Shown here: positions 1-52,486 of the stretch, one piece after another
How the letters are laid out: the number at the start of each line of letters is the position of its first letter
Position numbering within the stretch: position 1 is the stretch's first letter
Origin: Planctomycetaceae bacterium
GTDB taxonomy: Bacteria; Planctomycetota; Planctomycetia; Planctomycetales; Planctomycetaceae
Direction of reading: 5' to 3'
Length of the DNA: 52,486 nt
Assembly: GCA_947476295.1 (NCBI GenBank)
Contig: CANJQC010000022.1
Location: forward strand, 1-52,486
Program-made: the position numbers and the translations under genes
Notes under the pieces: model-generated
Told to the model about the DNA's origin: nothing
Seen by the model: only the letters and a program-made list of their open reading frames with translations
The model's database searches: none

Positions 1-150
1 GCCGATTTTTCGGACCGCTCGACGATCGTCGAGTCGATGCGGTAAGCTTAGGTCGTGTCTTAAGTCACCATAAGGGGTACCTGTTGCCAGCGTTTCAAAA
101 TCCAAACCTCATTTCAGGACGCGCACTAGTCAGTGGTTCTTGAGACTCGT

Positions 151-720
151 CTACACAGCAGCGATCGCAAAGATGCACAGGATGCCGATCCAGATGATGC
201 CGAGCGCATGCCAGCACCAGCCGGCGAATGTGACGCCCCAGTAGTATTCGTGGTCGTAGCGATCGGCAAAGGCTGAGAGCGTGACCCACAGAAGTATGGA
301 CTGCGCAACAAGGAAATGCATGGCGTGAATTGCCGCGAACATAATCACCATGCTGTGGATACTGGTCTGCATTTCCAGCTGCGGCGATATCGACTTGATC
401 AGTGCCCACATTCCGTACGACTGCACGGACACAAACAGCACGGCCGCGCCCAATGCTACCAACAACGACGTGCGAAACCGACGCTGGCGTTCCAGACGGA
501 CATTCGCGTGCGCGTCGTGCAGGCACCAGCTTCCGATCGCCAGAAAGATCGTCCCGAACTGGAACGCAGCGGGAAGTCGCAGCTTTTCCGTCGGCTCCGG
601 ATGCCGGAAGATAAGTCCCAGCGACAAGCCCAGCAACATGATTACGCCGCATTGAAAGCCCGTCGCCAGAAAAAATCGACGCGCCAGCGATGCGTGAGTC
701 TGGTCCCACCGATTTGACAT
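151..720 (-). CDS. Cytochrome c oxidase subunit III-like membrane protein
   Basis: Predicted 189-residue integral membrane protein of the heme-copper oxidase subunit III type, a non-catalytic subunit of a terminal oxidase in the cytoplasmic membrane. Five hydrophobic spans are visible, at about residues 15-37, 52-68, 84-110, 121-150 and 160-186, with His in several helices, including the run of His and Met around IHAMHF. This is short for subunit III and suits the five-helix caa3/bo3 kind. The frame stays open upstream to 906, but that extension is Pro/Arg-rich and unlike the family, so the start at 720 (MSNRWDQ) is chosen. Oxidase subunits I and II are not in the window; they may lie beyond position 1. 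It is divergent from the peroxidase gene, with a 168-bp gap. Family call from fold pattern only. Confidence 0.7.
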   Translation of the reverse strand: MSNRWDQTHASLARRFFLATGFQCGVIMLLGLSLGLIFRHPEPTEKLRLPAAFQFGTIFLAIGSWCLHDAHANVRLERQRRFRTSLLVALGAAVLFVSVQSYGMWALIKSISPQLEMQTSIHSMVIMFAAIHAMHFLVAQSILLWVTLSAFADRYDHEYYWGVTFAGWCWHALGIIWIGILCIFAIAAV

Positions 721-888
721 GGATCGTCGTGAACTCCTAGTCAGGACTTGCCTATTCGACGCTGATGGTAACAATAGCGTCGGAATACGGCGATGCAACG
801 GCACCGGATCTGGAAAACGGATCTCCGTCTTTTTGTGTAGTGTTCCGGCTGCTGGTCGTCCTGACAAGGTTTTCTCAAGGAAAAACAA

Positions 889-1437
889 ATGCGGAAATTC
901 TGGCAAACTCTGGTTCTTGGAATGGTCTGTGTGGCAGGAACAACTTCAATGGCGGCTGATTCAATTCACGAATTCAAGATGAAAGACATTGAAGGCAAGG
1001 AAGTCGAACTGTCAGAGTACAAGGGTAAAGTGCTGCTGGTCGTGAACGTTGCCAGCAAGTGCGGTGCGACGCCTCAGTATGAACAGCTTCAGGCACTACA
1101 GGATAAGTACAGCGAAAAAGGTCTCGTGGTGGTTGGTGTTCCGTGCAATCAGTTTGGCGGTCAGGAACCGGGAACTGAAAAAGACATCCAGAAGTTCTGC
1201 ACCGACAAATACAAAGTCACTTTTCCGATGATGAGCAAAGTGGATGTGAACGGTGAAAAACAGGCTCCCTTGTACAAGTTTCTTAAGACACATGCAGAAA
1301 GCAAAGATGACGTAAAATGGAACTTTGAAAAATTCGTTATCAGCAAGGATGGTTCTGTCGTCGGTCGATTCGGCACAAAGACAAAGCCGGACGCCGATGA
1401 AGTCGTCAGCGTCATAGAATCCGAACTGAAGAAGTAA
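889..1437 (+). CDS. Glutathione peroxidase family protein, exported
   Basis: Thiol peroxidase of the glutathione peroxidase family (182 aa), reducing H2O2 or lipid hydroperoxides. Residues 1-22 form a signal peptide ending near AGTTSMAA, so it probably acts outside the cytoplasmic membrane. The catalytic tetrad is visible: Cys58 in NVASKCG, Gln92 in the NQFGGQEPG motif, and Trp144-Asn145 in KWNFEKF. Cys104 in QKFCTDKY sits where the resolving Cys of thioredoxin-dependent bacterial and plant enzymes lies, so thioredoxin rather than glutathione is the likely reductant. The peroxidatic residue is Cys, not selenocysteine. The start is supported by AAGGA about 8 nt upstream. Single gene, followed by a strong terminator. 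Confidence 0.93.
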   Translation: MRKFWQTLVLGMVCVAGTTSMAADSIHEFKMKDIEGKEVELSEYKGKVLLVVNVASKCGATPQYEQLQALQDKYSEKGLVVVGVPCNQFGGQEPGTEKDIQKFCTDKYKVTFPMMSKVDVNGEKQAPLYKFLKTHAESKDDVKWNFEKFVISKDGSVVGRFGTKTKPDADEVVSVIESELKK

Positions 1438-1500
1438 TCAATGTGAATAGTTGATTGTTTAACGGCAAGCCGCAGGCGACTGTGTGTTGCGACTCATTGA

Positions 1501-1540
1501 AAACGCCAGCGAGCTGAATGTCTCGCTGGCGTTTCTTTGT
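1501..1540 (+). terminator. Rho-independent terminator after the peroxidase gene
   Basis: A perfect 13-bp stem (1501-1513 with 1522-1534) and an 8-nt loop are followed by a T-rich tract. It lies 63 bp past the peroxidase stop codon. Confidence 0.9.
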
Positions 1541-1577
1541 TTGTTGTTGATGTTCCTGGCTGCGATTCCGTAGCTTG

Positions 1578-1690
1578 GACATTCATGTCCGAGGCGTTCA
1601 CCAGACAACGGTCCATTGCCGAAAAACTTTCGATGCACAAGAGTCTTCGCTTCGACAGTGTTTCATGGCCATGCGACGGACATGAATGTC
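1578..1690. repeat. Inverted-repeat element (family E)
   Basis: The 14-bp arm GACATTCATGTCCG at 1578-1591 recurs as its exact reverse complement at 1677-1690, with an 85-bp spacer. The open frame of the next gene runs through this element, but the encoded peptide is unlike a protein N-terminus. I treat it as non-coding and as a reason to place the downstream start at 1735. Confidence 0.6.
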
Positions 1691-1734
1691 TACAAACAGT
1701 TCATCGCCAGACAATGCTGCAGGAAACACGTTCG

Positions 1735-3900
1735 ATGACCAGCCGACGATTCTGGATCGCCGCATCAATGATCACTTTGGCATCTGTGACAATGATCCTC
1801 GTTGCCGTGACAAGCCTGCAAACTGCGGATGTGACATGGTGGGGGCTGATGGCGGCAGCAGTGACTGGGCAGAGCAGCCTCATATGGCTTTGGCCGCGGC
1901 GGCACGTTCACGATCCGGAAGTTGTGGCATTGCGGGCAAAGTTGACGATCGAACAGAATCAACGGTTCGAACAGCAGAAAGAGTTTGATCGCGTCCGACA
2001 GGCTCTGCAAACCGAACTGGAATTCCGCCAGGCACGACTCGAAGAACGAGAACGCGATCTGGCGTCGCGATTTGCCCGGTTCCATGAATTCCTAGAATAC
2101 CCGCTGGAGAATGTGCATGCGGAAAAGTCGTCGGGACAGCTTCAGAAGCTCAGCGAACAGGATCGCAGCGTTCGGCAACTTCTGGAAGCAGAAGCCGAAC
2201 GAGTCTACGAAAAGATTCGCCGCAATGGCTACACGGTCAGCAACAAAGTGGATGTGAATGCGATCCGCGATGAAACCCTGCAACTCATTCAGCGTGTGGC
2301 AAAAATCTACAATCCGCACAGCCAGAATCCGCTGCTGGAAACCAGCTTTGATCAATTGGCTCGCGCCGCCAGCCGCGTCTGCCTGCATGTGCTTGTGTTG
2401 CTTGAGCAACTTCCCGTCAGCGTGCAGCACTACAACGCCAACAAACTGTACGGCTACATGCAGAAAGCAATCGCAAGCTACGGTGTTTATCAAAAAGCAT
2501 CGCCGTGGTTTTCGTATCTTTCGCGAGGACTGTATGCCGGACGACTGCTGTCAGCGTCAAACCCTGCGACATTGGGAGCGTGGTGGCTGGCAACGGAACT
2601 TGGCAAAGTCGGGGCTCAGAAAGTCATTGAAAATGTGGTCGATCGTCAGGCGATTGCGACGCTCCATGATCTGGTCACCGTGATCGGGGTAGAAGTTGCC
2701 GGAATCTATGGCACCGGATTTCGGCAGCGCGATGCCGGCTGGATTCTGGGAGCGGAACTTGCGGAATTGATTCACTGTTTTCCAATGTCCGGAGAAAGCC
2801 TGCGCAACGGCTTACGACAGATTACCGCGTTACCTCTCCGCAGTGAGTACGATCGAGTCTATCTTTATCGCTGCCTTGCCGATCACCGATCCGTCGGCCT
2901 GCAACTGGCAGACCCCGCGATGTTGAATCGAGAAGAACGAGAAGCCATCGCCAAACATCTAGAAACTTTCTTCACCAGTCATATCCACGGCGCGACCGAA
3001 TCCAGTCTGAAGAAATGGCGTGAAGGATTCGAGCAGCGTTTTGATCTGCGACTGACGCTAGAAGGAATTCGCACGACGAAATCCGATTCGGAACAGAACG
3101 AACAGCAAACGGCCCTCAGATCATTGGCCGAATTCCTGCAGTCCGTTGCCGGACTTTCGGTCACCGCAGCGATCCAGGCACTCGACGGCCTGCAAGTATC
3201 GACTCGAATCCCTGCATCCGAGCGTCCGGGCATGATCGCAGCAGCGTGTCGCGCCGCAGCGGGTAAGCCTTTCGAGCCGCCATCTCTGGATCCCGGCGCG
3301 GAGATCATGAACGACTTTCTGCGAGACATTGCCACCTGCTGCACAATTACTGAACGACCGAATGAACATGTTGAACAACTGGCCAGTGAAGTCAGCCACT
3401 ACTTTCGCCGTCCGGCTCAGGACATGCCGAACCTGCTTGAAGCAGCATGGCGATCCCGCGTGAAACGGCATTCGTCCAATCCGACGGCCTGTGATCACCT
3501 CAGCGACGGTGTCGCGCGGGCCTTTCTTGAAATGCGGCAGGACGGTGAAATTCTGGTGTTTTGTTACGGTGACCTCAGCCGCATGGTGGGCGAATCCGAG
3601 GAGGCCTTGCCGAATTCCTGGTTGATGGGTTTGGAACGAACGGACCACTCGTGTCGCCGCGCCATCGTAACGGAATGCGGTCGTGAACCAAGAATTTTGT
3701 GGGAATCCGCCTGCCCGCTGAAGACCACCCGAACGCGGGGAATGTTTCTGGATGATGCCGGAATCGCTGGTGGCCAGTGGCTTGAGTCAACCGTCGCAAA
3801 TGGGCTGAAGGGCGATCTGGTGGTTTCCGGGAGCCTGCGTGGCGGACGTTTTCGCAGCTCTTTCAAGGATTTACTGGCATTCTCTGAACCACTGCCATGA
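1735..3900 (+). CDS. Unknown membrane-anchored coiled-coil protein
   Basis: Not recognised. A 721-residue protein starting at MTSRRFWIAAS. The start follows AGGAA at suitable spacing; the frame is open back to 1537, but that part overlaps an inverted repeat. Two hydrophobic spans (about residues 5-27 and 34-53) form an N-terminal hairpin anchor. They are followed by a Glu/Arg/Gln-rich coiled coil (about 65-125) and then a long, mostly helical soluble region without a motif I can name. It contains a region with mixed Ala/Gly and aromatic residues (around YLSRGLYAGRLLSAS) that could be a membrane-interacting segment. Single gene, no operon partner. Function cannot be assigned from sequence. Confidence 0.75.
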   Translation: MTSRRFWIAASMITLASVTMILVAVTSLQTADVTWWGLMAAAVTGQSSLIWLWPRRHVHDPEVVALRAKLTIEQNQRFEQQKEFDRVRQALQTELEFRQARLEERERDLASRFARFHEFLEYPLENVHAEKSSGQLQKLSEQDRSVRQLLEAEAERVYEKIRRNGYTVSNKVDVNAIRDETLQLIQRVAKIYNPHSQNPLLETSFDQLARAASRVCLHVLVLLEQLPVSVQHYNANKLYGYMQKAIASYGVYQKASPWFSYLSRGLYAGRLLSASNPATLGAWWLATELGKVGAQKVIENVVDRQAIATLHDLVTVIGVEVAGIYGTGFRQRDAGWILGAELAELIHCFPMSGESLRNGLRQITALPLRSEYDRVYLYRCLADHRSVGLQLADPAMLNREEREAIAKHLETFFTSHIHGATESSLKKWREGFEQRFDLRLTLEGIRTTKSDSEQNEQQTALRSLAEFLQSVAGLSVTAAIQALDGLQVSTRIPASERPGMIAAACRAAAGKPFEPPSLDPGAEIMNDFLRDIATCCTITERPNEHVEQLASEVSHYFRRPAQDMPNLLEAAWRSRVKRHSSNPTACDHLSDGVARAFLEMRQDGEILVFCYGDLSRMVGESEEALPNSWLMGLERTDHSCRRAIVTECGREPRILWESACPLKTTRTRGMFLDDAGIAGGQWLESTVANGLKGDLVVSGSLRGGRFRSSFKDLLAFSEPLP

Positions 3901-4053
3901 AAACAGATTATTCCCGGGCCTGAAAATTTGGAATCATCGATCCAACTTACCCAGTCCAGAAGTCGATAACGTCAGAACGCGTGATGGCCGTTGCGTGGCT
4001 GTAAGTTGTTTTTTGACAAGCCTTTATCGGCAATCTTTGCCGGTGCGTTCGTC

Positions 4054-4083
4054 TTGACAATGCCCCCGCAGAAGCCGTACCTT
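4054..4083 (+). promoter_or_regulatory. Possible sigma70-type promoter for the aminotransferase gene
   Basis: TTGACA (4054-4059) and TACCTT (4078-4083) are separated by 18 bp, 60 bp before the chosen start at 4143. The -35 match is perfect, the -10 weak. Confidence 0.3.
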
Positions 4084-4142
4084 CCGACTAGAAATCAGGC
4101 CGAGCCTGAGATATTGAACTTTAGCAGCGAATGGAGTCGCTC

Positions 4143-5360
4143 ATGTCCGTCAGTCAACAGCACACTCATTCTGCAGAATCGTCTCAGTCGATTCCCTTCA
4201 TCGATTTGGTGGCTCAATACCAGACGATCCGAAGTGAAGTGCGCGAAGCCGTCGATCGATGCTTCGAAATGCAACACTTTATTCTGGGTGATGAAGTCGC
4301 GCTGCTGGAACAGGAAATTGCGGCCTACTGTGATTCAAGATATGCCATCGGCTGTGCCTCCGGAACAGATGCGCTCATCCTCGCACTGCTGGCCGCTGGC
4401 GTGAAGCCGGGTGATGAAGTCATCACAAGCCCGTTCACTTTCTTTGCTTCAGCCGGTGCCATTCATCGCGTTGGCGCGATTCCGGTGCTGGTGGATATCG
4501 AACCGGAAAGTTTCAATATCTGCCCGGAACAGGTCGAGCGTGCGATCACCTCGAAGACATCGGCCATAATGCCGGTTCACATCTTTGGTCAGTGTGCCGA
4601 GATGGAACCTCTGTGGCGATTGTCGGCAGCGCACGGCATTCCAATTATTGAAGATGCTGCTCAGGCGATCGGTGCTGAATACCAAGGTCGCCGCACGGGT
4701 GTGCTGGGTTCCATCGGCTGTTTCAGCTTCTTCCCGACCAAAAATCTTGGCGGTGCTGGTGACGGCGGCATCATGACAACCGACAGTCCCGAAATTGCAG
4801 AACGTCTGAAGCGTCTGCGAGTCCACGGTGACAAGGGCGGATACAACCACGTTGAAGTGGGTTTCAACAGCCGTCTGGATGCGCTGCAGGCAGCCGTGCT
4901 GCGAGTAAAACTGCGTCATCTGGATTCCTGGACGGCAGGACGCGCTCGCAATGCGGCTCGATATGAAGAACTCATTTCCGCCAGCGGACTGACGGATACG
5001 ATCACGCTGCCAGCGGTGTTGCCCGATCGTCGCCACGTGTTCAACCAGTTCACCACACGCATCACCGGCGGACGCCGCGCCGACGTGATCAAATCGATGA
5101 AAGAACAGCAGATCGGGTGCGCGGTGTACTATCCGATACCCCTGCATCTGCAGGAATGCTTTGCGTACCTTGGCTATCAGAGGGGTGATCTGCCGGAAGC
5201 GGAACGAGCGTCTGTGGAGGTGCTTTCTCTTCCGATCTACACAGAACTGCCCGAAGCCCATCTGGACCGGATTGTCGAAGGGCTGTGTAACGCGCTTGGG
5301 CGCCGGTCGGCGATTGCATTCCCAATAGCCGCCCCGATCCTGCAACGTCGCGCCGCCTGA
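4143..5360 (+). CDS. DegT/DnrJ/EryC1/StrS family sugar aminotransferase
   Basis: PLP-dependent aminotransferase (405 aa) that converts a keto group on a nucleotide sugar to an amine, most like the WbpE/WlbC and DegT enzymes used for surface polysaccharides. Seen in the sequence: substrate and cofactor motifs GCASGTDAL and DEVITSPFTF, Asp171 in IEDAAQ (pyridine N contact), and the Schiff-base Lys200 in FFPTKNLGG. The C-terminal part carries the typical GCAVYYPIPLHLQ stretch. Start at 4143 is preferred because GGAG sits 7 nt upstream; an in-frame ATG at 4131 would use no clear ribosome site. A sugar transferase lies far away at 40.8 kb; no polysaccharide operon is adjacent. The exact sugar is not predictable. 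Confidence 0.9.
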   Translation: MSVSQQHTHSAESSQSIPFIDLVAQYQTIRSEVREAVDRCFEMQHFILGDEVALLEQEIAAYCDSRYAIGCASGTDALILALLAAGVKPGDEVITSPFTFFASAGAIHRVGAIPVLVDIEPESFNICPEQVERAITSKTSAIMPVHIFGQCAEMEPLWRLSAAHGIPIIEDAAQAIGAEYQGRRTGVLGSIGCFSFFPTKNLGGAGDGGIMTTDSPEIAERLKRLRVHGDKGGYNHVEVGFNSRLDALQAAVLRVKLRHLDSWTAGRARNAARYEELISASGLTDTITLPAVLPDRRHVFNQFTTRITGGRRADVIKSMKEQQIGCAVYYPIPLHLQECFAYLGYQRGDLPEAERASVEVLSLPIYTELPEAHLDRIVEGLCNALGRRSAIAFPIAAPILQRRAA

Positions 5361-5454
5361 TTTTTTCTCAAGATCGAACCTGTCCGCCCGCTTTGTGTCT
5401 GTTCGCAATGCGTCGTCGTTGACACAGCCTGCGGTTCACCATAGCATCCGCCCC

Positions 5455-5541
5455 GGAGAGATGGCAGAGCGGCCGATCGCACCGGTCTTGAAAACCGGAG
5501 TACCCGCAAGGGTACCCAGGGTTCGAATCCCTGTCTCTCCG
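5455..5541 (+). tRNA. tRNA-Ser(UGA)
   Basis: An 87-nt class II tRNA. A 7-bp acceptor stem pairs 5455-5461 with 5534-5540, discriminator G at 5541. The anticodon stem CCGGT/ACCGG encloses loop CTTGAAA with anticodon TGA at 5489-5491. A long variable arm (GTACCC-GCAA-GGGTAC) and GGTTCGAATCC T-arm are present. CCA is not encoded. The anticodon is UGA, so this is serine, not selenocysteine (UCA). Confidence 0.97.
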
Positions 5542-5577
5542 CTTCACAAGTGGATTGAATTCCCAGCGAATTCCGCC

Positions 5578-5606
5578 AGAAACCCCGTCTTTGACGGGGT
5601 TTCTTT
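5578..5606 (+). terminator. Rho-independent terminator after tRNA-Ser
   Basis: A 12-bp stem (5578-5589 with 5593-5604) with a TTT loop, starting 37 bp past the tRNA and running into a short T tract. Confidence 0.9.
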
Positions 5607-5660
5607 GCGTTGACGGGGTCACCAAAACGCGCGTTAATCTGGGCTGTTTCAGTGCAAACT

Positions 5661-5734
5661 GATGCAAAGCGATGCAGATTGATGCGAACTGTACGGCACC
5701 TGGTTCGGCACCTCTCGGCACCACTGTCGGCACC
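5661..5734. repeat. Short direct repeats downstream of tRNA-Ser
   Basis: Two sets of short repeats lie side by side. GATGC-starting 10-mers occur at 5661, 5671 and 5681, and CGGCACC occurs four times at 5694, 5706, 5716 and 5728 (spacing 12, 10, 12). There is no open frame of interest around them. Close to helical phasing, they could be protein-binding repeats, for example of a lost integrase, but no integrase gene is visible. Confidence 0.5.
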
Positions 5735-5985
5735 TTTTCAGGGCCATTTCTCACGCCAACGGATCAGCACCGGATTAAGAAACCGGTGCACTTCGATGGG
5801 CAGAATACCATCGGACCGACATGACAAATGGGTAAATGCCAAATGATCTTTGGGGCGCCCCAGGGAACGACTCCGCTCGTCAGCGATCGAGATTCGCCGC
5901 GGAGGTGGCGATCACTTCGGTCATTTGCCGACAGACAGTTTCATGACTCATGACGGTTAAACCTGAGTCACTAACGACATCGGAA

Positions 5986-6298
5986 TATCTGTCGCCAGTT
6001 TTGCCAAATCAACCGGATTCTGGCGATCGCGGGCATGGCCAGAAAGCCACTGCCATCCCTGGAGATCGCTGATCGAATGATTCAAGTGGTGCCTGCCATC
6101 ACTGGACTGATTGATCGACTGGAAAAGCAAGAGCTTGTCACGCGTCGACGGTGTGAAGAAGACCGCCGAGTCGTGTACGTGGAAATTACGGCTCAGGCGT
6201 TGAAGATTCTCGCCGAACTGGACCAACCGCTGGAGGAATTGCATATGCAACTGTTGGCGAACATGAACAAAAGCGAATTGACTCAGGCGGCCGAAGTT
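5986..6298 (+). pseudogene. MarR-family regulator, broken remnant
   Basis: The translated stretch from about 5996 (QFCQINRILAIAG, then LPSLEIADRM and VPAITGLIDRLEKQ) followed by EEDRRVVYVEIT matches the winged-helix core of MarR regulators, including the DRR wing motif. The N-terminal dimerisation helix is missing, and the residues preceding the core (LSP) lie in another frame, overlapping by two bases near 5996. The ATG at 6035 would start inside the DNA-binding domain. The C-terminus ends early, near 6298. MarR genes often sit upstream of pirin genes, which is the arrangement here. I infer a decayed regulator of the following gene. Confidence 0.65.
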
Positions 6299-6368
6299 GG
6301 CTACCGATTTTTTTACCCACTTACTTTATCAATCAACTATTCACATAGAATGTACAGAAGTTCCGAAG

Positions 6369-7067
6369 ATGATCACTATTCGAAAAGCAAACGAACGGGG
6401 CCACGCGGATCATGGCTGGCTGAATTCTTACCACACGTTTTCATTCGCCGGATATCGCGACCCTCAGCACATGGACTTTCGATCTCTACGAGTAATGAAT
6501 GAGGACCGAGTTGCGGCCAGTCAGGGGTTCGGTACGCACGGCCACAGTGACATGGAAATAGTTTCTTACGTCCTCGAAGGTGCGCTCGAACACAAGGATT
6601 CGATGGGCAACGGAGAAGTTCTCAAGCCCGGCGAGTTTCAGAGAATCACCGCCGGGACAGGCATCACTCACAGTGAATTCAATGGGTCCGACTCACAGAC
6701 AACACACTTCTACCAAATCTGGCTGCTTCCCGAACGCAAAGGTATTGAGCCCAGCTATGAACAGAAGTCGTTTGATTCTGCCGAACGCATCAATCGCTGG
6801 CAACTGGTCGCATCACGCGATGCTGCCTCCGGTTCACTGCTAATTCATCAGGACGCTCGGATTTATTTATTGGATCTCGAACAAGGCAAATCGATTGAGC
6901 AAACACTGCCCGTCGATCGGCATGCATGGATTCAGGTGCTACGTGGATCGGTGAGTCTGAATGGCGAAAAGCTAACGGCAGGCGATGGTGTCGCAGTAAG
7001 TGACGAAACTCAACTGCATTTCGAAGCCTCGACAAATGCCGAGATCATGCTGTTTGATCTTGCCTAA
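6369..7067 (+). CDS. Pirin family protein (YhhW-like bicupin)
   Basis: A 232-residue cytosolic bicupin of the pirin family; characterised members such as YhhW bind a metal and can oxidise quercetin. The N-terminal cupin has the family pattern RKANERGHADHGWLNSYHTFSF in pieces, the metal site THGHSDME (two His) and [12 protein letters not shown] (His and Glu), so all four metal ligands are present. The C-terminal cupin (about 130-232) is typical and has no metal site. Start at 6369 is chosen because the family begins MITIRKA; the longer frame from 6297 is the end of the MarR remnant. The physiological substrate is unknown. Confidence 0.9.
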   Translation: MITIRKANERGHADHGWLNSYHTFSFAGYRDPQHMDFRSLRVMNEDRVAASQGFGTHGHSDMEIVSYVLEGALEHKDSMGNGEVLKPGEFQRITAGTGITHSEFNGSDSQTTHFYQIWLLPERKGIEPSYEQKSFDSAERINRWQLVASRDAASGSLLIHQDARIYLLDLEQGKSIEQTLPVDRHAWIQVLRGSVSLNGEKLTAGDGVAVSDETQLHFEASTNAEIMLFDLA

Positions 7068-7147
7068 TCAAGGCAGAGCCCTTGAACCATTCGTAAACGA
7101 CTACTCGGGATAGGGACCGAGAGTCCATTTCAATCAGGAGTTTTTTC

Positions 7148-7666
7148 ATGGACACGACTCGACGCAACTTTATTCGACTGACGGCAGCAGGACTTTTACA
7201 TGTCTCCGTCACGCCATTCCTGGAGGCCGAAGAGAACGATGGGATCAGCCTGATTCGTAAAGCAGCCGAGCGAGGGCATACTGACCTCGGCTGGCTGATA
7301 AGTTATCACTCCTTTTCGTTTGCGGACTACTACGATCAGCGGCACATGGGATTCCGATCGCTGCGCGTCATCAACGATGACCGCATTGCCGCCGGGCGCG
7401 GCTTCCCGACTCACCCGCACCGCGACATGGAGATCATCTCGTACGTCATGGAAGGGGCGCTGCAGCACAAGGACAGCACTGGGCGCGGAGCCGTCATCAC
7501 TCCCGACGATATTCAGATGATGTCCGCTGGAACGGGGATTACTCACAGCGAATACGTGGCCGCTTTCTTCGCATATCAACTTTTCCCGCTTCAGAACAAA
7601 CGGACACGACTCAATCATGACTTACAGCAAAATAGACAGATGAGAACGCACTTGCCAATGGACTGA
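7148..7666 (+). pseudogene. Tat-exported pirin-like protein, truncated
   Basis: Residues 1-30 are a Tat signal ([12 protein letters not shown]). They are followed by a pirin N-terminal cupin with a complete metal site (THPHRDME and [11 protein letters not shown]). The similarity stops right after SEY (about codon 137). The last 35 residues are unrelated, and the whole C-terminal cupin (about 100 aa) is absent. It is a paralogue of the preceding gene and begins after a good ribosome site (CAGGAG). Either a gene cut at its 3' end or a one-cupin exported variant; the abrupt loss of homology favours truncation. Confidence 0.65.
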
Positions 7667-7802
7667 GCGGAAGAATCGACAGCATAAAGAATTCATTGAT
7701 TTCCATTGTGCTACGCCGCTGTGGGAACTGGCCAGTTGACTGTAATCGGCCGCAGTGACGACCACGAGGATGTCACTACGAATTGACTCAGGAGGTTGAA
7801 CT

Positions 7803-8990
7803 TCACTTTCGGACTGCCGCGCGGAGATCGGGTTCCTCGGATTCACCTGTCAGCAGAGTCAGATAGTTCTTCCAGGCGTAAACCCGATCGCGCTGCCTGC
7901 CTGTGGTCTCGAACAGGATCTTTGCTTTTCTCAACGATTCAATGGCCTTTGTCGCTGTTGGCTTCGTGGTTTTCAGGATCTTCATGACCCGCCCCAGAGT
8001 GACAATCGGATGGCTCGGCAATTGATCCAGCAGGCGAATCGCAGAAATCGTTACGCCGGACTGATTCAGGAGCTGCTGCCGGTCTCGTGACAGCAACGAA
8101 TGCAACTTCTCCGCCGTGTTCACACCGTCATCTGCCGCCTCTCGAACGCATTCGAGGAAGAAAGCGGTCCAGCCCTCCCAATCACCATCGGTGCGGACGG
8201 CGGATAACCTTGTGTAGTACTCGTCGCGATGTCGCTTCAAGGCAAGGCTCAAATATAACAGAGGCGCGTCAAGCAGGCCCCAGTGCTCCACAAGCAGCGT
8301 CACGAGGAGCCTTCCAATACGACCATTTCCATCAAGAAACGGATGGATTGTTTCAAATTGCACGTGGGCTAGTCCTGCGCGCACAAGCGGAGGAAGAGGA
8401 TCTTCCATGTGCAGCCACCTGTCCAGAGCGGCGAGAGCACCTGGGACTTCATCGGCCGGTGGCGGTACATACCTGGCGTTGCCGGGGCGAGTGCCTCCAA
8501 TCCAGTTCTGTGAACTCCGAATTTCGCCCGGTCGCTTGTCCGCACCTCGTACGCCTTTCATCAGACGCTTGTGTGCTTCACACAAAAGCCGAGTGCTCAG
8601 CGGCAGTCCCCTGGGCCGTGCGATCTCGTGACGAGCGTAGCTGATCGCATCAATGAAGTTGCAGACCTCATGAACGTCGTCAGGGCGGTCTGTCTTCTGT
8701 GTCGCCTCGAACTCAAGCACATCCCGGATCGTTGCCTGAGTCCCTTCGATCTGTGATGAGATCACGGCCTCCTTACGAACGAATCCATAAATGAACCAGT
8801 CACTGCTGGGTACCATCTTGCCGGCGACAGCGAGTCGTCCCACTGCAATATTGGCCTTGGATAACAGAATCTGAAGTGTTTCGTGGAGTATCAGTGGGGG
8901 ATCGACCGGGGGCAGCGGCCTCGGAATGAACGCACGTACTTCCTCCCCGCTGACTCTTGCTGCGCGGTAATCTCCGGTGATTCTATTCAT
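7803..8990 (-). CDS. Fic/DOC family AMP-transferase with C-terminal winged helix
   Basis: A 395-residue Fic protein that would transfer AMP (or another nucleotide) to a hydroxyl of a target protein. The active-site loop HPFLDGNGRIGR is intact (His216, Asp220, Asn222, Arg224, Arg227). An N-terminal inhibitory helix carries the SxxxEG signature at Ser78-Glu82-Gly83, making it an autoinhibited class II Fic. Residues 1-75 are the Fic_N region, and about 305-380 resemble a winged helix (TLGRVMKILKTTKPTATKAI), so it may bind DNA and control itself. No antitoxin gene lies beside it. It is inserted between a truncated pirin and a 5'-truncated hydrolase gene, consistent with arrival by transfer. Confidence 0.92.
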   Translation of the reverse strand: MNRITGDYRAARVSGEEVRAFIPRPLPPVDPPLILHETLQILLSKANIAVGRLAVAGKMVPSSDWFIYGFVRKEAVISSQIEGTQATIRDVLEFEATQKTDRPDDVHEVCNFIDAISYARHEIARPRGLPLSTRLLCEAHKRLMKGVRGADKRPGEIRSSQNWIGGTRPGNARYVPPPADEVPGALAALDRWLHMEDPLPPLVRAGLAHVQFETIHPFLDGNGRIGRLLVTLLVEHWGLLDAPLLYLSLALKRHRDEYYTRLSAVRTDGDWEGWTAFFLECVREAADDGVNTAEKLHSLLSRDRQQLLNQSGVTISAIRLLDQLPSHPIVTLGRVMKILKTTKPTATKAIESLRKAKILFETTGRQRDRVYAWKNYLTLLTGESEEPDLRAAVRK

Positions 8991-9026
8991 TGCTGGTCAA
9001 CCCGCCTTTCCTGAGGGGACTTATTA

Positions 9027-9042
9027 GTAAAGTATTCTTTAC
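9027..9042. promoter_or_regulatory. Palindromic site upstream of the fic gene
   Basis: Perfect palindrome GTAAAG-TATT-CTTTAC centred about 45 bp before the Fic start codon. Its symmetry and place suggest an operator, perhaps read by the winged helix of Fic itself. The binding factor is inference. Confidence 0.5.
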
Positions 9043-9088
9043 CAGCCAGCGACGTTAGTCAAGCGGGCTTTCCTTCGAATGAGTCAGG

Positions 9089-10513
9089 CTTCGCAGATTA
9101 CTGGTGACGCGACCTGAAGTGGATGCCGAACGCATCGGTGTGACAGGTCGTTCCGGCGGCGGAGCTTACAGTTGGTGGATTGCCGCTCTGGACGATCGCG
9201 TTCATTGCGCGGTTCCAGTGGCGGGTATCACGTCGTTGCGAGACCACGTCATCAGCGGCTGTGTCGAGGGCCATTGCGACTGCATGTACATGGTCAACAC
9301 CTTTCGCTGGGACTATGCGAAGGTCGCAGCACTTGTGGCTCCACGACCGCTGCTGATTTCCAATACGGACAAGGACACGATCTTTCCGCTGGAAGGCGTC
9401 ATCGACATTCATCGCCAGGTGCGGCACGTTTATGAACTCCACGACGCCGGTAAAGATTTCGGTCTGCAGATTACCGAAGGTCCGCACGAAGATACTCAGG
9501 AACTGCACATTCATGCATTTCGCTGGTTCAATCGCTGTCTGAAAAACGATAAATCGATGATTGAGAAAACGGCAGTGACATTCTTTGAACCGGAGCAGCT
9601 GAAGGTGTTCGCTCAATTACCGACCGACGAAATCAACACGTCGATTGATGAGACGTTTGTGCCACCGGCGGAACTGCCCTCTATCGATGATGTTCTCAAG
9701 GATCAGGACGCCTAGTTCAACAGCCGACTCAGCCGACTTCGCGAACGATGTTTTCGAGCGTGGCCGGACAGTGAACCGGACTGGACACCAGCGACAGAGA
9801 TACGCCTTGAGTCACTTTCTGTCGAAGACCTTGATCTGCCTCAACCGGAAACGCTGCAGCGTGTTCGGATTCATTTTCAAAGCGAGACGCAAGTCGCACT
9901 GTATCTCGATGTGTTGTTTCTAGGAGATCAGACATTGGAAACACTCGACGACATCACAATCGCGGTCAGCAGCGGCAAAGACCTTACGGAGACGTTTGGT
10001 AAAGAATTTGGTTCGCAGCCAGCTCAGTCCCGCGGTTTTGCAGTCTTCACCCCGCGTGGCATGGGTCCGCATGAATGGCAGGGCGATGAAGTAAAACAGC
10101 GCCAGATTCGTCGCCGATTTCAGCTGATCGGCACTACGGCTGACACTCAGCGAGTCTGGGACATTCGACGCGCCATTCAGGTGATCCGCCAGGTTTGTAC
10201 TTCGCTGAAGCGACCGCCGGCAATTCGAGGCGAGCAGTCTTTGGAGGAACTGGTATTGCTCGCAACGTTATTTGAACCGACGGCCGGAACTCAGGTGCTT
10301 TCCGACGTGACTGCAGACCCAAAAAAATGGCCCGACATTCTGAATCTGACACGTACGATCACGCCGCAGGAATTGGTGGCTCTGGTGGCGTTCCGAAACG
10401 AGTTAGCCGACACACCGCAATCTCAGGAGGTCTCGGCCTTCGCAAAAAAACTTACCGAAGACTCACGCTGGCGAGCGGTGGGCGTCAGTGCACCGGTACA
10501 AGGCCGGCGTTGA
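9089..10513 (+). pseudogene. Alpha/beta hydrolase (acetyl xylan esterase-like), 5'-truncated with in-frame TAG
   Basis: The frame enters within the hydrolase domain (RPEVDAERIGVTGRSGGGAY: the nucleophile elbow is GRSGGG), then APRPLLISNTDKD with the acid residue and EGPHED with the His. About the first 150-250 residues expected of the family, including any signal peptide, are missing; an in-frame TGA sits at 9080-9082. The frame then meets TAG at 9713-9715 and continues in the same frame without a shift (FNSRLSRLRERCF and beyond) to 10513, giving a coherent C-terminal domain. The reading frame is therefore intact except for one amber codon, probably a mutated Tyr or Gln codon. It lies directly beside the Fic promoter region, so insertion may have removed the 5' end. 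Confidence 0.75.
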
Positions 10514-10553
10514 TTCGCGTTCATACCGGCGGAAGGCAGCGTGATCGTCGTCT

Positions 10554-11369
10554 CTAAGCCGGATTCCAGATCAGGATTTCTCCTTTGCCGGGGATTGATG
10601 AGTCGCCGCAGTGGCGGGACCATGAGCCGGCGGACGCATGATTGGGCAGGGAGATGCCGTGAGGGAGAAGTTCTTGGGCGTAAAGATCTATGAAGGACGG
10701 ATTGTAGTGGCCGGATGATGCGAAGGTGGGCATCAACGGCAATGGCTGGAGTGACAGGATTGTGCCGCGAACCATCCAGGCTCCGGTGCGAAGTTCAGCT
10801 CCGCTCATCAGGACAATTGTGCCGCCCTTCATCTGAAGACCGCAGAAATCGCGAACCTTGCCGCCGACAACAATTGTCCCGCGACGCATCCTCATGCCGA
10901 CTTCCAGACCGGCAGTGCCCCCGACAATGATGGTTCCGTTTTTCATCCCGCGCAAGCTGCCCCGATAGGCCGCTCCAATCTGCCCGCCGGCATTCCCGTG
11001 GACATGGATAAAGCCGTTGCTCATTTCCGCGCCGATCCAGTCACCGGCGTCTCCCGTGACTTCGATTCGTCCACCGCGCATGTCTGCGCCTAGGTGCATG
11101 CCGACGCTGCCGTAAACCTTGAGCTGCCCGCGACTCATGCTCTTGCCGAGCAGTTTGACCCGATGCAGATCGCCATGCATTTCGATGAGGTCACTGAATT
11201 CACCAGTGACCTCAAAGAAATCGTCCAGACGGCAATGACGTTTGCCGTGATAGACAAGACTGCTGCGGATTTGTTCGTTTGACATGGTCACGAACGCATC
11301 CGGCGTCACCGTCTCCGCTTCCAGCGGAACCTTCGGACGTTCTTTGAGTGTTAGTGTGATGGGACTCAT
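10554..11369 (-). CDS. fwdC: Formylmethanofuran dehydrogenase subunit C
   Basis: Structural subunit (271 aa) of the formylmethanofuran dehydrogenase/formyltransferase-hydrolase complex, FwdC/FhcC family. The middle (about 80-215) is a right-handed parallel beta-helix made of short repeats such as GGRIEVTGDAGDWIGAEM, NGTIIVGGTAGLEVGMRM and RGTIVVGGKVRDFCGL, the typical glutamate-synthase-alpha-like domain. In archaeal Fwd and bacterial Fhc this subunit binds subunit A and the methanofuran tail. It is last in the fwdD-B-A-C run, 48 bp after fwdA. Could equally be named fhcC; I use fwd because the neighbouring B and D subunits look metal-dependent. Confidence 0.92.
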   Translation of the reverse strand: MSPITLTLKERPKVPLEAETVTPDAFVTMSNEQIRSSLVYHGKRHCRLDDFFEVTGEFSDLIEMHGDLHRVKLLGKSMSRGQLKVYGSVGMHLGADMRGGRIEVTGDAGDWIGAEMSNGFIHVHGNAGGQIGAAYRGSLRGMKNGTIIVGGTAGLEVGMRMRRGTIVVGGKVRDFCGLQMKGGTIVLMSGAELRTGAWMVRGTILSLQPLPLMPTFASSGHYNPSFIDLYAQELLPHGISLPNHASAGSWSRHCGDSSIPGKGEILIWNPA

Positions 11370-11417
11370 GGATATCGGCGATGCAGGGGGGAATGGAAGT
11401 GTGAAATAATGTCGGGA

Positions 11418-13115
11418 TTAGAATTCAACCCCCTCATCTGCCCTGTCGGGCTCTTTCTCCGCCGTTCTCGGGGGAGACGGGGCCTGACCGTTGATGCACT
11501 CACGGATATCGGCGTGTTCAAGTCGTTCCATTTCTACGGGATAGTTTTCGAACGACATTGTATAAACGTCTTCGAACTTTGGCTTCAGGAAGCTTTCAAT
11601 CTCCGGATCAAACGACGGTTTGACAATGAATTCGCGACCTTCCGGCGTCGCGCGAATATCGCCGTCTTCAATGACAACTTCACCACCCTTGAGTACATAA
11701 CGCGGGTGGCTGAACATCTTCGCGATGTCCTTTTCTTCTTCATAAATCACGACATCCGCGTCCGCTCCGATGCCCAGACTGCCTTTCTGAGTCAATCCAA
11801 GGGCGCGTGCAGGACCGGCGGAAGTGATCGTGGCGATTTCATAAAGCGTGTATTCACGATCGATGTCGGGAAGCGTAATGCGTTCACGGGCAATCGGGCT
11901 TAGCTTCGTCATGCAGTCCTTGCGGAAGTCGTAGCTCATCAGTAGCTGGATGATTTCCGGATATCGCCAGAAGCAGGCACCGTTGGGATGATCGGTGGAA
12001 AGAAAAATTCGCCACGGATCATTGATGAGCAGCAGCAGCTCCAGACCGACCGCCCATTGGATCGAATTTACAAGGTTGCTGGGACGATACGTATACGGCA
12101 CGATGCCGCAGCCAGTTTCATTTTCCACGTCCAGATTGCCCCACTTGCGGCCCGTGAGTTTGTAAAGCAGATGCTGCCACGGACCATCGGCGGTGATCGT
12201 GACCGTATCGCCGAACAGCACGGCACCCGCGTCGGTGGTCATGTTCGTGTGGGTGTTAAAGTACTCCGCGACTTCGGCCGATGCGGATCGCATCGTGTCC
12301 CAATCATCTCCACCGTACGCATGATACTGCAGGTGTGCAATGTGGGCTCGACGACCTTCCAGCAGCTTCATCGTTTCGAGCGTCGTCCAGACATTACCCG
12401 GCGCGCCAAGATTGTTGCAGTGCAGATGCATCGGATGCGGCAGGCCGAGTTCATCAATGATCTGCGCGAGTCTGCCGATAATCGTGCCAGGCGTGATGCT
12501 GTTGTAGCCTTCAATCGGGTCCGTGAGTTGTTTGGCGTCTTTGCCCCATTTCCACGCCGCGACACCGCCCGGATTGACAGCTTTGACGCCGTAGGCCTTG
12601 GCAGCCCAAACATGCCATGCGATGACGTCTTTAGCCCGTTCAAATTCTCCGGCTTCCAGCAAGTCGAGAAAAATCTCGTTGTTCGCCATGAGCACGCAAC
12701 TGGTCTTGTCGAGAATCGGTATGTCGCGCATTTCTTCGTGCGTGTGTCGCGCGGAGAGCACGGGAACGGCTGCTTCATTGACGGTTGTCCAGCCCATGCC
12801 AGCGTAAAGATAGCCGGTGGCAAACGTCGTCGGTGCCATTCCGCCGAGTCCCGAGCGACGTGACTGCGTTCGGATGAACGCTGTAGTTCGTCGATGATCT
12901 TCAGGCGTCATGGCCCGAGCGAAGTTGATCGAGCCGCCCGCGACGTGCGTGTGGACGTCAACGCCACCGGGGAAAATAATCATCCCGGCGGCATCGATCG
13001 TACGACCGCCGATGACAGACGAAACAAACTTGCCGCCATCAATACACAAGTCCCGGACCTGGCCGTTAATGCCGTTAGCGGGGTCAAAAATCTTTCCGCC
13101 CGTGATCCGAATCAT
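11418..13115 (-). CDS. fwdA: Formylmethanofuran dehydrogenase subunit A (dinuclear zinc amidohydrolase)
   Basis: Amidohydrolase-superfamily subunit (565 aa) that joins formate and (tetrahydro)methanofuran to formylmethanofuran, or hydrolyses it. Metal-binding HTH is His55 and His57 in VDVHTHVAGG. Lys178 in AYGVKAVNPGG aligns in position with the carboxylated Lys178 of the Methanothermobacter wolfeii enzyme. Further His are in MHLHCNNLG and HIAHLQYHAYGG, and the Asp is in FLSTDHPNG. The C-terminus carries the family's typical extension. The start has AAGG 6 nt upstream. The active site appears complete. An inverted repeat separates it from fwdB, but the order and strand suggest one transcript. 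Confidence 0.95.
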   Translation of the reverse strand: MIRITGGKIFDPANGINGQVRDLCIDGGKFVSSVIGGRTIDAAGMIIFPGGVDVHTHVAGGSINFARAMTPEDHRRTTAFIRTQSRRSGLGGMAPTTFATGYLYAGMGWTTVNEAAVPVLSARHTHEEMRDIPILDKTSCVLMANNEIFLDLLEAGEFERAKDVIAWHVWAAKAYGVKAVNPGGVAAWKWGKDAKQLTDPIEGYNSITPGTIIGRLAQIIDELGLPHPMHLHCNNLGAPGNVWTTLETMKLLEGRRAHIAHLQYHAYGGDDWDTMRSASAEVAEYFNTHTNMTTDAGAVLFGDTVTITADGPWQHLLYKLTGRKWGNLDVENETGCGIVPYTYRPSNLVNSIQWAVGLELLLLINDPWRIFLSTDHPNGACFWRYPEIIQLLMSYDFRKDCMTKLSPIARERITLPDIDREYTLYEIATITSAGPARALGLTQKGSLGIGADADVVIYEEEKDIAKMFSHPRYVLKGGEVVIEDGDIRATPEGREFIVKPSFDPEIESFLKPKFEDVYTMSFENYPVEMERLEHADIRECINGQAPSPPRTAEKEPDRADEGVEF

Positions 13116-13177
13116 GGCGTGCCTTGTTGGTTATCGTAAAATTGATCTGGCAGGATTTCACAGCTTTGCCATTCACT

Positions 13178-13299
13178 TCTTAATCTTAATCCTACTCTTA
13201 AAATTAATCCCACGTTGCGACTTGAACTGAACTGGCGACCCGAGACCATGTCGGCCATGGAGCAGCGAATCGATTAAGATTAAGAGTAGGATTAAGAAT
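13178..13299. repeat. Inverted-repeat element, family A, copy 1
   Basis: About 120 bp with arms rich in TTAATC units (CTTAATCCTACTCTTA at the left, TAAGAGTAGGATTAAG at the right). The arms can fold on each other around a 50-60 bp non-repetitive core with GAACTGAACTGGC. The same arms and spacing recur at 16581-16703. Lies between fwdA and fwdB. Confidence 0.8.
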
Positions 13300-13324
13300 C
13301 TGATCAAGACTCATTACACACGAG

Positions 13325-14659
13325 TTAATGTTGCATGATAGTCATTGGGCCGTCGGCAGGCATCCAGTGCGGCTTGCGAGCGACGGCTTCGTTGATCCTT
13401 CTCACGACTTCTTCATCCGTAGGATATGGTGACTTCAACGCGGGCTTCAATGGTAGCGGGATTTCATCCATCCGATACGCAGTTCCAGGAGCGCTGATTC
13501 CGGCGACAGACGTCGTGATGTGGACTCGTGCCAGGCGGCTGGTGTGCGTGACTTTGGGATCAAGCACAATCGTGGGAATGCGCGCAAGATGATCGATCGC
13601 GGGCTGTGGCATTGTCGCGCCCGGGTCAGCCCCCAGAATTAGCGCCGCATCCGTGTCGCCGCGGACCAGGACATCGACGGTTGAAAATTCGCCAGGGTTG
13701 TACCTTGGGTAACCTCGATTGAATGTAATCCCGAATGGAAACCCGGTCTGCCAGCGCATGATGACGTCGGCACCAGTCACGTTTCCATGGCCACGCATCG
13801 GCATGGCCACAAACTTGGTGAACGCATTGAGTTCCGCAGCCAGCGTCAGCAACGCTGCCGAATTCATGTGTTTGCCGCGGGTCATTGACAGGCCCATGCC
13901 GAAGAACATGCAACCGAACCTTGCCTTCTTTGCACGATCGATGAAGTCCGTCATCTGTTCCAGCGTCAACCCTGTTTCTGCAACTATTGATGAGTTGACA
14001 TGCTGTCCTTTCAGGATCGCGCGCAGGATCGTCAGGACTTCGAAGTCCTTGCCAGGCCGAATCTGAAGAAAGATGTCAGCGGCTCCGCCACTTTTGGTTT
14101 CACGGATATCGACCAGAATCATCGTGCGGTCTTTGCGACCCCGCGGCAGGAATTTACTTTTCTGCATCAGCGTATACTTGGTGAAATGCCTTGGATGGCA
14201 TTCGGCAGGATTCCCGCCCCAGTACACAATGAAATCTGCTCGGTTCTTTACTTCGCCAAGAGTACACGTCACTTTACCACCCAACTGGGCGGCGATTTCT
14301 GTGGGACCGTGTCAAAGCGAGGTGTGACTGTCAAGCAGCCCTCCGAGTCGATCGGCCAGCGAGACTGCTTCTCGCTGAGCTTCACAGGTGGTATTGCTCA
14401 GTCCGTAAATCAGCGGCATGTGAGCGTCATGCAAAAAAGTGGCAGCGGCTTCAATCGCCTCGTCCACTGTGGCCTCGCGTCCGTCAATTAAAGCGTCCGG
14501 ATAATCGTGGTCTGCCGTATGATTCAGGAACCACGCCTTGCCGAGGACGCAGGCTTTTTTGGCTTCGTGAATGCGCGTCTCGTCGGAATGCAATTCGATG
14601 TCGTCGCAGACGCAGCCGCAGAACGTACATGTAGCGTTATGGATGACGTTGAGACTCAT
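13325..14659 (-). CDS. fwdB: Formylmethanofuran dehydrogenase subunit B, probable selenoprotein (UGA = Sec116)
   Basis: Catalytic W/Mo-bis-pterin subunit that interconverts CO2 and formate. Read as one frame it is 444 residues with a single internal TGA (14312-14314, codon 116); without readthrough it would give a useless 115-residue peptide. Before the UGA: Cys11, Cys14, Cys16/18 and Cys37 fit the N-terminal [4Fe-4S] site. After it, with no frame change: His117-Gly118-Pro119, then STCTLGEV-like TCTLGEVKNR, WGGNPAECHPRH and MPMRGHGNVTG (Arg289). In M. wolfeii FwdB the metal ligand is Cys118 with His119 and Arg288 nearby; in some methanogens this ligand is Sec. Sec-His-Gly-Pro is also the active site of E. 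coli formate dehydrogenase H. I infer selenocysteine rather than a nonsense mutation. Length suits archaeal FwdB. Confidence 0.85.
14264..14314 (-). promoter_or_regulatory. Candidate bacterial SECIS element in fwdB
   Basis: Read on the minus strand after the UGA: a 7-bp upper stem GCCGCCC/GGGUGGU (14293-14287 with 14282-14276, two G-U pairs) with apical loop AGUU (14286-14283). The loop begins 25 nt after the UGA and has G at its second position. A lower stem pairs ACACG, which includes the A of the UGA (14312-14308), with CGUGU (14268-14264). This matches the bacterial SECIS rules as I know them: loop 16-37 nt from UGA, G among the first two loop bases. Stability was judged by eye, not computed. 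Confidence 0.65.
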
Positions 14660-14696
14660 AGTGACTCGTTCTGGGAGATTGAGGTGCGTTCAATGT

Positions 14697-14810
14697 ATTC
14701 CTCACGCTCCGCGTGAGACGAATGATGCTAAAATGTGGCTGACCAAAAACGGCGGTGGATCAGAAACGATATTGCTAGTTGAGGACCATCACGGCGGAGC
14801 GTGATGAATA
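14697..14810. repeat. Inverted-repeat element (family F) between fwdD and fwdB
   Basis: Arm ATTCCTCACGCTCCGC (14697-14712) recurs inverted at 14795-14810 with one mismatch. The left arm also holds a small internal hairpin (CTCACG/CGTGAG, 14701-14717). The 463-bp gap between fwdD and fwdB otherwise shows no gene. Confidence 0.6.
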
Positions 14811-15068
14811 CTTTAGTCATTGCCGCACTTCGGCCTTGTGGCGGATTCGTCCGAACCGGACGAAGGAATAAGAAACGTTCAACCCAGCGCGCGACCGGGA
14901 TTGCTGCCTCGCACTCGACGCGGCATGAAGCGGCCATTATCGACTTCTTCCCATGCGGCGAATTCCTGCTGCGGCTGTTCGGTTGAAAAATGCAGTGATT
15001 CGTCTGAGACGAAATCTGCCGAAGCATTCTTGTCGTCAATCATTTTTTCGATCCTTTTGTATCTGTTT

Positions 15069-15101
15069 TCGGACCGGTGGGCTAACGCCGCACCGCTCGC
15101 C
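15069..15101. repeat. Single arm of repeat family B
   Basis: Read on the minus strand it begins GGCGAGCGGTGCGGCGTTAG, matching in pattern the arms at 23853-23882 and 51851-51957. No inverted partner is visible next to it. Confidence 0.5.
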
Positions 15102-15122
15102 AGTGATCTCAGAAAGTCACAT

Positions 15123-15464
15123 TCACTTCGGAACGGGTTCTACATCGACGTCCCAGCCTTTGGATGTTGGCATTCCAGTTCCGTCGGTGCTGCCGCCCAT
15201 GAGTTTACAGGTTGGTGGGCCGTACGGTACAAACAAAAGTCCAGTTGGACATTTCCCAGGTTCGCATTGAAATATGGCCTCGCCGAATTCCGTCCGGACG
15301 ACGACCGAATCGCCGGATTCCAGTCCCATTTCCTTCATATCGGTCGGGGACATCGTCAAAGTGTTCACAACCGCCTGATATTCAGCGGTATCCTTGCCCG
15401 AATTGATGAGCGCACCTTGTTTGGCTGTGCGGGAAGGATTTAACATAAAACGCCGGGAAACCAT
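15123..15464 (-). CDS. fwdD: Formylmethanofuran dehydrogenase subunit D (molybdopterin dinucleotide-binding)
   Basis: A 113-residue protein equal to the free molydopterin-dinucleotide-binding domain (FwdD/FmdD). In archaeal Fwd it joins FwdB to enclose the tungsto/molybdo-bis-pterin. Seen: beta-rich MGLESGDSVVVRTEFGEAI of the double-psi barrel, then PTGLLFVPYGPPTC and STDGTGMPTSKGWDVDV, the cofactor-contacting signature. The start is supported by GAGG 7 nt upstream. Methylotroph Fhc complexes, which act without the metal cofactor, are described as fhcA-B-C-D where D is the formyltransferase, so a true FwdD here is evidence for a metal-dependent enzyme. It is the first gene of the fwdD-B-A-C run. 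Confidence 0.88.
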   Translation of the reverse strand: MVSRRFMLNPSRTAKQGALINSGKDTAEYQAVVNTLTMSPTDMKEMGLESGDSVVVRTEFGEAIFQCEPGKCPTGLLFVPYGPPTCKLMGGSTDGTGMPTSKGWDVDVEPVPK

Positions 15465-15540
15465 CAGTTTGCCTCAATTCTTGTAATTTGTCGCAACTCT
15501 AAGGCCCCTCAATGGCGTGGACTTCAGCGTTTTTCAGTGA

Positions 15541-15684
15541 GCGGCACGGCGCTAGCGGTCTGTTGATTTAATTTTGTAGTCCCCCCTCTAGGCGGCTTTG
15601 GGGCCGAACTGCCAGCGAATTCCGGATGAAGCCGGGACTACGAACAGAATTGGGACTAAATCAACACTCCGCTAGCCGCTGGTG
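15541..15684. repeat. Inverted-repeat element (family C)
   Basis: Arms GCGCTAGCGG...TGTTGATTTA (about 15549-15570) and TAAATCAACA...CCGCTAGCCGC (15657-15680) are inverted. Inner segments TAGTCCC and GGGACTA also pair. The core resembles a MITE-like palindromic element. It fills most of the 522-bp gap between fwdD and the next gene; the rest of that gap shows nothing. Confidence 0.7.
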
Positions 15685-15986
15685 TTTTGATGCTTTTTCA
15701 GGAACAGGAACCGGTGGCAAGCGCCATTCCGCTCACCAAGTCCACGCCATTGCTGCGGCATCACCGGGAACCGCAACGCTCGTTAAGTAGTTTAGTGTCG
15801 CGTCTCCGTCACAGCAATCAGAAACGACGATTCGGTGATTCTTTAAGTCTCGGAAATGACGATCGCCGCTGCCTTTCGATTTTCAAACCGTGCCTGACTT
15901 CTACAATGCAGAGCTCGCGGTTTGCAGATCTCATCTACAACCTCAACAATGTCGTTTAACTTTGTGCCGGGCCGAAAGCTGAATTT

Positions 15987-16547
15987 ATGAATATCAAGTG
16001 GACTGTACTCGCCTTTGTTACCGGAGCTGCTCTTTCCTGGGGCGTTTACGTTCCACTCGTTCACGATGCGACGACAAAGTTCGGCAGCAATCTGCGAGCC
16101 TTTCTGATGGTGGGCATCGCCTATTTTCTGGTAGCGGTGTTGGTTCCGAGCTTCTTCATTTTCTACAAGGGTGATCCGACGGTAAAGGATCCATCGAAGG
16201 TCAACTGGGCAACGCCGAGCATCACCTATGGTCTGCTCGCCGGAATTGCCGGAGCAGCCGGGGCACTGTGTGTTATCTTTGCAGTGAAAGAGGCGGGCCC
16301 GACCGCCGCATTCATTGTGGCGCCCTTGGTTTTTGCTGGTGCCCCGATCATCAATACGATCGTCTCAGTGACGATTTTTGCGCATGGCAAGAGATTCGAA
16401 TCGCTTAGTCCATCGTTCTACATCGGATTGCTTATCGCCACGGCTGGAATGGTGCTGGTGATGATCAACAAGCCAAATGAGATTAAGGCACCATCGCAAA
16501 CTGTCGCCGCCGCAGCGACTGCCGGTGGTGGAGCAAAAGCACCGTAG
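15987..16547 (+). CDS. DMT/EamA-like membrane protein
   Basis: A 186-residue membrane protein with five predicted helices (about 5-28, 37-60, 78-102, 108-134, 141-160) and a short Ala/Gly-rich cytoplasmic or external tail. The stretch GLLAGIAGAAGALCVIFAVKEAG, AAFIVAPLVFAGAPIINT and TAGMVLVMI resemble half of a drug/metabolite transporter (EamA) repeat. The size suggests it dimerises. Substrate unknown. Single gene flanked by repeat elements. Confidence 0.6.
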   Translation: MNIKWTVLAFVTGAALSWGVYVPLVHDATTKFGSNLRAFLMVGIAYFLVAVLVPSFFIFYKGDPTVKDPSKVNWATPSITYGLLAGIAGAAGALCVIFAVKEAGPTAAFIVAPLVFAGAPIINTIVSVTIFAHGKRFESLSPSFYIGLLIATAGMVLVMINKPNEIKAPSQTVAAAATAGGGAKAP

Positions 16548-16580
16548 TGAGCAGCACGGTGCCAGTGGATTGTTGCCTCA

Positions 16581-16703
16581 TAATCTTAATCCTACTCTTA
16601 ATCTTAATCGATTCCTGCAGATTGAACTGGCCAACGCTGCACACATCGACAGTCCGGCGAGCGGCAAATCGATTAAGATTATGATGAAGAGTAAGATTAA
16701 GAG
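16581..16703. repeat. Inverted-repeat element, family A, copy 2
   Basis: Left arm with TTAATCCTACTCTTAATC (16585-16608) and right arm from AATCGATTAAGATT (16667) to 16703 are inverted. The core carries TTGAACTGGCC, like copy 1 at 13178-13299. Same size and design. Confidence 0.8.
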
Positions 16704-16777
16704 TTGATGGCGCAACGAACGAAGAACGTCCATTGAAGCAGTTCGTAACCTGCGACTGTGACTAATTGAGCCGTCTT

Positions 16778-17809
16778 ATGCCAGAATCTTCTCAAACGCC
16801 ATCCCCATCCAATCGCCCGGCGAGTCCTGCGGACCGTACGGCTCCGCGTGAGTTGTGGCCAATGGATTCGCAGTTGAAGGATATTCAACCGGGCAGCGGT
16901 GTCGTCATTCATCTGGAGAAGGCTTGGGGGCGAGTGCGACGGTGCTGGTTGAAGACGTTACGTCGCAGTTACGTCGCTCGCATGGCAGCGTGTCGCAAAG
17001 GAGATTTCAATCCTTGTCCGCATGAAGTGCTGGATCCACGCGACCTGAAATTTTATCGCAATCAGGGAGGCTGGCACTGGGATCTGAAAGATGACCCGTT
17101 TGCGTGGCGAGACCGACTTCCGTTTGCGCGCGTCGGACTGGCCGAGCTTTTTCTGATGTGCGGCGGTTCAACTGCTGCAACGCTGGGGCTTGCGTGGTGG
17201 GCGAATCAATCCACTGGGGCGCTCAGGGTTTTCGTCGTTCTGCTGGCCGTGACGTGTGCTGTGATTTGTGGACTTATCGCGTGGTTCTTCCGCAATCCGC
17301 GACGGGTCAGTCCACTTGAGCCAGGGCTCGTGGTATCACCGGCGGACGGCAAAATTGTGGACATCGAAGAAATAGCGTACGACGATTACATCGGCGGGCC
17401 GGCGAAGAAGATCGGAATCTTCCTGTCGATCTTCAATGTGCACATCAATCGCGCGCCAATCGCGGGGCGAGTCGTCGGTTTGCGCTATCGCCCCGGCAAA
17501 TATCTGAACGCCCTGCGTCCTGAATCGGCTCGGGAAAATGAGCAATTGGCCATCATGCTGGAAGAAAATCAGTCACCCTTTCGCGGTATGATCGTGCGAC
17601 AGATCACCGGTGCGATTGCGAGGCGCATCGTCTGCTGGGTGAAACCTGGTGACGAACTGGGACGTGGTGAACAGTTTGGCATGATTAAACTGGGTTCAAG
17701 GACAGAAATTGTGCTTCCGGCTGAGGAAGGTCTTGAAATCCGTGTCCGGCTTGGCGATAACGTCACGGCAGGAACCAGCGTGTTGGCGGCTTATGCAGTA
17801 CATATGTAG
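16778..17809 (+). CDS. psd: Phosphatidylserine decarboxylase
   Basis: Membrane-associated pyruvoyl enzyme (343 aa) making phosphatidylethanolamine from phosphatidylserine. The catalytic part spans about 165-340: FFRNPRRVSP, SPADGKI (Asp190), SIFNVHINRAP (His222), and the self-cleavage site LGSR with Ser307, which becomes the pyruvoyl group; the usual motif is LGST, so Arg for Thr is a slight variant. Residues 119-172 hold two membrane spans. The N-terminal 118 residues are an extra, partly Pro-rich region. ATG at 16778 is preferred over the TTG at 16766. The stop codon lies within repeat D. pssA follows and provides its substrate. Confidence 0.93.
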   Translation: MPESSQTPSPSNRPASPADRTAPRELWPMDSQLKDIQPGSGVVIHLEKAWGRVRRCWLKTLRRSYVARMAACRKGDFNPCPHEVLDPRDLKFYRNQGGWHWDLKDDPFAWRDRLPFARVGLAELFLMCGGSTAATLGLAWWANQSTGALRVFVVLLAVTCAVICGLIAWFFRNPRRVSPLEPGLVVSPADGKIVDIEEIAYDDYIGGPAKKIGIFLSIFNVHINRAPIAGRVVGLRYRPGKYLNALRPESARENEQLAIMLEENQSPFRGMIVRQITGAIARRIVCWVKPGDELGRGEQFGMIKLGSRTEIVLPAEEGLEIRVRLGDNVTAGTSVLAAYAVHM

Positions 17810-17943
17810 GTCCTTTCTGCCCGAAGGGACTTCGCAACTTATTGCGACCTGCGACCGAAACAGATTTGATTGGACGGCGACAGACCGACGTTGAGCGGAT
17901 GTTCGCCTTGCGGCGAAAGTCCTCCCCGACAGGGAAGACCTAC
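17806..17943. repeat. Inverted-repeat element (family D) overlapping the psd stop
   Basis: Left end GTAGGTCCTTTCTGCCC (17806) and right end GGGAAGACCTAC (to 17943) are imperfect inverted copies, extending inwards to GGGACTTCGC and GCGAAAGTCC. The psd stop TAG (17807-17809) is part of the left arm. A small hairpin TTCGCC/GGCGAA lies near the right arm. Confidence 0.6.
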
Positions 17944-17965
17944 TTTAAAACCTGAGCGACACGAC

Positions 17966-18886
17966 ATGTCCGACACGACCGCTGACCCCGCACCCCAATC
18001 GCCTCGGCCGCGCAGGATTCGCCATCGAAAAGTGTTCGCCGTTTTGCCGACATTGCTGACGCTGTGCAACGCAGCCTGTGGGTTCGGAGCAATCTCGATC
18101 GCGGCCAAAGTTGGCCCGGACCATTTCCAGGGTGTAGAACTGCTTACGGCGTCGCAGTTGATCTTTCTTGCCATGCTCTTCGACATGCTCGACGGCAGCG
18201 CGGCGCGGTTAACGAATCAAACGTCGGATTTCGGTGCGCAACTCGACAGCCTGAGTGATGCGATCAGCTTTGGAGTAGCTCCCGCATTCATCATGCTGCA
18301 ACTGGCCCATCCGGATCATCACCTGATGGATACCATCATGGAGGCTCCGTTCAACTACCATCCACGAATCCTGTGGGCGATCGCAGTCCTCTTCATGGTG
18401 TGTGCCATCCTGAGGCTGGCTAGGTTCAATGTGGAAACCGATGAGGAAGATTCGCATGATTTCTTCAGCGGGTTGCCGTCACCAGCCGCAGCGGGCGTCG
18501 TCGCTTCGTTCCCGATCGGAGTGAAGGAACTGAAGGTGCACTTGAGTGCCGAAGGAGCGGTCTCATGGGCGAAACCTGCAGCCGACTACTTATTGCCGGG
18601 CCTGGTCATTCTGCTGCCATTGATTACGCTGGCTGCGGCGATGCTCATGGTATCACGAATTCGCTACGCACATGTGTTCAATCAGATGATTCGCGGTCGC
18701 CGGAGCCCCAGGCAGATTCTGCAGATTGTGTTTACGATGGTGTTGATGTTCGTCGTTCGCGAAATGGCGCTACCCGTGTTATTTTGCGTCTTTGCGTTTT
18801 CCTCACCGGTGCGCGCATTCTGGGAACGCTACTATCTAAAGCTGAAGAAAAACAAAACAACGTCGTCTGAAACGAGGGCAGCATGA
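17966..18886 (+). CDS. pssA: CDP-diacylglycerol--serine O-phosphatidyltransferase
   Basis: Integral membrane CDP-alcohol phosphotransferase (306 aa) that makes phosphatidylserine from CDP-diacylglycerol and serine. The family signature DG-x2-AR-x8-G-x3-D-x3-D is complete in [15 protein letters not shown] and AQLDSLSD, preceded by AMLFDM. Membrane helices precede and follow it, up to [17 protein letters not shown]. The longer frame from 17870 is repeat D sequence, so MSDTTAD at 17966 is chosen. It lies 156 bp after psd and overlaps apt by 4 bp (ATGA), suggesting co-transcription psd-pssA-apt. Confidence 0.93.
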
Positions 18887-19416
18887 ATCTGAAAGACTAC
18901 ATTCGGTCGGTCCCCGATTTTCCAAAGCCCGGCATTATGTTTCGCGATATCACGCCGCTGCTGAAATCGTCAGATGCAATGAAGGAAGTTATTCGTCGTC
19001 TCGCTGAACCGTTTCGCGACGCCGGCGTCACGACAATTCTGGCAGCGGAAGCCCGCGGCTTTGTGTTTGGCGCGCCACTGGCGATGGAACTGGGAGCTGG
19101 TTTCGTGCCGGTTCGCAAGCCAGGAAAGCTGCCCTGGGAAACACACAAGTTCAGCTACGATCTCGAATACGGTTCTGACTCGCTGGAGATACACAGCGAC
19201 GCGATCAGAACGGGAGATCGTGTGCTGTTGGTGGATGATTTGCTCGCGACCGGCGGCACGATAGAAGCTTGCATGAAGCTGGCTCAACGCCAGAACGCGG
19301 ACGTCATTGGCGCTGCGTTTGTGATTGAACTGGCATTTCTAAATGCCCGCCAGCGACTGGATTCTCTGCGTGTTAACAGTCTGATTGCTTACAACACCGA
19401 AGATGCTGACGAATGA
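18883..19416 (+). CDS. apt: Adenine phosphoribosyltransferase
   Basis: Cytosolic purine salvage enzyme (177 aa) forming AMP from adenine and PRPP. The PRPP-binding loop [13 protein letters not shown] is intact near residues 111-123; [11 protein letters not shown] and [14 protein letters not shown] are typical APRT segments; the tail [14 protein letters not shown] is normal in length. Start overlaps the pssA stop by ATGA, so it is probably translated by coupling. Confidence 0.96.
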
Positions 19417-19428
19417 ATCAGCATAAGA

Positions 19429-19447
19429 TTACCGTTAAGTGCGGTAA
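19429..19447. terminator. Weak hairpin in the convergent gap after apt
   Basis: TTACCG / CGGTAA stem (6 bp) with a 7-nt loop within the 39-bp gap between the converging apt and glycoside-hydrolase-like genes. No clear T tract; only a possible bidirectional terminator. Confidence 0.3.
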
Positions 19448-19455
19448 GCGTTGCT

Positions 19456-21906
19456 TCAATCTTCTTTTCGGATCAGCCAGACTTCCCTGACCTGACAGCC
19501 GCGGCCATTCCCGCCGCGGCCTGCCTCTCGAAACCAATTGAGAGTCAATTCCCCATCCTTCGTGATCTTGGGCGGAATATCGAACTCCTGTGGTTCTGTG
19601 GGATCCGGCTTAGCCACCAGAGGGTGGATTTCTGTCCCTTCGGCATCCAGCCGAATCTGGCCCTGACGGTCCTTGGCATAGGTTACTCGCACGCGATACC
19701 GAGACTGTGAATCGAGCCCCTTGTAATGCATGGTGAGCGGAGCGTCGTACATGCTCATCGCAAAAGTGATCCAAGCCTTTGGCCAACCGAGACGGAACTC
19801 GTCGCAACCCAGCCATGTCGAGTGTCGATAGTCTGGATCGTTTTCAAAGCCAATGCCCCGAACGAGATGAGGCTGAGCGGAGGGATCGCCCAAATCATCG
19901 TAAAAGCCTCCCGGTCCCGGATCGGTTCGATTCAACAGTGCGTCGATGGCAGCGACTCGCTCCTGTTCGGTTTCGAGCTTGCGAAACGCTTCAAACTGCG
20001 GCTCGAGCCAAAGGCGGTCGTTCAGCGGCAACTCCAGAGTATCCTGCGAAGTCCCACGCCCTCGTTGTCCCTGATAGCGTTCACTCCCCAGCTGCATGTG
20101 GATGCTCTGGAATAAGGCCTCTGCGAGTTCATTGATTCGAGTGCGCCGATCTCCGGAGGCGGGCTTCAGATTCGCCTGCGACAAAATGGAATGGGCCTGA
20201 TCAAGCGCCGCCAGGGCCCCGATTCGCTTTGCCTGACGCAAGACCTCCATCGCCTGATTTTGCTGGGCTGTTTCGGCGATCAACCGATCTCGCAAAAATG
20301 CATCATAGTAAGCACGATAAAGCGCCTGCTGGAATCGCCAGTTGAGCAAGTCTGCGGGACTCGCAGAACGTTCCATTTTCTGAAACTGTGCCAAGGTCGT
20401 TTCCACGCCGCTGTTCGTGAGTAACGGTCCCTTCCAGTTTCGCTCCAGCGCCAACAGCCCCTGGGCAATCCCTTCTGCGTGTCGGTCACCGATGAAGTAA
20501 CGACCATATTGTCGCAGGATTTCATCGACGCCAGCTTGCGGATTCCAGCCAAGTCCGCTCCAGATAAACTTATTGACATCGTCATTGCAACCTTCGGAAT
20601 AAGTGAGGAAGCCCATGGTGTCGTTTTGATACGAGCGGAAAATCGCTGCCTCGTCGAGCGGTCTGGGATTGATGATTTCACGCTCTTGTGTAATGGCGAA
20701 GGCAAGGTCCCAATCGGGGACCGGATGCTGACAACCGATGGAATGGGTGATGTCCGGATAGCCACGGATCGAATAGCGGGCAGGAAGTATTTTCCTTAGT
20801 TCCTTTAAGCCGGCGAATTGTTGTGGGCCGAAGACAAGGCCAGCGAGCCATTCGGGCTCATCCTTCACCAGCATTTCGATGAATTCATCCAGCCATGCTT
20901 TGCTGAAACCTTGAGGTGAGACCCACATCCGGGCTTGCGGATGGTATCGATGCATCAATTCCGTCTGCTTTTCCAACAAGTTCATCAGGGGCTTCGGGGC
21001 AGTATGCCCTGGATCGCCGCCAGGGACGAACAGGTCGTCAATCCTGGGTAGACTCTGATAAACCACTTCCCATTCCTTCAGGGCGAACTCGACGGTCGCC
21101 GGATCGGTGTAGTCGCGATCCATCGCGGGATACCAGATCCAGACATCCAAACCATACTCGTCCGCCAGACGCGACATCCCGACCATCATGTCGAGCGGAG
21201 CGGCCGGAAAGTGCGGGCTGTCTGCGGCGTCATCCGAGCGAGGGGGAATCAGTTCGACAGCATTGGTTCCAAAAACGGCGAGGTCACGATAATACTGCTC
21301 CCATTGAATCAGATCCCAGCCATCATAGGAATTTGTCTTCGGCCGATATCCAAGTTGATGACCGCGGAGCGCCACCTGCGGCGCGCTGGCCTCCTGAAAT
21401 CCAGCCGGGAGCCAGATGTTGCCTCGCGACATTCGAAGTTCGCGCAGTAACCGCCCAATGCCGAACAGGACGCCCCGTGGATCATTTCCAACGACGAGCA
21501 CCGCGGGACCGTCTTCCGTTTGCACCCGGTAGCCCTCTGCGCCAGCCGGAGCAGCGAGCCGTTTCAGCCAGGGTACGATCTGTGGAAAGTCGCGCTGCAG
21601 GTTGGACTCCCTGCCGACGGCAATCACCGGAACTCCCAAAGTCTTCGGCCATTCTGCGGCGACTGTCCAATGGATCTGGGTCTTTTTAGCGACCTCCTCG
21701 ACCAGCATTGTGACGGCCTTCTTTTCTCGCGGCGACAGATCTCCCGGTGCCACGACGACCGCGTTAGTTAAGTCGATAGAGTCTGCGGCCTCTGCGTCGC
21801 GCACAGGCACCAGCATATGCGTCATGAGGATCGCTGTAACGATCAAACGGGTGGGTATCCGTTGCAATGCCGATCCAATTGTTGCATGCATCCGTGCCGG
21901 AACCAT
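19456..21906 (-). CDS. Exported glycoside hydrolase-like protein (GH20/GH67 N-terminal-like domain)
   Basis: An 816-residue secreted protein. Residues 1-40 form a signal peptide ending about DAEA-AD. The part after it (LSPREKKAVTMLVEEV, PVIAVGRESNL, GAEGYRVQ, VGNDPRGVLFGIGRLLREL) is the alpha/beta domain that precedes the catalytic barrel in hexosaminidases (GH20) and alpha-glucuronidases (GH67). A TIM-barrel-like region follows (GTNAVELIPPR, YGLDVWIWYPAM, DDLFVPGGDPGH, GLVFGPQQF). The catalytic acid cannot be named by eye. The C-terminal 130 residues look like a beta-sandwich. Start at 21906 has AGG upstream; the frame opens at 21990. Substrate unknown, possibly a uronate or amino-sugar glycan. 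Confidence 0.65.
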   Translation of the reverse strand: MVPARMHATIGSALQRIPTRLIVTAILMTHMLVPVRDAEAADSIDLTNAVVVAPGDLSPREKKAVTMLVEEVAKKTQIHWTVAAEWPKTLGVPVIAVGRESNLQRDFPQIVPWLKRLAAPAGAEGYRVQTEDGPAVLVVGNDPRGVLFGIGRLLRELRMSRGNIWLPAGFQEASAPQVALRGHQLGYRPKTNSYDGWDLIQWEQYYRDLAVFGTNAVELIPPRSDDAADSPHFPAAPLDMMVGMSRLADEYGLDVWIWYPAMDRDYTDPATVEFALKEWEVVYQSLPRIDDLFVPGGDPGHTAPKPLMNLLEKQTELMHRYHPQARMWVSPQGFSKAWLDEFIEMLVKDEPEWLAGLVFGPQQFAGLKELRKILPARYSIRGYPDITHSIGCQHPVPDWDLAFAITQEREIINPRPLDEAAIFRSYQNDTMGFLTYSEGCNDDVNKFIWSGLGWNPQAGVDEILRQYGRYFIGDRHAEGIAQGLLALERNWKGPLLTNSGVETTLAQFQKMERSASPADLLNWRFQQALYRAYYDAFLRDRLIAETAQQNQAMEVLRQAKRIGALAALDQAHSILSQANLKPASGDRRTRINELAEALFQSIHMQLGSERYQGQRGRGTSQDTLELPLNDRLWLEPQFEAFRKLETEQERVAAIDALLNRTDPGPGGFYDDLGDPSAQPHLVRGIGFENDPDYRHSTWLGCDEFRLGWPKAWITFAMSMYDAPLTMHYKGLDSQSRYRVRVTYAKDRQGQIRLDAEGTEIHPLVAKPDPTEPQEFDIPPKITKDGELTLNWFREAGRGGNGRGCQVREVWLIRKED

Positions 21907-22364
21907 GAGCCTGTCCCGGCAGCTGATCAAGAAGCTGAAGCAAAATGTGCACTGCTGATGCATAATGACCTCTGAAAAAAAAGGCACCAAAGCGAAGCAT
22001 GAACGAAATCAAGCCATTGAGTCGTATTGTCCTGAACTGCCCGACGTTGACTATGGCAGCAGCCTATACTGCTTCGGTTCGCTCGACAAGGAACACCGAG
22101 TTGACGATGGAGCTCAGCCAGCCCACGATCTCGAGCATGTAGAGACGAAAGCAGAATGCTTCGACTCTGTCGCGCGAGTCCTCTGCTCTGCTAAGGGAGT
22201 TCGAGTTCCGTTCTCTCGACTTGACGAGACAGGAAGCCCTTCGGCGAGAATATAAAGCAGCAGGCAGAGCGGTTTAGACTAACCATGCCTGTAAGAAGAC
22301 TTATTGTTCATGGTTTGCCACAACAGATTCAGACTGGTGGTGCCAGAGACTCTGAATACAGACT
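21907..22364. other. 458-bp gap, no gene recognised
   Basis: Lies upstream of the glycoside-hydrolase-like gene and downstream of the acyltransferase gene. A helix-like reading around 22123-22275 is broken by a TAG and has no clear homology. No RNA gene or repeat was recognised. Confidence 0.4.
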
Positions 22365-23756
22365 TTATCTACTTTTTTCGTCGCTCACCTCCGACGCCAG
22401 ACGTTCCAGATCTTCGACAAACTCACCCAAAAAACGCTGTGAATCGGCCACATTGATTGCTGCAGCGTCCGTGCGAAGACTGATCGATAATTCACCGGCG
22501 TATTCTCCGATCGACACGGCGGCTCGGGTATTGGGTCGCACGGGTGCGACGCCCGTTATGCGTTCGACAAGGATGTTACCTGCTGCCCACTTGCCGTTGT
22601 TGAGCGGAAAGCGTCCGCTGAAACGTCGCCGCACATCGCCGATATTTGCCAGTACGGCGGTGCTCAGGCAGGACTTCAGTCCCAGAAACATCTTCATTCC
22701 GCGCGGGAATTTTCGCAGCACTTTAAAGATCTTCAGACACACGATCCCTTCACGATTGAACACGACATCGCCGGTCTGCCGGTGAATCGATTTCAGCAGC
22801 GCATTCATGTCATCGCATTCCTGCTGCCGCCGCGTCACAAACGCATAGCTCACGACGTTTGCCACCGGCATCTGGTCGTGAATCCCCGTCCGCATGCTCA
22901 CAGGAACGCTCAGGCGAATCCAGCTCCGATCGTTCCCGGGCTTCGTTCTGGAATTCCAGCGACGAATGTGCAACAGAAACCGGCCGATAAGAAGATCATT
23001 GAGCGAAACGTCGTGGGCAGCGGCAACGGCTCGCAGTTTTCGATGGGATGCCTTTGAGATGACGGCCTCCAAAATGGCTGGGGCTGCCGCAGTCACTCGT
23101 GCAAATGCAGAATTAGCAGAACCGATTGAAGGAGATAAAGTAACCGGCTTTCGCAGCAACAGGCGGGAGATTTTTCCGACAGTCTTCCTGAGCGATTTTT
23201 TCTGCCGTTCGACGGTTGCATCTCCGGCGTCGTAGTTTTCACGTTGCAGCAGCAGTTCTTTTTTAGGGACTTCAAACACTGGTTGCCGTGCATCGTGGGC
23301 CGCTGTTTTCTGACCATAGCGAGCCAGCAATTCGCCAAGAATCTGAATGCCTCCAATCCCATCGCAACAGACATGATGAATATACAGGAACAGGCGTGCC
23401 TGAGTCCGTGAAGCACGCACAACAACCTGCAGTCCGGCCTCAGACTTTAAATCAATCGAACGCACTTGAGGCACAAAATCTGCGACGGACGCTTCATCGC
23501 TGTCGATCCATTCCAGCCGTCCCGTCGAAGCCGCCGCAGTCGCCAGCGGCGTCCAGCACCAGCCTCGGCCCGCGATTTCAGTGACGTGGCAATTCAGAAA
23601 CGGATGGCATTGAATCACCTCATTAAGTGCCTGCTGCAAAGCTGACTGCTGAAACGCACCCGCCAGTTGTGCGGCCATGACAAACACCATCGGATGCGAC
23701 GGACGATCATCGACCAGCATATAGTATTCGAAGTCCGACAGTGGCAGAGGAAACAT
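22365..23756 (-). CDS. Condensation-domain acyltransferase (WS/DGAT-like)
   Basis: A 463-residue cytosolic or membrane-associated acyltransferase of the condensation/chloramphenicol-acetyltransferase fold. The HHxxxDG motif is complete at His127, His128, Asp132, Gly133 (YIHHVCCDGIGG). The N-terminal PLSDFEYYMLVDD and the VSLNDLLIGRFLLHI-like region resemble wax ester synthase/diacylglycerol acyltransferase and related polyketide-associated proteins. It would transfer an acyl group from CoA or carrier to an alcohol or amine. Start is placed at MFPLPLSD (23756); the upstream in-frame residues to 23828 look non-coding. Single gene; the acceptor is unknown. Confidence 0.7.
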   Translation of the reverse strand: MFPLPLSDFEYYMLVDDRPSHPMVFVMAAQLAGAFQQSALQQALNEVIQCHPFLNCHVTEIAGRGWCWTPLATAAASTGRLEWIDSDEASVADFVPQVRSIDLKSEAGLQVVVRASRTQARLFLYIHHVCCDGIGGIQILGELLARYGQKTAAHDARQPVFEVPKKELLLQRENYDAGDATVERQKKSLRKTVGKISRLLLRKPVTLSPSIGSANSAFARVTAAAPAILEAVISKASHRKLRAVAAAHDVSLNDLLIGRFLLHIRRWNSRTKPGNDRSWIRLSVPVSMRTGIHDQMPVANVVSYAFVTRRQQECDDMNALLKSIHRQTGDVVFNREGIVCLKIFKVLRKFPRGMKMFLGLKSCLSTAVLANIGDVRRRFSGRFPLNNGKWAAGNILVERITGVAPVRPNTRAAVSIGEYAGELSISLRTDAAAINVADSQRFLGEFVEDLERLASEVSDEKSR

Positions 23757-23852
23757 ATTGGTGGGGCAAGCTTCCACTAAAGGGTTTATTCGTGACGGCC
23801 GGGAGTATGGAGCCATACTCGATTTCATAAACCTGCGATGCGCGCATCTCTC

Positions 23853-23882
23853 GGCGAGCGGCAGGGCGTCAGCCCTCCAAGT
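23853..23882. repeat. Repeat family B, single arm
   Basis: Starts GGCGAGCGGCAGGGCGTCAG, nearly identical to the right arm (read inverted) of the element at 51851-51957. A separate 8-bp palindrome, GAGTATGG-AG-CCATACTC, lies nearby at 23803-23820. Confidence 0.65.
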
Positions 23883-23954
23883 GCGTTCTTCCGTTCATAA
23901 TTCGGAGTTCCTTGTTCGATATTCGGTATTCCATCCACGTCTCGACAAATGTCA

Positions 23955-25226
23955 CTATTTTTGATGAACCCATATGGCCGCTTTCTCCGATTCCTCTACG
24001 CAAGCAGGTTGCTGAGGATCGAGTAACTGGATCACATGTCGGACCTGGAATGGCTGCTTGACAAGACCACTTTTGTGGGCTGAATTCCACTGCATCATGC
24101 AGACATGATTGCTGGTTGCCAGGATCACGGGATCTCCTGCGGCGGCGTTGAGGAACGCGGACTTGCGAGCGAGTATCTCTTGGGCATTGTCCGGTTGCTG
24201 AAGGTTATAAACCCCGCCAGAACCACAGCAGTCGCGGGCCTGAGGAGCGAGTTCCCAGCGAAAGCCCGTAGCGTCGAGTACTGACTTCGGAATGCCCGCA
24301 ACCTTCTGACCGTGAATCAGATGACAGGGCAGATCAACGTAGACTCGCGCCCCATTAATGGCACGATTTCGCTGCACCAGAGGCTGCTCGCCAAGAAAGT
24401 CGAGCACATCGCGCACGGGAACTTCATCGCTCAACGCTTTGCCTAAGGCCAGTCCGCAACCCGACGAATTGCAGACCACAGCATCGACAGGAAGCGACCG
24501 AAACGCGCGACGGTTGTGATCGCGAAGCTGGTCGATGCCGTCCAGACCGAGATGTTCCTGCATTGCACCGCAGCAGCCCTGATTAGACGGGACGAAGACC
24601 TGCACGTTATTCTCGATTAGCACGCGGACCGTCGCAAAATTGATCTCCCGGAACACAGCTTCCATCAGGCAGCCGGTCAGCAGTGCGACTCGCGGGCCGG
24701 TCGGACGATGTTGCTCCATCAGTTGCTTCGCATAACTGGCCGTCGATTGCGCAAACGCCGGACGTCCGGAAAACAGGAATCGATGCGGCAGAACGCCCCA
24801 TCGACGAAGCAGCCGCATCGGAAGCATCGTGAGATTGAACAGCCGAGGCCGCGCCGCAAGGGCCGCCGCGATGCGCAGCTTGAGTGACGTATGTGTCCGT
24901 CCCGCAGCAACGTGCATGTGCCGCGTCTGTTCCAGAATTTCTCCGTAAGGAACATTTGCGGGACAGGCTGTTTCGCAGGCCAGACAACCGACGCACTCCC
25001 GGGTGTACTCGGCGGTCCAAGGATCAGGCGCGAGCCGACCTTCAGATTCCTCACGCCATAAACGCAGCCGTCCGCGCGGCGAATTGTTTTCATCACCCGA
25101 CAGCAGGTAGGTGGGGCAGACCTCGAGGCACAAGCCGCAATGGACGCAACTGGTCAGCAAGTCGCGATCGCCGGATGGCGTCGCACATGCGTGGGACTGA
25201 GCAGCGGGAGTTTCAGACGAGGTCAT
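23955..25226 (-). CDS. glcF: Glycolate oxidase iron-sulfur subunit
   Basis: Iron-sulfur electron-transfer subunit (423 aa) of the glycolate (or D-lactate-type) oxidase complex at the inner face of the membrane. Two ferredoxin motifs CVHCGLCLEVCP and CVGCLACETACP bind two [4Fe-4S] clusters. The C-terminal half holds two CCG-type domains (SNQGCCGAMQEH and ARDCCGSGGVYN). Start at 25226 gives a 4-bp ATGA overlap with the upstream glcD-glcE fusion, so the two are translationally coupled. Electrons probably go to quinone. Confidence 0.93.
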   Translation of the reverse strand: MTSSETPAAQSHACATPSGDRDLLTSCVHCGLCLEVCPTYLLSGDENNSPRGRLRLWREESEGRLAPDPWTAEYTRECVGCLACETACPANVPYGEILEQTRHMHVAAGRTHTSLKLRIAAALAARPRLFNLTMLPMRLLRRWGVLPHRFLFSGRPAFAQSTASYAKQLMEQHRPTGPRVALLTGCLMEAVFREINFATVRVLIENNVQVFVPSNQGCCGAMQEHLGLDGIDQLRDHNRRAFRSLPVDAVVCNSSGCGLALGKALSDEVPVRDVLDFLGEQPLVQRNRAINGARVYVDLPCHLIHGQKVAGIPKSVLDATGFRWELAPQARDCCGSGGVYNLQQPDNAQEILARKSAFLNAAAGDPVILATSNHVCMMQWNSAHKSGLVKQPFQVRHVIQLLDPQQPACVEESEKAAIWVHQK

Positions 25227-27772
25227 AGCGTTGCAAATTCCTGTTCCAGCTGCTGGAGCCATTGCACTTCGACGCCCGAAGGTGCAGTGAATGGGATGTG
25301 TCTTGATTGCCAGTTGCCGCCGTCGGCGTGGATTTCTTTCGAGCAGCGTTCGATGATATTCGTGATCTTCCGCTGAATTTCCGTAGCCGAAGTCGTGAGA
25401 CTTCGGTTAGAACTCTGACGAGTTCCACTACCAACTGTACTTGTCCCGGGCCCGTTTTTCAGATAGCCATGCACCGCTCCGTTGTAGCACAAAGCGACGC
25501 ACGTCACGTCGTTTTCGACAGCGACCCTGCGGGCCAGTGGAATGGCTTGATTCGGCGTCGTCTTCAGGACGAAATCAGGGCAGCCATCGACGGGAACCGA
25601 AGACATTGACTCAGAGTGCAACAGAAGTTCATGCTTCGCGGCAAACGATAACAAGTGCTCCTCATAAATTGCAGATTCGTACGCCGGACAATTCAAGGAA
25701 ATCCGCAACCGGCACGATTCCAGGCGGCCTTCCAGAACCACATCGATTGAGTCAAACCAGTGCAGCCAGCAGGTCGCCAGCATCGCGGCCGCAGCTTGTG
25801 AGACTGGCTCACAACTGCCCGTTAGCGAAAAGAGATGCGTCGTGTCGCAGTCGGGCCGCAGTCGCACTACGAAATCGACGGGTTCACCAAAATGGCCGGA
25901 AGAATTCAAGAGGAATCGCAGTAGATCGTAGCCGGTTGTGGACTTCACAACGCGCTCACCGATGCGGACAATACGTCCATTCGGCAGTCGCCAGTTCATA
26001 CCCGTGATGTTGTCGCAATACGGTCCGAAACGCGATGACGCCGGAGCAAAGCCACTGGCCGCCACCTGCTCACGAAGCGGTTTGTGTTCATCCAGAATTA
26101 ACGGAAACCGAAGCCCGTGAGCGGCCGCGTGCGCACGCAGTTCACCGGTCGTCATCGTCGCCGGACAGCACATCACGCCGTCAATGGAATCAATGAACGG
26201 CTCGAACGTGCGAGGAACTCTCAGCGTGTCATCGGCCAAAGTCGTGTCAGATGTTTTGTTGCCCGTGTCTCCGACGCGGGATTCCGACACTTCCACCTTT
26301 TCAACTGCCATCCTCTCGCCAGACAGCACCGCGTCTCCGTCTCCAGATCCATTGGCAGGCTTTACACTCGGCGCAGGCCCAAACCGCCGCGATGCAAACA
26401 CCTTGAGCGGATTCAGCTGATGCTGCGGATTGAAGACAGCCGGCACGGCCAGTTGCAATCGCAACGTGTCTTCACCGAAGAACAGCGGCATATAAGCCGT
26501 CTTGTCATTACCGATCCCATGTTCGCCTGACAGCGTGCCCCCGACCGCAATCACGCGCTGCATCAATCGCTTGCTGATCGCTTCAACTTTTTTAAGCTCT
26601 CCTGGTTTCCGTGAATCAAACAGAAAATTTGGATGCAGATTTCCGTCGCCCGCATGGAAAACATTGACGGCTCGAAGTCCGGCCGCATCGGCTTCGTCAT
26701 AAACCAGTTGCAGCACCTCGGCGAGTGCCCGCTTGGGAATCACTGCGTCCTGGACCAAGAAGTCAGGGCTGAGCTGACCCATCAGGCCACCGGCAACTTT
26801 GCGGGCTTTCCAGAGTCGATTCCTCTGGGTCTCGTCGGCACTGTATTCAACACCCGACGCACCGGCGTCGTTGAGCAATTCAGCAACGGCTTTCACGCGG
26901 GCGTCGAGCAGCACCGACGGACCATCAATCTCTGTGACCAGCAGAAAGGTATCCTTCGGCAGTCCGACTGCCATCGGACTATTCTCGACCATATCCACGC
27001 AGCGTGGATCCATCAATTCGATGGCGACAGGAAACGAGGCGTGTGCCGCCAGAGCATGAATCGCCCTCTCGGCCGACTGAAGATCAGCAAACGTGGCACG
27101 ATACGTCCACACTTTCTCCGGGCGCGGTAACAGTCGCAGCCAGAAGCGAGTGAAAGCGCCGAGCGTCCCTTCGGAGCCCACCATCAAACGCTTCCAGTCC
27201 TCTCGCCACGCACCTCGCCCACCCGCTGGTCCGCCGAAGCGATGCACGCTGCCGTCGAGCAGCACAACTTCCATTCCGAGCACGTAGTTGCTGGTCACGC
27301 CATACCGAAAGCAGTGAGCGCCCCCGGCATTCATCGCGACGTTGCCGCCCAGCGTGCAAACGGGGCCGCTGGACGGATCTGGCGGATAGAACAGTCCATA
27401 CGGCAGCAGTGCCGTATCGAGCTGATTGAGCGTCACGCTGCATTCGACTTCGCACCAATAGCCTTCGGCACAGATCTCGCGAACATTGCGGAGCGACGAG
27501 GTATGCACGACGACACCGCCCTGCGCCGCAACCGGACCGCCAGAAAGCGAGGTTCCCGCACCTCGAATTGTCACGGGGACATTGATGCTCCGCGAGTCTC
27601 GCAGCAGTGCGACCAGTTCGTCTGCATCCGCTGGAATCACGACTGCGTCCGGGCGAAACGTCTTGTAGCCCAGCCCATCAGCGTCATAGCCCGCAAGTTG
27701 CGCCGGTGCCGTCAATACTCGTCCCCGACGAATCGACTGTTTCAGTCGCGTCCCTAGGTTTAGAACATTCAT
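25223..27772 (-). CDS. Glycolate oxidase GlcD-GlcE fusion (two FAD-binding subunits)
   Basis: One 849-residue protein containing two FAD oxidoreductase units normally made as separate GlcD and GlcE. Part 1 (about 1-475): FAD_binding_4 domain with VPVTIRGAGTSLSGG and CTLGGNVAMNAGG, then the FAD-oxidase C domain with NVFHAGDGNLHPN and GGTLSGEHGIGNDK. Part 2 (about 515-849): a shorter FAD-binding unit with FGPYCDNITGMNWRL and GERVVKSTTGYDLLRFL, as in GlcE. A Gly/Ser/Glu-rich linker (about 476-515) joins them. It would oxidise glycolate, or D-lactate, to the 2-oxo acid. Start at 27772 has GGAGA 8 nt upstream. Followed by glcF with overlap. Confidence 0.92.
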   Translation of the reverse strand: MNVLNLGTRLKQSIRRGRVLTAPAQLAGYDADGLGYKTFRPDAVVIPADADELVALLRDSRSINVPVTIRGAGTSLSGGPVAAQGGVVVHTSSLRNVREICAEGYWCEVECSVTLNQLDTALLPYGLFYPPDPSSGPVCTLGGNVAMNAGGAHCFRYGVTSNYVLGMEVVLLDGSVHRFGGPAGGRGAWREDWKRLMVGSEGTLGAFTRFWLRLLPRPEKVWTYRATFADLQSAERAIHALAAHASFPVAIELMDPRCVDMVENSPMAVGLPKDTFLLVTEIDGPSVLLDARVKAVAELLNDAGASGVEYSADETQRNRLWKARKVAGGLMGQLSPDFLVQDAVIPKRALAEVLQLVYDEADAAGLRAVNVFHAGDGNLHPNFLFDSRKPGELKKVEAISKRLMQRVIAVGGTLSGEHGIGNDKTAYMPLFFGEDTLRLQLAVPAVFNPQHQLNPLKVFASRRFGPAPSVKPANGSGDGDAVLSGERMAVEKVEVSESRVGDTGNKTSDTTLADDTLRVPRTFEPFIDSIDGVMCCPATMTTGELRAHAAAHGLRFPLILDEHKPLREQVAASGFAPASSRFGPYCDNITGMNWRLPNGRIVRIGERVVKSTTGYDLLRFLLNSSGHFGEPVDFVVRLRPDCDTTHLFSLTGSCEPVSQAAAAMLATCWLHWFDSIDVVLEGRLESCRLRISLNCPAYESAIYEEHLLSFAAKHELLLHSESMSSVPVDGCPDFVLKTTPNQAIPLARRVAVENDVTCVALCYNGAVHGYLKNGPGTSTVGSGTRQSSNRSLTTSATEIQRKITNIIERCSKEIHADGGNWQSRHIPFTAPSGVEVQWLQQLEQEFATL

Positions 27773-27818
27773 TGCATAGTTCTCCGTCGACCGTTCCACT
27801 CACGATGCGAGGATTGTC

Positions 27819-29201
27819 TCAGGTGTGAATGTGTTCTTCCAGCGGTCTATAGTGGTAAATCATCCAGCCGATCGAACCCACGAGCAGAGCTCCGACATAG
27901 ATCTTAAACATCGGATCCCATTGTGCGCGGCCGGTGAGGTCCATCGCTTTTTGTCGGTCGGCGAACCAGCCCACGAAGTACTGGGAAGCCACGGCACCGA
28001 ACTGCCCAACCATGTTCATCAGTCCAAACAGTGTTCCCACATACTGGCCGCTTTGTTCGATCGCTGAAGACCACCAGTTCGGCAGAGTTAGCTGCACACA
28101 GAAGCACGAAATCGCTGCAAGTGCAGAAAGCACGAGCGGTGTTGCATCGACGCCTAATTGGGTTGCGATCAGACGCACGATCGATGCTGAGGAAAGTAAA
28201 TCTGTTGTTTTCGGATTGACTGCGATCCAGAGCACAAGAGCGGCCGTGGCAAATGCCGCACTACAGAAGATTTTTCGACGCCGAACCGGCGAACGGCCAC
28301 CCTTTACAAATTTGTCGGCAATGACGCCGCCCAGCAACACACCCAGTGCAGCTCCGGCCAAAGCCAGAGATGTGAGTTTTCCCGACTGAACATTGGTCTG
28401 ACCATGTGCGGACTGAAGATATTTGGTGAACCAAGAGAAGTAAAAATACGCATTGAATGAGCTGACCATGATCAGAAAGCTCAGTATGTAGATGCCGCTG
28501 TTCGTGAACACTCGCCTCCATGGAACGAGGGGACGGACCGCGGGCGGTGCGGAACCGCCGCCATCACGGATAAACGCCAGCTCCGATGCATTGACAGCAG
28601 AATGTTGGCCCGGGTCGTCTCGAAACCAGAGCCAGAATCCTGTCGCCCAAATGATGCCGATTCCACCAAATATGACAAACGTCCATCGCCATCCGACACG
28701 CTCAATAAGTTCGGCTGCAAGAAACGGGGACACGGCTCCACCAATGAGTGCCACGGACAGCATCAGCCCCTGAAAACGTCCGCGTTCGTGCTTGGGAAAC
28801 CATCGTGTATAAATCCGGGCAGCGTTGGGATACGCGCCTGCCTCACCAACGCCAAAAAAGAACCTGACGATCAGCAGTGACCAGAATCCGGCTCCGGCTC
28901 CTGTGAGTGCCGTAAATATCGACCACCAAACAGTAATTCGCGTCAGTATTGCCCGTGCCCCGATCAATTCTCCCCAGTGGCCCGTGGGGACTTCAAAGAA
29001 TGCATAGGCAATTGTGAATGCCATGTGCAGGTAGCTAACCTGTACGTTCGTCAGCTTGAACTCTTCCTGAATCTTTGGTGCGGCCTGCGCCCATCCGACA
29101 CGATCAAGATAAAGGACAGCGGCCATCGAGCAGAGCCAAAATACGGTGAGATACCGCGCCTTCGTAGGCTGTTCTGAAATTGGCATGAGTTGTTCAGTCA
29201 T
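27819..29201 (-). CDS. MFS transporter, anion:cation symporter type
   Basis: A 460-residue, 12-helix major facilitator with the ACS-family look (hexuronate, galactonate, glucarate carriers): short cytoplasmic N-terminus, DRVGWAQAAPKIQEEF after helix 1, GVGEAGAYPNAARIYTRWFP in the helix 4-5 region, and GRFQGLMLS. It likely imports an organic anion with protons. It is 46 bp upstream of the glcD-E gene in the same direction and divergent from the amidohydrolase-to-AKR genes. I infer uptake of the sugar acid or carboxylate handled by its neighbours. Confidence 0.87.
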   Translation of the reverse strand: MTEQLMPISEQPTKARYLTVFWLCSMAAVLYLDRVGWAQAAPKIQEEFKLTNVQVSYLHMAFTIAYAFFEVPTGHWGELIGARAILTRITVWWSIFTALTGAGAGFWSLLIVRFFFGVGEAGAYPNAARIYTRWFPKHERGRFQGLMLSVALIGGAVSPFLAAELIERVGWRWTFVIFGGIGIIWATGFWLWFRDDPGQHSAVNASELAFIRDGGGSAPPAVRPLVPWRRVFTNSGIYILSFLIMVSSFNAYFYFSWFTKYLQSAHGQTNVQSGKLTSLALAGAALGVLLGGVIADKFVKGGRSPVRRRKIFCSAAFATAALVLWIAVNPKTTDLLSSASIVRLIATQLGVDATPLVLSALAAISCFCVQLTLPNWWSSAIEQSGQYVGTLFGLMNMVGQFGAVASQYFVGWFADRQKAMDLTGRAQWDPMFKIYVGALLVGSIGWMIYHYRPLEEHIHT

Positions 29202-29538
29202 GGATTCTGACTGCCTTTGAGTGTTTTACCGCGGACCAGAAACATTGTCCATGATCTTGCCTTTCCAGTCCATCCACGGACTTTGACCTTTCCACTTAAA
29301 TCAGCCTGAGACCAGTTTGAGGCCGTGAATGGTTACGATTAATATCGGAGCATAACTCATCTGTCGATCCACCATATCAATAACTCCCGCGCTCTCTCGA
29401 TTCGCCTGCTGACTCCGGGGCGGTTTGGCTGGCATCTGATAGCTTACACTTTTCGCTCGTTCTGATATTCTCGATTCAGATTGGTGAAAGAGAACATTTT
29501 TGCAGACGGAACGCAAAATTAACTTTAATGAGGCCGCC
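29202..29538. other. Divergent intergenic region, likely holds two promoters
   Basis: A 337-bp gap between the MFS gene (minus) and the amidohydrolase gene (plus). GAGG lies 5 nt before the amidohydrolase ATG. No clear operator palindrome was identified; any shared control of the two sides is inference. Confidence 0.3.
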
Positions 29539-30492
29539 ATGAATCGACTCGCCACAACCAATCGTCGCAGTTTCCTGACAGCAGTAGCCGCCACGGCCCT
29601 GACCTCCGGAACGAGGATCGAATCGGCAATTGTTCCTGCTGAGCGTCTGCTGATCGATACGCACGTTGAGGTCTGGACACTCGACAGTCGCTTTCCATTT
29701 AATCACCCTGAAGCAGGGAACAAGTTGAATGTGTCGATGGCTGCACCCATCGAAAATCAGGTCGAACAGATGAAAGATTTTGGGCTCAAGTACGCTGTAC
29801 TCATCAATCCTCGCTATTTTGGCTGGGACAATTCCTATATCGCTCATTGTCTGAAAACGTATCCGCAAATGTTCGTTGCTCATGGATTAATCAACCCCAT
29901 GGATCCAGGGGTTGCTGACAAACTTCGGTACTGGATCACAGAACATGGTTTTCAGGGGATGCGATTCAGTCCGATCTATCATCCCGATTCCACATGGTTG
30001 AATTCACGGGAACACTATCCGCTGTGGAAGACCGCAGAAGAACTGGGGGCGGTTTTTAATTACTATATTGCTCCTCACCAGATGCCCATGCTGGAAGACA
30101 TGGCAGAGCGTTTCCCGGGCGTCAAGATTGTCGTTGACCATGCCGGTAAGCCGGACCTAAAGTCGAAAGACTGCTGGCCGGAGTTCCGAAAGATGTTTCG
30201 ATTGAAACGATTTCCGCAGGTTTGGATCAGCAATTCAGAACCCTACGAAATGACAGAAACCAAACAGTACCCATATGAAGATACGTGGCCGTTCTATCAA
30301 GCTATCTACGAAGAGTTCGGTGGAAAACAACTGATCTGGGGCACGGGATATCCTCGTCCTCGCTGGGAACTTCCAATGGACAAAGAGCTGGAATTTGTCG
30401 ATCGATATTGCAGCTTCTACACTGCCGAAGATCGAAACCTGATGCTCGGTCAGAATGCGCTCCGGATCTGGAAGTTCCCTGTGGCTGTCTGA
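29539..30492 (+). CDS. Tat-exported amidohydrolase (amidohydrolase_2 type)
   Basis: A 317-residue metal-dependent hydrolase with a TIM-barrel fold, of the lactonase/decarboxylase-like amidohydrolase_2 family. Residues 1-30 form a Tat signal (TNRRSFLTAVAATAL). The first metal motif is DTHVEVW, with a single His where many relatives have HxH. VVDHAGKPD, and a late WGTGYPRP in place of the usual GSDxP, supply other site residues. Start at 29539 has GAGG upstream. First gene of a plus-strand run that continues with an exported protein, an enolase-superfamily enzyme and an aldo/keto reductase. A sugar-acid lactone is a plausible substrate; this is inference. Confidence 0.8.
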   Translation: MNRLATTNRRSFLTAVAATALTSGTRIESAIVPAERLLIDTHVEVWTLDSRFPFNHPEAGNKLNVSMAAPIENQVEQMKDFGLKYAVLINPRYFGWDNSYIAHCLKTYPQMFVAHGLINPMDPGVADKLRYWITEHGFQGMRFSPIYHPDSTWLNSREHYPLWKTAEELGAVFNYYIAPHQMPMLEDMAERFPGVKIVVDHAGKPDLKSKDCWPEFRKMFRLKRFPQVWISNSEPYEMTETKQYPYEDTWPFYQAIYEEFGGKQLIWGTGYPRPRWELPMDKELEFVDRYCSFYTAEDRNLMLGQNALRIWKFPVAV

Positions 30493-30639
30493 GTTCTGCT
30501 GGAAGACAAACCGAACCAAGTGATTCCACAGGGAATGATTCCAGGAAGTACTGCCGCGCATTCATAAAGCGGTCGTTTGAACAGTGGCAACTCTGTCGAT
30601 AAGTATGTCATGACTGAACAGTTTACCGGGAAACGTGCA

Positions 30640-32517
30640 ATGGCTGGCTATATGAAGATTAGTGAATCGTCGATTTCTGTTTGCCGCTCTTTGCCAGTGT
30701 GGCTCACGATGCTCTCCATCGCGTTAGGATTGACGTTCACTGCCCATGCGCAGGATCGTCAAACCACTCTAGGATCGGTTCACCTTTCACTTGATCAACC
30801 AATGTCTCCGCCCGCCTGGGCACTCCTGGAACGCGAACTGCTTCGCACCCAGACGGATGCTTGCCGGGAATTCTTCGAAAAATACTTCGATGAGCGCGGG
30901 TTTCTGCTGTGTGTTGAACGCTGGGGTGGTAATGACGGCCCGGATGATGCTCCCGAAAACGTAGGCGACTGGCCGATGCTGCACGCACTTGGCGGTGCGG
31001 AGGAAATCCTCCAGATGTACAAGAAAGCCTGGGAGGGACATTTAAGGCAATACACACTGGCCAAAACGACCGAAGTCCCGTTCGCTCGAGATGGTATGTA
31101 TTACAAAGAATTTCCGGTCATGATGGACTGGCTTCATAATGGGGAAGGCCTGCGAGTTTTCAATCTTCAGGGGTTGTCCGATCCCGGCGACCGACGACTG
31201 GAACAGAGGATTCGACGATTTGCGGGATTCTATATGAACGAAGATCCCGGTGCTCCAAACTATGACCCGCAGCACAAAATCATTCGGAGCCTGCTGAATG
31301 GCAGTCGAGGCCCGATGCTGCGAAAAGCCACGGGCCTGGACTGGGCTGGTGATCCGCTCGAAGTGGAGAATCGCTTTGAAGCACTGCATGGAGAGCGCAC
31401 TTACGACGAAATGATCGCGCATTTTAAAGACTACAACGACGTTGCTGGCGATCATCCGCAGAATCTTAGCGCGACAACACTCGCTGCCAACGCCTATATG
31501 CTGACGGGGGAAGACAAATATAAAGCGTGGCTGCTCGAATACGTGGACGCATGGGTTGAACGGATCAAAGCGAATGAGGGAATTATCCCCTCTAACATCG
31601 GGCTTGATGGAGTGCCAGGAAGTGCCGCCGGGGGGAAATGGTACGGCGGTGTTTACGGTTGGGGATTCTCCGTCGTCGTTCCACAGACCGGTGAGATTGG
31701 CCATCGCAATACGGTCAGTCGCGGCGTGATTGGATTTGGAAACGCCCTCCTGTTGACTGGAGAGCGACGGTACGTCGATGTCTGGACCAGCATGATTGAC
31801 ACCATCAATGCCAACCGAAAGGTCGTTGACGGGAAAACCGTGTATCCGAGAATGTACGGCGATGAGGGATGGTATTCGTTTTCGGAATCTCCCTGGGCCG
31901 AAGGTGCGCTGGAATGCTACTTCTGGACTTGCGCCGCAAAAGATCGCGCGCGAGTCAGCGGCAACGGATGGCTGGATTATTTGGACGGTAAAAACTCCGG
32001 ATATCCGGAAGCCGCTTTGCGATCGGATGTTGAAAAGGTAAGAAAAACGGTGGCTGACATGCGTCAGGATCACAGTACACCGGATACTCGCTTGTCAGAC
32101 AATCCGATGCAGTACAATCCGGCCACGGTGGGTGCGTTAAGAGAACTGATGATGGCCGGTCTGGACCCAGGGCGTGGCGGCGGACCGTTGCATTGTCGAG
32201 TTCGCTGGTTTGATCCGGATGAACGACGTGCCGGAATCCCGCAGGATGTCGCTGTCCTCATTGACGAAATGAAGGACGAACAGTTTTCCCTGACCCTGAT
32301 CAATCTGAGTCCAACCAAGGATCGGCACGTCATTATGCAGGGCGGTGCCTATGGGGAACACCTGCTGACTGCGGTTGAAATCGATGGCAAGACCACTTCC
32401 GTCAACGGTCCTCTGCTGAACATTCATCTGGCTCCCGGCGCTGGCCAGCGACTTGTTGTACGGAACAAGAGGTATGCCTGCCAACCCACGCTGACATTCC
32501 CATGGGATCGGTGGTAA
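30640..32517 (+). CDS. Unknown exported protein
   Basis: Not recognised. A 625-residue protein with a signal peptide (about 1-36, ending LGLTFTAHA-QD). The body is helical with many Trp, Tyr, Asp and Glu residues (for example CVERWGGNDGPDD, WPMLHALGG, MMDWLHNGEGL, TLAANAYMLTGEDKYKAWLLEYVDAWVERI), the look of an alpha/alpha-barrel enzyme such as a polysaccharide lyase or glycosidase. The C-terminus (about 530-625) looks like a beta-sandwich. Start at 30640 follows GGGA at 8 nt. Its place beside the amidohydrolase, enolase-type and AKR genes suggests it releases or processes their substrate outside the cytoplasm. Confidence 0.7.
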   Translation: MAGYMKISESSISVCRSLPVWLTMLSIALGLTFTAHAQDRQTTLGSVHLSLDQPMSPPAWALLERELLRTQTDACREFFEKYFDERGFLLCVERWGGNDGPDDAPENVGDWPMLHALGGAEEILQMYKKAWEGHLRQYTLAKTTEVPFARDGMYYKEFPVMMDWLHNGEGLRVFNLQGLSDPGDRRLEQRIRRFAGFYMNEDPGAPNYDPQHKIIRSLLNGSRGPMLRKATGLDWAGDPLEVENRFEALHGERTYDEMIAHFKDYNDVAGDHPQNLSATTLAANAYMLTGEDKYKAWLLEYVDAWVERIKANEGIIPSNIGLDGVPGSAAGGKWYGGVYGWGFSVVVPQTGEIGHRNTVSRGVIGFGNALLLTGERRYVDVWTSMIDTINANRKVVDGKTVYPRMYGDEGWYSFSESPWAEGALECYFWTCAAKDRARVSGNGWLDYLDGKNSGYPEAALRSDVEKVRKTVADMRQDHSTPDTRLSDNPMQYNPATVGALRELMMAGLDPGRGGGPLHCRVRWFDPDERRAGIPQDVAVLIDEMKDEQFSLTLINLSPTKDRHVIMQGGAYGEHLLTAVEIDGKTTSVNGPLLNIHLAPGAGQRLVVRNKRYACQPTLTFPWDRW

Positions 32518-32572
32518 CCCAGTCGATGCCCAGCCTGTGGATGGTGCGGAAGCTTACGGAAAACGATGTTTC

Positions 32573-33685
32573 ATGAAGATTGATCGGATCGATCTGTTTC
32601 ATGTCGCGATGCCGCTGATTTATCCGTGGCGAACGGCATATGGTGAGGATGCTGCCATTCATTCCGTTCTGTGCCGGATGAATAGTGGCTCGTGTTATGG
32701 CTGGGGAGAAGCTGCGCCGTTCGCGGCCCCCTGTTACAGTCCCGAATGGGCAGGGGGGGCCTTTGCCGCAGCACGTGACTGGCTGGCCCCGGCATTGATC
32801 GGCAAGTCGCTTCGAAGCGGCAGCGAACTCCAGCAGGAACTCCGGATCTTTAAAGGGAATCCATTCGCAAAAGCGGCGCTTGACACGGCCTGGTGGAGCC
32901 TGCACTGTCAGAGCGAAAATCAGTTGCTGCACAAGGCCCTTGGTGCGACTCGCGCAGAAGTCACCGTCGGCGCGGACTTTGGTGTCATGGATTCGATTGC
33001 CGAATTGCTGGACGCGGTGTCGGGGGCCGTGGACGAGAAATTTCCTCGAGTCAAACTGAAGTTTCGTCCTGGTTGGGATGTGCCCATGTTGGCCGCCGTC
33101 CGAAAGCGATTTCCGGAACAGGTCTTCCATATCGACTGCAACAGCGGTTATCGGCTGCAGGACGCAGAATTGTTTCGTCAGGTCGATGAGTTCAACCTCG
33201 CCATGATTGAACAGCCTCTAGCCTATGATGACCTGCTGGATCATGCGAAACTGCAGACGCAGATACGAACCCCGGTCTGTCTGGATGAAAGCATTATCTC
33301 GACGGATAGAATGCGACAGTCGCTCGAACTTTCCAGTTGCCGCTACGTGAATATTAAACCGGGGCGAGTCGGCGGCCTGACGAATGCGGTCGTGATCCAC
33401 GATATGTGCCGTGAGGCCGGAATTCCCTGCTGGGTCGGCGGTATGCTGGAAAGCGCTGTCGGATCAGCACACTGTGCCGCGCTCGCTATGCTGGACAATT
33501 TTACCTATCCGCCGGACATTTTTCCCAGCAGCCGTTTTTATATAGATGATCTGTCTGACCCGCCTCTGGAGCTGCATCGCAATTCTGCAGGTATTCCGTC
33601 AGTGAGACCTCCATCAGGCTTGCCAGAGCCGGTTACTGAACGCCTGCAGGCTCTTACACTTCAGACTGCTGTTGTCAAACTCTGA
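32573..33685 (+). CDS. Enolase-superfamily enzyme (o-succinylbenzoate synthase/NAAAR-like)
   Basis: A 370-residue cytosolic enzyme of the mandelate racemase/muconate lactonising group. Active site seen: general-base pair KLK (Lys161, Lys163), metal ligands Asp188 (HIDCN), Glu213 (IEQPL) and Asp238 (CLDES), and second-side Lys262 (NIKPGRVGG). The arrangement is that of the MLE/OSBS/N-acylamino-acid racemase subgroup. No menaquinone genes are near, and the catabolic neighbours argue for a dehydratase, cycloisomerase or racemase on a carboxylate. Start at 32573 (MKIDRID) is chosen over the longer frame. 12 bp before the next gene, so one operon. Confidence 0.88.
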   Translation: MKIDRIDLFHVAMPLIYPWRTAYGEDAAIHSVLCRMNSGSCYGWGEAAPFAAPCYSPEWAGGAFAAARDWLAPALIGKSLRSGSELQQELRIFKGNPFAKAALDTAWWSLHCQSENQLLHKALGATRAEVTVGADFGVMDSIAELLDAVSGAVDEKFPRVKLKFRPGWDVPMLAAVRKRFPEQVFHIDCNSGYRLQDAELFRQVDEFNLAMIEQPLAYDDLLDHAKLQTQIRTPVCLDESIISTDRMRQSLELSSCRYVNIKPGRVGGLTNAVVIHDMCREAGIPCWVGGMLESAVGSAHCAALAMLDNFTYPPDIFPSSRFYIDDLSDPPLELHRNSAGIPSVRPPSGLPEPVTERLQALTLQTAVVKL

Positions 33686-33697
33686 AATGAGAACCTA

Positions 33698-34702
33698 ATG
33701 ATTTATCGAAAACTCGGTCGCAATGGTATTCGCGTCTCTCCAATTTGCCTTGGCACAATGATGTTCGGCGGACAAACGACCGAAGCGGATTCCATCCGCA
33801 TTGTGCACAAGGCCGTTGATCAGGGAATTAACTTTGTCGATACGGCCAATATGTATAACGCTGGTCAGTCGGAGATTGTTGTTGGAAAGGCGATTGCGGA
33901 TCGCCGGGATCAGGTGGTGCTGGCCACAAAGGGGCGGCAGTCTGTGGGATCTGGCCCCAACGATTCGGGAGCCGGACGTCTGCATTTAATGCGGGAACTG
34001 GATCGCAGTCTAACGCGGATGCAGGTGGACGTGATTGATCTCTACTATCTGCACGCTCCCGATACCGACACGCCGATCGAAGAAACGCTGAGGACACTTG
34101 AGGATATGGTGCGTAGCGGCAAAGTGCGATACATCGCCTGCTCCAACTTCCGTGCGTGGCAACTTTGCGAAGCCCTGTGGACCAGCGACAAACACAATCT
34201 TTCAAAGTTTGTATGCGTGCAGCCTCTCTATAATATCGTCAATCGTGATATTGAAGTGGAGCTGCTGCCGCTGTGCCGGGAACACGGTGTCGGCGTGGTC
34301 AGCTATAGCCCACTGGCACGAGGAATCCTAAGTGGAAAATACCGACGGGGTGAATCCTTTCCTGAAAACAGTCGAGCGGCTCGACGCGATCCCCGGATGC
34401 TGCAGGCTGAGATGAGGGACGATAGTTTGCGAATCGCCGAACAGATTGCGATTCACTGTGAGGCAAAAGGAATTAGCAGTTCTCAGTTTGCACTGGCATG
34501 GTGTCTGGCAAATCCTGTGCTGTCTTCAGTAGTAATCGGTCCTCGGACTGAAGAGCAGTTCGACGACAACATGAAGTGCCTGAACATTCAGATCACCGAC
34601 AACGATGAATCGTTTGTTGATTCGCTCGTCCCGCCGGGCGAGCACAGTGGCCAAGGATTCCAGGATAAGGCCTATCCGATTACGGGACGCACACGAGCAT
34701 AA
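33698..34702 (+). CDS. Aldo/keto reductase
   Basis: NAD(P)H-dependent oxidoreductase (334 aa), TIM barrel, most like the YajO/Tas-type AKRs. The catalytic residues are visible: Asp in INFVDTANMYN with its Tyr four to five residues on, Lys in VVLATKG, and His in IDLYYLHAPD. The cofactor end has VVIGPRTEEQFDDN. Last gene of the amidohydrolase-to-AKR run. It would reduce or oxidise a sugar- or hydroxyacid-type intermediate. Stop is followed by a 64-bp convergent gap. Confidence 0.92.
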   Translation: MIYRKLGRNGIRVSPICLGTMMFGGQTTEADSIRIVHKAVDQGINFVDTANMYNAGQSEIVVGKAIADRRDQVVLATKGRQSVGSGPNDSGAGRLHLMRELDRSLTRMQVDVIDLYYLHAPDTDTPIEETLRTLEDMVRSGKVRYIACSNFRAWQLCEALWTSDKHNLSKFVCVQPLYNIVNRDIEVELLPLCREHGVGVVSYSPLARGILSGKYRRGESFPENSRAARRDPRMLQAEMRDDSLRIAEQIAIHCEAKGISSSQFALAWCLANPVLSSVVIGPRTEEQFDDNMKCLNIQITDNDESFVDSLVPPGEHSGQGFQDKAYPITGRTRA

Positions 34703-34766
34703 CCACAAGGAACACAGTGCTCTGTCAGACCTTGATTTTATTTTGGCGTGGATCCTAAGAAGGTGG

Positions 34767-35564
34767 CTACGCTCCGAACTCAGGGATAACACACTGATCG
34801 TCTTCTCGTTCGGCCACCGGAGTGAAACCAATTCCGCCGAGTTCCGACAGTGTCTTCATGATCAGGTCAGTTGCCTCCGCCAACTCTTCGTGTCCGTTTT
34901 TTTTGTCATACCATGCGGACAGGTCAACAGGCGTTCCGTACGTCAGCGTCACATGCGTTCTAATAAAGAAGGAACCGAGCATCGACTTGCCGCGTGGCGC
35001 ATTGTGAATAAAAACCGGGATTACGGGTGCTTTCGATTTGATAGCCAGCCAGGCAACACCGGTGCCGCCGGGGAGCAGTCGTTCATCGGGACTTTCCCGA
35101 TTCAGGCGGCCTTCCGGAAACAGTCCGAGCAGGTGACCGGCCTCCAGTCGCTTCAATGCTGCTCGAATCGGCTTGGTATCTCGAGCACTCCGTTCGACCG
35201 GGATACTTTCCATCGCCCGACAGACCCAGTTCACGATGCCTGGTTTCTGATAGAACTCCTTCGCCATCATAAAGCCAATCACCCGCACGCGAGGTTTGCG
35301 GAAGTGAGCAAAATGACGATGCCAGATCAAAATGGGATCAACCGGACTGGTATGATTGGCTACGATAATTGCCGAGCCGGATTCGGGCAACGGAGACACG
35401 TTCGTCGTTGTACAGCTGGCGAAAAGTACCCGATGCACGACGGCGATCTGATAGCACACCCACGCACGCCAACCGGCAGCACATGTCACAGCGCGGACCG
35501 CGACAACAGCCACGACCGGAACCGCGGCACAGAGTGTCCAGAAAATGAATGCTCGCCACTCCAT
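34767..35564 (-). CDS. 1-acyl-sn-glycerol-3-phosphate acyltransferase family
   Basis: PlsC-type acyltransferase (265 aa) placing an acyl chain on lysophosphatidate or a related acceptor at the membrane. Motif I is His71-x4-Asp76 (NHTSPVDP), motif III FPEGRLNR (about 149-156), motif IV VIPVFIHN. An N-terminal hydrophobic segment (about 8-30) anchors it. It lies 42 bp downstream of fabF on the same strand, pointing to a fatty acid or specialised lipid pair. Confidence 0.88.
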   Translation of the reverse strand: MEWRAFIFWTLCAAVPVVAVVAVRAVTCAAGWRAWVCYQIAVVHRVLFASCTTTNVSPLPESGSAIIVANHTSPVDPILIWHRHFAHFRKPRVRVIGFMMAKEFYQKPGIVNWVCRAMESIPVERSARDTKPIRAALKRLEAGHLLGLFPEGRLNRESPDERLLPGGTGVAWLAIKSKAPVIPVFIHNAPRGKSMLGSFFIRTHVTLTYGTPVDLSAWYDKKNGHEELAEATDLIMKTLSELGGIGFTPVAEREDDQCVIPEFGA

Positions 35565-35606
35565 TGCCCTTTATCCGTCAGCCGTACGTCGCTTGACGTC
35601 GGTGAG

Positions 35607-36890
35607 TCAAATCGTTTCCGGATTTCGCTGCAGTGTCGGATCGTCAATTCGTCCGACAACAAGTGACACATTGTGGCCGCCAAATCCAAAACTGTTATTG
35701 ATCGCGTATTTGACCTTTTTCTCAATGGCCTTGTTCGGAATATAGTTCAGATCGCAGGCAGGGTCCGGAGTATTGTAATTGATTGTGGGTGGCAGAATTC
35801 CTGTCGTCAACGCCAATACGCAGGCCGACATTTCGATGGCACACGCAGCACCGATCATGTGCCCCAGCATGCTTTTTGTCGAACTGATATGCAGCCGCCG
35901 TGCGTCATTTCCAAAGACGGATTTCAACGCGACGGTTTCCATCGAATCGTTATAGACTGTGCTTGTTCCGTGCGCGTTGACGTACACGTCGTCAGCGATC
36001 GCAGCAGGATTGAGACCGGCTTTCTGCAGCGCCGCGTTAATGGCTTTAATCGCCTGACGCCCTTCGGGATCAGGCTGAACCAGGTGGTAGGCATCCGTGG
36101 TCGAGCGACCGGAAAGCACTTCTCCCCATGCTTTGCCGCCACGTCGGCGCAGATGGTCTTCGGTTTCAAAGATCAGAACAGAGGCCCCTTCGGCCATGAT
36201 GAAGCCTCCACGATCTGCATCGAATGGCCGCATGGATTCCTTTGGTCGGTCATTCATCGTCTTGTTCATGGCCTTCATGTTGACGAACGACGAAATACCC
36301 AGCCGCGTCAATGACGCTTCAGTTCCTCCGGTGATGACAAAGTCTGCGTCCCCGCGACGCAGAAACTCCATCGCGTCGATCATCGCGTGGCCGGACGATG
36401 AACACGCACTGCTGGTTGTGTAGCACGTTCCCTGCACACCGAACGCCAGACTGATATTTCCCGGTGGTGCGTTCGGCATCAGCATTGGAATGGTGAACGG
36501 ACTGACGCGCGACGGCCCTTTTGTGAGCAGCCGCTCCATCTGCGTTTCGTAGGTCTCCAGACCCGCCAAACCAGCGCCGATAATCACGGCTGCGTTTTCA
36601 CCGATATCCCTTGTCGGCAATCCGGCGTCTTCCAGAGCCTCGTGAGCGGCATGGACAGCGAACTGACTGGCGCGATCCATCTTGCGAGTGGAGACAAGAT
36701 CGTTGACGTTGATGCGGCTGTTGTCCAGATTCCGCACTTCGCCGCCGATCACGACTTCCATATCGCGGATGTCATGCTCTGTCATGCGGTCGATGCCACA
36801 TTGCGCGGATGTCAGATTTTTCCAGAACGTGCGTCGATCGTTTCCAAGACAACTGACGACGCCGATTCCTGAGATGAAAATGCGCTGCAT
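35607..36890 (-). CDS. 3-oxoacyl-ACP synthase, FabF-type
   Basis: Beta-ketoacyl-ACP synthase II-type condensing enzyme (427 aa), extending acyl-ACP with malonyl-ACP. The catalytic triad is complete: Cys163 in TTSSACSSSG, His in NAHGTSTVYND, His in KSMLGHMIGAA. FGGHNVSLV ends the thiolase fold. No acyl carrier protein gene is beside it, unlike the usual fabF locus, so it may be a secondary or specialised synthase working with the adjacent PlsC. Confidence 0.94.
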   Translation of the reverse strand: MQRIFISGIGVVSCLGNDRRTFWKNLTSAQCGIDRMTEHDIRDMEVVIGGEVRNLDNSRINVNDLVSTRKMDRASQFAVHAAHEALEDAGLPTRDIGENAAVIIGAGLAGLETYETQMERLLTKGPSRVSPFTIPMLMPNAPPGNISLAFGVQGTCYTTSSACSSSGHAMIDAMEFLRRGDADFVITGGTEASLTRLGISSFVNMKAMNKTMNDRPKESMRPFDADRGGFIMAEGASVLIFETEDHLRRRGGKAWGEVLSGRSTTDAYHLVQPDPEGRQAIKAINAALQKAGLNPAAIADDVYVNAHGTSTVYNDSMETVALKSVFGNDARRLHISSTKSMLGHMIGAACAIEMSACVLALTTGILPPTINYNTPDPACDLNYIPNKAIEKKVKYAINNSFGFGGHNVSLVVGRIDDPTLQRNPETI

Positions 36891-37368
36891 GCGAATGATC
36901 CGAAGTCCTGGAGTTCCGATTCGACAGTTCCTGTAACCTGACCAGATTGCCGCTGCGGCGATTCCGAAATTCCGTCAGGTTGTCTGCGCACAACATGTGT
37001 GCGTGCGCGTACTACAGCAAACGCCCGGCGGACTTCAACCCCGACAGAACCCGTCCGCACTCAAATCCCGACGAAAACCGGCCAAACCCCAAATTTTTCA
37101 CGGGAAAGTTGAGATGGACAGTCTTCTGGTCTTCAAATCAGCCGACATTTCGCAGGTTGCGACATTCCCATCCGAAGTTTTCATTTCGGAACCAATTCCC
37201 CCACAAACTCAGAAGTACCGCGCTCAACAGTAACTGCCGGAATTACATTCATGCCGGAAAGCCACAAGTCGTAAAAAAGCCTCAACACCTTTGCAGATGC
37301 TAGGCCTGAATTGATGCTTCATGAAATCGGAATACAGCACTCACGCCGATCCTCGTCGGATCTGTCGA
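36891..37368. other. 478-bp gap, no gene recognised
   Basis: Upstream of fabF and downstream of the HNH gene. A small inverted repeat (CGCACA/TGTGCG, 36987-37003) lies about 100 bp before fabF and may be regulatory. Nothing else was recognised. Confidence 0.35.
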
Positions 37369-37977
37369 TCAGGCTTCTTCCAGTTCCACATTCCAGTACG
37401 CCTCGCTCACGAACTTCGACCAGCTTTCGATCCGCACACCGTGCGGAGCGTAGAGCGGGTTCCACAGCGGTCGCGTTGGTGTGCCCCGGAGTGGCATGCC
37501 AGCCTGTTCCGGAGTGCGGTTCGCCTTACGTGTGTTGCAGTCGATGCAAGCCAGCACGCAGTTCATCCAGCTTGAAAGCCCGCCGCGTGAGCGAGGCATC
37601 ACATGGTCGATCGTCAATTCTTCGCTGCCGGGCTTGCAACCGCAATACTGGCACATGAAGCCATCTCGCTTGAATACGTTGCGCCGACTGAATGCTACGA
37701 TCTTGACCGGAAGTCGATCGTAGCGCGTGAGCGTGATGACTTCCGGAACTTTCAGTGTCAGCCACTGTGTCCGGATGACAGGATCGCCTTCGGCTGGACG
37801 AATTCTGGCCCAGTCTTCCCAGCCGTAAATCTGGAAATTGGCTGGATCGACGATCCGAGCGGATTCGTTCCAAACCTTGATTAACGAACGCGCGACCGTC
37901 GAGACAGCAACTGGTTGCCAATTGCGATTCAGTACCAAAGTCGGTCGTTCCAGAACAGAACTGGACATCGCAGTCAC
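37369..37977 (-). CDS. HNH endonuclease domain protein
   Basis: A 202-residue protein with a complete HNH fold at about 106-152: zinc pairs Cys109/Cys112 (CQYCG) and Cys144/Cys147 (CIDC), catalytic Asp124-His125 (IDHVMPRS) and Asn139 (SSWMNC). The N-terminal region (RPTLVLNRNWQPVAV) is the usual lead of the widespread bacterial HNH proteins of this size, whose role is unknown. An alternative ATG lies 9 bp downstream (37968). Single gene, no methylase or phage neighbour. Confidence 0.9.
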   Translation of the reverse strand: MTAMSSSVLERPTLVLNRNWQPVAVSTVARSLIKVWNESARIVDPANFQIYGWEDWARIRPAEGDPVIRTQWLTLKVPEVITLTRYDRLPVKIVAFSRRNVFKRDGFMCQYCGCKPGSEELTIDHVMPRSRGGLSSWMNCVLACIDCNTRKANRTPEQAGMPLRGTPTRPLWNPLYAPHGVRIESWSKFVSEAYWNVELEEA

Positions 37978-38385
37978 CTGCCGTTTCCGAGCCTATCCAC
38001 AGAGAATATCAAGAGTTGCCGATCCATCAGCGAGAAGGCTCAGCCACGCAAATGAAGCATACGCACACTAGGGGGCGCTTGCCAACGACATCACAGGTTT
38101 TTTAATCGCCACGCGGAAACAGCCTGTTTTTGCAGCGTGAATTCACAATGAGGCCATGAAATAAACAATGTCTGCGTGTGCAAAAATGTCTATGACCGGA
38201 TCAACCATCGACTTCACTTAATATCGTACTTATTCTTAACACCGCTGGCACAAGAATACTGACTGGCGACCGCCTTGCACTACTGCAGAGACACGCGGTA
38301 ATGGGCGCGGTTCAGCCTCAAGGCCGGGAAAGCGATTTGCCGCAACTGGGGCTTGACATTTCGTTGCCGGTTTCAACCCGCAAGG
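37978..38385. other. 408-bp gap, no gene recognised
   Basis: Between the HNH gene and the zinc-ribbon gene, both minus strand. Contains the upstream region of the HNH gene; no repeat, RNA or ORF of note was recognised. Confidence 0.35.
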
Positions 38386-40029
38386 CTACGCTTCCGAGCT
38401 ATCGCCAGCAGAACCTGCACTCGGCGACTTCTTGATGCGGTACAGCAGTTCTTCACCCATCTTGCCGCTGCACTTCGGGCACTTGGCTTTTGCGATACCT
38501 TTGCCGTTGGCTCCGCCCAGCTTGTTTTTCTTGCGGCCTTCTTCGCTGATGACCGCAGTACACGCTTTGCAGCGGTAGCCCGACAATTCCAGTTCAAACG
38601 CAGGATCCTGCTGGTAATATTTGAGGCTGCGGACAGACTCCACGCGACTCTGATTGATAAAGCAGTTCAGATTATCTGACTTGTCGGTTTCTGGAACGCC
38701 ATTTTCGGTCGCAGGCAGCTCCAGCTTAAAATTCTTCTTCAAGACTTCGTGCAGTGCGCGAAACGTAGTCAGGCTTGTCGAACAGTACGCCTGCTGCCCA
38801 TCATCGGAAGCAATCGGGAGAAAGATGGCAATGCATCCGTCGCCGAAGACCGGAACACCAGCAAACATCGATTCCTGGGCCTTCAAAATCGGCTGCGCCA
38901 GGCGGATTCCGGAAACATGATCGGCAGGGATCGTATACACAGAGACATCGGTCAATGTGCTGAAATCACCAACTGTAGAAATGAGTTCCCGAATCTGTTT
39001 TCGCTGCTCGGTGCGATCAGTTTTCGGAGCTTTCCCCAGAAGTCCACGTTTCTTTTTGTCGGTCCCGGTGAATGCGATCACGACAATTTGCGAATCGGCT
39101 ATTGCCAGATCTGCATCAATAAATTTATCGGCGATGCTGCCGGGTTTCAACACGATGGACGTTGGTGCAACGCGGAAGAAACGCACTCCTTCAATCCACT
39201 TCAATGCCAGTTTTGCGGCGGCAGGTTTGTCCTCTTTCTTTATCAGCTTGCGACGAATCTGAGGCACATTGACCGGTTGCTTGCACTGGCGGCATCGTAC
39301 AACTTTGCCCGCCTGATCGTCGTTGACTCGAATCCAAGCACCGCATTTGCAGGGTACCAGCATTTGCTTTCGCTGACGTTCCACGATTTTATCACCGCGT
39401 CGCTTCTCGACTTCGCGTTCTTCCTGCAGCGCGATCGACAGCAAGTCGCCTTCGATCGGCTTAGATCCCGCATCGGGCCCCGAAGGAGTCTCTGCTGATG
39501 CCAAATCTGCTGCGCCAGTCGTTTCTGACTTCGTCGGTTTTCCACCCGGTGTCGTATTTTGAGGCTTGTCCGGACCATGAGCAAGGGGTGCTGTCTCGGC
39601 TTCCTGAGCAGCACCTGAGCCGGTCCCGCGGTCGTCGGACAACACAAAACTTTCGGCATCGTATGCTTTTGGAACTGAGTCTTTGGACTTGTCATCGCGA
39701 GGCGGCAGATAGTCGGTTCGTTCTGCCAATGGAATTGTGCTGTAAATAATCTGCTGGGGACTCGCAGTCATGCCGCGGTAGAGAGCCGCAATATCCTCAC
39801 GCATGAATCCGTTACAGTTCCAGCAGCGGACGAGCCCTGTCCGAACCAATTCTCCACAGTGGGGGCACGGATCAACAAGGAGTGCGCTCTTCATTGTGCC
39901 GACATCGACGCCCTCTGACGCCTGGGAACTCCTCCGCTCGTAGAAGACGTGGCCGCATTCCGGACACTGGGCTGTGTCGGAAAGAATGAGTAATTTGCAT
40001 CCAGGACAGGATCGAATGACGGTCGACAT
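38386..40029 (-). CDS. Multi-zinc-ribbon protein of unknown function
   Basis: A 547-residue soluble protein with several Cys4 ribbons. Residues about 8-26 have CPGCKLL and CPECGHVF, about 54-76 CPHCGELV and CWNCNGF, about 232-262 CKCGAWIRV and CRQCKQPVNV, and near the C-terminus CKACTAVI and CPKCSGKM. A low-complexity acidic/Pro/Thr region (about 110-215) and an alpha/beta domain (about 280-470) lie between. It could bind nucleic acid or protein, or sense metals. Single gene. Function is not assignable. Confidence 0.75.
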   Translation of the reverse strand: MSTVIRSCPGCKLLILSDTAQCPECGHVFYERRSSQASEGVDVGTMKSALLVDPCPHCGELVRTGLVRCWNCNGFMREDIAALYRGMTASPQQIIYSTIPLAERTDYLPPRDDKSKDSVPKAYDAESFVLSDDRGTGSGAAQEAETAPLAHGPDKPQNTTPGGKPTKSETTGAADLASAETPSGPDAGSKPIEGDLLSIALQEEREVEKRRGDKIVERQRKQMLVPCKCGAWIRVNDDQAGKVVRCRQCKQPVNVPQIRRKLIKKEDKPAAAKLALKWIEGVRFFRVAPTSIVLKPGSIADKFIDADLAIADSQIVVIAFTGTDKKKRGLLGKAPKTDRTEQRKQIRELISTVGDFSTLTDVSVYTIPADHVSGIRLAQPILKAQESMFAGVPVFGDGCIAIFLPIASDDGQQAYCSTSLTTFRALHEVLKKNFKLELPATENGVPETDKSDNLNCFINQSRVESVRSLKYYQQDPAFELELSGYRCKACTAVISEEGRKKNKLGGANGKGIAKAKCPKCSGKMGEELLYRIKKSPSAGSAGDSSEA

Positions 40030-40361
40030 TATCAGTCCGTGTATTTGCCGCAGCCGCTTCCACGATTTGGAAAACCGAATCCTGTAGAAGTCGCCGACGA
40101 GCCCTCGATATTGTTAAAAAATCAAAATCGCTGCACACACAAGCAAGTCATCATGAACCACTTCGGACGCCGAAGTCCGAGTTTTCCGTTTCTCTAGGGA
40201 AAATTGGATGAAATCCGTACTTTCTTTACAGCAAATTCAGACCATTTGAAAGAACTGTTCACCCCTAATAATTGCGAATCACCAACTTCCGGCGGCAAAC
40301 TGTACTTTTGTTCTGTGTGTGGCGGGCTTCCTGCTACACAGAATTCGAATGGCAACAAACC
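40030..40361. other. 332-bp gap, no gene recognised
   Basis: Upstream of the zinc-ribbon gene and downstream of the ABM monooxygenase gene. AT-rich patches (40112-40130) could form a promoter. No ORF was supported. Confidence 0.35.
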
Positions 40362-40655
40362 TTACGTTCCCGCCAGCACGCTGCAAACATGAGCGACGCG
40401 ATCCACTAATGGCAGCACTTGCGGTGCATAAATTGTCGTGAAACCTTTGGCCGTGCGATGGATGTCCAACGCGGTTTGAGATTCCCAGCGTTCGATCAGA
40501 ATGAAGGTACCCGACACCGTTTGAGATTCAAACGCTTCAAACCGGACACATCCCGGTTCCTGCCGTGATAGATTCACCTGCATCGCAAGTAACGTTCGCA
40601 GGTCAGCAACGCGGCTGATATCTTTGGCTGACAGGACGACGGTGATATCGATCAT
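40362..40655 (-). CDS. Antibiotic biosynthesis monooxygenase (ABM) family protein
   Basis: A 97-residue dimeric ferredoxin-like protein of the ABM/YgiN group, whose members include quinol monooxygenases and heme or lactaldehyde-related proteins. Typical features are ITVVLSAKD at the first strand, LSRQEPGCVRFEAFES in the middle, and FILIERWESQTALDIHR at the third strand. Start at MIDITVV (40655) is chosen; the frame opens 234 bp earlier, but that part is unlike the family. Divergent from the sugar transferase gene. Substrate unknown. Confidence 0.85.
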   Translation of the reverse strand: MIDITVVLSAKDISRVADLRTLLAMQVNLSRQEPGCVRFEAFESQTVSGTFILIERWESQTALDIHRTAKGFTTIYAPQVLPLVDRVAHVCSVLAGT

Positions 40656-40786
40656 GGTATTTTCGCTTTCAATGTGTTGTACTGTCTTGACGAAGGGGAA
40701 TGCTTGCGAGAAACAGTCTGCCACTCGCATCCCAGGCGCCCCGCAAACTTCTGACAATTCCATCACTGTCTGCCGAGTGATACGCA

Positions 40787-41497
40787 ATGGCAATGGTAAA
40801 ACGCATATTTGATGTGATCGTTTCGGGGTTCGCGATGATAGTGCTTTCGCCCGTCGTCGTACTGGCATACTTTGGCGTGCGACTGACAAGTTCCGGGCCC
40901 GCCATTTACCTCGCTCTTCGCGTAGGTCGTGGCGGTGACGTGTTTACGATGCACAAATTCCGAACGATGCATGTCGGCTCCGGTTCAGGCAGCGTCATTA
41001 CCGGAACAAACGATTCGCGAGTGTTCTTCGTCGGTCGAATCCTTCGCGCGCTAAAAATTGATGAGTTGCCACAGTTGTACGATGTGCTCATGGGAAAAAT
41101 GTCGATTATCGGACCGCGTCCGGAAGATCCGAAGATCGTCGCACAGTATTATTCCCCTCTGTCTCGGGAAACTCTGAGCGTTGCTCCGGGCCTGTCAAGT
41201 CCGGGGAGTATCTATTACTATACGCACAGTCATCTCCACCTAGACGACAACGATCCGGAACGATCATATGTCGAGAAGTTGCTCCCCATCAAGCTGGCTC
41301 TGGATCTGGTCTACGTCCGCCGCGCGTCGTTATGGTACGACGTAACGATCATTCTGAAGACAGTTGGAACGATCCTGCTGATCGGACTTGGCAAACGACA
41401 ATTCTCAGAACCCCCGGAACTCGCCGAGGCCCGAAAATTAATGGAGAATGCTGACTCACCGCTGGTCATGCTCAATTCACCACAGGGACTGTCATGA
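40787..41497 (+). CDS. Polyprenyl-phosphate sugar-1-phosphate transferase
   Basis: Bacterial sugar transferase (236 aa) starting a polysaccharide repeat by moving a sugar phosphate onto undecaprenyl phosphate at the inner membrane. One N-terminal membrane segment (about 5-30) precedes the catalytic signatures KFRTMHVG, GRILRALKIDELPQLYDVL and MSIIGPRPE, then the APGLSSPGS loop. The family usually has IDELPQ and GPRP, both intact. The C-terminus overlaps the convergent gene by 26 bp. No glycosyltransferase operon is adjacent. Confidence 0.93.
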   Translation: MAMVKRIFDVIVSGFAMIVLSPVVVLAYFGVRLTSSGPAIYLALRVGRGGDVFTMHKFRTMHVGSGSGSVITGTNDSRVFFVGRILRALKIDELPQLYDVLMGKMSIIGPRPEDPKIVAQYYSPLSRETLSVAPGLSSPGSIYYYTHSHLHLDDNDPERSYVEKLLPIKLALDLVYVRRASLWYDVTIILKTVGTILLIGLGKRQFSEPPELAEARKLMENADSPLVMLNSPQGLS

Positions 41498-42530
41498 CTC
41501 GAGGTTGTTTGTCGAAGTACCATTGCTTTGCCAGCGGACGTTGCGGAGTCGGTTTCTGAGGCACCGTGAAGGTGGCCGGGACAACTCCGTCGTCGTTCGT
41601 CATCCGATTATCGGCGGTGCTGGCACGGCCTCCGAACAGTCGCACGAGCGATTGAATACGTGGATCCTGCTTGCTGCTGAACGAGCCCACTGTGACGATC
41701 GAACGATAATGGTCGTGAAAAACCCAGGCTTCGTAGTCTGCATCATATCCATGCTTCGAAGCTGTCCGCAGGGCTTTCGCCAGAGTGATGGCTTCTTCGG
41801 CACATGCGTCGAGATTTGATCCGATGTTCTTTTCAAACAAGGACATCGCCTTTGTCGAGGATTGGTTACCGACCTGCATGACACTGCCGCCGGCAAATGT
41901 CGCGACCTGCAGCGTATACTTACCCTTGTTCTGGAGTAACGAATACTGTTGCCCGGAATTCAGATCGACGACAAAGTCTTCCAGTTTCCTGTTCTGAATT
42001 TCCCCGTTATAGATCGGGTTGATGGTCAGAATCGCGCCACCGAACGGACTTGGCTGCCCTGGCGTTTTCGCAAACAGTCCGCCCTTCTTTTCATCCACGA
42101 TCGAAGAATTATATTTCTTCTTGATCCACTTCAGGACGTCCTGTGCCTGTTCGTCGTCGATCGACTTAAAGTTGCCGGCGAGCACGCAGATTTCTCCCTG
42201 ACGTGCGATCACACGGCGCGCGGCATTTTGAACTGAATTTACGCCATCAACATCATCGGTTTCCTCATCGACAGAATATGTGTACGCAGGAATGCCTTTC
42301 GTGCGAAGTTCGTACACGATGGTGTCCGCTGCTTCCCAGGCCGTAAGTCCACTGATGTGATTTGCACCTTTCACGTCGCTCAACGATGCCACCATGATCA
42401 TCCACGGGCCGTGCTGGTTTGTGAGTTTGTAGCGTTTGCCCTGAATGGCTTCAGTGCGACCGCAGTACGCGGTGCCGGAGACCGTCAGCATGGCGAGGAA
42501 GACAAGCGTGATATTTCGGAAGGCGTTCAT
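41472..42530 (-). CDS. Exported protein with SPOR-like segment
   Basis: A 352-residue secreted protein with a signal peptide (about 1-23, NITLVFLAMLTVSGTAYC-G). The middle has two SPOR-like beta/alpha units: WMIMVASLSDV with ADTIVYELRTKGIPAYTYSV near the N-terminus, and YTLQVATFAGG with AITLAKALRTASKHGYDAYE-like residues later. SPOR domains bind glycan strands of peptidoglycan; planctomycetes have thin or unusual walls, so the role here is open. Start at 42530 is chosen because the longer frame (to 43031) overlaps arsC. Function inferred only by pattern. Confidence 0.6.
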   Translation of the reverse strand: MNAFRNITLVFLAMLTVSGTAYCGRTEAIQGKRYKLTNQHGPWMIMVASLSDVKGANHISGLTAWEAADTIVYELRTKGIPAYTYSVDEETDDVDGVNSVQNAARRVIARQGEICVLAGNFKSIDDEQAQDVLKWIKKKYNSSIVDEKKGGLFAKTPGQPSPFGGAILTINPIYNGEIQNRKLEDFVVDLNSGQQYSLLQNKGKYTLQVATFAGGSVMQVGNQSSTKAMSLFEKNIGSNLDACAEEAITLAKALRTASKHGYDADYEAWVFHDHYRSIVTVGSFSSKQDPRIQSLVRLFGGRASTADNRMTNDDGVVPATFTVPQKPTPQRPLAKQWYFDKQPRVMTVPVVN

Positions 42531-42843
42531 TGCGAGTTCCTTCTTAGAACAGATCGTCGAAGTTGCCGAGTTCGATTTCAGGGTTAATGATCCGATCCGG
42601 CTAAACGGGCTGCGAGTATGCCATGTCAGGCGGCAGTTGCATAAGTCAGGTTTTGCGATTTGCAGCCGTGTGGGCAGGTTGGGCCCCGCCGAGTCGCCCC
42701 GCATCCGCAACTTCTGCCGAAGTGCATTGTTTCGCAGCATTTTCTGCCCGTCGCGTCGATGACAGCGACCCCTGCATGCGATGCACGCATAGGACTTACA
42801 TCGGGAATGCCTGGACAATGACAATGACGACAATGTTTTCGAT
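42531..42843. other. 313-bp gap, no gene recognised
   Basis: Between the SPOR-like gene and arsC on the same strand. GGAACTCG at 42532-42539 read on the minus strand may be its ribosome site region. Nothing else stands out. Confidence 0.3.
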
Positions 42844-43281
42844 TCAAATCTCTCTCGCCGTGAACTCGCTCTCGATCCGTGTTCGGATCTCATCACGCAC
42901 ACGCCGGAACTCCGACATCTGTTCTGCTTCGGAACCTTTGACATGAAACGGATCATCAAACGGCCACTGCCAGCGTTCAACGTTCGCCGGAAATACAGGG
43001 CAGTTTTCATCGGCCGTGGAACAGACTCCAATCACAACATCCGGTGGCGTTCCCAGCGGCGGAAGAAAATCACGAATCGATTTGCTCGCCTGACTGGAAA
43101 TATCAATTCCACATTCCGCCATGACTGTTACCGCCCGCGGATGTACGTAGCCCGCAGGCTTCGCGCCCGCTGACAGTGATTCAAATTGATCGCCGAACAG
43201 ATGCCGCAGAAAACCTTCCGCCATCTGGCTGCGACAGGAATTGCCCGTGCAGAGAAAAAGAATGCGTTTGGAAGTCGCCAT
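42844..43281 (-). CDS. arsC: Arsenate reductase, low-molecular-weight phosphatase type
   Basis: Thioredoxin-coupled arsenate reductase (145 aa) turning arsenate into arsenite in the cytosol. The P-loop CTGNSCR is Cys11 to Arg17. The redox relay pair Cys87 and Cys94 (GVCSTADENCP) is present, which separates it from plain tyrosine phosphatases. WPFDDPFH gives the Asp general acid. Start is placed at MATSKRIL (43281); six extra upstream residues are possible. No ars regulator or arsenite pump beside it. Confidence 0.9.
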   Translation of the reverse strand: MATSKRILFLCTGNSCRSQMAEGFLRHLFGDQFESLSAGAKPAGYVHPRAVTVMAECGIDISSQASKSIRDFLPPLGTPPDVVIGVCSTADENCPVFPANVERWQWPFDDPFHVKGSEAEQMSEFRRVRDEIRTRIESEFTAREI

Positions 43282-43332
43282 AAAACTTGCACCGTTCAAT
43301 CGCTGGGAATTCAGAAAGTATTCAAATGGACT

Positions 43333-44106
43333 TCAGGCTGCTTCTGAACGCTTCGCCTCATTAAGTGAATGCAATTCGGTCGTCAAGACGCCGTTCAGCG
43401 TTTCTTCGAGGCGCTGCAGAATGTCGGCGACCAGCGCCCCGTCCATGATGCGATGATCGTAGGCGAGTGTGACTCGCGCCGTGCCGTTTTCATCCAAGGG
43501 CCCGAAAGTCAGGCAACTGGTGTGAATCGACGGCGGCAACTGGATCTCAGCCCCGCGACCAGCCAGCGTAGACAGGAAAAATGTCCCAAGGCGTTTTGCA
43601 CGGGAGACCGTCGCCACATTCAAATTCCACCACCAGATCATCCGACGAAAGACCGTTGGCAGCCCCGCAAGCTGAAGCTGCTTACGAAACACTTCACGCA
43701 CGTTACCGTCACGAAATCGATTGATGGTGCACTGTAACTCCGCCAGCGATTTCGATTGCGGAGCTGCAATTTGCCCCCAGAACAACCACGGTTCACCAAC
43801 CATTTCCCGCTGCACTGTCAGCGTCGCCACACTGGTTGTGTGTTGATACAAGTGAGCCCACGGCCACCGATACCACGTCTGCCGCAATTCAGGAATCTCC
43901 TGAGCGACGATCGCAAACGCTTTCAGAAACAATGCTGGCCATGAAACACGTTCTGCGCAGGCATTTCGTGCGTCAGAAACATCGGCAAGATTCATACGGC
44001 GATCATGAGCGCACAGAGGAATGGCCCGATGAAAATACAACAGATCCCAGCTCAGCCGCCGACTGGCAGGAACTCTGATCCTCCGCCCGTTTCGCACATC
44101 CGTCAT
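43333..44106 (-). CDS. Lone E2/CAT-like acyltransferase catalytic domain
   Basis: A 257-residue protein (from MTDVRNGRR) equal to the catalytic domain of 2-oxoacid dehydrogenase E2/chloramphenicol acetyltransferases, without lipoyl or binding domains. The active-site YDHRIMDG supplies His and Asp. FLKAFAIVAQEIPELRQ and the SLAELQ region are typical of the fold. No E1 or E3 gene is near. It may transfer an acyl group from CoA to a small molecule. It sits before the DevA gene on the same strand but 151 bp away, so operon membership is doubtful. Confidence 0.75.
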   Translation of the reverse strand: MTDVRNGRRIRVPASRRLSWDLLYFHRAIPLCAHDRRMNLADVSDARNACAERVSWPALFLKAFAIVAQEIPELRQTWYRWPWAHLYQHTTSVATLTVQREMVGEPWLFWGQIAAPQSKSLAELQCTINRFRDGNVREVFRKQLQLAGLPTVFRRMIWWWNLNVATVSRAKRLGTFFLSTLAGRGAEIQLPPSIHTSCLTFGPLDENGTARVTLAYDHRIMDGALVADILQRLEETLNGVLTTELHSLNEAKRSEAA

Positions 44107-44257
44107 GTGTTGACACTCCAATTCCTGTCGCCACGATCGTGAGACCATAGGCCAGCGCCGCCATTCCGCCGTTGAGGCACTTTACAATCATGCTCGATCA
44201 ACCGAAAGATCGTCTTTCCGTCCAAATCAATTTCGAGTGCCACCGAGACCGCTTTCT

Positions 44258-44956
44258 CTATTCGACTGCGTGAATACGTCCGTCTTCCATGTTGATAATA
44301 CGATCTGCGATGTCCAAGATTCGCGGGTCGTGAGTCACCATCAGAATCGGGCAGCTCCGATTCCGCGCCAACTCCTGCAACAATGTGACGACATCGCGCC
44401 CCGAGTGACTGTCAAGCGCAGCGGTAGGTTCGTCGGCAAGAATCAGGCTGGGACCTGTTACCAAAGCACGTGCCACGGCGACTCGCTGTTTCTGGCCGCC
44501 TGAAAGTCGTGCCGGATGGTAGTCAAGTCGATCACCAAGCCCCACACTTGTTAACAATTCTGCAGTCAGGCGTGATGCTTCGCTGCGACTGACTTCGGGA
44601 TGCAACTGAAACATCAATTCCACATTTTGCCGTGCCGTCATAAATGGTAACAGGTTGTGTTGCTGAAAGATGAATCCGATCTCTCGCCGAACCTGCACAA
44701 AGTCATCCATAGTGGCGCTGTGAAGATGTCGTGACAGGACCTCCAGTTCCCCATCCCGCACTTTTCGCAACGCACCGATGAGGGTCAGCAGAGTCGTCTT
44801 TCCACTGCCACTGGGGCCCGTCAGCAGTACAATTTCTCCTGCCGCAACGTCCATTGTAATATCAAACAGAACTTGTTTCTTCAGGTCACCTTCGCCAAAC
44901 CAGAAGTTGACATGCCGAGAAGAAATCACCGGAGATGCCGGGAGCGTATCCGTCAT
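44258..44956 (-). CDS. ABC exporter ATP-binding protein (DevA-type)
   Basis: ATPase subunit (232 aa) of a MacB/LolD/DevA-type exporter. Walker [10 protein letters not shown] (47-55), Q-loop [11 protein letters not shown], signature LSGGQKQR, Walker [13 protein letters not shown] and switch His in MVTHD are all intact. It follows the permease gene by 15 bp. Together with the adaptor and permease it would power export across the envelope, as in heterocyst glycolipid transport by DevBCA. Confidence 0.94.
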
Positions 44957-44971
44957 GGAGATAAAGCACCT

Positions 44972-46126
44972 TTAAAACACATCAGCAGGGTCAGCCGTTC
45001 TGACTTTGCGGATTGCGATCATCGCTGACAAGCCGCACATCACCAGCGTCAACACAAATACGGCAACCGCTCGGGCTGCTGTCATCGAAAACTGCATTTG
45101 AATGGCATTCGTTGCCACTCGATATAAGCCAAGGGCCATCAAGAAGCCCGGAAAGTAACCCAGCAACGACAGGATCATGGCCTGACTCACGACCATTCGC
45201 AACAGATAAAAATCATTGAATCCCATCGCCTTCAGCGTAGCATATTGTGGCATGTGATTTGTCACTTCCGTATAAAGAATCTGATACACGACGACGAAGC
45301 CGATAAAGAATCCCACTGCTGCGCCCATACCGAAAATAAAATCGAGCGGAGCGTTTTCTCGAATGAAAAGAATCTCTGAGTCAACCAGTTGATCACGAGT
45401 CATCAATTTGGCTTCCTGACCAACGTAGTGTCTTAACTGATCACGCACGACTTCCGGGTTAACGCCTTTCCGAAGCCGAATCAGACCCAGATCCACAGAA
45501 CCAGACTTGCGATCCGGAAACATCCGCAGAAAATTGGCAGGCGACATGAACAGGTTGCCGTCCGCGTTGATGGAAATTCCAACTTCAATCGAGTCAATAA
45601 GCCGCACTTTGCGGAGATTAACCTCCACATCGAGAGTTCCATGCTCCTTCAGTTGCTCAACAACCGGGCCGTAGTTTGTACGGCTCAGACCGTCAAAAAG
45701 AACGCGGTCGGTGAGTTCTAGCTGCTTCCCGAATCGTTCAATTCCGGGAAGATTCATCATGGGCGAATGCGGGTTGATCCCGTACATGCTGACCGGAAAT
45801 TCCAGTTTGTTCCAGGGATTCCTGAACCGTCCCTGACCCATATACATTTCACCAATCTCTTCGACATCTTCGGATGAACCGAGGCGATACAGCAGGCGTC
45901 GGGGAAACTGAGCGGACGCGAAAATCGTCTTGGTCCTTGGACTGACCACCACAAGATCAGCGGTCACCCGCCGGGCTACGGCGACACTGTTATCCAAAGC
46001 ACCCTGTCGAATGCCAAGTTGCACCAGCATCAGCATCACGGCAACGACCACTCCAGCGGAGGCCACAGCAAGCTTCACCTTGTTGTGGCTCAGCTGATAC
46101 CACGCAACGAAAAAACTGGAGTACAT
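44972..46126 (-). CDS. ABC exporter permease (DevC-type)
   Basis: Permease of a FtsX/MacB-like ABC exporter (384 aa). One helix near the N-terminus (about 15-40), a large periplasmic domain (about 45-270), then three C-terminal helices (about 270-300, 313-345, 350-375). Its length and order fit DevC. Six bp after the adaptor gene, 15 bp before the ATPase gene. Confidence 0.92.
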   Translation of the reverse strand: MYSSFFVAWYQLSHNKVKLAVASAGVVVAVMLMLVQLGIRQGALDNSVAVARRVTADLVVVSPRTKTIFASAQFPRRLLYRLGSSEDVEEIGEMYMGQGRFRNPWNKLEFPVSMYGINPHSPMMNLPGIERFGKQLELTDRVLFDGLSRTNYGPVVEQLKEHGTLDVEVNLRKVRLIDSIEVGISINADGNLFMSPANFLRMFPDRKSGSVDLGLIRLRKGVNPEVVRDQLRHYVGQEAKLMTRDQLVDSEILFIRENAPLDFIFGMGAAVGFFIGFVVVYQILYTEVTNHMPQYATLKAMGFNDFYLLRMVVSQAMILSLLGYFPGFLMALGLYRVATNAIQMQFSMTAARAVAVFVLTLVMCGLSAMIAIRKVRTADPADVF

Positions 46127-46132
46127 GGGTGA

Positions 46133-47269
46133 CTACAATGAATGAAAGTGATGGAGTTTCGTGGTCCCCTCCGGACGCGACTGCAGCCTCGACTCCTGCA
46201 GAGAAATGCTGATTTCTACGCGAGCATTCGATAGTCGGGCGACGTGTTCCAGATGTTCGGGATTCAGTTGAACCCGCACTTCCACGACACGCGCATCGGT
46301 GTCGCTGACCGGGTCATTTGTCAGCACCACCTTTCGCGCGACGACATGTCCAATCTCCGCGATTCGCCCCGTGAGCAGCTCTCCGGACGCATCCAACTTG
46401 ATTTCGGCTTCCATGCCCACTTCGAGAATAGAGACATCTGCTTCGAAGACTTCCGCCACAGCCTGCATTTCGCGCACGCTGCCAAGTTCCAGAATTCCGA
46501 CATCACTCACTCGTTCACCCGGATAGGTATGAATTCGCAAAACTCGGCCTGCGACAGGAGCCAGCAATTCGGAAGCATCGGCATCTGCATCTGCTTTCAT
46601 AACAGCCGCCGCCGCCGCTAGGACGTCCTTTTCAGCCACCAGAATATCGACATCGCGAATTTCGCGTAGACTCGCAAGTTGCGCAGATGCTCGGCGAGCC
46701 TCCAGTTGCAGGCGATCGTATTCCCATTGTTTTTGATCGATCATCTCAATCGTCGTGGCATTCCGCTTCTGCAACTCTTTAACTCGCGACAGTTCACGAT
46801 CTGCGACTTTTGATTGTTCTTCGGTCAGTGCAACCGCAGCTCGCTGAGCCTCGATGTCGCCAGCCTTCGCACCGGCTTTGATCTGCTGTAAGCGGGCCTG
46901 TGCAGCTTCCTGTCGAGCCTGTGCTTCCTTCAATGCCGCCGCGCGCCGAGCGTGATTGTCCAGCACAGCCAGCGTCGCCCCGGCCTCAACGTCGTCTCCT
47001 TCTTTGACGAGTAACCGTTCAACAATGGCTCCTTCGTTTCCGGATTTTGGCGTGAGCTGCAAAATCGTGCCGGCAGGTTCCAGTCGTCCCAAAGCATACA
47101 CTTGAGTTCGCTTGAGAGGCGGCAACGACTCGGTCGCAGTCTTGGAGACCGCTGATGCACGAGACTTGACGTAAGCGAACGCGATGACCGCCGCAAAAAC
47201 GATCATCATCAAAAATATCCAGATTCCGCGACCGCGTGAAGACCCGGAGTTCGAAGCAGAAGGACTCAT
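46133..47269 (-). CDS. HlyD/DevB-family membrane-fusion adaptor
   Basis: Periplasmic adaptor (378 aa) linking the DevC permease with an outer-membrane channel. One N-terminal helix (about 14-34), a biotinyl-lipoyl-like part (ERLLVKEGDDVEAGATLAVLDN), an Ala/Gln/Glu-rich coiled hairpin (about 110-220), a second lipoyl half (LLAPVAGRVLRIHTYPGERV) and a beta-barrel domain. The gene begins inside the stop of the TetR gene (ATGA), so the two are coupled. Confidence 0.93.
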   Translation of the reverse strand: MSPSASNSGSSRGRGIWIFLMMIVFAAVIAFAYVKSRASAVSKTATESLPPLKRTQVYALGRLEPAGTILQLTPKSGNEGAIVERLLVKEGDDVEAGATLAVLDNHARRAAALKEAQARQEAAQARLQQIKAGAKAGDIEAQRAAVALTEEQSKVADRELSRVKELQKRNATTIEMIDQKQWEYDRLQLEARRASAQLASLREIRDVDILVAEKDVLAAAAAVMKADADADASELLAPVAGRVLRIHTYPGERVSDVGILELGSVREMQAVAEVFEADVSILEVGMEAEIKLDASGELLTGRIAEIGHVVARKVVLTNDPVSDTDARVVEVRVQLNPEHLEHVARLSNARVEISISLQESRLQSRPEGTTKLHHFHSL

Positions 47270-47928
47270 GAGACCAGCCTTTCTGCGTTCGGCACGTCGC
47301 TGAACGAAAGATCCTGAGGCAGGTTCAATGAGACGGTACCGTTCGCCAATTTCACCCGAACGCGCGCTCGCAGCGCCTCGCCCACTTGCGAGATCATCGG
47401 ATCATCGTTGTCAATGAGTCCCATAAACTGCCACAGAAATAATCCGTCAATCGCCAACCAGACAAGGATCTGTTCCATGCCGTCTTTCGGATCGGCCATG
47501 AAACGATTGCGCATTCGAGCGGCAAGGTCTCGAAGCGGCAGCATCGCTGTCGGACTCGTCACTGCTCCGGCCAGCATTGCCATAAAAAAGCGGCTCAGAA
47601 TGTCGGCAGAAATTCCCCCATCATTCGTCCGAGTTTCCGCTTCCGGTGATTCCGGAAACAAGCAGTCCAGCAGACAACGAGCCCACCGCAACTGTGGTTC
47701 CGGATCATCGACGACCCGACGCATGAGCATGGTTTCACACTGCTCGCTGAAGTAGTCCAGCACGCCCCGAACCAGCTCGTCTTTGCTCGGAAAGTGGTAC
47801 GTCACACCTCCTTTGCTGATCCCAGCCTGCTTTGCCACGTTTTCCAAGGTCATTGCCAACAATCCGTCACGGATGGCAATCTGGATAGCCGCTTCGCAGA
47901 TTTTGTCTTTTGTGACCATCGTCGCCAT
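47266..47928 (-). CDS. TetR-family regulator of the DevBCA-type exporter
   Basis: DNA-binding repressor (220 aa). Helix-turn-helix at about 22-50 (LENVAKQAGISKGGVTYHFPSKDELV), with the usual YHFPSKDEL ending, then a helical ligand-binding domain with SADILSRFFMAMLAGAV. First gene of the four-gene minus-strand operon tetR-devB-devC-devA. Start has GGAAA about 7 nt upstream. I infer that it represses its own operon through the inverted repeat upstream and responds to an exported compound. Confidence 0.92.
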   Translation of the reverse strand: MATMVTKDKICEAAIQIAIRDGLLAMTLENVAKQAGISKGGVTYHFPSKDELVRGVLDYFSEQCETMLMRRVVDDPEPQLRWARCLLDCLFPESPEAETRTNDGGISADILSRFFMAMLAGAVTSPTAMLPLRDLAARMRNRFMADPKDGMEQILVWLAIDGLFLWQFMGLIDNDDPMISQVGEALRARVRVKLANGTVSLNLPQDLSFSDVPNAERLVS

Positions 47929-47939
47929 AACTTGTTTCC

Positions 47940-47977
47940 AACCGAACAGTTCGTTTTACTATACTGCACGGTCGGTT
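47940..47977. promoter_or_regulatory. Probable TetR operator/promoter of the exporter operon
   Basis: AACCGA (47940-47945) and TCGGTT (47972-47977) are inverted arms around CAGT...ACTG half-sites. TATAGT on the minus strand (47963-47958) is a fair -10, 30 bp from the regulator's start. The site lies directly upstream of the TetR gene, as an autoregulated operator would. Confidence 0.45.
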
Positions 47978-48128
47978 TTATGAAAGCACTGTTTTTGCTG
48001 ATTTTTCGCTACTGGAACTCGTCAAGCCCAACGCAGGAAAGCAGAGCATGCTGCAATGTTCCAGTAAGGGATACGCGATCCTGAAGTCCCTGCCGAAACT
48101 TCACGCTGTTCTTCATCGTTGACGGCGA

Positions 48129-48911
48129 CTACGACAGCAGCAGTTCGGGCCATTGAGCCGACTTGGTGCCGGGGATCGGTCGGTTTTCGAGCGAGCGAAA
48201 CGTGAACACGACCGACTGCTTGGATTCTGTCGAGAAATTTCGCGTGGCGGAGTGGAAGCAGCGGGCGTGGAAGAAGAGAACATCGCCTGCCTTCAGTTTG
48301 ACCGGGATGGCTCGTTGAAGCAATGGCTGGTTCTGTTCTAGGTCCGTCCGCAGAAACAAAGCATCGTCTAGGCGTTCTCGCTGCGCTGGCTCAAAATGCG
48401 TCCCTCGAAGTACGCGGAGGCATCCATTGTGTGGATTTTCTTCACCCAATGCGATCCAGATATTGACGAGATCGCCGGTGGTAAAATTCCAATACCGAGT
48501 GTCCTGATGCCAGCCGGTATCGCTGCTGAATCGCGGCTGTTTTGTCATGATGCAGTTGTGGTGGATCAGCGGCATCACGATGTGCGGGCCGAGCAGTTGC
48601 TGAAGTCGCATCAGCAGGAACGGTTCCTTCACCAGCTTCGCAAACATCGGATCGCGACTGATGGCTTGGCGCAATCTGCGCGCCGTCCGCCCGCCTTCGG
48701 CATCCAGTGATTCCGGAGCGCCGGGGTAACTCAATTCGGCTTCATATTCGATGTCACCCTGATGTGCGGCCAGATCTCGCTGAGTAATGCGTTTCATGGC
48801 ATCAACGCAGTCAAGCGGTATCAGTCCCCGCACCACAAGATAGCCGTCGCGCTGGAAAGTTTCGACTTCGTCCTGAATAAACTCCGTCGTAGTGGATGCG
48901 ATAATTGTCAT
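48129..48911 (-). CDS. Phytanoyl-CoA dioxygenase (PhyH) family oxygenase
   Basis: Fe(II)/2-oxoglutarate-dependent hydroxylase (260 aa). Metal ligands His135 and Asp137 (GWHQDTRYW) and a later His, probably His220 in RCFHSATRN, with Arg224 near to bind 2-oxoglutarate. IWIALGEENPHNGCLRVLRGTH is the core of the family. Planctomycetes carry many of these; the substrate is not predictable. Single gene, divergent from the kinase. Confidence 0.92.
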   Translation of the reverse strand: MTIIASTTTEFIQDEVETFQRDGYLVVRGLIPLDCVDAMKRITQRDLAAHQGDIEYEAELSYPGAPESLDAEGGRTARRLRQAISRDPMFAKLVKEPFLLMRLQQLLGPHIVMPLIHHNCIMTKQPRFSSDTGWHQDTRYWNFTTGDLVNIWIALGEENPHNGCLRVLRGTHFEPAQRERLDDALFLRTDLEQNQPLLQRAIPVKLKAGDVLFFHARCFHSATRNFSTESKQSVVFTFRSLENRPIPGTKSAQWPELLLS

Positions 48912-49187
48912 AGTTTGAAGCAGGAAACAGCACGAACTGCGACAACGGGTGAAACGGGTATTGATGGCGGCACACAGCGCCGATGATTCTCACACTCCGC
49001 AGAATTCCCGCAAGCGGACGCCGATTGAATTCTCATGGTTCGCTCCGAAGCTGTCTACTTTCGTCTGTAAGCCACTCAAACTATCGCAATTCCGGCAGTT
49101 TTGCGGTAGAACGCAGTTCAATCGGTCGCGGCCGCTATTGCGTTCGGGATTGGGTAACTCCGTGTCCGCCGAATCTTGAGGCGAGTT

Positions 49188-50291
49188 ATGTTCGACAAAT
49201 TGTTCAGCCGCAAAGGCACGTCTCATCCCAAAACTGACATTGCAAAGCGGTTCAATTTAATCGGTCGCGTAGGGCAGGGCAGCATGTCCAAGGTCTGGCG
49301 AGCCACCGATCTGCAGTCCGGTCGAACCGTTGCGTTGAAGATTCTGGAAAAGGAAAAGACGTCGAAATATGAATCTCGGTTTCAGGGCCTGAATAAACCA
49401 TCCGAAGGTGAAGTCGCGGTGTCACTTCAACATCCAAATATCGTCAAGACTTACGAATTTGGCTGGACTCTTGAAGACGAAATGTTTCTTGTGATGGAAT
49501 TTGTGGAAGGTGTGGGACTCGCGTTGCTGGTCGATTTGCAGAACGAAGAGATGAAGCGTTATCGACTGCGATATATGATTCAGATCGGCGAAGCCCTGAA
49601 TTATTGCCATCAGCAGAACTGGATTCATCGCGATGTCTGCCCTCGTAACGTGATGATTGCCGACGGCAAGTTGGCCAAGATGATCGACTTCGGGCTGGTT
49701 GTTCCCAACACGCCGAATTTTTGCAAGCCGGGCAACCGCACGGGAACAGCCAGTTATATGGCTCCTGAATTGATCAAACGCCTGACGACCGACCAGCGAC
49801 TGGACGTCTTCTCGTACGCTGTGACATGTTTTGAAATGTACACAAGGCGATTCCCGTGGGACGCGGCTCTTACGATTGACGCCGTGATGCAGCACATCAA
49901 CAGGCTACCGATTCAACTGACGGATTTGGTTCCGAATATCGATGGGCAGATCGCCGCAGCCATTATGAAGGGGCTTGAAGCCGATCCGGATCGCCGCTGG
50001 AAAAACGTATCAGACATGGTGGCCGAAATTCGTGAAGCGGAAGCTCGAATGGTGCTGGCTGCGCGCAAAGCAGCGGCACAAAAGAATCCTCCAAAAGCCT
50101 TAACCGCAAAGGCCGCGTCAGATTCTGGTTCTGCGTCAGGGACGAACCAATCGATGCCACAAGCCGCCACTGCGAGCGCCGCAGAAAAGAAGGCAACCGA
50201 AAAACGTGTCGCAGCCCGAAAGAAGTCCGGGAAAAAGAACGGACAAAAGTCTCACGATGACGTTGATTTGAAGGAAATGTTCGGCGACTGA
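49188..50291 (+). CDS. Soluble serine/threonine protein kinase
   Basis: Hanks-type kinase (367 aa) with no membrane segment. Gly-rich loop GRVGQGSMSKV (26-36), ATP Lys51 (VALKIL), catalytic loop HRDVCPRNV with Asp149 (Cys replaces the usual Lys+2 neighbour pattern HRDLKPxN: Lys is missing, Pro and Asn kept), DFG Asp167, YMAPE. The C-terminal 80 residues are Ala/Lys/Ser-rich and probably disordered, ending in an acidic DDVDLKEMFGD. ATG at 49188 has GAGG 6 nt upstream and is preferred over TTG 49176. Loss of the catalytic-loop Lys could lower or alter activity. Confidence 0.9.
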   Translation: MFDKLFSRKGTSHPKTDIAKRFNLIGRVGQGSMSKVWRATDLQSGRTVALKILEKEKTSKYESRFQGLNKPSEGEVAVSLQHPNIVKTYEFGWTLEDEMFLVMEFVEGVGLALLVDLQNEEMKRYRLRYMIQIGEALNYCHQQNWIHRDVCPRNVMIADGKLAKMIDFGLVVPNTPNFCKPGNRTGTASYMAPELIKRLTTDQRLDVFSYAVTCFEMYTRRFPWDAALTIDAVMQHINRLPIQLTDLVPNIDGQIAAAIMKGLEADPDRRWKNVSDMVAEIREAEARMVLAARKAAAQKNPPKALTAKAASDSGSASGTNQSMPQAATASAAEKKATEKRVAARKKSGKKNGQKSHDDVDLKEMFGD

Positions 50292-50370
50292 AGCAACACT
50301 GTAACTTGACTCTCCGTGTCGAGCTGCAACGCGGCCGTGTCGCAGAAAATTCAGTGCGGATTCATGAAGT

Positions 50371-51849
50371 ATGAACACTAAACTCCTGCTTTCTGTTTTC
50401 TCCGTCGTTATCTGGGCAATGTCAAACGGATTGCTCATTGCCGCAGAACGACCGAATGTTGTTCTGATCATCACAGACGATCAGGGTTACCCTCCACTCG
50501 CTAGGCATGGTCACCCCTGGATCAGGACGCCGCATCTCGATGCACTGCACGACTCCAGCACACGGTTCAGCAGGTTCCTTGTTTGCCCGACCTGCAGTCC
50601 GACAAGATCGGCTCTCATGACCGGTCGGCACTCCATGCGAAACGGGGTGACCCACACAATCCTAGAGCGAGAACGACTGACATTGGACGCCGTGACGCTG
50701 CCTCAGGTGCTGAGTAAGGCTGGGTACAAATCCGGGATTTTTGGCAAATGGCATCTGGGTGATGAAGAACGGTATCAACCGCATCGCCGTGGATTTGACC
50801 ATGCGTTCATTCACGGAGCCGGCGGGATTGGTCAGGCATACGATTGCAGTTGTGCTGACGTCCCGCACAATTCGTACTTTGATCCGGTTGTGCGTATGAA
50901 CGGCAGTTTTGTAAAGACTCATGGGTTCTGTACGGACGTATTCTTCAGCGCGGCGATAGACTGGATCGATGAAGCCGAAAAGGCAGATCCGCCGTTCTTC
51001 GCCTGGATCGCAACCAATGCGCCGCATGGTCCGTATCTGGCTCCGGAGAAGAACAAGAAACGCTTTCTGGAGATGGGATTCGGCGATGAGCATGCTGCGT
51101 TTTACGGCATGATTGAAAACATTGATGACAACGTCGGACGCCTGATGAAGCATCTGGACGAGCGGGATCTGTTCAGGAACACGGTCGTCATATTCATGTC
51201 GGATAACGGTATGACGGGCGGTGGTTCCGGTAAGCCTGGCACACCATTGGGACATGACAGGGATGGGAAGGAGATCATACCCTACAACTCTCACATGCGA
51301 GGACTCAAAGGATCTCCGGATGAAGGCGGCGTGCGAGTCCCGTTCTTTGTCCGCTGGGACGGACACTGGAAAGCCGACCGCGATATCGATCGTATTGCCG
51401 GGGATATCGACGTGTTTCCTACGATTGCAGCAATCACTGGCGCAGAACTGCCGCAGAATCAGGTCGAAGGCCGCAGTTTAATTCCGCTTCTGGACAACAC
51501 TCAGACTGAATGGCTTGATCGATACCTGTTTACGCATGTCGGTCGCTGGGCCACGGGCAAGGAGCCCAACGATTTCCAGTGGGAAAATTTCAGCGTTCGC
51601 AATCAGCGTTTTCGATTCGTAAACAACACCGAACTGTTCGACATGGAAACTGATCCTGGCCAGACAAAGAACGTGATCGAACAGTTCCCCGAGGTCGTCA
51701 AAGAAATCTCGACGGCCTACGACGCATGGTGGAAAGTAACGCGTCCGATGATGGTCAACGAAACCGCCCCGATGTCGCCGACCCGACCGTTCCACGAACT
51801 GTATAAATCGCAACTTGCCAAGGGTGGCATCCCGGAATGGAAGCCTTAA
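50371..51849 (+). CDS. Exported type I sulfatase
   Basis: Secreted sulfatase (492 aa) cleaving sulfate esters, probably from polysaccharides. Signal peptide about 1-25. Metal ligands Asp36-Asp37 in IITDDQGY; the formylglycine site is Cys75 in CSPTRSALMTG (C-x-P-x-R). FGKWHLG, ATNAPHGPY and MSDNGMTGG supply further metal and sulfate residues. The C-terminal subdomain (about 380-490) includes ELFDMETDPGQTKN. Maturation needs a formylglycine-generating enzyme or anaerobic maturase, not present here. Confidence 0.96.
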   Translation: MNTKLLLSVFSVVIWAMSNGLLIAAERPNVVLIITDDQGYPPLARHGHPWIRTPHLDALHDSSTRFSRFLVCPTCSPTRSALMTGRHSMRNGVTHTILERERLTLDAVTLPQVLSKAGYKSGIFGKWHLGDEERYQPHRRGFDHAFIHGAGGIGQAYDCSCADVPHNSYFDPVVRMNGSFVKTHGFCTDVFFSAAIDWIDEAEKADPPFFAWIATNAPHGPYLAPEKNKKRFLEMGFGDEHAAFYGMIENIDDNVGRLMKHLDERDLFRNTVVIFMSDNGMTGGGSGKPGTPLGHDRDGKEIIPYNSHMRGLKGSPDEGGVRVPFFVRWDGHWKADRDIDRIAGDIDVFPTIAAITGAELPQNQVEGRSLIPLLDNTQTEWLDRYLFTHVGRWATGKEPNDFQWENFSVRNQRFRFVNNTELFDMETDPGQTKNVIEQFPEVVKEISTAYDAWWKVTRPMMVNETAPMSPTRPFHELYKSQLAKGGIPEWKP

Positions 51850-51850
51850 A

Positions 51851-51957
51851 GGCGAGCGTCAGCCCTCCGAGTGTTTTTTGGAGCCAAGCCAAGCCAAGCC
51901 AAGAGCTTATGGAAGTCAAGCCTCGTGACTCGGACGGCTGACGCCCTGCCGCTCGCC
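51851..51957. repeat. Repeat family B, complete inverted element
   Basis: Left arm GGCGAGCGTCAGCCCTCCGA (51851-51870) and right arm (51929-51957), which read inverted begins GGCGAGCGGCAGGGCGTCAG. The left arm lacks an internal GCAGGGCG segment. Between them lies a GCCAA tandem run (51892-51904). The right arm encodes part of the C-terminus of the next, minus-strand gene. Confidence 0.75.
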
Positions 51958-52485
51958 GGTCAGCACTTCCGCTGGCTGCGTTGACGGATGGCAGATCAAA
52001 CTTCGCAGGTTGATCGTATCGTGGTCAGCATTGAGCATCACGCATCGCAGCGCCGCACCCGCGCGGATCTCGTGGCATTCAATCGGCAGTCCCAGTGCGT
52101 CGGCGGCATCAGTCGTTGCCATCGCCAGCAGTCGCGGAACCGAAATGTCAGGAAAATGCATGGCGATAAATTGCAGTTCTTTCCAGAGACTCAAATCCGG
52201 ACTTGAAGCCCGGCTGTCAGTCCCTAGGACAACTCTTGCACCGGAGGCAAGCAGTTGCCGAATCGGATGCGGTCCGTGCCCGAAAAACGCATGAGTCCTC
52301 GGACAGAAGACTGTCGCTATGTTCGCATGTCGCGCCACAAATTGAATGTCATCATGTGAAAAATGGTTGCCGTGGATCGCAAGGGCGCGAGGGGCACGGA
52401 CAAGCTGTTCCAGAAAATCGCGGATGCTGCGGCCGCCGGGAAAAGTTTCCGAATTCCAAAGCCCCAGCCCCCTCAGAAAATCGAC
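51916..52485 (-). CDS. Amidohydrolase (TRZ/ATZ/deaminase type), N-terminally cut by window edge
   Basis: The reading frame is open to the window end; 189 residues are visible. It matches the C-terminal half of cytosine/guanine-deaminase-like amidohydrolases: ALAIHGNHF with a metal His, CPRTHAFFGHG, and GTDSRASSPDLSLW with the catalytic Asp. AATTDAADALGLP-like residues (MATTDAADALGLPIE) follow, as in family members that act on adenosine-, melamine- or aminofutalosine-type substrates. The last 14 residues (about GERQGVSRPSHEA) come from repeat B, so the natural C-terminus was probably replaced. The substrate is unknown. Confidence 0.85.
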   Translation of the reverse strand, partial: VDFLRGLGLWNSETFPGGRSIRDFLEQLVRAPRALAIHGNHFSHDDIQFVARHANIATVFCPRTHAFFGHGPHPIRQLLASGARVVLGTDSRASSPDLSLWKELQFIAMHFPDISVPRLLAMATTDAADALGLPIECHEIRAGAALRCVMLNADHDTINLRSLICHPSTQPAEVLTGERQGVSRPSHEA

Positions 52486-52486
52486 A

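Follow-up and report, generated by a model that had tools for sequence, protein, structure and literature searches.

The fwd operon and its surroundings

The window (the whole stretch of DNA that was analysed, 52,486 nucleotides) carries an operon whose genes all lie on the minus strand, in the order fwdD, a small gene that we call S, fwdB, fwdA and fwdC. The gene fwdB (formylmethanofuran dehydrogenase subunit B; 13325..14659, minus strand) runs from an ATG at 14659 to a TAA ending at 13325; its sole in-frame stop is the TGA of codon 116 (14312..14314, minus strand), and its predicted product has 444 residues with selenocysteine (Sec) at residue 116. The earlier note on this DNA had reported a FwdB frame at 13325-14659 broken only by this TGA. 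The coordinates and the length (444 residues and a stop) are right; the strand had not been given, the positions being those of the plus strand, where many stops are found over the same interval, and the gene was found on the minus strand. The FwdB identity was borne out by a match to TIGR03129 with 494 bits over residues 8-426 (cut-off 327.8).

Concerning the other subunits, fwdD (molybdopterin-dinucleotide-binding subunit; 15123..15464, minus strand, 113 residues) matches NF042908 with an E value of 8e-21 and 74.5 bits, which is significant yet below the cut-off of 175 for that model. The product of fwdA (amidohydrolase subunit; 11418..13115, minus strand, 565 residues) matches TIGR03121 with 697 bits as well as the solved FwdA chains, and that of fwdC (GXGXG subunit; 10554..11369, minus strand, 271 residues) matches TIGR03122 with 258.5 bits. 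The A, C and D subunits that define a Fwd/Fmd complex are encoded alongside B, with the reservation just given for fwdD. The defining trait of an Fhc complex, a B subunit without Mo/W cofactor, is not met, as Sec is predicted at the ligand position and fwdD is present; the cofactor itself is only predicted. No polyferredoxin was found among the window ORFs scanned, which were a subset of the ORFs. The direction of the reaction in vivo cannot be read from the sequence. The source genome (5.99 Mb in 252 contigs, 98.97% complete) also contains ftr (formyltransferase) and fae genes, two of each, and, on contig 135, a FwdB paralogue of the Cys type (L071:6720-8066, minus strand); six ORFs neighbouring the paralogue were scanned and none is a fwd gene.

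Some further elements are found in or near the operon. A palindromic element of about 120 bp, resembling a small mobile or REP-like element, is present in two copies (window 13182-13299 and 16582-16704) with AATCTTAATCCTACTCTTAA common to their ends; one of the two lies between fwdA and fwdB. A protein of the Fic/DOC family is encoded close to the operon at 7803-8990 (minus strand). In some relatives AbiEii/AAA-like genes are inserted within the fwd operon (L127:2267-3376 and L140:4912-5538), and none of the genes inserted between operon members in L115, L126, L127 and L140 pointed to a partner.

Gene S and its distribution

Directly upstream of fwdB lies a second gene with an in-frame UGA, which the earlier note had missed. 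Gene S (14813..15043, minus strand) extends from an ATG at 15043, with AAGGA upstream of the start, to a TAA at 14813, and has its UGA at codon 55 (14879..14881, minus strand). The predicted protein of 76 residues, MIDDKN...AWEEVDNGRFMPRRVRGSNPGRALG-U-TFLIPSSGSDESATRPKCGND, contains Sec at residue 55 within the core motif GR[FY]MPRR[VI]RGSxxGRALG-U-[TSA]F; it has no conserved second Cys and no CxxU or UxxC motif. The gap between fwdD and fwdB measures 316-487 bases in the first nine Sec loci and 17-85 bases in the four Cys loci where fwdD could be detected. When the three forward frames of this gap were read, one frame was conserved across an in-frame TGA in all nine loci.

Relatives of S were sought with the pattern GR[YF][ML]PRR[VI]RG in one genome per species (84,980 species). 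This gave 94 relatives, with TGA at the site in 80 of the 80 that were examined; the pattern does not include the UGA site, so TGA was not selected for by the search. For the sequence comparisons 91 loci were examined, 90 of which contain S (L062 ends before it), and after three duplicates were dropped 87 distinct sequences remained, all with TGA at the site.

Concerning the phylum, S is found in all 10 genomes with a UGA-containing fwdB among the 392 genomes drawn. Elsewhere in this draw there is only one weak partial match, in G281 (contig 338, 3615-3731, L165), which reaches 24 bits over model positions 1-36 and contains no TGA; G281 has no fwdB match, belongs to the same genus as three S carriers and is 83% complete, and the match is perhaps a fragment. 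A draw of 397 genomes of the class gave 83 strong matches (E up to 2.5e-15), every one of which contains one TGA or more, with a further stop in some; ten of the 83 were read, and each has its TGA at the Sec site. No Cys form of S was found in the 392 phylum and 397 class genomes, which overlap; such a form is a usual criterion for a selenoprotein but is not required. Ten weak matches of the class draw without TGA (18.9-23.1 bits) were rejected as S, since the S core is absent in all of them: a single repeat-like stretch accounts for three, and the others appear to be chance matches. Within the genus of the window the distribution in the class draw is patchy, with S in three of 12 members (source genome included) and absent in nine. 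On L133, a contig named Acidobacteria, the operon with two selenoprotein genes is nested among planctomycete sequences, and the genome has selA; this reflects either gene transfer or mis-binning.

In the 80 relatives examined, some of them truncated by contig ends, the order of the operon genes is DSBAC in 45, DSB in 15, DSBA in 14, DS in three, SBAC in two and SB in one. Hence fwdD is upstream of S in 77 and fwdB is downstream of S in 77. L095 contains S and fwdB, but fwdD could not be detected within about 4 kb. The last stop codon of S and the start codon of fwdB overlap as ATGA in five loci (L079, L082, L085, L094 and L096), an arrangement that is a usual sign of coupled translation. The position before fwdB in 77 of 80 loci and the five overlaps would suit a gene that is mainly a selenium-sensing leader, in which Sec insertion lets ribosomes reach fwdB and termination lowers fwdB expression. 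This reading is held to be improbable. In L143 and L150, S lies behind ftr and fwdD while the UGA-containing fwdB is elsewhere in the genome, yet the UGA and the hairpin of S are kept; moreover, the peptide core of S is invariant at the protein level, which a leader does not need. Because S stands apart from fwdB in these two genomes, it tracks the complex and not merely the start of fwdB, and we consider it likely that S is dedicated to the Sec-type complex.

Evidence for translation of S through its UGA

The internal stop of S is TGA in 87 of 87 sequences, whereas the terminal stops are mixed (TAA 35, TGA 34, TAG 17, and one off the contig end), and so the site is invariant and does not behave as an ordinary stop. 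The Gly preceding the UGA uses all four of its codons. The Phe at +2 is present in all 87 sequences and is encoded by both TTC (49) and TTT (38). The constraint on the protein, expressed as pN/pS, is 0.16 for codons -18 to -1, 0.48 for +1 to +5 and 0.85 for +6 to +13. Past the UGA, protein constraint thus looks visible in only about five codons, and the hairpin overlaps the downstream codons and could mimic protein conservation.

The SECIS-like hairpin of S (14846..14864, minus strand) has 8 bp and a GUU triloop (GGUUC with the closing pair), that is, a loop of the GGUY type at the distance of bacterial SECIS elements; in both respects it is like known elements such as that of E. coli fdhF. 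In 83 of the 87 sequences the hairpin finder placed a stem of 5-9 bp whose start lies 14-19 bases beyond the first UGA base, mostly with GUU or GUC in the loop. Four sequences were exceptions. L060 has a longer stem at that position; for the remaining three the finder chose other places, and re-reading by eye gave the usual hairpin in L093 and L141 and a weak one at best in L131. Pairs were counted in 55 sequences with the loop in one register, using a pattern that also demanded GT/GG at the loop and excluding sequences shifted by one codon. In this set 95.6% of the cells pair, and both sides of the pair have changed in 40 cells. Covariation scored 0.336, compared with a mean of 0.168 after shuffling; none of 500 shuffles was as high, and slid controls gave 0.040-0.113. 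The number of pairs with any two-sided change, five, was reached by 106 of the 500 shuffles and is not above chance. Folds of single sequences were clearly above shuffles in only one of four pieces. Within this scope (55 sequences, one register) S meets the criterion of a covarying SECIS element.

These data also bear on the possibility that S ends normally at its UGA (...GRALG-stop) and that the hairpin is regulatory or terminator-like and no SECIS. Such an ending would agree with constraint that is strongest before the UGA and weak beyond +5. It would not account for a stop that is always TGA inside and mixed at the end, for the invariant Phe written with both codons, for a loop and spacing that resemble those of the hairpin behind the fwdB UGA, for the company that S keeps with UGA-containing fwdB in the 392-genome draw, or for the five ATGA overlaps, which are made by the second stop. 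A normal end at the UGA is thus very improbable, and S is regarded with high confidence as a true selenoprotein, although this is judged from nucleotide sequences and there is no protein evidence for S or for its Sec.

The UGA codon of fwdB

Residue 116 of FwdB aligns with the Cys of four solved chains (8rja, 5t5i, 9sw6 and 7bkb), so that UGA-His-Gly-Pro stands against Cys-His-Gly-Pro; this agrees with the claim of the earlier note that the UGA occupies the metal-ligand codon. In a further solved chain, 9sfi_Q, the opposite residue is an unassigned X, which is perhaps Sec. The N-terminus contains CTFCGCVC and one later Cys, also aligned with the solved chains, which we take to be the ligands of a [4Fe-4S] cluster; the cluster is predicted only. 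That Sec116 is the Mo/W ligand is inferred.

The site was examined at 90 loci, window included, and is TGA in all 85 that reach it; these include three second fetches of one same contig, which leaves 82 distinct proteins. Of the remaining five loci, L076, L078 and L103 end before the site, and in L143 and L150 the fwdB gene is located elsewhere in the genome and likewise contains the TGA. Among the 392 phylum genomes, 10 (window included) have a fwdB orthologue with 74-100% identity and exactly one TGA each, and the next seven full-length relatives of the same draw (55-60% identity) have no TGA and contain Cys at the site. More distant FhcB-like paralogues have Cys (five) or, by motif search, Gly, Ile or an unassigned residue. 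In a tree of 109 rows, a single branch of support 100 groups 84 UGA rows together, and with a midpoint root the Cys rows L064-L070 are their sister group. This tree is a quick one with several long branches; at least two of the 84 UGA rows repeat another, and the site labels of the outer paralogues come from the motif search, with six unassigned.

The earlier note had proposed Sec at this codon, had called decay by chance unlikely, and had suggested a search of the same genome for selA, selB, selC and selD and an alignment of close relatives. Both suggestions were followed and the proposal gained support from each. In the source genome selA (contig 18, 459 bits), selB (contig 27, 347 bits), tRNA-Sec (contig 72, 70.5 bits) and selD (contig 92, 246 bits) are all present above cut-off. 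Further, selA is above cut-off in all 11 of the other UGA-fwdB genomes that were tested (nine others of the 392-genome draw and the carriers L133 and L115) versus two of seven Cys-FwdB genomes. The close relatives have UGA and the next orthologues Cys, as described above. The 392-genome search also gave many distant planctomycete oxidoreductase matches with long frames and one in-frame TGA in or near the match (e.g. G320 contig 114, G200 contig 60 and G182 contig 301), which are probably Sec formate dehydrogenases.

That fwdB is decaying and owes its UGA to a nonsense mutation or a sequencing error, its function being one that the Cys-type paralogue on contig 135 could cover, is rejected: chance and read error are excluded because TGA stands at every locus that reaches the site, in 82 distinct proteins, and the UGA rows fall on one side of a fully supported branch and the 444-codon frame is intact. 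A change of code, with UGA as a sense codon for another amino acid, found no support and is likewise rejected, as UGA is the terminal stop of the window fwdD, of 34 of the 87 S genes and of numerous fwdB genes, and the genome has the Sec machinery. Sec at codon 116 of FwdB is therefore held to be nearly certain, as a prediction from comparative evidence.

A SECIS-like hairpin is also present behind this UGA (14276..14293, minus strand), with 7 bp and an AGUU loop, 18 bases after the UGA codon; it meets the criterion for bacterial selenoproteins of a hairpin with GU in the loop right after the UGA. Of 518 cells in 74 sequences, 97.9% are paired. Among 79 Sec-type sequences all seven pairs form in 68 and six in 11, and 12 Cys-type relatives or paralogues form 2-6 of the seven; the Cys-type gene L065 reaches six, which counts against the hairpin as a signal. 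Codons +9 (CAG) and +10 (TTG) after the UGA are fixed in 79 of 79 sequences, and the Leu at +18 is written with many codons; Leu has six. Every change in the stem is one-sided (e.g. G-U/G-C), so there is no true covariation, and the score is no better than that of shuffles.

Relatives and structure of S

Three S members gave no match in Pfam or in NCBIfam release 20.0 (E up to 10), and a profile comparison with the PDB gave only one chance match (E 6). The AlphaFold model, for which 75 of the 76 residues were used, has a pLDDT of 61.7, a short beta hairpin at residues 31-41 and an unstructured, arginine-rich Sec loop; with this pLDDT and so small a fold, no structure supports a role. S is absent from the 119 prokaryotic selenoprotein families and subfamilies of Table 1 in the 2026 review PMC13188914, and the motif GRALGU[TSA]F has no entry in that table. 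A literature search found no publication on S; it did not cover the candidate table in supplementary S9 of PMC4807772, where an unnamed listing is possible. S is thus apparently an undescribed selenoprotein family.

Comparison with known systems

The Sec-type FwdB of the window is already a known kind, because a planctomycete Sec-FmdB was reported in 2016, which the earlier note had also missed. According to the part of that study available (PMC4807772, planctomycetes from Porphyra), fmdB of Rhodopirellula sp. P2 is a selenoprotein gene in an operon fmdD-fmdB-fmdA-fmdC, a Lake Washington fosmid contains a copy 71% identical to it, and the P2 genome has both Sec and Cys forms. As far as this source goes, the window is similar in its Sec form, its D-B-A-C operon, its Sec machinery and the Cys form in the same genome. 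It differs in that the same part of the report, supplementary table S9 aside, names no extra gene between fmdD and fmdB, where the window has S. The new part is gene S between fwdD and fwdB.

The Fhc complex of methylotrophic bacteria shares the homologous subunits A, B and C with the window; unlike Fhc, the window has a predicted Sec ligand and retains the N-terminal cysteines and fwdD. According to PMC10100899, the Mo/W cofactor is missing from FhcB. As for the known prokaryotic selenoprotein families of PMC13188914, S resembles them in that its in-frame UGA would be read as Sec.

A comparison can also be made with the archaea. Methanogens such as Methanopyrus kandleri reportedly have a Sec-type FwdB, which Vorholt is said to have described in 1997. 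The window is like this form in its predicted Sec at the Mo/W ligand position of FwdB, and unlike it in the bacterial operon, the bacterial-type hairpin directly after the UGA and the lack of a polyferredoxin in the ORFs scanned; the S gene of the window operon would be a further difference if methanogens lack it.

Proposed role of S and its meaning

On the sequence evidence the operon probably encodes a bacterial selenium-dependent formylmethanofuran dehydrogenase with two UGA-encoded Sec residues in two proteins. SelB would deliver Sec-tRNA at both UGA sites, and the complex would interconvert formyl-methanofuran (or methylofuran) and CO2; this activity and the bound W or Mo are inferred. 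S would be an accessory protein, small and largely without structure, that acts together with the Sec-type enzyme and may fold on binding. In the role that we prefer, that of a maturation or guard factor, its selenolate and arginine-rich loop would act at the Mo/W-pterin/Sec site, near the contact between FwdD and FwdB. Such a role fits the data because S lies beside fwdD and fwdB, co-occurs with the Sec form and has a basic Sec loop; nevertheless this exact role is an inference and only a tentative one. The same caution applies to the full proposal, which we put forward as a possibility short of being the probable one, that S is an obligate selenoprotein family without Cys form, a dedicated partner of the bacterial Sec-type enzyme whose selenolate acts on the Mo/W-pterin-Sec site.

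Short selenoproteins without a Cys homologue can escape annotation because each is cut at its UGA. The carriers of the S operon include Planctomycetes bacterium K23_9 (L120), presumably a cultured strain, which has a complete chromosome and in which the prediction would be testable in culture. Sec-type formylmethanofuran dehydrogenases perform a CO2-linked step at a highly reactive metal-selenium site, and an accessory selenoprotein that goes with the bacterial Sec version, without having been found beside the Cys version in any genome searched, would offer a direct handle on why selenium is needed and on how such a site is built or protected. If the selenolate of S does act there, it may serve in insertion, sulfuration or protection from oxygen, and one selenoprotein would then be needed to build or guard another.
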